Shown here piece after piece: positions 1-64,000 of a stretch of DNA of 64,000 nucleotides. The stretch spans positions 4,480,001 to 4,544,000 of the forward strand of contig NC_092576.1 of NCBI RefSeq assembly GCF_037975245.1. Reading direction: 5' to 3'. The notes under the pieces are model-generated. The model had not been told where the DNA came from, made no database searches, and saw only the letters and a program-made list of their open reading frames with translations. The position numbers and the translations under genes are program-made. This stretch comes from Apostichopus japonicus (lineage: Eukaryota; Echinodermata; Holothuroidea; Aspidochirotida; Stichopodidae). How positions within the stretch are numbered: the stretch's first letter is position 1; every line of letters begins with the position of its first letter.

Positions 1-3000
1 CGCACCATCTAGCTGAACATGTGATAAATGATGCCGCCATGTTGGAAGGATTGAACCCATTTGACATACAATACGTATTCCGATTTGCTTGTGGACTTAA
101 TCCTGAAGCGGCCGAAAAGATCATCGCATACGTTAACAATCTCGAAGATGGAGAAAAGTTTACAATTCTTTGTTTCCTGGAACAAACCGGCAGAATAGAA
201 ACAGTTCTCGACACCATACGAAAGATATGCGGTAATGACGTTATCTTTAGTGGAAGTGACAGCAAGCTACTTCAACGATCTACGGTGCAGCTATTGGAGA
301 TGGCTTCCAGTAACGATGTAAGGATAAGCAGAGCACATTCTTGTAATTTGTATCAAATAGCTTATTATAAGTTTCAAAAACTCAAACTTAATTTTGATAC
401 AATGATCGGTGGAATGGATACAAAGTACTGCAGAAATTCCCGGGACCAACCCTCTCCCCTCCTCCCCCCCCCCAAAAAAAAAGCCTAGCCTAAACTTTCC
501 AGTACTATAGAGGGTAGACGCGTGTAAGCCCTTGGCAAGTCGTGGTTCTTCCATCATTTCTATTTATAATGCTACACATTTTGTAAGCCTAGTAATTGTG
601 TATGCAACGTCGATTATATCTCTGGAAGTTCGATTCGTTCATACTAATGTGATATTTGCTTATTTATTATCTTTATTATTGGAATCGGCGACCTTTTTGC
701 GATGCTTTTGTAACCTGGTTGAATCAGGAGTTATGTATCGAACCCAACTAGCATTCATTTGCTTTCTTTTTCAAGATTGAGGTCACAAGGGTTGAACTCT
801 ATGATTGTGTGAAGGCGGTCGATCTAAATCTAGCGAGTCTCGTCCTGAGTTCTGATATCCCGTTTCCTAACCTGAGTTCCATCAATGAATTGGTACTTTA
901 CGAAGATGGAAAAGAAGTGGCCATCCCAAGAGCCCAGGAAATTGTCAATTTTGCAGAACGTTGCGACGGACTTAAGACCCTAGGGTAAGTTATTCCTTCA
1001 ATAAATAGACATTTTCTGGAATCTAGTTAGCAACTAGGGCATGGATAAGACGTGTCATTATAGTATTTCATCGCAAATACTAAGTGTGTTTATATCCTCA
1101 ACGCCTCAGCAAAATACAAAGAGTGGCTTATGAAATTCGACAATTGAGATATTCTTAAATTGGTAACATAAAAGAAGCAAACTATGTCAAACACCTATCA
1201 TTACAATATGACAGTGTTTCCATATCCGAGGCAATGCCATTAATTTTCATAACTCATGAAGTTATTTCGGCTTATGAAGTTCATATCATTTAAAAAATAC
1301 GAATGTCATAATTGGCCCCGTATATTGAAATTTTCTCTAAGGGATTTTAGTTTCATCTAAATATTCTTGAAGTAATAAGCAATTTTGTTTAACAAATATG
1401 TTTATTCGCATGAAATGACTAACTTTCTAATTACAACAATCTGTGCTTTTTTTTTCCAATTTGAATATGTTTCAGTTTTGATCTACTTCAAATGATCTCT
1501 AAATTGTTTCATGGCCGCTGTAAATGTCTAAATCACAACTAGCAATTTTCCCACACAGAGCTCCTCTGACACAGAAGGAAACTCGAGATTATGTGACCAG
1601 AAAGCATGCCAAGTTATGCTATGGCCAATTTTTTAACCAAAGTTTTAGAAAGATTGTCATAGCATTAAGATGAAACAAGACTCTATTTTAATTTCTATAT
1701 TAGGTTCTACCGATGCATTCTGCCACAGTATGTGGGGAAAATTCAGCAAAAGTCTACAGGTATTTTATAACTTTACCATATGTAATAGATAAAAATCGAC
1801 TGATTGTCTTAACCTGTAAAACAACTGGCGTTTTTTTTTTTTTTGCATTAATGAACATCATGCATTTTACTACGAGGTCAAACAATGTATATTAAAGTTG
1901 TTATAACGTGAAAGAGGTCGTGAGAGATACCGTAGTTCTAATATTTTATATTTTTATCCTAAAAATAAATGTTACCGCGTTAATGTACACATTTTCCAAA
2001 CATGTTTCTTTTATGGAAATTAATCTCAATATTCCTAACTAGATCTTACCATTTGGTGGTCTCCTTCAACCGGCTCGCGTTACCGTCTCGGTCAATCTGG
2101 TAAATGGGAGGTCAGTATTACTAATAATTTCACCAAGTGGATACCGTAAAACGGGGTAACTTTGGCACCCGGGGGAATATTGGCAGTTAAGGGGTTTTAT
2201 TAAATCGACCGACTGCCCTCTACTTTCGACAGTGTTTCAATATTGTGATATATTCGTGTGGTGTTTGGGGGGTATAAAGGGTAGAACATTTTTCCAACAT
2301 GATTATTATGATAGATACTATTTGAAATAATTTGTAAACAATTGAAATTAGGAAATAATGTGCTAATTTGCATAAATATTGTGCAAGCTCCCATTGCCGC
2401 TCTAAATATTATTTTTGGTTTTGAGAGTTTTTCTTCGAATCCCAGCCCCTCAATGTCCAAAAAATAAACTTTTGCAAAAAATTGATTGAATATTTTTTTC
2501 CTTCTTTTTTTATACAATTGTTTAAGTATATACCTGCCAAAGTTGCCCCAAATGTAAAAATCATTTTTTTTTGGGGGGGGGGGGGGTTACTTATCACATA
2601 AGTTTTAAGAACACCACATATTTACATCAAATTTGATCCATATAAATATCTAAGAATGCCAATGTTCATTTTAAACATAAGAAACGTGTTTTTTTTTATT
2701 ATTATACTCTTTATTTATTCGACAAATAAGCCTAAAACCTGCCAAAGTTACCCCTTTTCACGGTAGTTAAATTACGTTAAAATAACATCTTCAAAATCAA
2801 TTGGCATGCACGAAGTTTTACAGTCGTATACATAACTTACCGTTTTTATTTTCAATTGATCAAATCAGATTAGATTTATCAGAGGTGTAGGGGGTATTTC
2901 GTACTAGGGTCTATTCCTACTAGCTGGTTATATGGAGAGGGGAGGCTCCAAGTGGAAAGAGCTCTTTGCTGGGGGGGGGGGAGGGGGGGTCCAGGGACGA

Positions 3001-4078
3001 GGCCCCGGAAGCTGCAGCCTTTTCCAGATATATGTTGTACTTTGGTTCGTACCTGTTCAAGCATGAAATACATACCAGATTTTCCCACTTCTCCCAATAA
3101 TATATCCTATACGACAGTTCTCATCATATCATTTCGATCATATCCATTTCAGACAAACGATGGAAGAAAACTATCCGATGACGACTACCAACGAGAGGTA
3201 ATAATTATATCGCTAAAAGAATTTACCTTTAGAATCAGTTTATTAGAAAAAGTCTACAAGAATAAGAAATAAACTCTTAATGAAATGGCAAGTGATTGAT
3301 ATGTGACTATTTTCGATACTGAGGGAATCCTGAAACAATTGTTCTGCATTGCAGTTCTTGATAGAAATCTTCTTTTAATTTTTAGTGGGTCAATCTTTCT
3401 ATTTTTGAACACCTACCGTATGTATCCATACGATTGGTCAGCCGATACTCATAGTTGGTACAGCAACTACTGTTCAAGTCCCACAACCGTGCATCAGTAA
3501 TTAATACTTTGTGTTCATAACACGGTAACATTTGTTACAGGACATGAACAGTAGTTACTGTACTAACTATGAGTTTCGGGAGGATTGGTATCGTACTTTT
3601 CGTCATCAATTTAGGCACTAATGAAAGTTTAACTCTAGAAGGGAACTGCTTTTACAGTAGGATATCTTCCGAAAGACAATTATAGTATAATACAAAGACA
3701 ATTACAGGCGATACTTTGTAGAAATGTCTATTTCAGCTAGTACATTGTTCTTTTGATAATGTATGTACACATGAATGGAATGGCACAAAGTGATGTCATA
3801 TAAATAGCCAATGGACAGAATCAGAGGGATAGGGAAATCAGAAAACTTGATCTACTAATAAACCAGCAAATGTTATTATTTTTCTCTTTTCACAGATCCA
3901 TCACTTCAATGAGCGCCAAAACAGGTAAATGTGGCCATGTGGAGAACAGCCAGTGATTTCAGATTTTCGTGCTCTGTATCTTTCTGTGCATATTTTTAAT
4001 TACTATTATTTTGTTCATCATTTCAGATTGAAAAGTCACAATGTCAGAAATAACGAAGAAGAGGTCACAGAGTTGTAA
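1..4078 (+). CDS. NACHT receptor paralogue, 3' part only (5' end outside window)
   Basis: This is the 3' end of an NLR-like gene that enters at the left edge. Proposed coding exons are 1-317, 776-984, 1704-1759, 2043-2110, 3153-3197, 3896-3924 and 4027-4078 (TAA at 4076-4078). All have GT-AG borders and all phases agree. The first exon is open to the edge and encodes the region after the NACHT domain (LNPFDIQYVFRFACGL). It is about three quarters identical to residues of the gene at 16422-25315. The 209-nt exon (IEVTRVELYDCVK) and the 56-nt exon (GFYRCILPQ) give a short leucine-rich, LRR-like stretch. They are followed by a tail of small exons that ends in EEEVTEL. The 209, 56 and 45 nt lengths are identical in the paralogue. 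The NACHT core and any extracellular part lie outside the window. By homology I infer an innate immune receptor; the ligand is unknown. Confidence 0.75.
318..775 (+). other. Intron of the left-edge NACHT gene
   Basis: The donor GTAAGG follows the codon for Asp, and the acceptor TTTCAAG precedes IEVTRV. The open frames inside it are intron read-through. It carries a C8/A8 homopolymer near 463-483. Nothing else is recognisable. Confidence 0.6.
2142..2765. mobile_element. Non-autonomous DNA transposon (MITE-like) with TA target-site duplication
   Basis: The terminal inverted repeats are 24 bp. The left arm (2144-2167) begins CCGTAAAACGGGG, and the right arm (2740-2763) ends CCCCTTTTCACGG. They match with few differences. 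The element is flanked by TA on both sides (2142-2143 and 2764-2765), which fits a Tc1/mariner-type insertion. An internal partial copy of the CCTGCCAAAGTTGCCCC motif lies near 2533. There is no transposase frame. It sits in the intron between exons 2043-2110 and 3153-3197 of the left-edge NACHT gene. Confidence 0.65.
3431..3593. repeat. Imperfect inverted repeat, about 50-bp arms with a 60-bp loop
   Basis: The stretch 3441-3480 (CCGATACTCATAGTTGGTAC...) is repeated in reverse complement at 3541-3593 (...GTACTAACTATGAG). It forms a strong potential hairpin in an intron of the left-edge NACHT gene. It could be a small foldback or MITE remnant. Confidence 0.55.
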
Positions 4079-6650
4079 CGACCTTTTATGTAAATACCAA
4101 AATAGATCACTTTCCATGTACCGCTCGCCATATATATGGAGCTCAATTAAGTAATACAAATCAGTAAATCTTATAAATGAGAAATGTATTTATCAAGCCT
4201 AATCAGTTCGACGAAACATTCATCGAGTTACTGAAGTTTCATTGTGAATTATCTTTATTTCTTCTTTGTTTTGTTTCTTACCAATATTCTCTAGCCTTTT
4301 TAATTGTGCGACTTGGGATTCTATGATTCGAAAGTTAATAATTAACAATAGGAGAGTAACGTTATGTATCTAACAGAACCAAATGTATGATAAAAAAAAG
4401 CCCAGGGACCACATGTTCCGAACTCTTTCTTCTGTCTCATGGATGTGTAATCAACTGTGTCCATTTACTCTCTAACTTCTGTTTCAGTCTGAGCGTGTCA
4501 ATATGTTATCCACTTATATTTGCCTTTTATTCTATAACAATGAATCTTATTTTTGGTTTATGTCATGCCTTATAATAGCATCACTTACATTTCTCTTGAC
4601 ACAGTTATCAAATGCACAATTTGATAAATGAAAACGAGAAATGGTATTATCTGAGGAATATGCACCCATGCGTCTATGTGTTTGTCAACTTCTTTATCCA
4701 TACTTCAGAATTAAATATACACTGCTCCCATTTTGGTCAAAAACACATTCTTCTTCGTGTTCTATTATTATTTTTGTAATTTATTTCTCTCTTTATTAAA
4801 AACTTCATGTATTACGGTGTAAAGGTTTCAGATATGAATGAGTCCAAATAAATTGATATATATATACATACTAAAATTAAAACAAAATACGAATATTGTT
4901 ACATGTCATCTACTGTCATCAATTCACTCTACAACTGCCTCTTGTGTATATTACTATCATCATGAATATAAACGTTTCCGCAATATTTTAATAATAATAC
5001 ATTACAGTCAAACTAACGACTTTGACCATGAATCTTTCAAAAAAACATTTTAAAGTTAGAGACAGAATTGTTTTGTCATGGATTTGAATAATTGAGAACA
5101 ATACTAACAAGTTAATAATTGCACGCACTGAAATGATATTCATTGGAACTGAAAAGAACCCGTTTTAATTCACCTCTATACGTACATACCATGTTATGTT
5201 CTTTGTTTCATAGTAAACGCCTAATAAGACGTATCAAGGGCCAACGTGACCCACAAAACATAACTCAATTGATAGTTAGCGAACATTTTACAAACTGTTT
5301 TCATATATTTTGGATAAAGAACACAATCTCTTTGTTAGTCATCATTGCTCCTTCGACCTCAGCCTATTGTAATTCCTATTGTAATAAAATATCTCTTACA
5401 CAAATACATAAGCGTTAACTTACCTTTATACATGTGGGTTATGAAGCAGTACTTTTATGTTTGCAAGACATTTCTGTAACCACCTTATGTAGTTAACATA
5501 AATATTAAGGTCCCTCTTAACTCCTTCTGCACTCTTGCAATATTCGTATATACACTACACGATGTCGTTACATAGTTATACTTGTTTTCAAAAAAATACC
5601 ACAAATTTGGGCACCTTGAAAACAATTTGAATATATTAATTTTCAAGTTGCCTCATCTAAGGGAGACACCTTTCTTCATTTTCAACAAATAGCTGATTTT
5701 GAATAAAATAAAACCAGCCGCGAAACTTTTCCACAAGTTGGGCTCAACTCCGACCAGCTACTTGCTTGATGTTTTATAATGAAGTATGTTCTTTCACTTT
5801 AATTTAATCCGTCATTATTGGGAATTGACAAACATCATGAAATCGCAGAACTATAAAATGTTGCTGAATTACTAATATGCAAATGAAATGAAAGAATGCT
5901 TCAGTTGAAAAATGCAACATTTTTTTTTCTTTCGGAAATTAATGAATATTTTTAGCAACAGTGTATTATGACTCACGACGTTATTTACGTAATTTCGTGT
6001 ACTGATTTAAAAATCAAGTCATATGATATTTGATTAAGACATTTGCAAGACATTTCTGTAACCACATTATCTAGTTTACTTTATTTAAAGGTCCCTCGTA
6101 ACTGCTGCTCCCTGGCAATATTCGTATATAGGCCGATACTACACGGTATCGTTACATGATTATACTTGTGATCAAACAATACCAAACGTTGTCCGTCTTA
6201 AAATCAATTTGAATATATTAATGTCAATTTGCTTCATCTAGGGAGGCACCTTCCTTCACTTTCAACAAATAGTTGTTTTTGAATGACATCAAATTACTTC
6301 AGCTGAACATTTTCCAACAGTGGAGCTAAACTCCGACCAACCACTTGCTTGATGTTTTATAATGGAGTATGTTCTTTTAAGTTTATTTTAGTCGGTCGGT
6401 ATTGGGAATTGACAAAAACGTATGAAACCTAAGAACTGCAAACTGTTGCTGGATTACTAATATGCCCATGTAATGAAAGAATACTTGAAGGAAATTCTTG
6501 GAAGACATTAAACGCAATTTAGCTACACCAACTTTACTAACCAAAGTAAAAATTACTAACTAATTATTTGATAAAACATTCGTTCTTTTACTAATAAGAC
6601 TAACATATCAGACATTGTAATAGTATATTTATTTTAAATTATAAACACAC
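4079..6650. other. Gene-free AT-rich interval
   Basis: I see no convincing exon on either strand between the stop of the left-edge NACHT gene and the minus-strand Ig exon. If the Ig exon at 6981-6651 belongs to a longer minus-strand gene, its later exons should lie here, but I could not identify any. The right half holds a duplicated block, listed separately. Confidence 0.5.
5457..6480. repeat. Tandem duplication of a block of about 430 bp, offset about 580 bp
   Basis: The sequence starting TTTGCAAGACATTTCTGTAA near 5459 recurs near 6042. It is followed in both copies by AGGTCCCTC, CAATATTCGTATATA, a TTCAACAAATAG motif, CTTGATGTTTTATAATG and GGGAATTGACAAA in the same order. The copies are diverged, with small indels. 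No coding potential was seen. Confidence 0.7.
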
Positions 6651-6981
6651 CTTTAATTTTCAATTCATATTCCGTCCAGTTAATCTCTTGGCATGCGCAG
6701 GCATATCTTCCTTCGAAAGAAAAGTTAAGTAACCTCAAAGTCAAATCAAAGTTGTCGGACAACAAAATTCCATTCTCGAGGACATCTGGTACAAAAGAAA
6801 ACTTATTCACAAAAATAACTTTATCGTTAAATTTCCAAATATGCTTTCCCACTGATTCGTTACAACAGTTGTTTAGATGAACAGTATCCCATAAACTAGA
6901 ATCAACTTTAAATGTTTTGTTTTCTGCAAAGCTAAGTTTCACAATGTAAGCAGACAGTAAAGACAAGATTATTTGATTCAT
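6651..6981 (-). CDS. Signal peptide plus single V-like Ig domain exon
   Basis: On the minus strand, ATG at 6981 opens a 110-codon exon. The N-terminus (MNQIILSLLSAYIVKLSFA) looks like a secretion signal. The rest is one V-like Ig domain: a CC pair, HIWKF with the core Trp, then LTLRLLNFSFEGRYACAC with the G-x-Y-x-C motif. The exon can end at a GTGTGT donor in phase 1 (AAAG/GT), as Ig exons usually do. Reading on gives a stop only four codons later. It may therefore be exon 1 of a longer receptor or a complete secreted Ig protein of 115 aa. It is a paralogue of 9808-9475. I found no downstream exons. Confidence 0.55.
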
Positions 6982-7496
6982 TTTGTTCCCTATTTCCGTA
7001 CTGATAGAAATCGAATTGCTTGAGAGAGATAAAATGTACAGAGTTAATACCTAAGTGTAATCTAACAGTAAGCTTTAACTGTTTAGCAATGAATCGTACG
7101 ATTAGCCACGATAAGTATTTTTAAGTGTAAGAGAGTTTAGTTCACTATCACGTAGGTTCACATAATAAGGCTTTATGCGATGCGTGACAGAAAGTATGAA
7201 ACACGCTCCATCAAAACATTTCCTTTATAGCAATTAGATACTGAAAGTAGTGCGGAGTAGGCTTGTTAACAATACTTCGTTAACTAAAAATATATCTGTT
7301 GTTGAATTGGAAGACAAATGAAAATGAAATACAAACGGATGGGTGGTGTGTTTACCCATTTATTTTCGTTTTTACATAGACTTTGGGACAGACTTGTAGT
7401 TAAAATAAGCAGCATGAGGAAAAGCACTGTTAGAATGATAGTTGGATATGAGTATCAGTTAAAGGAACTATATATAGATGCGATTTCGAGTTCATA

Positions 7497-8060
7497 GGTT
7501 GGTAAATATATTACAAAATGCATCTAGTACAAGCACGAGTACAAATCCACGAGGCTGAGAACCGTACTAGGACAATTAGTATTCCCGTTGATATTAGTTA
7601 ACATACGATTAAAATGTGCTAAGGGCGAGTATATGAGTAGGCTACTTCATTTTGTAATATAGTTTAAAATAGATTCCAAGATGCCCCGAGTACAAGCACA
7701 AATCCATAGGTGGTGTGGGTATGGGGTGGGGTACAAATAGAGGCAACTTTACTATTTTCAGCACTTGTCATTAAACGATAGAACCCAAAGTTGTCTCTCC
7801 ACGGCGGACTTGTATTACGAGTACAACAACATACATACGAGTACAAATAAAATTCCTGTTGATATGAGAACACATAAGAGTGCAAAGTGCTAAGTACGAG
7901 TATATGAACTTAAGTTTGCAATATAGTGTATATTAGATGACGGAACACCTCGAGCACGAGTATTAATCCATCAGGATGAGTACAAGTAAAAAACCCACAC
8001 AAGTCTGATTTCGAGTACAAGCAACTATACCAAAATGCGAGTACGGTTATGGACTAACTA
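7497..8060. repeat. Degenerate repeat with recurring CGAGTACAA motifs
   Basis: Three diverged copies share the order TTRCAAAATR..., (C)GAGTACAAGCACAAATCC, GTTGATAT, and GCTAAGNNCGAGTATATGA. They begin near 7510, 7655 and 7915. No coding frame runs through it. It separates the two minus-strand Ig exons. Confidence 0.45.
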
Positions 8061-9474
8061 AAAGGCTGATTACAGAGATATGGGACCTTGAAGTAAGTTC
8101 AACATTTATTCCCACTTATGATCTGTCCATTCACACACTATCTCAACAGAGCTATGAACGAGTGTATACAAGCTGTGGCATTATTAGCAAATAAATCCTA
8201 GCAACTGTAAGGTCGATTCAAGATACTGCTAAGTTGAGGTAGGGTTCTCATCCAGGAGAAATTTAAAAGGTCTTCCAAATTGTTCATATCCCAGAATGAG
8301 CTCAGACTGTCAATTGGGATAGCCCCTTCTATAGTCATGACCAGGAAATTCCAGTTCATGTCTTTTACTCCGAAGGAATATGTCGCATTCCATTATGTTA
8401 CAATGCCTTTTAACACATGAGCAATTATTACACACTAACCAATAGCAAACAGAACAATAACATCAATGCGTTAGTGTTAATATTTCTCAGAGAAGTCTTT
8501 ACTTGAAAAAACATGACATTTGTTCAATGTTATTAAACTTGCTTAAAAAGGAGTTATTTTTCTCATTTTGACAGTATTGTACAAACACCAAGTCCCAAAA
8601 AGGAATTGTTTCAAAATGCGAACCGCAGCTCAAAATGATCAAACTTTGTAAACAACAAAAAGTTGTTACCTCCTGAAAGATTACATTAAAAATCACTGGA
8701 CTGTGAGAAGCAGTGTTTCATCTGTCTGTATGTATTTAGTAAGCATTAACTTAAATATGGTAACTATTGTACTGCTTGATCAAATAGGGAGATGCCGTGT
8801 TTTATGATATCTGCTGTGTTGTCTGCATTTCCAGTCACTCATGTTTTACAAGATGGCATCATGCCATAACACGATGTAATTAAACAGAGGGAATAATCTA
8901 TTGAAGTCAAAGTAATCGGTTCAACAACCAATTGAAGTCATTTTATTCATATCGTAGTTAGAAAGCTCCCCTTTCATATGAATGAAAACAAAACATAACG
9001 AAAGTGAATTGTACTGAACTGAACTGCACTGAACAAAGGGGATTGATATATTTTTCTTGGAATTTCAGCAACAATACATTTCTGAAATGGAGTTATAGAA
9101 CAGTCGCCCCAAAACGTTGCTTTTGTGCTCATCACAAATTATAATACTGTTACGCGATTATCAGTCTCCATAGCAACACGGTCAAGTTTTGGGTGCTGTA
9201 TTAGTATTGTGATTGACCTAGACAAAACACTCAGTTTCATTAATGTCTTAGTGTTACATTCCCTGAGGAATAAAACCAGTTACAATCCATAATAATACAG
9301 TTCTTACATGTATTTGTTAACTGTTAACTACCCCGAGAATAAACCTAATAACAATTCATAACAATTCAGTTGTTAACTGTTAACTCTCCCAAAGATTAAA
9401 CGTAATACTATAGTTACACAACAATTGACATTCAAGCGACTTTAATTTAAGTCTAAGTTATAAGAAGTACAAAC
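8061..9474. other. No gene recognised
   Basis: If the Ig exon at 9808-9475 starts a longer minus-strand gene, its later exons should be here. A short open stretch on the minus strand at about 8390-8215 and another at 8696-8499, preceded by CTTTCAG, have no recognisable domain. Short direct repeats containing GTTAACTGTTAACT lie at 9316 and 9372. Confidence 0.4.
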
Positions 9475-9808
9475 CTTTGACTAAAAGGAAATGCCTGTCC
9501 TTGATAGTTGCATCACATGAACATTCATACATCCCAGCGTGCTTTATCAAGACATGATTGAAGAATAATGAAAAGTTACTGTAGACGTGTAGGCTTCCTA
9601 CAAAGCGTTCATTAATACGCGAGTCTTCCAGAAAGAGATCAACTCCTTCATAATTCCAGAAACTCTGTTCATGAGTTTCACAACAGCAACAATCAAACAT
9701 CACTGAATCGAATAATGCAACATGGTGAAAAGACACTCCTCCGATAGCAACGTGTAACATAGTCAATAATAATGTACTAATATGAAAAACAGCACCAGGT
9801 GATGACAT
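9475..9808 (-). CDS. Signal peptide plus single V-like Ig domain exon (paralogue)
   Basis: The ATG at 9808 (MSSPGAVFHISTLLLTMLHV) gives a better signal peptide than the in-frame ATG at 9913, so I chose it. The mature part is a V-like Ig domain with a run of four cysteines (CCCC), core Trp in FWNYEG, and HAGMYECSC with the canonical G-x-Y-x-C. It shares with 6981-6651 the spacing, a double Cys, and a C-x-C end to the domain. The exon ends in phase 1 at AAAG/GTTTGT; read-through stops after four codons. It is either the first exon of a minus-strand receptor gene or a small secreted Ig protein. The function is unknown; an immune role is inferred from the domain and its neighbours. Confidence 0.55.
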
Positions 9809-12800
9809 TTTAAAACTATTTTCACCTCTACAAGTTAAAAGAAAATTACAGTAGATGTCCGACATAAGCCACGATGAATTAATTGAACAAATTAATAACA
9901 TGCTATCTGGCAATGTTTATGGTCCTACTCGTTCATGTTAAGATTTTAAGGTACAATATATTGTACATTGTATTTCGTAGACATTTCACCCTCTCTGTTT
10001 GTTACATGAAGATGTAGATTGTGCTAGTAGAAAAACTGCTTTGTTATTCACTTTCGCTTTTCTACATTGCTGAATTTTTATGGTGAGAGAAAATAAATAG
10101 TTTTGGAAACTCAATACGTGTGAGGAGGAGACTCAATGTGGTCCTTATTATATAAAAGAGCAATTGTTCAACCCCTTCAACCTACTTTAAAGGGATATGT
10201 CAGACAATTTACACGGTTTATTGATCAAAAGAATAGTTCACAGTGTTATTTGAAAACCCATCTCAATTTGTTTTCCCTACCTTGGGATAAATGTGTTTGA
10301 GATGTAATCCATTTTGACAGGCTAAGCGTCACCTTGCTCCAGAAATGTGTATCACATTGATTGGCCGGTGATGTAACCATGTGACAGATGTTGTATAGAA
10401 GGCTTTACTTTTAGACTGATAATCTTGTAATTGGTGTCTCCTAGAATAATAGTACATTTAAAATGTTTGCTTTGATATTAATATTCTTTGTTGTTTGGAA
10501 TTCACAAAATAAAACTCTATTTTCCTAAAACATGTTCAGTTCCGGTGGCCTAACTTTTTGACCTGATAAACCGCTGGATGCTTTACACGAATTATCAGAA
10601 CATTTAATTAACAATTCACATATTTACAACACAATATCCTATGAGGTAGTTCTCTTGACCTATAAGGATGCAAAAAAATGTTCAGTAATTCTGCCAATCA
10701 ATCAGTCTGTCACACCAGACGATTCCTTTAAGTATTAAGAACAAGGAAATGTCAAGAGACAATACTAAGAGCTAAGTCTTTATTGGATAAGCAATTAACT
10801 ATTGAAACGAAACTTATCATACAGATATGATGTAAAGAAAAAAAAGTCATGTTTGGATGGCTCCTGTGATGTTCTGAAAGATATGTGTATAGTGAAAAGA
10901 TATTACGGTTATTATAAAACAAAAAACTGTTACCATGCTACTATACAACATTTCAGTGTTTTCATGAATGTATGCATGATGTTCATTGTGAGTATTTGTA
11001 CAAAATTACGAATAACTTCATAGGAACTTCATGTCTAGTAAGGTTTAAGGGCACTTTTAGAACATTCAAAGACTGATACATTTTTACAATTTTCTGAAAG
11101 ATACACATACTATTGGCCTATAGTGTTCACTGAAATACTCAATATATTTAACGTTGCCGTGTTTATGTCAACAACAACAATAGCACATGTTTATGTATCT
11201 TCACATATGTATTTACATTACATATATTTCGTATGCAGATTTCAGATATACTTCTGAATATTATTATCATGCTTATTTACCCCTTTGGCGTTCCATATTT
11301 TAAGCCTTTTCTGAATTGACCATGTGGGTGGTATTAAGGCCTTGAATAGTTTCATCTTATCGTTCATGAAGAAGACTAATCTACTGAAGATTCAAAGTTA
11401 AATTTTATTTTTATTGGTGATTTGGGAAAGGGTTCCACTGAACAGATTCATGCAAAAAAAGCAAGATGTTATACACACATGTAACATAGAAAGGATACTT
11501 AATACATACTACTGTACCATGCAGTATATTTAAGAATTTGTGAATCAGTCCTTTCATCTCAGTAGTACTTATGTCGTAGCACCGTATCTTGTTCAAAGGT
11601 CAACCTTACATATATAAATGCAAAAGCACCTTCACTCGATTGAAGAGTACCGTGTCCCTGAGGGAAGTTATAAGGTTGACTTTGGAAAAGTTTCCTTTCC
11701 GTATTTAAATGCTGCAAATGCCACTTTCAAAATTAGTTATAAGTAGGTATTGTATTTGTTGTTGGGAAAATGTAATCATAATATAATATTTCACTTCCTT
11801 ATGGGGCAAAGATACACTTAACAAATCACTTAAATCACATGATATAATATTTCAGTTTCATATGGGCAGAGATTAACTTAACAACTCACTATAAACATCC
11901 AAGTTATATAGATAATAAGTTTCGTTTTACCGAATTTGAGATACACATTTACATCGCTTAGTTTATTTCGATGTTTACAATAATTCTTAAGCACATTATA
12001 CAGAAGCTTAAGTATAACAATTTCGTGAATTCAGTTGTTGTCACTTTAGCTGAATGCTTGAAAAACAACGAAAACATAATGTATAGGCTAACCGCTTCCG
12101 TATATCCCCAGTGTGTGTTTTACAGTAAATAGGCTCATTATGCTATTACTCTGCACTTTACAACGATTTGCAATGGTGTTTTATATTCTTCACATACATC
12201 ACACATAAGCTAATCGGGACTGTACAAAATGCACATAGACACCAAAAGCAGACGAGACGGGGTTCCTTCGCAGTCTCTTTGCCGTTTTTGCACGTAACAA
12301 GCGCGTGACATGATAGGAGCTTAAGAGGGACCGCCGTAAGCAATCCATAAGACTCTAACAGTAGATCTTCGAATATTAGTCAGGGTTCATGCATTTCTGG
12401 TACATCAAAAATAAATATTTACGACATTACCACCCAAACATAAGCAATTATTCAAAAATGTTACTGTAAAGGCCCGTTATAATGCCGTTCCTTTGCGTAC
12501 GAAACTCTATCTGTTTGAACTGACAAAGGGATAAGTAATATGTTAGTAGTACCTTGCAGCACATCACATGACGCCCCTATGATTGTTATGTTTAACCACT
12601 GTGGAACGAGACCTCCAGACAATATATAAGTCGATGTTTTCATGTGTGCATTACACTGAATGAAATATTACTCTACTGCGCAATCATGAACTTTGGCATG
12701 TAATAATGACGGTGGTGTACGTGTGTTTATCTATATACGGTTCATGGCGTGTTGTTCGACGTGCATGATGGGAATGGTCGATTTCCTACAGAGCCTATGT

Positions 12801-13802
12801 ACGTTGTCTAGTCGAGTCTGTGTAGGCCTCCACTGTATAACACATACAAGCAGACAGCACAATACACTTCATCGTTCAGTACAATAAAGTAAACCATACA
12901 TTATAATACAAAACAATACAGTATAACACACTTAATCATAAAAATAGTTATGATAGCCTACGCTGTTTACTGTGTTCATCTGTAGGTCTGCTGCATCTGT
13001 AGGTCTTGACGATATATTAAGTTCTAACAGGAACGAAATGGTTGATCGGCTTAACTAGACGGAAAAATCTTCCAGGAAAAAGGAAGTTAAGGTAAGATTT
13101 TATATACTACAGGCTGAATACTAAGGCGACTGGCGACCTACTGTTTAGAAAATAATAATCGTTCGATGTTTCATAGATTTGAGATCATATAGTTATACAA
13201 CCTTAGTTAGAAAACACAAAACGTTTCATGGCTGATATAATCGATGGAAAATAAGTAGAATACCAACTGACTTTAAAATCTTACAAAGTATCAACATAGC
13301 ACGTGATATTAGTATCACGCATATCATAGGTTTCGCTGTGATTGAGTATGCCTGTAATCTTATAGAGCCTATATGAAGCTGAAGGAAATCACTGAAATTT
13401 GATGAAATATAATAACTAGAATAATAAGCGCAACCAGATGTGGTTTATGTTTGAGGAACAATTAAATTCTTCTGAATTCTCCTCCGATTATGTGACAGGC
13501 CTACTAAAAGGTGAAACTAGCACTTACATTCAAATGTCATTTTTGGGAATTCTTACCATACAAGCTCTGGGAATTATTTATAATTATTTATAACACTTTT
13601 ATTTAAAGAGGAACAGCCTTGAAAGTGGATGTATAATTCCTGTTGAAGGTTGCGGATGATTTGCCAGTAGTAATGTCTGTCTTTGTAGTATCATATTTGG
13701 GTACAACGCTGATGAACCAGTAAAGGAAACTACACTTAGGTTTAGCCACCATTTTAGTAAGGAAAGGTCTAGCTAGGGTCAGAGCACAGTACTGTGATCT
13801 TT

Positions 13803-13973
13803 TCCTCACACAGAGACTAATGTGGCCACCCCCCCCCCCATCTGTGCCAGTGGGCTCTTGCCCTCACAGAGAGACTAATTGTGGCCATTCCTCCCCCTTA
13901 TCTGTGTCATTGCGGGATCGTGTCCTCATACAGTGACTACTGTGGACACCCTTCCCACTCATCTGTGCAACAA
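13803..13973. repeat. Minisatellite, three units of about 58 bp
   Basis: CTCACACAGAGACTAATGTGG, CTCACAGAGAGACTAATTGTGG and CTCATACAGTGACTACTGTGG each start a unit. Each unit then has a C-rich stretch and ATCTGTGYCA. The units are diverged from one another. Confidence 0.65.
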
Positions 13974-14237
13974 TCATATGTACAGAAACTTCAATAGTCA
14001 AAGGACAAAGATATTCCTCGTAGGTAACTTGTAAATGCCAAACATAGGTAAATAACCAAGTGTCACTTTTCAATGATTTTTTTCTTGAATAAGATTATAT
14101 TTAATACACTATCTTTGTCGAATACGTCCTTTCATTCATTGAAATGCACATGTGATACAGCTTTGACATCAGTATCATTGAGATCAACAAGGAAAGAGCA
14201 CACACTTTAGTTTAACTCGATCAGTTATACAAGTTTC

Positions 14238-15011
14238 TAGTGATGGGAACGGTTCAGTAATTTACATCCCGGGTACCCGTTGCAAATTTCGGTCGGTATC
14301 CGGGTATCTGTTAATTACGAATTCAACCTAAAACCGAACTCGGCCTATACTCTAGGGTCATACATAAGCCTAATGTTACTAACACTTGCATACGCTATGC
14401 CGACCTCTAGTCACATAAGACTATAAAACAACATATATATCACACTTGAGCTTAGTAGGCCTATCCAACATCATGTTTCATTACTGTGCACTAAGGCTAG
14501 CGCTAAAGGAAGTCCCGTCTATTTATAGGTTCGTTGGAAATTCCGTGCAATCTACCGTTAATGTTAAATGGCAATGTCTGATGTCTATTAGCTGTCAACG
14601 AGTACAAAGGTCAAATTTTGCTGAACTGAAAGCGTGCAAGTATGCAATGCGTAGAGATTGCCTAGGTTATACAGCACAGTGTGCACATGTAAAATTGTTG
14701 ATCAAAACTTTCTCGGGAGGAAGTATTGTAAGAACTCTTCACTAAATATTACATTTGAATACAAAACGATCAAAGGGAATATCACCAAAAGATGAAAATA
14801 AGGAAGAATACACACGAGTTTTTTTCGTTACATTTATTAATATCAATAAAGTGTAATTCAAAAATGCAGAACGATATTAGTAATTTTTACGAATTCCCAA
14901 ACCGGGTAGTAACTGCTAGGGTCGGGTGGTATTTTCGGTTTCATTTTTTTCTTTTGCGGTTGGTTCCCGAGTAACCGTTACTATCACTATATAATATAGT
15001 GATAGTAACGG
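14238..15011. mobile_element. Possible hAT-like non-autonomous element
   Basis: The left end reads TAGTGATGGGAACGGTT. The right end, read on the minus strand, begins TAGTGATAGTAACGGTTACT. These resemble the short imperfect termini of hAT elements. A pair of CCGGGT-containing segments is also arranged roughly inversely inside. I could not find a convincing 8-bp target duplication, so both the boundaries and the class are tentative. Confidence 0.3.
14975..15011. repeat. Perfect 16-bp palindrome with a 5-bp centre
   Basis: CCGTTACTATCACTAT at 14975-14990 is followed by ATAAT and the exact reverse complement at 14996-15011. It can form a cruciform or hairpin. It marks the right end of the possible hAT-like element. 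Confidence 0.8.
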
Positions 15012-15571
15012 GTAAAAACATTCCTACTGACGTCACAGAAAAAAGGAAGGCATTTTCAGTAACGACATTGTGACATTCCATTAATGATATCATCATAATA
15101 TATAATCATTCATGATATGAGATGTACACGTTTATACAACACCTAATAATATTCCGGCCATTAAATTGCTCAATTGCTCGTCGATTGCATGCAAAATCCG
15201 CTATATTGCACTGTATGAAATAGAACCATGTGTTATACTTTTTTCAATGGTAAGAGAGCAGAGAAACCTGTCTGTTCAAAACAGTCTGTTGCATGAGTGC
15301 ATTTTACATCCAATTATATCCAAGTTTGAAGGTGTTGTATAAAACAAATAAAGAATGGTTCCCATTCGTGCAATAGTGCAAATATTTCATTCGTTGAAAG
15401 AAAAACAGAAAAACTCGGCTGAACCTCGTTGAATGGAACATTCCATCTTTCAACTTAAGAAATATTTGCACTACTGCACTCATAACCATTTATTATTTGT
15501 ATAATAGCAACCGTTTAACACGCATACACTATTTGTTTCAAATAAGATAGAAGTCCACGTCAAAACCTTGG

Positions 15572-15814
15572 TAGTATGTATGTATGTATTTTAAATCCTC
15601 CTGCAAGCAGGAACTCGCGAAGAAGCCTCATTGGCTTATCAAAGCTGCAAGCTGACCGAAGTCAGCCTCTTACATTAATATTTAACGTCAATTATTATGA
15701 ATTGTCAATTGTCAACAACTCTGTAACTGGAAGACAAACATTAATCTTGGAGTGACTCGAACTCGGGACCTTAGGATTGAAAGGCACCCGTGTTAACCAC
15801 TGAGCTAACACTCC
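15572..15814 (-). mobile_element. tRNA-derived SINE
   Basis: Read on the minus strand, the head starts GGAGTGTTAGCTCAGTGG, an RNA polymerase III box A. About 30 bp later follows GAGTTCGAGTCAC, a box B. A body of about 150 bp ends in an (ATAC)n tail seen on the plus strand as GTATGTATGTATG. This is the classic head-body-tail order of a tRNA-derived SINE. The body contains a short self-complementary stretch, CCTGCTTGCAGG. Confidence 0.75.
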
Positions 15815-16421
15815 TTAAAATGCTATGATTACATTAAAATGTAAATACGGAGTAACTATAGGAACATATCACAGTTGGCTTCGGATTGTCTTCATTGACT
15901 TATAATGCAATCCGATTTGTAGAAATATGCATTTGGTAGTGAATAGATTGGAAATATCCGGTCTTACTACATTCAGATAAGGCAAGTTTACAAGTTTCAA
16001 GTTTATAAAAATCCAGTAAAAATACCTGAAAGTACATATTTATAAATAGTATACATACTACTCTAATGGGGGGGGGGGGGTAGGAAATACATTTAACACC
16101 ACACCAACTCTTGTAGTCTCTTTTATTTGTTAAGTATTTATGTAAAAGTGATTGCATTATTATTTATCCCATATTTCAAAGAAAGCCTTCAAAACAGACC
16201 TTTAGTCATCAAATGTACTTAATTACATGTAACATTGACGGTTGCAGCGTGTTTCTGTCTTTTTCATACAACTTGTCCAAAGGAGTTAAAGTCATCACTT
16301 GTAAGGTGAAAGACCATATACTGTGACGTCATAGTTGACGCATGTGTGACTCATACATCATTTTATTTGCTTTTCTGTGCTTCAGAAGCAAGGTAAACAA
16401 GACACTTCTGTACCTCAGAGA

Positions 16422-19400
16422 ATGGAGCTTATCCGGAGCCTACTTTATTCGGCAGTAGCCCTGGTGACTGCTACTTATTTTACACAAGGTAAGTGATATT
16501 GCTCACTCTGCAAAATATCCTACAGGGCCTAACCATCACTGATGGGTATGCATAATGATGATAACGATGATGACGATGGTGGCCACGACGACGACAATGG
16601 TGATGACGATGACAAAGACGATAATGGAGCGTGTTATGGCTCACTTCTTCTATCCGATCTATCGTATTACTCTCCCAAGCCCTCACTCTTACTCTGCAAT
16701 GGCTATGCGAAACATTTCTAAATAAACCAAGGATCTAACGACAGAACCATCCTACTCCTCTTTTTTTTCTAAACCTGAATCATTTTTACTATAGATGGTA
16801 ATGTTATTGGTTAAAAGTGTTATTCGTCTCACTGCTAGTTGGAGTACATACACCAACATTTATAAGCATTATCCATCATCACTAGATACTGCATTTTTTA
16901 AATATTAAGTTATATATTAAGTCTAGCGTCTGATATCTGATGCAGTGACTATTATCTGAGGGAAGGGGGGGGGGGGTGATTCACCCCATTGTCACTTTAG
17001 TGTGAATATTGATGCAGTGCGCTTGTAGGTTTCGAAGATAGAATCAGCCGTGATACAAACAGCTTTCTATTTATAGTCTATGGCTACAATGGCTCGTTAT
17101 ATAGGATACATGGGATTTCCTTTCTTAAATACTGGAGGCTGTCGTTGGGTACATTGCCACTTTGGTTCCAAATGTTATATTTCTGAGCGTATATCGTTGC
17201 ATAGGTTTTACTGGGTGGTGAAGGCTGTGATGTACCACGTATAATTGTAAACTCAATTGTTTCTGTACACCATTGTGTAGGTTTATTGGATGGGGAGGGT
17301 TGTGGGACGCCACAATACCTCGAGCTTGGAGAGACTGGGATAATCAACTGCGCCTTCCCGAATGATTTCGTTGCTATATTTTGGGTGAACTCTTCTTATA
17401 ATGGATTTGAAGAAGCGTTGGTGAGACTGAATCAAGATGGCACTACCGAAGACGGATACGCTCCGGGAGAGTTCAATATCCACGACAACGGTTCCTTGAT
17501 AATAAATAACGTCAGATTGGAACATGAACATTTGTTTACGGCAGTCTTGTTTCGAGATTCGAGTGGAAATTATGATAATTTTATTGTTCGAGTTATAACA
17601 ACAGGTAAGGAATTTAAATCACATTCATTTCCCCCAAGTTTAGAGATATCGTCCTTCGCATTACATGTATATATGACGTTGAGCAGTCTTCGTACACATC
17701 TAAGCCAAGACATTATATTTACCAAATATAAAGTATAACTAAACACGTGTAAGTTGACATTATTACTGCTAATGATCGAATGTTAATTTAACAAAGCAAC
17801 TGACTGTAACTTTTGTTTCCTCATTTATTTCATGCAAGTGTTTGATGAAGTAATTTTTCACAAATCATACTTCTCTACTTAATTCCTTCCTCAGTTCAAC
17901 CATCACAGACGCGTCCTTGCATCAACAATTGTGATTCTGAGGCGGAAGTACGTTTCACGCAATTGAATGAAGATGCAATGATTGTTTGCTCCGTGGTTAA
18001 CTCCAGACCAGCAGTGGAGTTAAAACTGTCATTGAGAACCGACAGCGGAGACAGGAATATTTCTTTTGTAACCAACGTGACTAGTTACGATGTCACATAT
18101 TCTACATTTGTCTCCACTGTTGATGTATTTCGACACTCGTCCATGCTTGCTTTACTAGTCTGCTCGGAAGTAAGCACACCAAAGAAGTTAGAGAATAGTG
18201 AATATTCGTTGTTGGTTCAAAACATTGATTTCAATCTGCAATCGGAATCACACGAAGAAATGAATATTAAAAAAGGCAATGATGTTGTACTTCATTGCTC
18301 AGGTGAGAACCAAAAACAAGACAAATACATAGTTTGGAATCACAAAGCCAATCTCGAAGAACAGGGTACCGCTATTGTGTATGCTGTGTATGGTGACGAC
18401 TCTTTCATCAGTGAACCTTCAAATGGATATGAGTTGGGTGCTAATGGTCTATTGAATATTCATCATGTCGACATCGATCACGAGGGTATTTACAGCTGTT
18501 TATCTGGAAATGGTGTTGACGGCGACTTTCGTAACTACAACGTGAGGGTGTACGGTGAATAATTGACATATTTCTACTGTTTCGATAACAACAACTTTAA
18601 AAATCTACAACTGAAAACCGAATGACGTCAGTAGCAATCAAACTATATTTGAAGTTAAAGCACGTCATAATGAAAAGAAACGAAAATATGTTTGCAATTT
18701 AATAGATTGTGATATTATATAGTTTGTAACAAGCGAAAACATGTGCTCTGGCAAGCAATGGCAAGCATTGGTAAATGCAGCATATTTTTGTTGTTGTAAT
18801 GCAGCATATTATTAATTTTTAATTGATGGTAGTTTGCCGCCTTAGTAGGGATACACAGTTTCTGCATAGACTGGTAAAGCAATGCTAAGAACAAACTTAG
18901 CCACATTGGGTCATATACACCGCGGCTCACCATTCATGGGAAGATTTTATAAGGTTATCCTCAACACCATACAAGATTGTGGAAATTTGGATATGGTTTG
19001 TTGTTGTTGTATAATTTTGTTTATTGACTCGTTTCATTAAATAAAAATAATTCATCGTGACGTTTCAATATTTCTTTTTTCTTTTCTAACAAATTCAACT
19101 AATGAATTACAGCGACTGCGTCTCCAGTTGTCAGTGGTTGCAGTCCAATGCAGTACTGTGTGCTGAGTACAAGTAGAGGAACTGGTACTTTGACATGCAA
19201 GATAGAAGGAGTTCGTCCGAAAGTTCAACTTGAATTTCGTGAAGTTAGAGAGAGTCAGTCTAGAAAAGTCAATTTCAAACCGCCAGAGACAACAATCACT
19301 GTCAAGGGAAACTTGTTCGACGTATCTGTGACGTCAGAATACGAAGTGTTAGAATCAGTCTCGGACTCACAAATCACCATAGAATGTGCAGTTGTTGGCG

Positions 19401-22400
19401 CCAGTATTGACTTAGATTACTTCGGCTTACCAGCATTATTCGATCTCCTTATTACCTCACGTAAGACTATCGTCAATTTGCGTATGAAACTATTGTATAT
19501 TCTTCATTTTGTCATTTAAAAATATTGATGAAATCATCAATCACCACAGACATCACCATCATTTATAATCATAATCATTACCACCGTAACACTTCTCCAA
19601 TCTCCGTGCAAACACCGTTTTTATTGTCAACGTCACCTTCATCTTGTCTAAAATTTATGCGTAATGTTTTAACTAATTTGATTCTGAAATCTACATGTCC
19701 AATTATACTTTATTTTCTTATAATATTTGCTCACACAGCAAATGATGTCCCAGTAGTAACACCCGAAGGCGGAGGATTACAGTTTTTGTGGTTACTTATC
19801 CTTCTTCCTAGCTTGGTTTTACTGGTGGGATTATTATATTTTTGTAAAGGTAAGTAAAGAAAGTACTGTTAAAAAGACAATGAAAATGTTGTTGCATGGT
19901 ACATTGTTATGAGAAATCGCGAAAAAAAAAGGATATGAATTTATTGTAATTTAAATTATGGCGTAGGATACTGTCAACACATTACTAAGTATGCATGAAC
20001 ACACGAAAATATGTTATTGATTGGTTGATTGACTGATTTATCGATTGATTTATTCATGAACACATTCTTATATCTAACACCAGGAAGTAATGATAATTAA
20101 AGCAGTTAGTGCAAGTTACTAACTAATCTTAAATGTCGTTTTTCTTCTTAGATAGCCGTTACAATATTTACGTTGTTGTCTGACAACCGTTTCGCCCGGA
20201 AATTAGCTTTATGAACTGGTACAAGCATTGATGATACTATTAAAGTAGCATTTGCTTCTTTTCAATTTCAGTATTTGTTTGCAATGAGAACGAAGTTTTT
20301 TTAGAGATTAATATAATTATTTTACTTTATAATTACTTGCAGAGAAAATCAAGACCAGGATCCCACCAATAGGTGGACGTGATCCAGAGGTAGTAACTAT
20401 AATATTCACTTCGTTTATATGATTATTTTCTTGCCGATCAAGTGTTCTTTAAACAGTGTCTCCTTAATTAGTTATTTGAGTTCATAAATGATTCGATTTC
20501 GATTGATTTATGTCAAATAATACTTTTTAATTTATAAAAATGAATAACAAGAAAATCAAAGTTAAAAAACATTTTGTGTACATTTTCAACTTTTTTCAAC
20601 ATTTATTATTTTTAACAAAATATCCTGCTCTAAGATGTCCTTTTATTCAAAAAGGTAAATATGAATTAACTATAAAACTATGTTTATTTTTTGGTATTTC
20701 CAGGGATTCCCGATGTTACCAAATGTTTCACCAGGTACGAACATCTTTGTTAAAGTCTCGTATTAACCCTACTGTCACAAAAAATATGCAAAATATGATT
20801 TAAAACGTTTCATAACGCAGTCAATGTGAAAACGAAATACCTATCAGTCATCAAAGTAACATGTTAGCATAACATAGGTTGTGGTCGATTGGTATTACCA
20901 TGTTGATATCCCAATTATACCACGCATGGTGTATGTTTAGAGAATAATATGAATTTTCAGTGCTTTACGTCAGAGAAATATTCAGGGAAGAATCAAGCGA
21001 ATCTTGAAACATCTGTACGTTTTACAGAAAATGGGCCAGTCGAAAAATGTACTAAAAGTTGTTGGAAAAATCCCCGATAATAATGCAATCATGTCGGGTA
21101 TGTTTAACAATCACGATACTCTTCTAAAAACGAACAACAATGGTATATACCCAATCATCGGCATTCGAAGTGACACAAAAGATGTTAACTTTCTTTTGTT
21201 ATATGTAATGTTACCATGCTTTTCACCCCTTTTCATTGTTCATCTCAGATGTGATTCAGAAGTTCATTCAACAACTTAAAACCAAATATGAAGGTTTTTA
21301 CAACGCCGTGTACCCGGTGCCCTATATCAGAGACAGAATGTATTGCGTCAACACAATATTTGTTGAAAGTGGCATACAAGTAATGAAGTCACATGACAGG
21401 TGGGCATATTTGACGTCATATCAAGACATCTTGAAGAATGCTGTTAATCGATCTGCAAGGATAATTCTTGAAGGAGAACCTGGATTTGGCAAATCTACTC
21501 TTTCCCTACAATTAGTGTATGATTGGTGTAAAGGAATATCTTCTTCGCCTCTAGCAAATGTACAGATTGTGATTTTCCTTCGATTGCGACAAGTAGGGGG
21601 TGTGACGTCAATCGCACAAGCTGTCAAACAATTCATTTTGCCAAGAGATTCATCTATCAAAGAAAACGATATTCAAACTATACTTCAGAATTGTTCTTCA
21701 ATAGTCATTATATTAGATGGATTTGATGAGTATCCTGATAAGGATAATGACGTCGTCATCTCTGAATTTAAGAATATCATTAAAGGCGATATATTTCAAG
21801 ATGTCTGTCTTCTTGTGACCACGAGAGCAAAATGCATGCCAAAAGAATACGCTCCTCAATCGAAGCGTATGCGATTGGTTGGGTTTAATAGCGATGCCCA
21901 ACGTTCATATATCAGAAAGGCAGTGGTCGTTGATAACCCCTCGAAAGGAAAAGCCATTTTACGCCGTTTAAATGAAAACACGATTTTGAGTGATTTGTGT
22001 CAGATTCCACTATTTTTTGTGTTGTTTGCGCATATCACTTTTGAGGATGAACAATTTGAAAATTTTACTTCAGTTTCTACTTGTTTTGGTTACGTAATCG
22101 GATGTTTTCATGAACATTTAAGACTTAAGTCAGATGACAAAAATGTTAAGCCTTACCAGAAAGATCACAAAAGTCTTGACAAAGTCGCTTTCGATGCCCT
22201 TCATGGGGAACTCCAACAATTATCGTGGAGTAAGGATAATTTGTTGGAGCATCTTGGAAAGGAATTTTATTCTTACTACGTGAAACTTGGTATGTTAATT
22301 GAAGAAGAGGTGCAAAATAGAGACCCTCTCAATTCAACAAGCTTAAGTCACTATCAAACAGAGGTTAGATTTTGTCATAAAGTCTTTTGTGAGTGGTTTG

Positions 22401-25315
22401 CAGCACATAACTTTGCTGACATTGTATCTGAAGATGACACGGTTCTGAGCAAAAAGGGAATCAACCCATTCGATTCGCAATACGTATATCGTTTTGCTTG
22501 TGGGTTAAAACCTGAAGCTGCTGAAAAAATCATCTCTTACGTCAGAGATCTCGAGGATGGTGACAAGTTTTCAATTCTCTGTTTTCTGGAGCAAACAGGA
22601 AAGACAGACACGGTTCTGGAGACAATCAAAACTATTTGTCAGTCTGAAGTGATCTTCGATGGTAGTGATAGCAAGTTACTACAGCGATCAACGGTTCAGC
22701 TATTAGAGATGGCTTCCACTAATGGAGTAAGTTGTATATCACTGCAACAGGCAATACAATATAATGCATATTTATCCGGAAGTTTAGATGTTCTTACGTA
22801 AAAGAGAGGCATCTTGAGAATGTGTTTGCCTTTTCTCTCTCTTTTTTTCTTTCTTAATTTATTGGAATTGCATTATGCATGAAATATCGTCATGATCACT
22901 TGGATATAATCCCGTTTTACATCCCATTCACCTCACCTGACCATATCTATGATCTGCTATAAGTCTCTGCATATATTTGTGGATATTTCTCGCATCATAT
23001 TAAGCTTGTTCCTTAACAGATCGAGATATCCAGGGTGGAACTCTATGATTGTGTGAGGTCGGCTGACTTGGACCGTGGCCATCTGGTACTAAGCTCTGGC
23101 ATTCACTTCCATAAACTCAGCTCCATCAACCAATTGGTGATATATGACGAGGGAAAGCACGTGATATACGAGAAAGCGCGGGGAATTATCAACTTCGGAA
23201 TGCTTTGCCACGATCTTCGGACGTTAGCGTAAGTGATGTAGCCACACCTCACCGCTGATCATGACGTCATCTGAACGTATTGTTTGTACTCGTTGTAAAT
23301 CATCTATGTAAACGTTGCACATACTGTTGATTATGAAGGCCTATTAATAGTGCTAATTACTCGATTTGTTCAATTGGTTATGTTTGTTACAAATTTATGT
23401 GTTTTATTTTCATGATAACAATAAGCTCTTGCATTATATCGTCTTACACAAACAAAATTCATACTTAGGACTCTCAATTTCCCTCCAACCCCTCGTAAAT
23501 CCCTGGTATTTAAACTTTGTAAGATTTACAAATGAGAATGCCATGTTTCTTCTACAGGTTCTATCGTTGCATTATGCCTCAGACTCTTGGAAGACTTCAA
23601 CATAATTTCAGCGGTACAGTATCAACAGCATTATATATGGCCTATCCATCCGTAATAAATTTAAAACTAAGTGACAACGTTCAGACCAAAGTAACCATTA
23701 GACTTTTCAAAGAAATATTATTTTTTTTTCGTTTTCTTTTGTCTGTTTTTGTTATCGCGATTACAAATACACTTGCCAAGGTTTCTTCCTTAAAACAAGA
23801 CGCCTTCTTTATCCAAACAACATCAGTAGACTCCTTGTTCAGGGAAGTAGGAGCCAAGGTAAATTAAAAATCGCCCCTCACTCCTACCCTCAATGAATTG
23901 TTAAAGAAAGAAACATCAAACAAATTCCTTAAGTCTTTGTACATAAAATGACAAACATGAGACGGGGAAACAAGGGTTAAGACCCACTTCATACCCACAG
24001 ACATTTCAATTTTAATTCATGATCTCGACTATCGTTGGTCTATTTCAATGGATTGTTTGTAATTCATATTTTACATTATTTTGTATCTATTTAACAGTTG
24101 TGTGGTCGCCTTCTACCGATACCCGTTACAACCTTACGCAATCAGGAAAATGGGAGGTCAGTACAGCTTGTGGTTTCTAATCATTTATTTTGATCTACTA
24201 ACATATAGTACCCACTATCTTAAATCGACATTATATGTTATGCGTTTAATTACTTCTTTTACTCTTCTAGACAACAGAAGGGAAGAAATTATCAGATGAG
24301 CAGTACCAACTCGAAGTACGTATCATAACTATTATTTTTTTCTTCGTAACATTTAATGTAACCAATACATATTTATATGTGTATTCCATATAAAACACAA
24401 AAAGGTAGTAACCTAGAGAAGTACGGAAGTCAAATACCCGTTTTAAACACTACACCCTTAAAGATATTTACATTTGCACTGCTATGGAAACGGGATGCGC
24501 AGACAATAGAAAGAGTTCATCATAAGTCCGGGTGAACCTACGTGATTTTAATCTGATGAGAATGGGGTCGGGGAGAGGGAGGGGCTGCAGGCCCGAAGGA
24601 TGTCGTGAATTATGGGATCGATAATTCTCTCCAATTAAGGCGAGCACTTCGATACCTGTTGTATTTAATATGTATCGAAAATTAATTGCTGTCTTTTTTT
24701 TGACGGAGGTTAAACATGTTTAATGCAAAGATAAATACACAACCCCTCCCTTCTTCTCCCATCTCCAGCGTCCAGGCTTTCATAGTAATTACCGTCTTGT
24801 TCTTTCTTTCAGGTGCGTAAAATTACACAACAGTCTCAGTAAGTATTATAATCAATCATTGACTATAAGTACTTCATCAATTCATGTTACAAATCCGCAG
24901 GTGCATGGGTCGTCTTTTTCGAGAATTGATAGATATAGAGTGATTTTGATATTAGCTCTAGGCATTCAGGCCTGACGAAAGAGACCAGGTGTGAATTAGG
25001 AGGACCCGCAAAAATATGGGATGAAGAATAACTTGTAACCTTTTTCTCGTTCGCATATATACAATATAGAAAAGTTAATACCACAAAGAAGGCTCACGAA
25101 GACACAACTTTATGCCCACTTGCATAGGCTAGCTTGAAACTTCTTTTGGTTCAAACTATCACCCCGTCAACCCACCCACTACGACTAGTTACCAATACTA
25201 TGGTGTGAACTTGAACGAACATGTTTTATTTATAATCACTTTGCTTTAATGTCCTATTAGATCTAGAGATACGAATGGCCATAAACCAGGAACTGAAGCT
25301 GATACTGCATGCTGA
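16422..25315 (+). CDS. Transmembrane Ig-NACHT receptor (V-C-V-C Ig, TM, NACHT, LRR-like tail)
   Basis: Proposed exons are 16422-16488, 17281-17604, 17895-18554, 19113-19460, 19739-19849, then 20343-20389 or 20704-20734, 20961-21097, 21249-22726, 23020-23228, 23558-23613, 24098-24156, 24271-24315, 24813-24838 and 25261-25315. The 20704 route joins in frame to 1,201 aa. Residues 1-23 are a signal peptide. Then come a V-like Ig (Cys, FWV Trp), a C-like Ig, a second V-like Ig (DHEGIYSC) and a second C-like Ig. A helix (LLILLPSLVLLVGLLYF) follows at about 475-500. The NACHT domain has Walker A GEPGFGKST (21473-21499, near residue 635) and Walker B IVIILDGFDEYP (near 714). The C-terminus is a short LRR-like region and a micro-exon tail. 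The Ig exons are all phase 1-1. I infer a surface immune receptor with an NTPase signalling domain. The alternative is two adjacent genes wrongly joined, but the phases and the absence of another start or stop argue against that. Confidence 0.75.
16540..16625. repeat. GAT/GAC-rich microsatellite
   Basis: An imperfect GATGATGACGATGG-type trinucleotide tract lies in the first intron of the Ig-NACHT gene. The minus-strand frame across it (His/Arg-rich) is a by-product of the repeat. Confidence 0.7.
19739..19849 (+). other. Transmembrane-helix exon of the Ig-NACHT gene
   Basis: This 111-nt phase 1-1 exon encodes a short linker (NDVPVVTPEGGG) and a hydrophobic run of about 20 residues ending in YFCK. 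That is a single-pass helix with a basic cytoplasmic stop-transfer residue. It links the ectodomain exons to the cytoplasmic NACHT part, so splicing of this exon decides between membrane-bound and other forms. Confidence 0.75.
20343..20734 (+). other. Pair of candidate mutually exclusive juxtamembrane exons
   Basis: Exon 20343-20389 (47 nt, EKIKTRIPPIGG...) and exon 20704-20734 (31 nt) both have good AG and GT borders. Using only the 31-nt exon gives an open frame into 20961-21097. Using only the 47-nt exon gives an open frame if the next exon starts at AG sites 20974 or 20986. Including both, with the 20961 acceptor, leads to a TGA soon after and would remove the NACHT domain. Which isoforms exist cannot be decided from the sequence. 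Confidence 0.45.
21249..22726 (+). other. NACHT-domain exon
   Basis: This is one long exon of 1,478 nt. It encodes a short N-terminal helical stretch (DVIQKFIQQLKTKYEG), the P-loop GEPGFGKST, LDGFDEY as Walker B, VTTRAKC as the sensor-1-like segment, and a winged-helix/superhelical region ending in LLEMASTNG. The fused acidic motif D-G-F-D-E is typical of animal NACHT NTPases. It ends at a GTAAGT donor in phase 0, exactly where the left-edge paralogue ends its homologous exon. Confidence 0.85.
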
Positions 25316-28225
25316 TGGATTACAGAAGACTGGAATACTTCTTGTATACGTGTGAGAAGTTACACACCAGGACAAAGGGCATACAATTGGCGACAGTCCG
25401 CCGGGATGGGGTGGGGGGGGTCGACGGGTTCAGGACGGACGCCGCCATTTGCATACATTTCTTTCCCCCTCCCCGTAGCCATTTGCAAGGGCAAAAATAT
25501 GTGCCGGAGGACGGGATTAGACCTGAACTAAATTATTGGGGAAGCACAATCTTATTCTCCATTTGCATCCTGTTGCCATGGATTCGGGAGGAGACTCGGG
25601 ACACAGACATTTATTGTACACGGGGCATATTGATCCGAACTAAGTCGAGAGATTGAGTTAAAACTTGCAGACGTTCGTATGCTGGCTGGCTATACGGGGA
25701 TCGACTAAACCTATATTGATCCTAGAAGATATTTAAAGTGCGCACGTTCGGATGCTGGCTTGCTATTCGGGGATCGAGTTAGCTCGTAGTGATTTACCCT
25801 TCACGAGTCTTCAGGAGTTGTATTTTAATTTATTTCTCGGTGTTCCATACTTAATTCAGCTTGAAATGTACTTCAATATATAGATAAGACTGCTTGCTGA
25901 TGTTTTTCGTCCAAATATTGTCATAGAAGTTTTCTAAGGTTTGCTCTCTTACCTGTGATGAACACTGAGGGTTGATTTGACAAATGGTAACAATTTGATT
26001 GCATTTTGGTGAAAAGATTTCTATAGAAGTTAAGGTTGAATTAAAAGTCTGGGTAATTGACAATGCTATTTGAGTAACGTTCATTAGGATCATGTGCAGA
26101 CCACAAGGTAAACAACATTGCTTTTCAATCATTCATAAATAACAATTTATTGTAAAAAGAAATAATAAACTTTGTATTAATACGACTGGTAGCACAAAAG
26201 ACAATACAAACAAATCACTGTTTTACAGTTTTATTTAACAAATTACGAAAGAAAATCAACGTTCAAAATAAAATTTTCTACACAAATAAATTAAAATCGG
26301 TTAATGTGACCGTGAATAAACACTAGCAATTGTATATTACATTCAAAACTGGAATGCAGTGAGGTGGTTGTTATCATTACCAAATTGCATGAAATTCTAC
26401 TGGAAAGTATATAATTTAATATTGCTGGTACCACGGTGACAGGATAGTCAGCACTATCATAACAACTTTATATTCAAATAGCTTCAGCTCTGCATATTAC
26501 TTTGTGTGGAATTGTTGATCAGGTCGCAATGAAATCAAGAAACCAAACAGATTCTACATATTACCATGTAAGCACACATTGGGCGTCTTGGGTATAATGT
26601 GTATTGTTAGGCCTGTAATTCCACAACTAAAGGCCAGTGTAACATTCTTATTGTAATGAACCATTGGTTAAATAACATAACTTGTTGCACAGTAAAGTTG
26701 CTTTTGTTTTGTCTTTTCTTCATCCTGGTACCCTGCTTCATTAATTAACAGAAAAAAATAAATATATAAAATGAAACCATAATTTGTTTGTGTATTTCAA
26801 AACAATTAACACCGGGGATCAAGATATAGTAGATCAAAGTAGATAATTCTACTTCAATAAAATCATAAATCATTACATTTACTTCCTGATACACTGATGA
26901 TTCTACTGAAGTTAAACATACAAAATACAGTAATCCCTTGGTAGGTGGGTAATAAAATTAATAAGTGAACATACCCTGATTTGGCGAGAATTATACAGTG
27001 TAATGAATGGTTCAGCTCAACTCTGGGTTTAGGCAAGGTTGACTAAATGAAGCCACACTGACTAAAAGTACCAATTTACATTACTTGATTTCATTTTTAG
27101 GAACACAGTGATTATAAATCGAAACAGTACTTTTACTTCAAGCATATCATTGCAGAGTTTTCCAGTGCACTTTATTTCACTTACATTTTCCAGTACACTT
27201 CTTCGTTCTTCCCAAGTTTATTTTCACTAAACATTGTGAAGAAATGACCAACTTATATTAATTTATTGCCATTACAGGTCACTTCAATTCAACATTAGAA
27301 ATGTATTAATTACATACTTTAGACGAATCAATTGGTGACTTACTGGCATATTAGATTAATAACATAGGACTTTCTTGATGGTTGAAAGTTATTTCAGTCC
27401 AAGAAGCTACTGCATATAACCAATGTCTGTGTGTTTAAAAATTCAAGAATAGAACCCCCTTCCGACTGGGATCCAAATGAAGCATTTGACACTTTAATGA
27501 CCAATATACACTTGATAGTGATGAATTAAAACAGTCATATAACTAGAACTATATACGTTGAATTCTGAAGAACTTAATTTGTTACATGGCTGTTGTGGTG
27601 CTAAGATAAAGTGAGCGGCCATGCATGGTTGACGTAGATGTATAAGTTGGTATCATGTTGCTGAAAAGTGTGAGAATACATTTAAATTGGCATAACTTGC
27701 TAGTGTTTATTGATTATATTATGATTCACTTGAGGTATAGCTGCCAGGGGATTAACAGTTTCCACGGATTCTATAGAACAGTAGTTCTTTATACCAGTTA
27801 CACGTCATGAATGTAAGCAGATATAATTACAGTTTCAACTAGAAATAACAGAACAAATGGTCATATGAATATTAACATCACCATATGATAATACACATGT
27901 GTTAACAGCACAATAAGCTAGTGCATGCCATTAAATAAAAAGTTTCACTGTGCAGTATAAACAAGTAGCCTATTTGCAAAATTTGATGCAGTATTCTGTT
28001 CTATACAAGCATTGTTCATCGTACGTACCTAATTAGCAATGTGACAATACCTGCTTTTAGTACATTCAGTCATCGAGTAATCATTCTTTCACTGAGTAAC
28101 TTTCACTGAGTATATATCAACATGATTGGAAAGATATGTTATCTACAAAACTCAGACATAAATCACTAGAACATCGATTGGTATGATTGTGTATGGTTCT
28201 GAATGCTATTTTACTTCCTTTTTAG
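25316..28225. other. Intergenic, no intact gene
   Basis: This holds the downstream flank of the Ig-NACHT gene. A diverged direct repeat (ACGTTCGTATGCTGGCT / ACGTTCGGATGCTGGCT) lies at about 25671-25785. A minus-strand open stretch at about 26120-25950 (CCLPCG... CSSQ, with a GTAAGAG donor) might be an isolated exon but matches nothing I know. The rest, to 28.2 kb, is AT-rich and empty. Confidence 0.45.
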
Positions 28226-29984
28226 GAAAGTGTGGATATGATTGGACTCCTTCCAGAGCCCATAAATGGAAATAGGTACATCATAACCCTATGTGACTAT
28301 TTTTTCAAAATGGCCAGAGGCTGCTGTAAGAGACAAAACAGCAAAAACTGTTGCAAACTTTCTGTTTGAAACAATGGCCAGGTAATATCCGTTTACTTTT
28401 GTTTTTCTTTACATAGCGTATTTTTTAAATTAGTACATAGACCTGCATTTGCACTGTTCAACCTGTGACCCAGAAAGCGGCCAAATGGTTACAGGTATTT
28501 CTTAAACTCATCTTTAGAGTTGTTTGTAAGTTTATGCCAATTAAATGTAAGTGGGATACCAGTCAGTGCGTCCAAGACCAGAAGTTAGGCAGTGCTCTAC
28601 TTGCACTCTTTTTACACTGCCCAAGGTCCAGTATTATTAATTCAGTGCTGAAATAATCTCCTGATTAAACCATGCAGCCAATCTGAACAGTACTCGTAAT
28701 CAGTACCTTAACAACTTATTTAGAGTTTTCCATTTATTTAGATTTGGGTGCATGAGAATTGTCATTTCAGACCAAGGACGAGAATTGTTAAACAAGTCCC
28801 TGTTTGACATGACAGGGGTGGGCCACAGAGTATCCTACAGCTACCACCCACAGACCAATGGGCTGGATGAAAGATTCAACCAAACTCTGCAAAGATCACT
28901 CATCAAAGTTGTCAACAAAAACCAAGATCAATGGCATGAAATGTTATCTTCTTTTCTCATGGGGTACCGTAGAGCAACACAGGGTTCAACAGGTCTTTCT
29001 GCTTTTGTTGTGATGCTTGAAAGGTAATCTCTCAATTTGATTGGACCCCTTCAAGAGACCATATATGGAAAAAGGTACATCATGACCCTAAGTGACTATT
29101 TTCAAAATGGCCAGAGGATGCTGCTGTAAGAGACAAAACAGCAAAAACTGTTGCAAACTTTCTGTTTGAAACCATGGCCAGGTAATAATTCAAACCTACC
29201 ATTGCTGGATAGAGATTTACATTTGTTAAGGCCATATACGGAGAAAAAGCAATCAGGGACAAGAGAGTTTGGATAAATCCTGCATAGCTACACCAGTCCT
29301 CTATAGGATAAAATCTCATTTGACACATCCCAGGTCCTGGGAAAGACTGCTAAATAGAGGACCATCAACAACTCTAGTCACAATACCTAACAAACAGATT
29401 AACTTTGTATATGGTACACTCTTCAGCAAGTACAAAAGATGAACATTCATGAAACTATAAAAGCATGCCAATGAATTTTTTGGTTGCATGGCCTTAATAG
29501 TGGAAATAAAATACATATACAAAAATTAATATTCAGTCAACAAAGTGTTTTGAATACTTGATTAATTTATCTTCATATATCCAGAAAGCCATTGTTACTA
29601 GGTGGGCATGGAAGACTCAATTGTCCAACCAGAATCTCCTACCGCTGCGATGCACAGCGGGAGAGGGTTTTTCAATTCGTGTCACAGTCGCGGGTCATAA
29701 TCAAAGGTGTTGTGAAGGAAAATATTGGCAAAGCCCAAGAACGGCCAAAAAAGAAAGAAAAAATCGATAAAAGGCACCAATCAAAAAAGGTAATTACATA
29801 ATACTATGCTGTGCATTGAAAACTGCACTGTAATGAAATGAATGGCATTATATGCATTGTATTATGATGTTTACGTATATATGCTGGATTTTGTTTTATT
29901 CAGAGCTTCAAAGTTGGTTCCATTGTTCTTGTACGGAATGCTAGAAAGGATGCCCGAAGAGGAGGGAAGCTCGATTTGTGTTAA
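28226..29984 (+). pseudogene. Decayed, intron-split integrase gene (Gypsy-integrase/KRBA2-like)
   Basis: The pieces in order are: 28226-28381 (VDMIG..., start of the integrase core) with AG and GT borders; 28742-29024 (ISDQGRE, then SYHPQTNG and ERFNQTL, giving the remaining catalytic D and E); 29033-29180, a near copy of the first piece; about 29586-29789 (Lys-rich, IGKAQERPKK); and 29904-29984 (SFKVGSIVLVRNARKD, the usual post-core small domain) ending in an early TAA. The first piece and its copy are frameshifted in opposite directions in the same T run (six Ts and four Ts; a multiple-of-three frame needs five). The family acts as a retroelement DNA-integration enzyme; several host genes derive from it. 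The in-phase introns suggest a former host gene rather than a fresh retroelement. It is now broken. Confidence 0.7.
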
Positions 29985-32496
29985 GTTCAGAAGGAATCTC
30001 ACCTACTGTACTCCTTCCCAAGTCATAGCTATTTTGAAAGCATCTAGCCCACGAAATTAAGTTCAGTACAGAAAGTGCTCTACTCGTTAAGCCATAACTG
30101 TTTATTAAAACACTTTCTGTCACAACTCTTTGTATTTTTGTTACTTGATATGTGCTTATCATTATCACATGAATGTTGTGATAAAAGAAATAAATGAAAT
30201 GAAATACTCAAGAACTAAATTCCCTGTGTGAACTGATAATGAATTTACTATCGTCAATTCATTCCAAAATGATCTACCATAATGTCCTTTAATGAACTAA
30301 AGGATAGGAAAGATTTATGGTCAGATAAAAGTGAACAGGCGCTAAAAAGGTGAAAGGTTTTCTCAGCTCCTCATAAGTTTTAGTGCACTATGACCCCAAC
30401 TAATAACCGGTATCAGCTGTCGATGCTTCTCGTACTGGCATTGGAGCAGCGATATCGCACAAACATTGATTGCCCTGAGAGACCCATTGCATATATGCAT
30501 CTACGTCATTATTGAGTGCAGAGAAGAATTACACTCAGATAGAAAGCACTTTCTGCTTTCGGAAAATAGCATTTTGTCATTTTTTGTTTGCAATTTTCTG
30601 TAGAATGAAACTCATTTCTCCGTAAAGCTTTCTATTGTTGACTGTCATCTAAAACCAAGTGCAAAACAGATAACAGAGGCAGTGCAACCAATAGGCATGT
30701 CACTTTTCCCGTTGACAGGATCGAATTTTGGTGTCCCTGTTATGTTGGCTTTTACATCATATTGATTTGCATTACTAGTAACTTGTAGGTGCATGTTCTC
30801 TTTTTTCTTCTTCACTGTTATTTTTAAAACCCACATACCTGTTATTACTCTATCAAAAAGTAAAATTTCATCTTAATGGAAGGAAATTGAAATTTTGGAT
30901 CGTCGTCTCACTATTGGAACCCAGGTTTATAGAAATACCCACCTCCATAACATCTCTCATATCAGTTGAATATTACACCCTGTATACTGTATGAAATCCA
31001 AAAACTCTTCCAATGATTTATGCAGGGATGTTTTGCAGAGATTCACTTTGAATCTCTTTTAAATTTTTCTCCCACATCACTGTGTTTTTAACCAACCAGC
31101 TAGATACTCACCTCAAATGACTTGATCATCTCTGCTAACATGGTCTTAATGTTCAACCATCAAACTACCATTTACTATATACAATAGTTATCAATGTAAT
31201 CTGCCAGTACACATAAACATTATCGACAGCTTAACTCATTACTTCTGTCCCCCAGGCAAGTAGCACACTCTCCTTTTTCCCAATTGTCTGAAATACCACG
31301 TTCATTTTACGTGAGGGTTTGTACACCTTAAGTTGAGCTGAGACATCACTAATTACAGTTAATTACAGTAATTATAGTATATTCATGACTTTGTGTACAT
31401 ACACTATTTCATACCTTGAGCATTTCAAGTCATGTATTTTTGCAACCCTGCTGGACATACGTACATCTCACCGTTCATTGAAATTCCTCATCTATCTTAA
31501 AGATACCAAATTCATATATGCAGATGATAAGAACATTGGTAAATAAAAGCAACAAGTGTGGTAAGTTATATTCAAAGAACCACTGTAGCTATGACTTTAA
31601 CTTGTATGAAATACAAAGAATGACTGGAAACTTACTGTAAGATTAACCATGAGATCACCTTGTGTTTGCTATGCAAAGCAGTTCCGCATTTTGTTCCCTT
31701 CAAATAGATTGTTGAAAAGAGAAGTCCAACTCATTTCATCGTTTCTCAAGCAAAGATTGCAGTTGTAACAACATGTGCTGTCGATTTAGTTTGATTATAC
31801 TCAAGAAGTAAGAGCAGCATGATTAGATTCCAAGCTATAATTACAAGAATGATGGTGTAGCTGGTTGTGATTAACTTGTAGAGCACTAGTGCACAAAAGC
31901 CAAGTCACCTTCAATCATGCAAAATATTCATGTGGTTGAATTTTCGTTGGTCCTCAAAAAGTCTCACGTCCCCCTGCCCCACTATCCCACCTTCAACAAA
32001 CATTCAATCAGCTGGAAGTTATACAACTTTACAGTAATTACTTGAACAAAATAGCAGCCAGGAAGGACAGGTCACTTTAAATATACTGCCCTCTACTTTG
32101 AACCTAAATTCACTTTAATCATATGGTAAACCCTAGTTTACCACATATGCATGGGTGTTGCCTACGTGTCATTGTGAATCCTCTATCTGTTATATACACT
32201 TATTACATCGATATGAATATGCATAGTTCTCACAGTCACAATGTACTGAATATTCAAAGAACAAACCACTACAGTACTGTACATGCATTGGAATGAATGG
32301 ACTCATTTCAACGCTGGTCACATCAACTCTCAGATTGTCTATCAAAGTTCAAGTCTTCGATACGCAAACATACACTGCAATTCTGCAAGCCTCTATTTGT
32401 TTGCACACTTCTATATGTATACTCACTCTCCACTTCACACAAAGAATATGAGACTGTCATTGGTCAAAGGCTACAGATGATGCAGTACTTACAGTC
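29985..32496. other. Intergenic, no gene recognised
   Basis: AT-rich sequence between the integrase relic and the 3' end of PIGV. I see no exon with support, no repeat family and no RNA gene. Confidence 0.45.
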
Positions 32497-35370
32497 TCAG
32501 GTCCATGGTAAAAAATTGCAATGGATAATCAAACCACTCACAAAGTAAATAGAAAAGTACATCAAAATGAAGACCGACCAAGGACCATTTCGAAACCAAC
32601 TGCAGATTTTTCTCATAATGCCAATCACACTCTGAGGGCCTTGGGTATTGAAAAAGTTTCCATCTGGACCTTTGGTTACAAGATGGGCCGCAAATACAAG
32701 AAGAACTGGGCACGATGAGAACAGGAAACGTGTGAGCACCTTCAGAGGAGGAAGCAAAGTTGAAAAGATTTTAATCTTAAATGAAGAGGTAACAGAGCAG
32801 AGAAACATGAGAATCACTTTACTTTGCCCCCAAAAAATAATTCATGGTACAGAGACTGCTAGAGTTTTCAAGACTATTAAGTAATTCAATTAATCAAACA
32901 TACATATAAGTCAGTAGTGACCTGTACACTGCTAGTGTCTCCTTTCATACTGCTTGCTAAAGTGATTCGAGCACACTTGTGAAAATATCCATCATCAGTA
33001 TATTATTCCCTGTAACTATTGCAAAGTCACAGTTTAACATTCAAACTATTTCTTCAATTCTGTACAAACTTACCTCAATATGCATGAAGAAGATGCCAAA
33101 CAACAGCAAGAAAGACAGATGAGCAAGATGTAAAAAGTTCTCTTCGTTAAAAAATCCCTGACTCTTGGCATATTTGTCCCAAGTTTTCCGGGGAGGTAAT
33201 AAACCCACCCATCGTACATACTCCCAGTTCTGTTTGCAGTACGTTGTTATCGCTCTTACTGACAGGACGATTATTGGAAGTGCTAGGAAAAAATTTGGAA
33301 TCTTTCGAAGTTGAAAGTAATTGAAGAAACCAACTTCCCAAACTTCAGCTTGTATGTTAGAGTAAGGAAGTGGGAGTGACTTTTGACACCAGGCAGGCGG
33401 TGTGGAAGACGGAATGTAATTAACTTGGCTGTTCACTGGAAGAATGTACTCAAAAATTGTTGCTGGAAATATAAACCTCTGAGAATGACAGACTTGGCTA
33501 TAGGAGTACATTTGAAAGAGCAGAAATGGACCAAAGTTTAGGGCTGCCAGGCCAGTCAGGAAGATTGCAATCTCTAGTGAAAGCAAGGCAATGTATAGAC
33601 AAACATTGGTCTTTCCTGCGCTCACTGCTATAAGAGTATCCCGAGTGAGCTGTTGGATCCAATGATAGATTAAGAAACCAAACGAGACGATCCCATTGGA
33701 CCTAGTAGCCGAAGATAATCCGAACAGAACCGCACCAGTTATCAACCGTTTGTCTTGATACGCTAGCATGCCGAGAAAGGTTAGGAAGCTAAACAGGCTC
33801 TCTGAGTAAGTTGCAGACATGAAAACGCTGGCTGGGTTGAAGCAGAACAAAACAGCAGCGGCTGTAGCCATGTTGGCATCCTTTAAGAGACGTTCTGCAA
33901 GCTTCTGAAGGAGACTTGCAGATAAAACAAAAAGGAACGTGTTTGTGACAAATGACGAGATCATTAAACATGACCGGAATGATATCACCGTACTAAAGGG
34001 GAAGTGAATCACCAAGGCAACAGTCCTAACGATTGCTGGAAACAATGGAAAGAAAACAAACATCTGGGGTTGGGTGTAGCCATCTTCTGATATTGTGAGG
34101 AAGTAAGAGCCATCCCACTTACTGAAGCCTTCAAAGAGATGATGAATCACTCTGTCTCCTTCGGTCGGATTCTTAAGAGGCTTCAGTCGAAAAGCTGCAG
34201 CATTATGGTCTGTGATCAGCCCATTGAAGATAACCTGTAATGTAAAGGGAAACAATGTATCTCAATGGTGTACAACATTACTATCCAAGCAGGGAATATC
34301 TTATCCAGTATCGTAGTATAATATGTTTGCAAAATGGTAGTTAACATTGCATCTATAAAACTGACATTATAAGTGCAAAAGATGTATAGTATTAGTATTG
34401 CCATACAAAATGCTCTGCAAAGTGGTAGTTAACATCACATCTATACAACTAACATTAAACACTGCAAATGATAGCACTTTTTGTACAGTATAATATGTAC
34501 AGAAGAGGAATGGTATTACTATTGGTAAATTTGCTATTTATACGAGACAAAACTCAGAGCCACCAAAACTGATATTTAACAAAGTTTGAACACAAATTCT
34601 TTTCCTGGAGAAGACCTGTAACTCTGTCTTCCATTTTTATTTTGACTTTCAACATGTTACTAACAACAAAGATGTTGTAGGCCTACATAGCATCAAGGCT
34701 TTTCAACACTTTGTATAATGGGAGCTAATCTTGAATAGGAATTTATCAGGAGGGACATTCTATTTCATCCTCAATTAATCATTGTTCAACATACTCCTGA
34801 TCTCGTGTTCCTCTCCATGGCAGGGGTTGAAACATTTCCCTAATATTGGATGATCCCATTTAGACCTACTTAAAAATTAGGGTATTATAAAGCAACAAAG
34901 TCGTTTGTCCCTTGATAGAACACCTTACCACTATAATTATGTAGAAATACCTTATAGCCTAAGGCCTAACATTAATTTTAATTCATTAAAAATAAGGGGT
35001 GTGAATAGTACTATAGTAGTTCTCCAAATCATTTGAGGATGACAAAGAACTTTTGGCCTAGCTCTAAACAATAAATGGAATAATCAAAGAGGTGAAATAT
35101 AAATTTCGATCCGATATTTCTCTAGTTGATAAGGAGGGCACCGTATTAGCACTAGACTAGACTAGTTTGTTTTATCATCTTATTTTCGATCATGCAGTAT
35201 TCTTTCGTGTAACTGGTGCCAGTACATTCTGAAATGTATGCCTAGGTCTATGGATGTTGAAAATAAAAACATTTTACTTTCTAGAATATAATTATAATCA
35301 ACAGGCTTACCTGTATAATCCACGCAAAGGCCCTCGAAATAATTGCTACTTTCACCACGACCGAAACCAT
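32497..35370 (-). CDS. PIGV: GPI mannosyltransferase 2 (PIG-V)
   Basis: It transfers the second mannose (alpha-1,6) to the growing GPI anchor on the ER membrane, using dolichol-phosphate mannose (GT76 family). Coding exons on the minus strand are 35370-35311 (60 nt), 34234-33074 (1,161 nt) and 32739-32497 (243 nt with TGA). All junctions are phase 0 with GT-AG borders, giving 487 aa, close to the human length of about 493. The N-terminus reads ISRAFAWIIQ/VIFNGLITDH, the family start. FSKWDGSYFL holds the conserved Asp of the first lumenal loop. Many hydrophobic helices follow. Residues YSESLFSFLTF and SATRSNGIV are family blocks, and the protein ends HCNFLPWT, as PIG-V does. The large ORF in exon 2 has its own upstream ATG (34255), but this is intronic; exon 1 supplies the true start. 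Confidence 0.93.
34310..34490. repeat. Diverged tandem duplication of about 100 bp in a PIGV intron
   Basis: TTTGCAAAATGGTAGTTAAC... and TCTGCAAAGTGGTAGTTAAC... start two units. Both continue with CATCTATA and AACTRACATTA. They lie in the first PIGV intron (34235-35310). Confidence 0.6.
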
Positions 35371-38300
35371 TGTAAACTAGCGGTAAATGGGAAAATCGGA
35401 CAGGTTCACAGTGTTCGACTTGACTAACAACCAAAAGCCATAGAACTCGGCTTCACTGAATGATAAAGGTTGACCCATCATTTACGCATTGTGCAACATA
35501 GACATAAGACTGAATTACGTACTACTATGCTAATGTTGTGCTATGAGCTGCAGTATTTAAATTATTTCCCCGTATCTCTCCCATACATAGAAACCTGTAG
35601 GCTGTCGCCGATCCTCTAATCTTAAGATATACAGTCCACTATCCCTCTTGTTGTCTCCACAGTCATGAACTACGAAAAGACACTCAGTATCAACTTTTAT
35701 TGAAGTCAAATGTGCTTATCTGATTCTTACATTGTGCTTTGAAACCTTTACACAGCGTCTAAATGCCCGATCTGTTATCACTACACATGTACCTCAATGG
35801 TAGCGTTAACCATGACTACAACCTTCTTCCCGCGCTTTTAATGAAGTTAGTTTAACATTCAACCATACATTCGACCTGAGTAATAAAATGTTCGTTACCA
35901 ACGCTGCAATAGGGTTGGAGTGTATCAGATAATAGGATTAACAGTAAACAGTCACCACGCAGCGTTGTAGTAGGGCCAGGCTAATAGAAAATTGTTCAGT
36001 TCTCGAATAGTACTTGAGTTCCATTTTTGTATTCACTCTTCATTCAGTACTCGGACGCTAAAGTACCCAGTACGTGTACTCGATTTAAAGTACTTGGTAC
36101 TCGCCAATGATGAGTACTTTATCAAATTTGCTACATTAAAAACTTATATATCATGTTAAATATTCAGCACATACTTCCATTCTATAGCACTATTAATATC
36201 GAGTAATGAACCTTTAAGGAATTGAGGTACTTGTGCATAGGCGTAGGAGCCTTGGGGGGGGGGGGGGCTGGTAACGGCTTGCCCGAAAAATATAACCACA
36301 ATGTTTCGCGAGTTTAACATGTTAATGAGCATATCATGTAGGCATTCCTCGGTTATTACATCACATGCCAATAACATACAATCATTTTCCATGTTGTTAC
36401 CCTTCCATATTGGTTAGAATTATTGGGGAAGTCGTTACAATAATAATAATATAAGTTTAACCATTGAAAAACACATTGCAAATTATTTTTCTTTCAGTAG
36501 GTGCCCGAAAAATTCTCAGCATATTGCCCGAATTTTCACAATTTTTTTTTTGGGGGGGGGAGGGGGGCTGCAGCCCCCGCCTCCTACACCTATGTATTTA
36601 GATCAATACACACGTCCCATTAGGTCTCTTCCTGTGGTGCAAAAGGAAAGTCGATAAGAAAAGAGACTTTTTATGGCACTTAAATGATATAGTTTAAACT
36701 TAACAATGTGTAACAAATATATCAATGACAAATGTTTTATTTGAATGTTGTTTATGACCTTAAAAGAAATGTTTTGGTTAAACTTAGTAGAATTGATCAA
36801 AAATATTTAATACATTAAGCAAAGGCCTGGACTGAGGAGTAAACATTATCATAATCGAAACTATAATTATGTAGTTTCTACTGGCACTGTTTAAGTGTTA
36901 GTTTCTTTCTTCTTGGACTGAGACATGTCAAGACTTAAACATCTGGATAAAGTCATCGTCATCTAACAATTCAGGAATACCCATCAACTGTTTCATTAAA
37001 TTCATTTGTAGCTTTGATAGCGATTTGAACACACAAAGCAAAAAAGCACAACAATTCAATGTTAAAATACATGGTTTATTTAAATAGCTTTATTCATGAT
37101 AAATATAACTTAACAGAAATTGCACAGAATAGTAACATAGTAATTAAAACAAATTTGCTGACGGACTGAAAAACTACAGTGTATTGATTAATGAGGATTT
37201 TTAGAGACAACCTGAGCCACCTCAGAATTGAGTTATTCTGAGTAGCTGCCTAACAAAATATTTTTTTATTCAGCATTTAAAAATAGCTGTTACAAGTCAG
37301 TATATGTCTTTCTTTCCAAATAGATACTGTATTCTAACCAAGTGCAACAGGCATATGCTTCCAGCCTCAATTTTCTACATTTGCATATTTTACAGTCAAC
37401 TGGCCCCACCTTTTACTTTCCCAACAATAATACTCTGAAAATGAAAACTGATTCCAAGGAACTGAAAACTGGAAGGTTAAATACTATCTTTATTAAGTAC
37501 AAATATATAAATACCTCTATTGTTAGTTGCACCATCTCAATTATTATTATTAACATCATTATTTCATTTCTTTGTTGGAAGAATTATCGGCTTGCCATTT
37601 ATATACGACGCATCATTATGAAATAGTTGTGGGAAAATGGCTCAAAATAGAATTAACATAAATCACAGTTTATAGTTAGACACAATTTTCAGCTTGTCGC
37701 CTTTGTTAGCTAAACTTAGACACACAGTAGTAACAAAGAAACAAGAATAGAATTGATTGGCACTGGCATATTGGGAGTTCTACCATATTTATATAGAGGT
37801 ATGGAGGAAAGCTGCAAATGTAGAAATAACTTACGCCCAAGCGTTCAACTAATTTATTATTACTGTCACAGGAATATGTATGTTGGATGTAGACGCATTG
37901 GTGTCATTTAGTGATTATTAAGTTTATGTTTAACTGTACTTTGGGAGATGTTTGTATCATTTGCAGATGGAACATATTGAACGGTACAATTCTTACGGGT
38001 GGTGGTCAAAAAATTAAAGTTATGAAACAAATAATAAAAAAATTAAAAAATGCCAAAAGCAAAAGTACTAGCAGATGAAAAGATCCATAAGTGGTCTGAG
38101 ACTTGAGAGGTACGATCTGTCGTAACACAGAAGGAACATAAATGAGAGGAACTCTCGATTACTTTGGTAAACTATTCACAACATTCATACTGTATAAGTC
38201 TTGTATTTCCAGCCCTAAAGAAAAATAAACAGATGTAGCTTTTGATAAAAGTATTGATACTACTTTAATATTCTGTGTCAGCCCTGTTCTGTGTATCCTG

Positions 38301-38854
38301 GACAGATTGTTGAGACATGCTGTACTGCACTAAGGGAGGGAGGGGGATCAAATTTCCCATTGTAGATGCTTAAAGTTACATGAACATAAAGTAAATGAAT
38401 AACAGTGCTGTGTATAAATGAAAACATATCTTAACAATAACTAATAATTAGCTGCCTACGAAGCTGGTCCAAGCTTCCACAAGTACAATTTAAGAGTAGT
38501 ACATTATATATCTTAAAATTAGTAAGGCAAGATAATACTCTCAAACCCTCAATCATTTTAATAGTAATTTTGAGCTGTTAGCAGATTGTTGTGACCTCAT
38601 TCCTTATGTACACACCTCTTGTTACCTGGTGAGCATCTGGTATAACGCATGCCCCATTCATGTACCCATCCGCCTCTCACACAAACATCTAATTACCCAA
38701 CCCTAATACCATCATGTCCAGTAACATACTATGTAAACCATCATGATCTCTTCTTAAGTCAAGAATTAAGGCAACGTTTTGAAACTGATGCTGCCGTCTT
38801 CAAATCTATTGCCACGTCCCCAAAGATGACTGATCCTAACACAGAGATAGGGAG
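35371..38854. other. Intergenic between PIGV and FICD
   Basis: The interval upstream of PIGV should include its promoter and 5' UTR, but no core element is certain. It contains one MITE-like element (36236-36594). The 36000-36120 stretch has several GTACTCG/GAGTACTT motifs like those at 7.5-8.1 kb. No gene was seen. Confidence 0.45.
36236..36594. mobile_element. MITE-like element with poly-G subterminal tracts
   Basis: The left end CATAGGCGTAGGAGCCTT and the right end (reverse complement CATAGGTGTAGGAGGCGG) form inverted termini of about 14 bp. Each is followed inward by a long G/C homopolymer. Its interior repeats GCCCGAAAAA. It is 359 bp and has no coding frame. Target duplication is not clear. 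Confidence 0.55.
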
Positions 38855-39049
38855 AAGGTGACCCTATCCCTGGTCCCCTCATCCCCCATCTATAACTGTC
38901 ACATCTTTCTTGTCCTTAGAAGGTGACCCTATCCCTGGCCCCCTCAACCCCCATCTATAACTGTCACATCTTTCTTGTCCTTGGAAGGTGACCCTATCCC
39001 TGGTCCCCTCAACCCCCATCTATAACTGTCACATCTTTCTTGTCCTTTA
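38855..39049. repeat. 65-bp minisatellite, three units, overlapping the FICD stop codon
   Basis: AAGGTGACCCTATCCCTGG starts at 38855, 38920 and 38985, an exact 65-bp period with very few differences between units. The third unit runs into the last coding exon of FICD, which ends at 39009. Confidence 0.9.
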
Positions 39050-41168
39050 CCTCTGCAATAGAATGGTCCCTGTCTTCATCCAGATAGATGTAAGCGTGCA
39101 GCATTGCATCCAAATTCTGACTGATGAAACGTATAAAAGGCCTGATGTCACCCATATTACCCTTCTTGATGACTTCATAGTACGTGTGCCTCTCAGATAA
39201 CTTGAGAATGACCGGTGGGTAACCTGACCTCATGAGGATCAAGTTCATCAGGAGACGAGCTGTCCTCCCGTTACCATCTGCGAACGGATGGATATAGACA
39301 AACTTGTAATGTGCTAGAGCAGCAAACTCTACTGGATGGAGGAGAAGAGCCTCTTCACTGTTCAACCACTCCACAAACTCATCCATGAGTTCCTCCACTT
39401 CGGTGGACGGGGGAGGTACATGTCCCCCAATGAAGACCTGAGTGGTCCTGACATGGCCTGCGTCGATCGGGTCCACGTAACCCATGACCCTTTGATGGAT
39501 GGCGAGGATGTCCCTGACCGTAATTGCACCGATCCTCTGCATGAGGGTGTTATTGATAAACTGTAATGCTGCGTCCAATCCCAGAACTTCATTGTGCTCC
39601 AGGATGCTCTTACCCCCGATGGCTAACCCCGTCTCCATGATGCTTCTCATCTGCTCAAGGGTGAGGGTGTTGCCTTCGATCGCAGTTGTGTGATAGATCT
39701 GAAGATAATAAAACTCCTGTCTGGCACGCTCAAAGACACGGCTGCTCTCGGATATCTCAAAGAATTGGGCAAGCTTCCTGTCGATCTTGTCAAACATTTC
39801 TTTGTCGATCTCAGCGACTTTGTTTGAAGTTCTTCTGAGGTTGCTCAGAGCTCTAGGATGCGAGTCATTCAATAAGACTGCGCAGGTGTAAAGATGATCT
39901 GCTTTCACTATGTCGTCCTCCTCTAGAAATTCACCATACTCGTTTAAGACATCCGAGTGACTGGGATCCAACGCTAAGGCATGTTGAAATAACTTCAATG
40001 CTTTCTCCTTTTTACCTCTCTCCTTTGCATCTATGGCCTGATGAAGAGCAGCAAGGGTTTCACCTTTTAGCACTGTGAAAGGGATATAGAAAACATCTCA
40101 GGCAACATTATTAATAAACAGTTTACTTGAAGGGTTAATGAAAGGATACAAAGTTACCACAAACCTGTTTACTATTGTAGTTCATTAATGCCCTTGAAGA
40201 GAAAAGCAAGAAAGGATTTTTCAATACATGGGATCTTTAATGTTGTTATGCCTCTACACTGATGTAGTTTTCCTCACAAACAACATCAAGATACAACAAA
40301 CCACGCCCACTTCAACAAGGTCCCGTCATGATACTTCCTAACAACCATCCAACCGTCCACACTTGCATACACAGAACAACTGAGGTCAATTATTAGTATC
40401 AATAAGACAAATGTTTGAAGACTGTTGTTGTTTCTTAATTACTTATTATAACTTAATTACTTTAATAACTAATGGAAGAAAGTAAGAAACGCTTCAATTA
40501 GATTTACAACACCAGCAAGTAAAAGAGTAACACTTTTACTTTGATACCAACAAAATCTTTAGTGATTTCATTACAACATTTCTTGGTTACATTTATAAAT
40601 TGTCTTGTCTAGCATTTGTGAATCATCAGTTAAAATATTGTGATGGTTATGGACTTTGTTCCAGAAGACCAGTTTGGCAAACAATTTAGGAGTAAAAACT
40701 GAAATCAATTAAATGCTGCCAATAAATTGTAAAATAACAAAACAACACTAACAGCAATTGTCCTTGGAGGATCTTGGAAAGAAAATTTCCTAAATGCATG
40801 ATAAAGTTACAAAACTTTTTCTACACTGTGTGATCAGAATTTATTCCTTAAACTTAATAGCTCCAACCTTGCATAGTAATATACAAAACAGGCTACAAAC
40901 CTTTTGGTTCGGAAGTCAACTTTGGACCAGTAAGAGCCCATTCCATCAATGGATTACTAACTGGAATCATTGCACTAGACCCAATACCTGGCACCAGGAG
41001 GGCCCGCTCTACCACATGCTTCCTCAGTCGGGACCATCCTCCAGGAAACGAGAGAAGATAATTAGTGTTGAATGCTGAGAGAAGAACAGCTGTCATGATT
41101 CCACCAAAGAGGAAACAGACCAAGGAAGACCTGTTGACAGTTATATGAATCTCTGATGTCCTACACAT
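39009..41168 (-). CDS. FICD: FIC-domain protein adenylyltransferase (FICD/HYPE)
   Basis: FICD AMPylates and de-AMPylates the ER chaperone BiP, so matching chaperone activity to load. Exon 1 is 41168-40901 and exon 2 is 40072-39009. They join in phase 1 (AAAG/TG gives Lys-Val) to 443 aa; the human protein has 458. Residues about 14-33 (SLVCFLFGGIMTAVLLSAF) are a type II membrane anchor. Two TPR-like helical pairs follow at about 95-170. TTAIEG carries the inhibitory Glu (E222) of the (S/T)xxxE(G/N) helix, and HPFADGNGRT is the catalytic Fic motif with His351. The flap region GGHVPPP is also present. All key residues are intact, so I expect an active enzyme. The final residues (DKKDVTVIDGG) are encoded by a minisatellite unit and are probably lineage-specific. 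Confidence 0.95.
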
Positions 41169-43000
41169 CCTGAAATTCTGCTGGTGATAAATGGAACAGT
41201 AAATTACATCAATTTTTTAGTGAATGGAGGTAGAAAGCTAAGGCTAGTTTGAGGCCTAGACCAATATATTGCTACTGTACTGGTCATCATATGTGTACAT
41301 ATGATGACTGGTAAAGCTGCTTTACAGCTGTGAAGCATATCTAGACATTACTACATTGCCTTTAAAATTATCATCCTGAGGATATTGGTGGTTTTAAAAT
41401 ACCAAATTGAGACAACTTTCATACAATTAAAAGAAATTGCAGGGACAGTATGAACAGCATGGATATGGTTTTTATTAAGTAAAGACTGTCTTAACTGTTC
41501 ACAAAACATGTCCCTAAGAAGGGTTTACCAGATTAACTTCCCAGCTGATGATTGTATTTCCTATTGGTGGGTCTGTGTTAGGTTACAGCCACAGGTTAGC
41601 ATATATGGAAAGCACTCACATTTGAGTCTCTGGGATTCTTAGAAACCTCTCCTAACCTGAAAGTTCAATACAAACACACCATTGTACTACTAGTACTACT
41701 AGTCTGTACTAGGCTATGTAGATCAATCTAAAATTGCTGGTGACTTTTCCCCTTACACAGTTAGTAAACTAATACTAGTAATAGACCTAAGCTGAACCTA
41801 CCTATAAAATGGGCTTGATCTGATTTAGGATAGGCCTCCTGATAAACAATGTGTCATCCATGATCAATCTAAAATTGCTAGTGATTTCACTTTTCCCCTT
41901 ACACAGTTAGTAAACTAATAGACCTAAGCTGAATAGTGAACACCTATTGCTGTATTTTAGGAACATGTTACATTGAAAAGCGTTCAATGATAATACATAA
42001 TACCAATTCCGCGACACACCTCCAAACAACACGTCACTCTAATTTATCTAAATTACAAGTGTCACCGAAAGTGACACTTCCAAACATCTGTGCCTATATG
42101 GAGTGAACCAGAACTGAAGAAAATCAATTACCTTTCCAGTTAACTCGTTTCATCACACAATCACTTATTTGATCGTAATACTGGCGATGACAAATTTCTG
42201 TACCTTCCGCCTTGAAGTGACTTTATAATACGCCTACGAACACCGGTAACTTTGATTTGATGTTACGAAACCAAGTTTATAATAATATCATAAAATAAAT
42301 ATATCATACATAACAGAAAAAAAACGTATTTTAAAAAATCTGTCATTCATGTTTCACCCAATGTATGGTCATTTCATTTTTCTGTTCATATTTTAGTCGA
42401 TATAAAAGTAGTCTTAAAACACTGGGAAATGCAATTTTTACTAGTTAATACCTAAATGTGGGGTAATTACTTCCGTTTATTTCGCAATGCGTGACAGTGA
42501 TGATGCAATAACATTTGTAAGAGCAGGGAGTTGCTATGAAACGACTTCCTGATGAGAGAGGCATAAGCAAACACTGTTGAATGATGTTGATTCTTATAGA
42601 AATATGTCTGCTACGGCATATTTTCACGCGCTGGAAACCGCTACGTACTGAAATGTATTGGTTAACGGACGGGCTATTGGTACATTTGTCATCGCCGGGT
42701 CACTCTTCTGCACTTTTACTCCTGTATTTTGACGGCCACCTGCATCAAAATTTTCTCGAGCCTACAAATCGACCCAGGGCCACAGGGTTCAGTGTATTCT
42801 CCTGACACCCTCCCACTCTCATTAGGTCTTTTTTATGCACCCCTCATGGGGGGGGGGTGGGGTTGCTGGAGGGTTGGCTAAGATATTCAGTAGTCCAGTA
42901 AAGGGGATAAGAGCAGGTTCCCCCTCTTGAGAAATTATGCTAAAATGGAGGTTGCTTCATTTTAAAATGGTACTTTATTTACAATTCTGAAACGATATTG
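41169..43000. other. FICD upstream region
   Basis: The 5' UTR and promoter of FICD should be in here, most likely near 42.0-42.3 kb. I cannot place a start. A diverged tandem duplication lies at 41721-41935 (GATCAATCTAAAATTGCT, then TTTCCCCTTACACAGTTAG in both units). Poly-G runs lie at about 42848 and 43091. No other gene was seen. Confidence 0.4.
41721..41935. repeat. Direct duplication, offset about 141 bp
   Basis: GATCAATCTAAAATTGCTRG at 41721 and 41862 starts two copies that share CCCCTTACACAGTTAGTAAA and TAGACCTAAGCTGAA. The first copy carries a short CTAGTAATA insertion. Confidence 0.7.
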
Positions 43001-45980
43001 TACTGAATTTTTAGGTGCCGTTGTCAAGGAAGTTTTATATATTGTCTTTTTCCCAGTGAGGAGTGGGACCAAGTCCCCAGATTTTATTCTGGGGGGGGGG
43101 GGGCAACAGGTGTACACTTGGTTGCTGTGATATTCTGGTCAGCACTAAGACCATTGGGAGATTAAGACAATCTAGTTTGCCAGGATGGAAATATCTTTTT
43201 GTTGAGAAGAGGAGTCAATGAGTGACTCAGGTCATATGGCAAACCAGGCTTCAATGCATTATCATACAAGATTATTAGCTAATTGTACACGTACTTCTAC
43301 GTATTTACACATAACTACCTAAAGGCCAGGAAATCACTGCTTTGAAGTTGAACACATTGCAAAAGAGTTTAAATTTCAAGGTAACTCCTATCTTTCAAAA
43401 GCTTCCTTTACGAAAAGAAAAAGAAAAAAATAAATACAACAAAACTACTGTTGTTTTGCCCTTTTTATTTTAGTTTCTTGAAATCACTGTCAAATTGATA
43501 TTTCTTGCAAATCCTGCAATGACAGATGCAATAATTTATCCAAAAAATGGAGCAAGCTTATATTCGACTTTCATACAGACTGTTATCTCCTTTCCATTAA
43601 ACTGACTCATATCACAGATTAGAAACTGTGTATATCATCCATGCTACTAAATAAAGACATCCCCTAATGTAAATAAAACTTTGCCCCGAATAAATATAGA
43701 CTCCACCCATCCATCCTACCATTGACTTATCGGACTAACTTGCACATCTCAGCAGTCAACTGTGCATTCTTCTGCTAAAGACGTTTCCACCCGACCAGTT
43801 ACTCCGCCTATTTTTTTTTTAAATTTATTCTGTGACATCCAATCAGATCTACATATATCATATAATGAATATTCAAATAGCAAGTATACCACTCGCTGTC
43901 CAACTTCAGCAGAGACATAAAATTGTTACCAGGAAGTATCATCTTTAAAGAGCCATTGTGCTCATTTTACTACAATTTTATCACATTATGTGAAATTCTG
44001 TTATCATGCATTGACAATAAAAATTATGATTGATACAACTTGACACATGACAGCCACTTAAGCTTAGTGTTGGACAAATGATACAACTTTAGCATTTGGG
44101 AAACTAGAGTCGGCCTTTGAAAAAAATGCAAAATATTTTGTCTTCCCACAAGACAGAGTTTCTCCCCCATTTATCCACTCTATAATTCAACAGTTTTATG
44201 AACTGATCTGACTTCCTACAAGAACATCTATGAAGAAAGGAATAAATATGATTAGAAAAAACACAAGGCCATTTGTTCTTTTGGGGTTCAGTACAACCAA
44301 ACTCTTGGCATTTGTGATATGGCTGTTCTCTGATTAAGTCTGGGATATAAGTAAACTTACTTTTTACTTGCAAGTTTGTTTGAAAGCAATAAAATGACTC
44401 TCTGTTCAAAGGTTCATCTGACCACTGAATAAATGAAAAGTCAAATGCCAATGATTTAATCTCCTATTTAATACTCCAAATGTCGCAACCTCTTTACAGC
44501 CTTTACGGGTTGCGAGTATTAAAAGCATTTCTCACTGTGTGGCTTTTAACAACCGCTGTCTTACCCTCTTGGGTCAAAATCTAGCTACCCATTGTACACC
44601 TAAAACATAGTGCTATTACATACCGTACAGCTGTCAGTTTGGGCTAATTATATTATCAGGAAACACCTGAATCTATCTGAATACAAGAGAACCCAGGACA
44701 TGTGGATACTTCTGTGGTTTAAAATTCTGAAATGCGATAAAGACTATCATAATTGGCGCCCAACGTGGGACATGCTAAAATGTCCAAAAGTAGTCGTCTT
44801 AGTGTTTCTGCTCTGAAGTGTTTGGTAGTCGTGTTTCGTAGAAGTGTTTCGTAGTCGTGCTTCTGATCTTCAGAAGTTATTGATTTTTACATTCAGACAT
44901 TCAGAAATGTTAACTTAGACCACGGCATAATTAATATGGAAGAAAACGATCAAATATAGCAGTATAAAGCTTGTTGCAGCCCTAGTCTTACTAGCAATAT
45001 ATTTCATTTCCTGACATCGTATTCTGGGGGCCGTAACCCAACTATCGACCTTCACACATACATATATTTCTCTTCTGTATATAATGAGTGTCGTATCAAG
45101 CTCTGCTGCGGTCTTAAACATATTGTTTCCTGTTTTGGTTCCTTTTGAATGTTTCATCAATACAGACTTGTCACTCCCGAAGTCGATAAATTAATTCTTG
45201 GAGTAATAATCTGGGTTGATTTAAGGCTTTATTCTGTTCTTGTTGTTGGGATACCAAAGCAACAACACTACACCACAGTTAGCCCTGTGTAACACATATT
45301 GACATTTCAGCCTTTCATTGGTTTCTTGCTATTGATGACTCTCTTCAAATTGGAAGTCATCATAAGTGGAGAGAAGAGCTCCTGTTCTAAGGTTATTACC
45401 AGATAACATCATAGGGATCGAGAGGGTTGTGTGGGGCGCCAAAATCAGGGGAGGGTTCCATATGCACCCCTATGGCAATGTTGCATCTCATGCTGCATAA
45501 ACCTTCTCATGAAAGATGAAAAGGGAAAAAATGAAAAAGATTGAGACGCAGAATTTTCAGCAATGTCACATTCATGTCAGTTCAGCAAACCTTTAAAACC
45601 CATTCATCAACTATTGTAATAGACGTTAACCTCTAGGAGACAAAACAATTTTGAATAAAGCCATGATTGTAAACTTGAAGAGTTTACCCATGTTATTAAT
45701 TGACAATTTCAACTTTGAGCATTGTTCACTAAGGGACATTCAGGAGACAAGTAATTTGCCGTCAAATGCAATTTCAATTTGTAAACATTAGTCAATAAAT
45801 AAGTTTGCACTTCAAATAGAATTCCCTGAAAACAAATATATATAAGACTCAACTCAAATTGACATAAAAGTGACCCTGTTGGCACAGTGAACAGGGATAA
45901 GTGGAGTGGAAAGGTGTAAGGAGGTGATACACACATTGGCAGGTATGTACTGCTCTATCATATATAAGACTGTAAGCATT
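43001..45980. other. Gene-free interval
   Basis: No exon with support. A minus-strand frame at 44451-44104 (115 codons, eight cysteines) has no recognisable domain and may be chance. Otherwise AT-rich single-copy-looking sequence. Confidence 0.4.
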
Positions 45981-45984
45981 CCTT

Positions 45985-46411
45985 GCAAACATAAAACCCT
46001 AACAAACAAAGCCTTAGTTTGAATATTCATAAGGCCAGTTACCAGTCCTGGTCAGTGTAGTTTATACTTGCAAACATAGAAACCCTACCAAACAAAGCCT
46101 CAGTATGAATATTCATAAGTATGAATATTTATAAGTCCTGGTCAGTGAAGTTTTTCCTCACAAACATAAAACCCTAACAAACAAAACCTTAATATGAATA
46201 TTTATAAGGCCGGTTGCCAGTCATGGTCAGTGTAGTTTATCGTGCAAACATAGAAACCCTACCAAACAAAGCCTCAGTATGAATATTCATTAGGCAGGTT
46301 ACCAGTCCTGGTCAGTGTAGTTTATCCTTGCAAACATAGAAACCCTACCAATCAAAGCCTTAGTATGAATATTCTTAAGGCTGGTTGCCAACCTTGGTAA
46401 GTTTAGTTTAT
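45985..46411. repeat. Tandem repeat, five units of about 85 bp
   Basis: Each unit reads CAAACATARAAACCCTAMCAA, CAAAGCCT, TATGAATATTCATAAGG, then CCAGTCCTGGTCAGTGTAG. Units start near 45985, 46070, 46160, 46243 and 46330. The second unit carries an internal GTATGAATATT duplication. Degenerate GAATATTCAT motifs continue to about 46760. Confidence 0.8.
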
Positions 46412-47204
46412 CCAAATCCTTGTGCAGGAAATTGTCCCAAACTGGCTGACTTGCCAAATGAATATTCAATAGGATTGTCAGTCATTTCAAAACAATTACC
46501 AACATCTTCGCTTGCAAATATCCGGAAGAAATGTTCTTGTTTGTGAAGGATATATGCAAAGGTATTGTCACTGAAATGCATATTCATAAGGATATATCCA
46601 TACATATATTGTCAGCTGTGATAACACACTGGGTTCCTAATCAGATGTGCTAGGCTGGTTCAGTACACAACTTACCATCACCCTATAGTCATTATGACTA
46701 ATACAATTTAACATGAATTTTCAACGAGTATTCATACCATCTGTTGAGTATTCACTAGGTTGGCAGCAGGTTGAGAACAGTTTGGATAAGTCTAGTAGTT
46801 GCATTTAGGTAAATATGTATTTTATGCTAACCTGCAATTGAACATCCATAAGTCTTGCTGCCTGTTTTTAACTAATAATCCATGACAATGCAAATAAATA
46901 GAAGACATACACAAGAAAAGACACTGCTCTAAAGTTAGTCGCTGTTCTTGCAACCGTTTTTTTTGTTTTTTTTCTCTTGATCTACACGAAGAGATCATTG
47001 ACTGCTGGAAAAGTGACGTAATGCCCTTAGTTCCCGACCCACGTAACTGACTAGAAATAGCGATCCAAGAATGAAACATCTAAAAGCTGAATGAAGGAGA
47101 CATGTTTCTTCTTCGAGGGTAAGTCCAATCTACACGTAGATATAAAGATGATCGTACAGCATCAAGGTAGTGTGGAGCGACAAATTATCAAGAAAAAATA
47201 TCTG

Positions 47205-47625
47205 TGGAGGAAGAAGAGGAAGAGAAGTTAAGGAAGAGGATGAAAGAGAATGGGAGGATTCTATAAGATCATATGAGGAGGAGGAGGAGGAGGAGGGGGA
47301 AGGGGAGGGGGAGGGGGAAGGGGAGGGGGGAGGAGGAGTAGGAGGAGGAGTAAGAGTAGGAGGAGGAGGAGGAGGAGGAGGAAGGGGGAGGAGGAGGAGG
47401 AGGGGGAGGAGGGGGAGTAGGAGGAGAGGGAGGAGGGGGAGGGGGAGGAGGAGGAGGAGGAGGAGGAGGAGGAGGAGGAGGAGGAGGAGGAGGAGGAGGA
47501 GGAGGAGGAGGAGGAGGAGGAGGAGGAGGAGTTAAGGAGGAGGAGTTAAGGAGGAGGAGTTAAGGAAGAGGAGTTAAGGAAGAGGAGTTAAGGAAGAGGA
47601 GTTAAGGAAGAGGATGGGAGGATTC
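47205..47625. repeat. Polypurine (GGA)n tract with a 15-bp GTTAAGGAGGAGGAG-type array
   Basis: This is about 400 bases of nearly pure A and G on the plus strand. It has an almost perfect (GGA)n core from about 47440 to 47530, then several units of GTTAAGGAAGAGGA. Long mirror-like polypurine tracts of this kind can adopt triplex or G-quadruplex structures. The Arg-rich frame across it is a product of the repeat and not a gene. Confidence 0.9.
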
Positions 47626-47999
47626 CATAAGATCATGTCAGAAGGAGGAGCTATGTAGATCTGATGCCCTGGGTGGTATTTGTTCACCACTGTGTAACCA
47701 AGTCATGTTGTGTTCAAAGACAAGGAGGTTACCCCTAAATCTGACTAAGTGATTAACACTTATATGTAATATGCTAGTTATTAAGCCTACGGCAAATAAA
47801 TAACATTTTGTCAACCACAATTAACAGCTACACACAATGCAACCAGGACATTCTCAGTGTTGGTGAGGCATAAACATGTATAAAGTGATTTACACATTAA
47901 TGAAATGACTTCCCAAAGTTTATAACCAGAGAATTCCGGTGTGAGTGAGGCATTTACATGTGTTAGGTCCTTCATCCATGAATCACTTCCAAACAAAGG

Positions 48000-49060
48000 C
48001 AGGGAATTCTAATATAACTGCGGTATGAACATGTGTATATGGCTACAGAGCAATCTGAAGTAACTGTGGTAAGAACATGTGTATATAGGCTACAGGGCAT
48101 TCTAAAGTAACTGCGGTATGAATATTTTTATATGGCTATATTTAAAATAAACCATTTCCTATATAACCAGGGCATTCCAAAGTAACTGTGGTATGAACAT
48201 TTCTATAAGGCTATATTTAAATTAAACCATTTCCTGATATAACCAGGGCATTCCAAAGTAACTGTGGTATGAACATTTCTATATGGCTATATTTAAATTA
48301 AACCATTTCCTATAAACCAGGGCATTCCAAAGTAACTGTGGTATGAACATTTCTATAAGGCTATATTTAAATTAAACCATTTCCTGATATAACCAGGGCA
48401 TTCCAAAGTAACTGTGGTATGAACATTTCTATATGGCTAAATTTAAAATAAAACATTTCCTATAACCAGGGCATTCCAAAGTAACTGTGGTATGAACATT
48501 TCTATATGGCTATATTTAAATTAAACCATTTCCTATAAACCAGGGCATTCCAAAGTAACTGTGGTATGAACATTTCTATAAGGCTATATTTAAATTAAAC
48601 CATTTCCTGATATAACCAGGGCATTCCAAAGTAACTTCGGTATGAACATTTCTATATGGTTATATTTAAATTAAACCATTTCCTGATATAACCAGGGCAT
48701 TCTAAAGTAACTGCTGTATGAACATTTCTATATGGCCATATTTAAATTAAACCATTTCCTGATATAACCAGGGCATTCTAAAGTAACTGTGGTACGAACA
48801 TTTATATATAGCTTACATTTAAAATAAACCATTTTCTGATATAACCAGGGCATTCTAAAGTATTTGTGGTATGAACATTTCTAATTTTCTATATGGCTAA
48901 CATTTAAAATAAACCATTTTCTGATATAACCAGGGCATTCTATAGTAACTGTGGTATGAACATTTCTAATTTTTCTATGCGGCTATATTTGAAATAAATA
49001 TTTTTCCGATATAACCAGGGCATTCTAAGGTAAGTGTAGTATGAATTGTACATGGGGCTA
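48000..49060. repeat. Tandem satellite, about 12-13 units of 74-77 bp
   Basis: CCAGGGCATTCCAAAGTAACTG recurs at 74-77-bp steps (for example 48167, 48243, 48317 and 48393). Between these come TATGAACATTTCTATAWGGC and TTTAAATTAAACCATTTCC. Central units are nearly identical. The outer units are diverged, as expected if recombination homogenises the middle. Confidence 0.9.
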
Positions 49061-49896
49061 CATCCATGAATCAGTTACAAAAAAACACATTTAAAAGCAT
49101 AGTTTTGCATAATTTAACTCGTGAAATTGACTGTTCAATACTCTCACCTCCTTGTGGCATCTGTTTTGGTGGGAAGAGACTGTTGGTGTGTGTCTGTGTT
49201 GGGGATTCCCCTTCTGTCAATTTGTGGAGGGACTGCATCCAATGTGGTTGTTCCTCTGGCAGACCATCTAGCGATTATAAATGATATGATAAAGCAATCG
49301 GTGAGTGAGTAGATGTTGTGATTGTCTCTATAGGTTTCCCAAATGGCGTTTGTAGCTCGCACTTAATAGAGACGGCTCTTCGGACAAAGGAAGGAGTTGG
49401 ACGGGAGAGGAAGGGGGGGGGGAGGGAGGAGGGTGGGTGAGGGACACTATATGCACTGATGGCAACCAACTTCATACTTTAGGTACTGAGTACATTTTTT
49501 CTTTTCCCCTTTTAAAACTTGATTTTAATGATGAATTTTGAACAGAGGGAATTAATCTAGATATTGATGAAAAAAACAGAAAATTCACAAGGTAGACTCT
49601 CATTCCAAAAACATTTTTCATGCATCTCTCTCTATCATATGCCGCTACTACCCATACGTGTTTGCCTAATTTGTTCTGTATAACACACTGCATCCAGTGT
49701 GTTATGCTTGAATTTGTATATAACCAATTTCACACTTTGCTCTATATATACAATATTGTAGATTCAGACTACCAATATCAGAGGGATTACCAGTTTTTTT
49801 TTTTGGTTCCCCTACCCACTCCCCCCCTCCTGCTCCTATTTCCACCGTCCTATCGTCATGCACCTGGGCCTAATACTTCATAGGGTCGGCATTTTT
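49061..49896. other. 3' flank of CNOT4
   Basis: This should contain the CNOT4 3' UTR on the minus strand. It has a G-rich stretch at about 49415-49445 and a pyrimidine-rich stretch at about 49790-49860. No coding exon or RNA gene was seen. Confidence 0.4.
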
Positions 49897-52800
49897 TTAA
49901 ATCTGCCTGCTGGTTAGATGATGATGCAGCAGGGAAGGGAGGGATGAAGACTCACTTTCTAATTTATCTGTGGGTTTTAAGGTTGACTGTGACGACGTTG
50001 ACGTTGTACTGCCGGCTGCCGCGGCGGCTGCTGCGTTGATGCTGATTATTGCGGGGTCTATATGCAGCGATGCCATTGGATGATGACTATTCCACATACT
50101 CTGATTCGCTGTCAAATCGAAGCCGAAAAACAGGAACGTTAACGACAAAACAAAGAGTACAACGTCTGGTGCCAAATCAGACTAAGACGCAGAATCAAAT
50201 CGCATGCTGTGATATCACACAGTAAATCACACCTTGGTGCCAAATCAGACTAAGATGCAGAATCAAATCGCATGCTGTGATATCACACAGTAAATCACAC
50301 CTTATTTTATTCTCTCTACTCTACTCTCTCTCTCTCTCTCTCTGGGGCTCGGGTAATCGCAAAATGCTGTTCAAAATTGCTGTCACGGACTTTTATATAC
50401 GAGTGCAGAGCATGCAGATATGAGTGGAGAGGGGCCAGAGTATATTATAAGAGACAACGGCAAGGACCTTCAACACTGCTGCACGTATATTTGAATGCTG
50501 AATTTTTTCCCCCCTGTATCAGATTCAATCTCCAAAATTGTGTCTTACAGATATTCTCATGTATCAGGAGTAATCACACATCACATGGAATAGTAAAAGC
50601 AAAAGACATTCTTCATGACTTAACCGAACTTCCTTAAGTGATATGACACCCTACCTAGTCAACCTAATGACTTGAAAAGGAAAAAATGTCCAACATCCCA
50701 CCAAAGGTATCCATTTTTCTCCACACCTTTCTGTCTTTGTCCCTCTCCAGTTTATTCCCTACCCTGTTCCTTTAATCCTCTCTTTGTCCCTCAACTGTTT
50801 ATCTCCTACCTCTCCTCTTCCCCTTTTGCTTTCTTCTCTCCATCCCTTGTCTACTTATAATCCCCTTACATCTATCTCATTGTGTTCATTGTGCTCATTA
50901 ACCTGTCTGTTTTCTGTGCGTGTTTTTGTCCCTTCTGTTACTGTTACTTGTCATTTAGCCTCTGAAGAAGATCATACTAGGATCGAAACGTCAGGCCAAC
51001 TTACTTTTACACAAAGGTATCCATTGACAGACTAACCTCTCTCTTGACATATGTGGTTCTTTCCTAACTGTCTTTTCTGTGAAATGGTTGTTGCTACAGC
51101 AGTCATGCCAGTCCAATTTGAGTCTGTTTTATTTGCTACCCTCTCTGCAATGAATCTTCCACCCATTTAACTTTCAACTAACAACTCCCCCTCCCTGTGG
51201 TATTGAAGTCAACTTTGCAAAGAAAACTCACACTTAGGGTTTTATCTTTGATATCTACAAAACTTAAAATACTCCCCCCATCCCCCTCCCCTCCCCACCC
51301 CTTTTTAGAGGGTGACATATACATTCACTGTGCATTCCTTTACAAACAATTCAAACACAAAGGGTGTGTCTAATCCTCTTATAAACACAACTCAAGGGAC
51401 CTACCTGTACCATTTGTGGTGGAGGAGTGTGGAGGTTTCCTTGGGTACAGACCAGAAAAGTCTGTGGATGAATCAAAGTGGATTTTGACCGTGTTCGGTA
51501 GTAACTCTCGTAATGAATCCTGTTGTGCTTTGATGCTCTGTCTGTCATTAACTGTCGGATTTTGTTGCATTGGCTGAAGAGCAAATTAAAAAAGAGAGAA
51601 TAAAAAGGAATGAAATTAAAAATACCAGGTTGGGGGGGGAGGGGGAAATAGAACAAATAGGACATGAAATTATGAGATAAAGAACAATTCATATGAATGA
51701 TCTTGGGGGGAAAATGGATGGCACTATGGGTCAAAACTCTGCTCTACAAGGTATGATATATGAAAGACAGGTTCGTGTAGACTGCTGTCGTCTTTCACAA
51801 ATCAAGCCTTTTCATTCTGTAGTAATTGCTGTCTCGTCACTCTGTGTGTGTGTGTACAAACTCTGATGAAGTGTCCTTTGTGTTTAACTAATCCCATGCC
51901 TAATTCTTTACTGCCTATGTTAAATCCATCTCATGTACTGTAGGGAATGGCTGATTAATCCCTTCATTCAAGACTCCTCACACCCACCTACCACCCCCTG
52001 CCCTCAGCCAGAATTACGTTGATCATTTGTATGCCATTTAATCCGACTCCGACTATTTTCACCAAAGCTGTAATTTTCTTCTCTTTTTCACTCCGACGAT
52101 CAATGTCATTTCTGGTGTTTTTGTTGTCTTACCTGAAATGAAGGGATCGACTTTTGTGAATTCGTCTGTGACATCATGGGGGGCGGAGGATACCTCAAAT
52201 GGTGATGTTCGTGAACCGGGGGGATCTGCGTGGGTGGCAATCCAGGGAATAGAGGATGCTGTACGGAGCCAGCTGGGTGGTTCAGACGCATCCATGTGAA
52301 CATTTTACTGCCACCGCCACCACCAATGCCATCTGGCCTGGACGGTTGCCTGCCACTGCCGTTGCCATGGATGGGCAGGAGATGGTTTGGGGGTATGACA
52401 AAGCCCGGGGGCGGCTGTGTCATCATTGCACTGAACGAAGAGCTGGCTTTGTTTAAAGAGTTATTATATGGCGGTGGTTGAGCTGGATGGTCAGTCTCTG
52501 TGGAATTCAACTGTAATTCCTTCTCTAGTAGAGCTGCTAGACCCTTGCTGGATTCATTCCACGGATCAAACCCTGAAATGAGACCCAAAGTCACCATAAC
52601 ATGAGACAAATTCTATGAGTTGGCGGGGAAAGAATTATCAACAGAAATAGCTCTCTGCCTGACCAATTGTCTAGGGTACAGAGCTGCTAGAACTTCACTG
52701 GTATTACAATTACAGGAACGGAATCACTTGGGTAACCTCCGCCCCTAAGGCCAAGACGTTTGCTCCCTCTAATGTGGCAAAGAGGATAGATGAACAGAGG

Positions 52801-55800
52801 ACAGATGAACAGAGGAGAGCACAGAGTTGTAGCAAGGCTGTGACAGATCACAGAGTTGTGACAAAGCACAGAGTTTTTGAAGTAGCTTTAATTAATTTGT
52901 TCGGAAATGTTTCCAAACCTAACGGATAGATTACAGTACGACACCATAGATCATCGCCAATAATTTAAATGAGAAAGGAATTAATGAATAGAGAAAGGAA
53001 TTAATGAATACATATAAAGGCAATGCAATCATGTAGCATGATTCAATACGTAGGTATTACTTAGTCTGTTGATGGGGGTGAGAGGATAAAACATCCTCAC
53101 CACTAACTAATTGCTCTTTCAACACCCCCACCCCTTCCTCCATCTGCCTCTTCCTCCACAGATAAACCACTTTATCACCCACTTGGCCTACCTAGTTCAT
53201 CATCCTCAGTTATGATATGTTGTTAGCGACTTGTCCAAACGCTAGCATATTTTGTACATGGCGATCTGATCAAGTGAAGGTTACCCTCTCAGACGTCATG
53301 AATCAATGAAGACTTCTAAGCTAACGGCTCATAAATACTCGCATTAAAGCAAAGTCAAGAAAGCTCAAGTGCTCATATTTGAATTCTGAAAGATGAAGGC
53401 AAGAAGGAAATTAGTTTCACGTCGCTTCGCCTTTTTAACGTTTCTTACCGAGGTCATCGTCCTTAGGATCTTTCTCCTCTGAATCAAAACCAAAAGCTGC
53501 CTGCCAGTCCGTCTGGCTATCAACCGGAAGAATATCATTGCTGAGACTACCGAGGCTCTCACCCCAACCTGACAAAGAGACAGTAAGAAAGACAATTAAT
53601 AATAATCATAATTAATCATAATAATTATCAGTTCTTATATAGCGCAACTTAAAATAAAGTCTCGCCACGCTGTACTACACCCTGGTCATTGGTAACTTGT
53701 CACACCTACACACCAAAGTGTGCACAATTCAAACAATCTCTCCTGGGGCACCACAGTGCACCAAATCCACGTGTCCCCCAGGGGACTTCCCATAGGGTGC
53801 AGCCACAAACCGACGTACGCAACTACATTTACAAGTCACCTCCCAAGTCCCCATTTATAAACCAGGGTGAAGAGAGGCAATGGAGATAAAGTGCCTTGCC
53901 CAAGGACACAACGCAATGATCTGGCCAGGGCTCGAACCTGTAATCCTTAGGACACAAGTCCACTGCCTTAACCACAATACCCTCTCTTAGTACATGTTAC
54001 CGTTACGGGATGAGGATGCAAACACCACCGGTTGTCTGGAGAAGTCTCCTTGTTCTGGTGGGAGTTCAGTCATGTGATGCAGACAAGATGTCTTACATAA
54101 CATGGACTTCTGGCTTTCCACTTGTTCAATTTTATTAAAATATCAGAATCTTTTCAAAATGTCTTTTGATACTGCACTGTGTTTCATCAAACAAACATTA
54201 TTTCTATTGCACCAGTTCATGAAGTTTACATGTTTCTCATCTTTATCATGACTCACGCCGCCACTGTATGCCAACTATACACCTGTTGACAAATTTTTCT
54301 ACTCATTTTACTTCACGTATCAAGCACCACATACCAAGACGCTGAGAACCGGTCAATTATGACGCACAGTGTAAATAGTACCGTTAATTAATGTCATCAT
54401 CAACACATTAAAACAATAGCCTGATCGTTGTAACAGACACCTGGACGTTAAAACAGACACCTGAACGTTATGACAGCGGAACCTTATAACAGACACCTGG
54501 ACGTTAAAACAGACACCTGAACGTTATAACAGACACCTGGACGTTATAACAGACACCTGGACGTTATAACAGACACCTGGACGTTATAACAGACACCTGA
54601 ACCTTATAACAGACACCTGAACCTTATAACAGACACCTGAACCTTATAACAGACACCTGAACCTTATAACAGACACCTGGACGCTAAAACAGACACCTGG
54701 ACGCTAAAACAGACACCTGGACGCTAAAACAGACACCTGGACGCTGAAACAGACACCTGGACGCTGAAACAGACACCTGGACGCTGAAACAGACACCTGG
54801 ACCTTATAACAGACACCTGGACCTTATAACAGACACCTGGACCATATAACAGACACCTGGACCTTATAACAGACACCTGAACCTTATAACAGACACCTGA
54901 CCCTTATAACAGACACCTGACCCTAATAACAGACACCTGACCCTTATAACAGACACCTGACCCTTACAACAGACACCTGACCCTTACAACAGACACCTGA
55001 ACCTTACAACAGACACCTGAACCTTACAACAGACACCTGAACCTTACAACAGACACCTGAACCTTACAACAGACACCTGAACCTTACAACAGACACCTGA
55101 ACCTTACAACAGACACCTGAACCTTACAACAGACACCTGAACCTTACAACAGACACCTGAACCTTACAACAGACACCTGAACCTTACAACAGACACCTGA
55201 ACCTTACAACAGACACCTGAACCTTACAACAGACACCTGAACCTTACAACAGACACCTGAACCTTACAACAGACACCTGAACCTTACAACAGACCATCTA
55301 TAAGTAAGGTTTAATAATACAACAGACTGTCGATTGTGTAATGTTGTCGTTGAACAAGACTTTACGCTACTTTACTTAATCATACTTAAGCACTAGATAT
55401 GGTTGAGCTGTAATATCAAGTCCAGCAAGTTACAGTATTCCCAATACTCACCATTAAATACGGAGGGTAATATATTTGTACTGCTTAGCCCGGGGGGAGG
55501 AGGAGCTGCACTCATAGTGCTCCCTGGAGGCAGGAACTCTCTTCCACTGAAAAATGAGGAAGATGATGCATCTTTCTCAGACTGCAAGAGCGTTGTCATT
55601 GTGTGCTGAGGGGGAGGGCCGTTCTGCTCCCCTACGGGGGAGAGGGAGTTTTCACGGCTAGACAACAGTGGACTATTCGATATGAGGGGTACATCAGGGG
55701 TGTGTGGGGGAGTCTGTTTGGGGAGGTCTGTCGTCGACTGCCTTATTGGTATTGCCTCTGACTCTGTTGCTGGTTCTCTGTTGTCAAAAAAAAAAAGAAA

Positions 55801-58800
55801 AAAAAGGAAAGGAGAGGACCAGAAAAATTACAATCAAAAGTATAAGAGTCATCAATTATGCTAATCAGGTCGTTCTAAAATAATTGTGTAAAGGTCACCA
55901 ATCCTGGCCCAATAATCTAAATCCGGGGTAAAGTTTTGACATGATCTTTTAAGTTTGACAAAATTGCCAGTTTATTACGACCGAGTACGATTACTCTGTG
56001 TTACCTCCCAAATATATGGATACTGTTTTTCTTTTTTTAGTGGATGCTGTTGATGACCAGATGGTTGTAGTCATGTATCCATTACCAGTGTCCATACATA
56101 CTGTCTGTGTACAATCATAGGATGTCCTATCAAGGCTAGTTTCACTTCAAAATCCAGAAGAATATGTTTTAACATCCTTGTTAGATGTGATCTGGAATTT
56201 CCTATTGCATCATAGCAGTCCTTTTCCAAACCAATTTCCCCTTTCACAACAGAAGCCTCTAATAGTGACTGTAAAATTAGGGTAGGATATCGCAATGTCA
56301 TAGTGAGTTAATATACAACTCTAACGGAAACTGCCATTTTCCATAATGAAAAGACTAGAAAAAGATTTTTTTTAAAACCACTGGGAAGTAGTAAACTACA
56401 AAACTAAGCAAAACTATTTTACAAAACCAGCAAAGTTCCGATAGGACTGACTTCTTACTCTTTCAGACAAATGTTTGTTATTTGATTTAGCTAAATGTCT
56501 CTTTACCTTAATGACGGAGGAAGGTCTGTGACAGTGTTTGAATGGTGTACTCCGTTTGTCTGTTCTTTGAGCAGTACAGGCCAGGGATCTGGCGAGTTGC
56601 TTTGAGGAGACTGAGCCAGTAAGGGTGGCGATGACGTCTGCTTTTTACGACTGCAGGAACGAGAAATGATTTAACGATGAGAATGCTTCAACAATGTTCT
56701 ACCAAGTTCTACCAATGTTCTACCAAGACAAAATTCACATTACCTGCAAGTTGGTAACAAAAGCAGCATGGATTGATTGCATTTTTTTTCGCCAACAAAT
56801 GTATGAATCAACACTGTTTTAAGCCTTGTTATGCATCATTCCCATTAATTGATACAGCCTAACCGATTCCTAACTCTATCATCTGATTTAGTATCGACTT
56901 CTGTAGTTAATAATCATAACAATCATAACAACATACTTCTCTTTGCCAAGATTTTGGCCAATATTGCAAACTTGAACTGTAAATGATTTGCTGAATAAAA
57001 TCATTTTCATTTTGAAGTGAAGAAGATAATGAAAGTCTGTGAAATCCTATGTCGATGCCAATTGTGAAGAGAACATAGTTTGGCCTTCGAAAGGTCACCC
57101 GCATTGGGGGACTCGACAATAGTCGGAGACGAAAATCAAATTAGCTACTTTAAGGCTATCTAGAAGTTGCTTTCTGTAAAGCAGGCATCCTACCTTAATA
57201 TATTCTCTGGTCTACTGGACTCTGCGGCCGTCTCTGTTGTTGCTGTTGTTGTTGTTGTCGTTGAGTTCGTATGTACCTGTGTCTGAGAGGTTGTTCCTCC
57301 TGACGACCCTGACGAAGATTGAGACGGGCCTTTGAAGACGTCCTGCAGCAGTTTCTGTTCGTACTCTTGATGTTTCCTAATTTTAAAAAAAATTATAAAA
57401 TTTGAAGGAATTTGAAAGTTGTGGCTGACTGATTTTATGAATTCCCTAGGCTAGTGTTTATATAATTGAAATAAATGGTATGGCTCTGTTGCAAAGTGAC
57501 AACACTGAAAGCTATTGGTTCAATCCAAGGCTGGCTGAAGCAAAGCTGTGGTTTTCCTAACCAAAAGGAATGCGCAGTTTCATCAACAGACATGGTGTTC
57601 AAATTGCAAACATTGAACAGGAGGCAAACTCATTGTGGGTGGTTTGGTACACTACCAAGAAGTGGTTACACAGTATGCCTGCCTGAGATAAAGAATTACT
57701 GGCTCGATAGTTACTACCCATTGCCACAATGGATCCTCTTAGGTCAAATGTTGGTCCTACCTGATGTGGAGAGAATAATATCTTACCCCTGTTGCATATC
57801 CTCCTTTGTAAAACTAGCAGCTTCATCGCCAAGCTCATGTAAATACATACAGTCCTGTAGAGGGATACAAAGAATACACCATGTTACAGTGACATGATAC
57901 AGTTTACAGAGGTACACTGTACATATATATGCAGACTCTAAAACAGGAAGAAAAATACAGTTATGAAACCTTTAAACAAAGCAGTCGACATGACATGTGT
58001 TGCACGCAGATCGCGGTGAATTAAAATAATCTGCAGACATAGCCGGCAAGGGGTACCAATATAAACGGTACCAGAACATCCACTTGGTCCCTACAACAGT
58101 CCACAGCGAACACAACTGCATGAGTCCATTCGGCCGAAACTCTGCCTTTACTGTGGCGGGTATTGGCTTAAGTGTGGGTCCAAAGGGTCACAATGAGTTG
58201 GAAATGTTAATCTGGCTACCTCGATGAGAGGGACAAGCGAGCAGATCGACACTGGGCAAGGCACATATTCATTTACAGATACATGTACAATGCCTACAAT
58301 AGATTTGGCACGAGAGCATCCGTTCCTACTGCCATCAACCGCAAACGAGTGTTGCATGCAGATTACTAACGAATGAAAATAATCTACAAACATACAGCAA
58401 CAATTGTTTTATTTTCTAAATTGAGCAGTTTTTTCTTTACTCTTGGCACAGCAGAAATTAATATATGGACGATACATAGGTTATAGCTTTAACCTTTTGA
58501 AATTTTTCTATGTTTGTAGAATTCAGCAAAATGGCTCACTTATTGTGATGACCGTCACATACACCCATCTTGTTTCAACCTGTGGTCTAAGATCCCCTAT
58601 GGGATCTGTAAAAGACTCCTTCAGAGTCTGTAAGGGCTCCACAGGTGGGGTGGGGGGAGGGGGCTAAAAATGTGGTGCAGAAAGGTTGATTGACTCCAAC
58701 AGCATTTTACTGGCATAAACACAGTGTGAATGCCCTCAGTACATGTTTAAAGGTGCAATCTGGGAACCCAGGAAACTCAATGTGCTTCTGACCTAGGGTC

Positions 58801-61011
58801 CCAACCATAGTGTGGCTGGGTTTATTGGTGATACTCAACATGTGGGGTTCTGTCAACATTTGTTCATTGTCCCTAGAGGTTGTTTGTGGACCAACAAATA
58901 GGTTAAAAGCAATGTTGCACCATGGGATGGAACATTCAGTTCAGTGAACCAGTGTGCATACAGCATACAATCAAACTGCAGTGCAGAGAAGACGAAACTC
59001 ATTCTAAGAGGATAAAACTGACCTGTTTCGGACACTGCGAGTTCTTTAAGAAGTGACTACAGTACTTTGTTGTACCTAAGGATGCCTTTAACGTCCTCCC
59101 ATCCACGTGAACATTGTTGACAGCTTGTATCGCTCGCAGTGCCTCTTCTTGCTTCTGATACGTGACGTACGCACTAGCGCTGGGGCCTTGGGCTCCAGCG
59201 TACGATGTATTTGGATTTATCACCACTTTCACTATTTTGCCAAACTTTCCAAAGTATTCTTGCTTCTTTAAAATCTGAAGATTACAGAACAGAACAAAAT
59301 GAAAACTGTCTTACTTGGAAATGGACGGCAATTGTAGTAGCAGTACTATGACCAAGAAGATGTCAAATGCACACTGGTGGATTTATTTGGCCCTATCACA
59401 ATTGAGAACAGATAGAGAACATGTTAAGCAACAGCCACAGAAGGAAGGCAAGATTTCATCAACTATGCACAACCAGAAGAAGCTGATCATAAAATATGCA
59501 GAAACATTTGATGACAACTTTACCAACAGCACTCACACCTCACCATCAAGACAACCAACCACTTCACTGCAGTTCAACTAAACAATATACAATAACAGTA
59601 AATGGTTACCTCCAATTTGCACTCCTCTAAGCAAGTGTTACTGGACTTACTATAAGTTACTGACCTTACTATGAGTGATTAAAAGTTGCTGGACATAAAA
59701 TAAGCTACTATAAGTTAGCACACTTACCATAAGTTACTGGCCTTACTGCAAGTTACTATAAGTTACTGGCCTGCTGTAAGCTACTGGACTTTCTATTCAA
59801 GTTACTATAACTCCATACTTAAAATCAGCTAGTATAAGTTTCTAGACTTACCATAAGTTACTGGACTTACTGTAAGTTACTTAGTTACTGGCCTTATTGT
59901 AAGTTACTATACAGTACTGACAGTTACTATAAGTTACTCAACTCACTGTGAGTCACTATCAGCTACTGGCCTTATTATAAGTTACTATAAGTTACTGGCC
60001 TTACTATAAGTAATGGCCTTATAATAAGTTACTGGCATAACTATAAGTTACTGGCCTTACTGTAAGTTCCTGGCCTTACTAAGTTAATGGCCTTACTATA
60101 AGTTACTATAGGTTATTGGCTTTACTATAAGTTATTGACCTTACTATAAGTTACTGTAAGTTACTGGCCTAACTGTAAGTTACTGGCCTTACTATAAGTT
60201 TCTATAAGTTCCTGGCCTTACTATAAGTCACTGGCCTTACTTTAAGTTACTGGCCTTACTATAAGTTACTGGCATTACTACAAGTTACTGGCCTTACTAC
60301 ACGTTACTGGCCTTACTAGAAGTTACTGTACTTATTATAAATGACAATGCATTACTATAATTACCTCTGTGTCCGCCAGCCTCTGTGACAGTCCCACGAC
60401 AAATACAAGATTCTTTTGAACAACTCTGTCAAAAGTAAAGACAATGGAAACTCATCAATAAGGAATGGAGATAGAGAACATTATAAAGGATGGAACAGCT
60501 TCAACCCACTTCTTAATCCACTAAATCTTAATCCACTAATCTAATTTATATTTCTTGCAAACAGCACCTATCAATGTCCATTCTGGTCTAGAAACAGTTA
60601 TAGTCTATTTGGCAACATGTCATTGATACCGAAAGAGTTTTTTTTTCTGATTAAAGCAGGTGACCAAATGGTTCGTCAGCTAGACTATGTCATTCAGCCA
60701 CTTTGACTGATGAGCCTCTGCTCTTTAAAGATTCATTCCTGAGACAATTATGTTTCAAAGAATAATAACCATCACTCATATTCTTACTTTAATTTAACAA
60801 ATGCATTTTGACCAAGTTTACACCTACAGATGGAAATAACTAGGGGACACTGAATGTACAGATTGATAACATTAAATTGGTTGTATTATATATGTTAGAT
60901 GAAGACAGCACTCTTACTAACCTGACACTCGCTAAGTGTTTTCTGTTCTCTGTTATTTTCTGTTTCCTCTGAATATCCTTTTGCCGCTTAGCTGACTTTA
61001 TCCGTTGCAAC
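49897..61011 (-). CDS. CNOT4: CCR4-NOT complex subunit 4, E3 ubiquitin ligase (5' end outside window)
   Basis: CNOT4 is the RING ubiquitin ligase linked to the CCR4-NOT mRNA deadenylation complex. Minus-strand exons are 61011-60922, 60425-60365, 59274-59023, 57854-57787, 57376-57194, 56650-56507, 55777-55452, 53568-53449, 52572-52133, 51573-51405 and 50108-49897 (TAA). All phases agree and give about 687 residues. In order they encode the post-RING coiled-coil (LQRIK...ENRKHLASV), an RRM (NLVFVVGL and SAYVTY) and a CCCH zinc finger (C-x8-C-x4-C-x3-H, spanning the 59023/57854 junction). KHQEYEQKLLQ, PPPPGLSSTN, TDWQAAFGF and GFDPW...LAALLEKEL follow. These are all CNOT4 blocks. The C-terminus has an Ala run and a His/Ser-rich tail. 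The RING exon is missing from this window and presumably lies beyond 64000. No lesions were seen. Confidence 0.92.
50168..50303. repeat. Two-unit 68-bp direct repeat
   Basis: GGTGCCAAATCAGACTAAG starts at 50168 and again at 50236. The units differ at about one base. It lies in the last CNOT4 intron, just before the acceptor of the final exon, and is followed by a (CT)n microsatellite at about 50312-50342. Confidence 0.85.
53595..53990 (-). mobile_element. tRNA-derived SINE-like element in a CNOT4 intron
   Basis: On the minus strand the head reads GGTATTGTGGTTAAGGCAGTGG, then CAGGTTCGAGCCCTGG, which match box A and box B. The body contains CCTTGGGCAAGGCACTTT, a motif I know from repeats in many marine invertebrates. 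The tail is (AAT/ATT)-rich near 53600. The element is about 395 bp. Confidence 0.65.
54424..55294. repeat. 20-bp minisatellite, about 43 units, in a CNOT4 intron
   Basis: The unit is AACAGACACCTGRACSTTAY in variants. Variants occur in blocks: GGACGTTATA, GAACCTTATA, GGACGCTAAA, GGACGCTGAA, GGACCTTATA, GACCCTTATA. The right-hand third has about 15 identical GAACCTTACA units. The array lies between exons 55777-55452 and 53568-53449. Confidence 0.95.
59635..60362. repeat. Degenerate minisatellite, about 19-bp TTACTATAAGTTACTGGCC units, in a CNOT4 intron
   Basis: The words TATAAGTTACTGGCCTTAC recur across about 730 bp with many indels and substitutions, right up to the donor of exon 60425-60365. 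On the transcribed (minus) strand the units read GGCCAGTAACTTATAGTAA. Confidence 0.9.
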
Positions 61012-64000
61012 CTGAAAAAGAAATGGCACGAAAAGGAAACATTAAAACAGAGCGGCTGTTTTGCAAACTGCTCATTTTGAAGTAGGATATGTAGGTACAG
61101 AAACAGGACAGGATAGGATGGACTAACAAGTTAACCAAGGTCTGAGGAACGCACAATCTAAACACTGTAAGACTTTGAGTTATTTCAAGTTCAGACATGA
61201 AGATCACTGTTTTGTATGTATGTACAGTACCGCCCACATTAAATCGGCCGTGGCATCGTGTATCGTGACAAAATATGAGGAGACTCGAGGAGTCTATCGT
61301 GATATCGTTTCCATTACGCCTATAGCAAGTACCTAACGTGATATCGTGCGTCGCATCGTGGTCGTAATATCGTGATAGTGTGTGCATCATTTCACTGGCA
61401 CTGTATACTATCGTAATGTTATCGTTATAGCGTGAATCACGTTGCAGAACGATCGATCGTTTCATCGTGATTTGAAAGAATTGGGGTAGGCTTCTTCCCG
61501 CAGTAGATGAAATCATCAATTCAACGCAATGTGCAATAGATTTATTGCAAATTCTGATCAAAAAGTTCGGTGTGTCACCAAAATTAAGTGTCAATCGACA
61601 TACAAGTTTCATAATCGCAAAACTAGTACGATAGGCCTAATGAACACACTGTAGGCCTACTCATCCAAACTCCTTCATACAAACCCCTTCTTTAAAAAAA
61701 AATAGCGGGCGCAAAATATTTTCAGTTCGAACAAAACATTCGTTCTGAACTTCTTGTATGCAAGAATATCAGCCTAGGCTTTAATTGTACTAGCAAATCG
61801 TCCCAAATGTTACGATAGGGTTAATATGCATTGTAACGCTGAATATAGGCCTACAGTAGCTTTTTCACCGTCCGGGATGCATAGGGTGGCATACTTTAGT
61901 ATGTTTGAACATTGTTTTCACGATCGAATTTTGCAAGATTTTCGAGAAAATTGTTTGCTTGAAGAATGTTTTTCCGCACCATATGATATGCTCAAATAAG
62001 CAGTTTCTTTTGCATAGCATCAGTAATCGATATGATCCTGATGGCAACCCGTATTGACGCGTACATTAAAAATTATACAAAATTGGTCATAACTTCTGTT
62101 AGAAGCTTTTTTTTATTTAAATGTCATAAAGTCATTTAATTGCTTTTGGCCGGACAGTTTTGTATGGTAGCAACCTTACTTTCTGAAAATACTAGACGGT
62201 CAAGTTGATCACGAACCGCGTAGAATTTTCAAACCAGTCCAGACATGTTTGGTTTCACCAAATCCTTCATACCATGCAACAAAAGTATATTTTTTGAATA
62301 TTTATGTGGTAATACTTGAATTTTTCATTTTGTTCAAACATGTGTTTAAGCATCATGTAACGTAGTTAAATACACATTCGCCCAAAATGCAATGATTAGG
62401 GGTAGTCCCAGTATATTTTATGGGTTCCGGCGTGTCTACGTTCCGACAATTGTTTTTGACTCTGAAGTTCTTTTGACCAATATTTTTGACCAATATGTTT
62501 TCGAAGTTTGGACCAATTTTTTTTAAGACCCATAATTTTTTGGACCAAAATATTTGATGACACAAATTGTTTTTACTCTAAAATTTTTTATGACCAATTT
62601 CTTTTCGGACAAGCACTATTTAGGTCATAAAAAACTTTGGGCCCTTTTATTTTTTGTTTCGTAAATAAAAATTGGCGCGTCCGAAAAAAATTAGTCCCCC
62701 CAAACAAATCAGGTCAGAAAAATTGTGGGTCCAAAAAGTTGATTCCACAAAAAAAAATTGGGTCCAAATAAAATTGAGTCCCCCACCTAAAAAAAATAGG
62801 CCGGAAAAAATTTGGGTCCAAAAAGGATGAGTCCCCCCAAAAAAATCGGGTCCGAAAAAATTGAGTCCCCCCCTAATAAATAGTTAGTGAGACAAAATTT
62901 GGGTCTAACAAAATTGATTCCACAAAGAAAATTTGGGTCCAAAAAAATTGAGTCCCCCCCAAAAAAAATAACTTAAGCCAGACAAAATTTGGGTAAAAAA
63001 AAAAATGAGTCCCCAAAAAAATTGGGTCTGAAAAAATTGAATCCCCCAAAAAATTAGTCAGACAGAATTTGGGTCTAACAAAAAAATTGGGTTCAAAAAA
63101 TTGTCGGAACTTAAAGAGACGTCGGAACATAGAGACGTCGGAACATAGGGTATGTCACCCTTTTTAATACATTGAGAAATTACTAGTCAAAAATATTTTG
63201 TGAAGCAAAACCGTACGATATATTTTACAAATATTGATGCTTAGATAAGTGCTTCCTCACAATCAACGAGCCGCCCCGAAATTCACTCCGCTTACGTAAA
63301 ACTTCTATATATATATAACACGTGGAAAAACACAAGTTTTTACACACATAATTCCCATTGACATTGTTTACGGAACATAAGTAGGTCAACGACATTCGAA
63401 CTTGGCAACTTGCCCAAGTTCATTGCACCGTGGGAACGACACAACAAATTGTACATGATTGTACATTTTCCCGCCATTTGGACGCCCGAGTGTAACTTTT
63501 GATGTAATATGCAAATTATTAATGGTACTGTGCGGTTAAAACTTAACCTATTGTGACACATACAAATTTTGGGAAGTTGTTGTAGATGTTACTTTTGTAT
63601 CAAATGTAAAGTACTGTATGGTACTATAATTAATAAAAGACGCTTTTCCTCAGGTGGTAGGGAAAAGGGGTATTTCGGTGAACTCGATCTCTTTGTATAG
63701 TATTTGGATACTTAAAATGACCATGTACTGTACATGCAGTTTCAATTCTATTTAGTAAGCTGTTCTTCGCATTTTTATCCTCTGTGGATCTTTATTGGAA
63801 TAAATACGAAATGTATTTTTTGACGCCAGTATTTAAAGGTAAGCATTTTTTAAATTGTTGACTGAGCTTCAAAATCCATTTTCTAAAAAGTCGGTTTTAA
63901 TGAAGGTTTTATCAAATATAGCTAGGGTAGGAAAATATTAATTAACCACATTAAAGAAAGTTTTTCTATTATCCAAATAAAATACATGTTTCTCGTACTG
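61012..64000. other. Upstream CNOT4 intron or 5' region, no coding exon found
   Basis: A RING exon should precede exon 61011-60922, but I see no Cys/His-rich frame here on the minus strand. The interval holds an ATCGTGATATCG-rich patch (about 61246-61475), a foldback element (62425-63150) and AT-rich sequence. Small frames at 61612-60998 and 63561-63340 have no recognisable domain. Confidence 0.45.
62425..63150. mobile_element. Foldback-type element with low-complexity arms
   Basis: The left arm contains GTTCCGACAATTGTTTTT (62440-62457) and repeated TTTTGACCAA words. The right arm contains the mirror set, TTGGGTCCAAAA words, then AAAAATTGTCGGAAC (about 63097-63111) and two GACGTCGGAACATAG units. 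The T-rich left and A-rich right halves can pair over much of their length. No transposase was seen. Confidence 0.6.

Follow-up and report, generated by a model that had tools for sequence, protein, structure and literature searches.

The gene on the + strand of the stretch of Apostichopus japonicus DNA analysed here (64,000 nucleotides, C16:4480001-4544000, hereafter the window) very probably is AjNLRC4, a single gene with a type I architecture in which an Ig ectodomain is followed by a transmembrane (TM) helix and a NACHT domain. The initial annotation, which was right about the echinoderm origin of the DNA, had found no described family with this Ig-TM-NACHT order. That statement does not hold, since AjNLRC4 (PMC8699970) and AjNLR-new (PMC13133943) have both been published, as their accessible text shows, and the order is therefore not new but already in print for AjNLRC4 itself. 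Judged from the genomic sequence, AjNLRC4 belongs to a large Ig-TM-NACHT family with at least 43 loci.

Gene model, domains and membrane topology

Nine exons between 16422 and 23228, all on the + strand, have AG/GT borders and compatible phases and splice into a stop-free frame of 1,091 codons. This bears out the single frame joining a leader, four Ig-like domains, one membrane helix and a NACHT domain that had been proposed at the outset. Exon 1 (16422-16488, residues 1-22) carries the start codon and a hydrophobic leader; it is open, runs from phase 0 to phase 1 and ends at a GTAAGT donor. The ectodomain is encoded by exon 2 (17281-17604, residues 23-130) with Ig-like unit 1 of the V-set type, exon 3 (17895-18554, residues 131-350) with the C2-like unit 2 and the V-set unit 3, and exon 4 (19113-19460, residues 351-466) with Ig-like unit 4, and the transmembrane helix by exon 5 (19739-19849, residues 467-503). 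Exons 6 (20343-20389) and 7 (20704-20734) were placed on the basis of phase and splice borders as a cytosolic linker. A candidate exon at 20961-21014 contained an in-frame stop and was dropped; exon 7 joins position 21249 in phase without it. Exon 8 (21249-22726, residues 530-1022) encodes the NACHT NTPase and then a helical region, and exon 9 (23020-23228) a C-terminal region with 55% identity to the tandem neighbour described below.

Beyond 23228 the 3' end of the gene model is tentative. Five candidate exons on the same strand have fitting phases (23558-23613, 24098-24156, 24271-24315, 24813-24838 and 25261-25315, the last with the stop codon), and their addition gives a predicted protein of 1,171 residues in total. 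The first resembles the tandem neighbour at the protein level (E 4.7e-6), the second at the DNA level (E 2.1e-7) and the third weakly at the DNA level (E 0.19), and in the part of the comparison output that was covered no such likeness was seen for 24813-24838 and 25261-25315. A tail without 24813-24838 was also tried, and its frame was broken. The frame of about 1,201 codons to 25315 claimed initially thus stood in its nine core exons and in a stop that can be reached at 25315, but its length became 1,171 residues and its tail is tentative. Exon 9 and the 165-residue C-terminal tail of the tentative model matched no Pfam family at E up to 10, and an LRR remnant considered for the tail was rejected on the same absence of a Pfam match.

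The domain models that the initial annotation had named, V-set Ig and NACHT, both matched. Pfam NACHT (PF05729) scored 66.5 bits against a cut-off of 26.7 (E 3.4e-18), and the Walker A (GEPGFGKST, residue 605) and Walker B (LDGFDEY, residue 685) motifs are both intact, as had been read from the letters. Pfam V-set (E 1.2e-11) covered two stretches, one at residues 250-349 in exon 3 and a second that we assign by inference to exon 2. Ig-like unit 4 in exon 4 was weakly of the C2-set_2 type, with 16.9 bits, under the cut-off of 21. For residues 1-503 Pfam matched six Ig families and, below threshold, one viral coat family, and a death-fold effector domain at the N-terminus was not among them. 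The AlphaFold2 model of exon 3, which spans units 2 and 3, had a mean pLDDT of 88.9, and the neighbours listed for it by Foldseek were Ig proteins, mostly with tandem Ig domains. The whole-query TM-scores were low (0.26-0.42 among the matches listed), as expected where the hinge between two domains differs; the match is therefore to Ig domains and not to any particular receptor. In an alignment of 28 exon 3 sequences, made up of the window sequence and 27 of 30 fetched Ig loci (L015, which is the window itself, L019 and L026 were excluded), the four cysteines expected to pair within units 2 and 3 were invariant.

Hydropathy analysis revealed one strong helix at residues 476-506, which peaks at 2.56, and a second, weaker stretch at residues 774-794, which peaks at 1.70. 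The leader stayed under the threshold (1.4 over 19 residues) and was judged by eye to be a signal peptide. Features of an Ig-superfamily type I receptor are thus present in the form of tandem Ig domains and one transmembrane helix, with unit 4 below the Pfam cut-off and the signal peptide assigned by eye. The sequence suggests that the protein is probably single-pass, with the NACHT domain in the cytosol. A two-pass protein, in which another helix at 776-795 would put the C-terminal part outside, is unlikely, although a SMART prediction in the accessible text of PMC8699970 gives this second helix and a hydrophobic stretch does exist in that region, at the peak of 1.70 noted above. This stretch sits within the NACHT exon, whose best solved relative is NLRC4 (E 2.6e-25), and residues 776-795 align inside NLRC4 chains of known structure. 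NLRC4 is a cytosolic protein, and a single crossing of the membrane is favoured for this reason. In the structure model of the NACHT part (mean pLDDT 76.6) the weaker hydrophobic stretch lies among the helices after the NTPase core, where the model places helices 244-249 and 253-262, and three of its residues (P253, L254 and H261) are invariant in 9 aligned NACHT sequences, those of the window and of L001-L008.

Probable identity with AjNLRC4

AjNLRC4 of A. japonicus was published in 2021 (PMC8699970). The accessible text of that paper describes residues 1-482 as outside, with an Ig-like domain at 31-132 and an Ig domain at 251-353, followed by a transmembrane helix at 483-503, a NACHT domain at 600-757 and a second transmembrane helix at 776-795; PMC11932488, likewise in its accessible part, supplies the accession, MN607598, and places an LRTD motif at 177-180. 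In the spliced frame of the window gene the hydrophobic helix covers residues 483-503, the published transmembrane helix, Walker A and Walker B both fall within the published NACHT limits, and LRTD occurs once, at residue 177 as in AjNLRC4. The published qPCR primers match exactly in exon 3 (22/22 and 20/20, at 18344 and 18513), and the published ectodomain primers match at 24/25 positions each, EX-F at 17304 in exon 2 and EX-R at 19117 in exon 4. For EX-F no second site was found genome-wide at up to 3 mismatches. These matches also point to A. japonicus as the species of the genome searched. Common to both are therefore the positions of the transmembrane helix, the NACHT domain and the LRTD motif, the Ig-like and Ig regions, and the ectodomain and qPCR primer sites. 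The published description differs in having two Ig-type domains and two transmembrane helices, whereas the window gene has four Ig-like units and one helix.

It is very unlikely that the window gene is a very close paralogue of AjNLRC4, or an allele that has diverged from it, and not AjNLRC4 itself. Such a reading could draw on the single mismatch in each ectodomain primer, on the two mismatches of the published siRNA at the spliced exon 4/5 junction (17/19), and on the match of another published primer pair elsewhere in the genome. The siRNA is a weak gene tag, since it also has an unspliced 18/19 match on C9. The single genomic site of EX-F and the exact qPCR primers argue against a paralogue, as does the closest exon 3 relative among the matches listed, which has 46% identity, and an allele would still be the same gene. 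We therefore retain AjNLRC4 as the identity of the window gene.

The primers that match elsewhere are those printed as AjNLRC4-IN F and R in the accessible text of PMC8699970. They have at least 8 mismatches everywhere in the window, and match 25/25 each at C14:1474164 and C14:1477150, the sole site for each at up to 2 mismatches. The segment C14:1474164-1477174 encodes a UBA domain (PF16577, E 7.8e-18), for which three PDB entries matched with E of 0.01 or lower, all of them sequestosome-1 (best 2.6e-13). The locus also encodes a ZZ finger (E 6.2e-12), and an exon that appeared PB1-like by eye matched no Pfam family. From these domains we read the C14 locus as the p62/SQSTM1 gene. The IN primers were not found in the main text of the other papers searched. 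Because the other tested features of AjNLRC4 fit, we attribute the mismatch to a fault in the table or the construct and do not count these primers among the features that define the gene. An intracellular fragment was used in PMC8699970, according to its accessible text, for an actin pull-down and a binding constant; either the printed table is wrong, or the fragment in these two experiments was p62. The reported contact between NACHT and actin is unsafe because the IN primers mismatch the window gene, and it should be rechecked before others build upon it.

Recurrence of the Ig-TM-NACHT order in the genome

Genome searches covered 671.6 Mb in 35 contigs. In the search with Ig exon 3 the best 150 of 181 candidates were scored, and 134 matched. 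In the two NACHT searches the best 106 of 487 and the best 87 of 611 candidates were scored, and the two lists were merged at 2.5 kb to give 162 NACHT places; all counts are lower bounds. At 43 of the 162 NACHT places a related Ig exon lay on the same strand no more than 12 kb upstream, while the three controls at the same distance (downstream on the same strand, then upstream and downstream on the opposite one) gave 0 each. At 20 kb there were 45 paired NACHT places versus 1, 0 and 0 in the controls. All three loci scanned had a transmembrane-like segment between their Ig and NACHT parts, with other hydrophobic stretches also listed. The recurrence in at least 43 loci places the Ig-NACHT order above chance, as do the reading frames of the neighbour, which are open despite saturated or nearly saturated synonymous sites.

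Two adjacent genes, an Ig-TM receptor covering 16422-19849 and an independent NACHT gene starting near 21249, are very unlikely. In favour of two genes, the gap of about 1.4 kb between the transmembrane and NACHT exons holds just two short exons of 47 and 31 bases, and Ig exons and NACHT places also occur apart: among the matches listed, a scored NACHT is missing from the 12 kb downstream of 91 of the 134 Ig exon matches, and a scored Ig exon from the 12 kb upstream of 119 of the 162 NACHT places. Against two genes, AjNLRC4 as described in the accessible text has both halves at the residue numbers predicted by splicing, and 43 places keep order and strand against none in the controls. This part of the window therefore very probably holds one gene and not two, as first annotated. 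The 119 NACHT places without a scored Ig exon also mean that not every NACHT gene here is of the Ig-NACHT kind. Six unpaired NACHT loci were compared with the window gene over the 8 kb upstream; one had an Ig unit 4 exon and four had no Ig. One of the six had exons that were death-fold-like by eye, and Pfam did not confirm the death-fold-like exon tested from an unpaired locus.

Genome-wide, the NACHT expansion amounts to at least 162 places, mostly on C16, C12, C7, C17 and C22, and an initial pass with the NACHT exon gave 611 candidates. Ig exons akin to exon 3 are clustered at C15:11.19-11.71 Mb and C16:5.17-5.99 Mb with no scored NACHT nearby; from their sequence these are possibly related Ig receptors without NACHT.

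The closest case of recurrence adjoins the window gene. Positions 3-982 on the + strand (matches at 3-335 and 776-982) hold the last exons of a tandem Ig-TM-NACHT neighbour that starts upstream of the window, the remainder lying at C16:4474.7-4480.0 kb. This tandem paralogue has the order D1, D2-D3, D4, TM, NACHT. Its NACHT exon is 68% identical to that of the window gene and its ectodomain units are 46-51% identical (exon 2 48%, exon 4 51%). The frames are open in both paralogues, and synonymous sites between them are saturated in units 1-3 and nearly so in unit 4 and NACHT. Open frames at such a distance suggest that selection has probably maintained both copies over a long period. The dN/dS ratios between window gene and neighbour, 0.24 for unit 4 and 0.09 for NACHT, indicate constraint and not positive selection; for ectodomain units 1-3 a dN/dS test for positive selection was unusable on account of the saturated synonymous sites.

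Other features of the window include two open frames on the - strand that are Ig-like by eye (6634-7050 and 9458-9916), with no Pfam match at E 0.001. A PIG-V mannosyltransferase (E 3.9e-72) is encoded in a single open frame at 33041-34261 on the - strand, and an FICD-like protein with a Fic domain (E 4.8e-25) and a TPR match below threshold at 39012-40097 on the same strand. A fragment of a retroelement integrase core, under the Pfam cut-off, lies at 28665-29027 on the + strand.

Known relatives and proposed mechanism

The window gene shares with mammalian NLRC4 and NLRP3 the NACHT domain and the helical region that follows it, and differs from them in being membrane-anchored with an Ig ectodomain. 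Among the features of the NLR (NACHT-LRR) family, NACHT is present, and by Pfam C-terminal LRRs and an N-terminal death-fold are absent, in a model whose tail is tentative. AjNLR-new of A. japonicus (PIK48001.1, 1,197 aa) has Ig, transmembrane and NACHT parts in one protein (PMC13133943) and, compared by the accessible description only, resembles the window gene in this content and in its similar length. Its authors put NACHT outside and Ig inside, opposite to the topology we favour for the window gene. NLRs with an immunoglobulin V-set domain are described for the apodid sea cucumber Chiridota heheva (PMC8913654), and by this description, in its accessible part, they combine V-set and NACHT in one predicted protein as the window gene does; that text does not mention a transmembrane helix for them. 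In the accessible parts of the respective papers, the A. japonicus 2017 genome paper reports an NLR expansion with NLRs gathered at LG04, a Holothuria glaberrima preprint mentions an NLR expansion, and TM-bearing NLRs are mentioned for the sponge repertoire. Ig-NACHT was not found in the accessible text of the first two, nor in that of the sponge or ctenophore repertoire papers. The size of the Ig-TM-NACHT family was likewise not found in the literature searched, most subscription papers and all supplements being outside reach.

A surface receptor wired directly to an NLR-type NTPase is unusual, and AjNLRC4 is a published example. According to the accessible text of PMC8699970, the protein is located at the surface and its Ig part binds microbes, challenge with Vibrio splendidus leads to dimerisation and internalisation, the dimer is said to form via the Ig domains, and knock-down reduces phagocytosis. 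An association with caspase-1 via the Ig part, and not via NACHT, is reported in the accessible part of PMC11932488; this contact is difficult to reconcile with an Ig part that faces outward. In the arrangement proposed here four Ig-like domains would lie outside, one helix would span the membrane, and the cytosolic part would be an NLRC4/NLRP-type NACHT NTPase. Ligand would cluster the Ig ectodomains, and the clustered ectodomains would draw the NACHT modules into ATP-driven oligomerisation; the ectodomain would in this way take the sensing job that LRRs have in classic NLRs. We give the NACHT oligomerisation step about an even chance. Intact Walker motifs and an NLRC4-like NACHT domain allow NACHT-NACHT assembly and are no proof of it, and NACHT oligomerisation was not found in the accessible AjNLRC4 literature searched.

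With a family of this size, paralogues have to be weighed when AjNLRC4 knock-downs and antibodies are read. A tentative reading, to which we give somewhat less than an even chance, is that the clustered family of at least 43 loci encodes surface receptors in which the Ig ectodomains change more rapidly than the NACHT domains, and which may form a diversified outward repertoire feeding STAND NTPases. If this is true, the Ig-TM-NACHT family would play at the membrane the part that expanded NLR families play in the cytosol.
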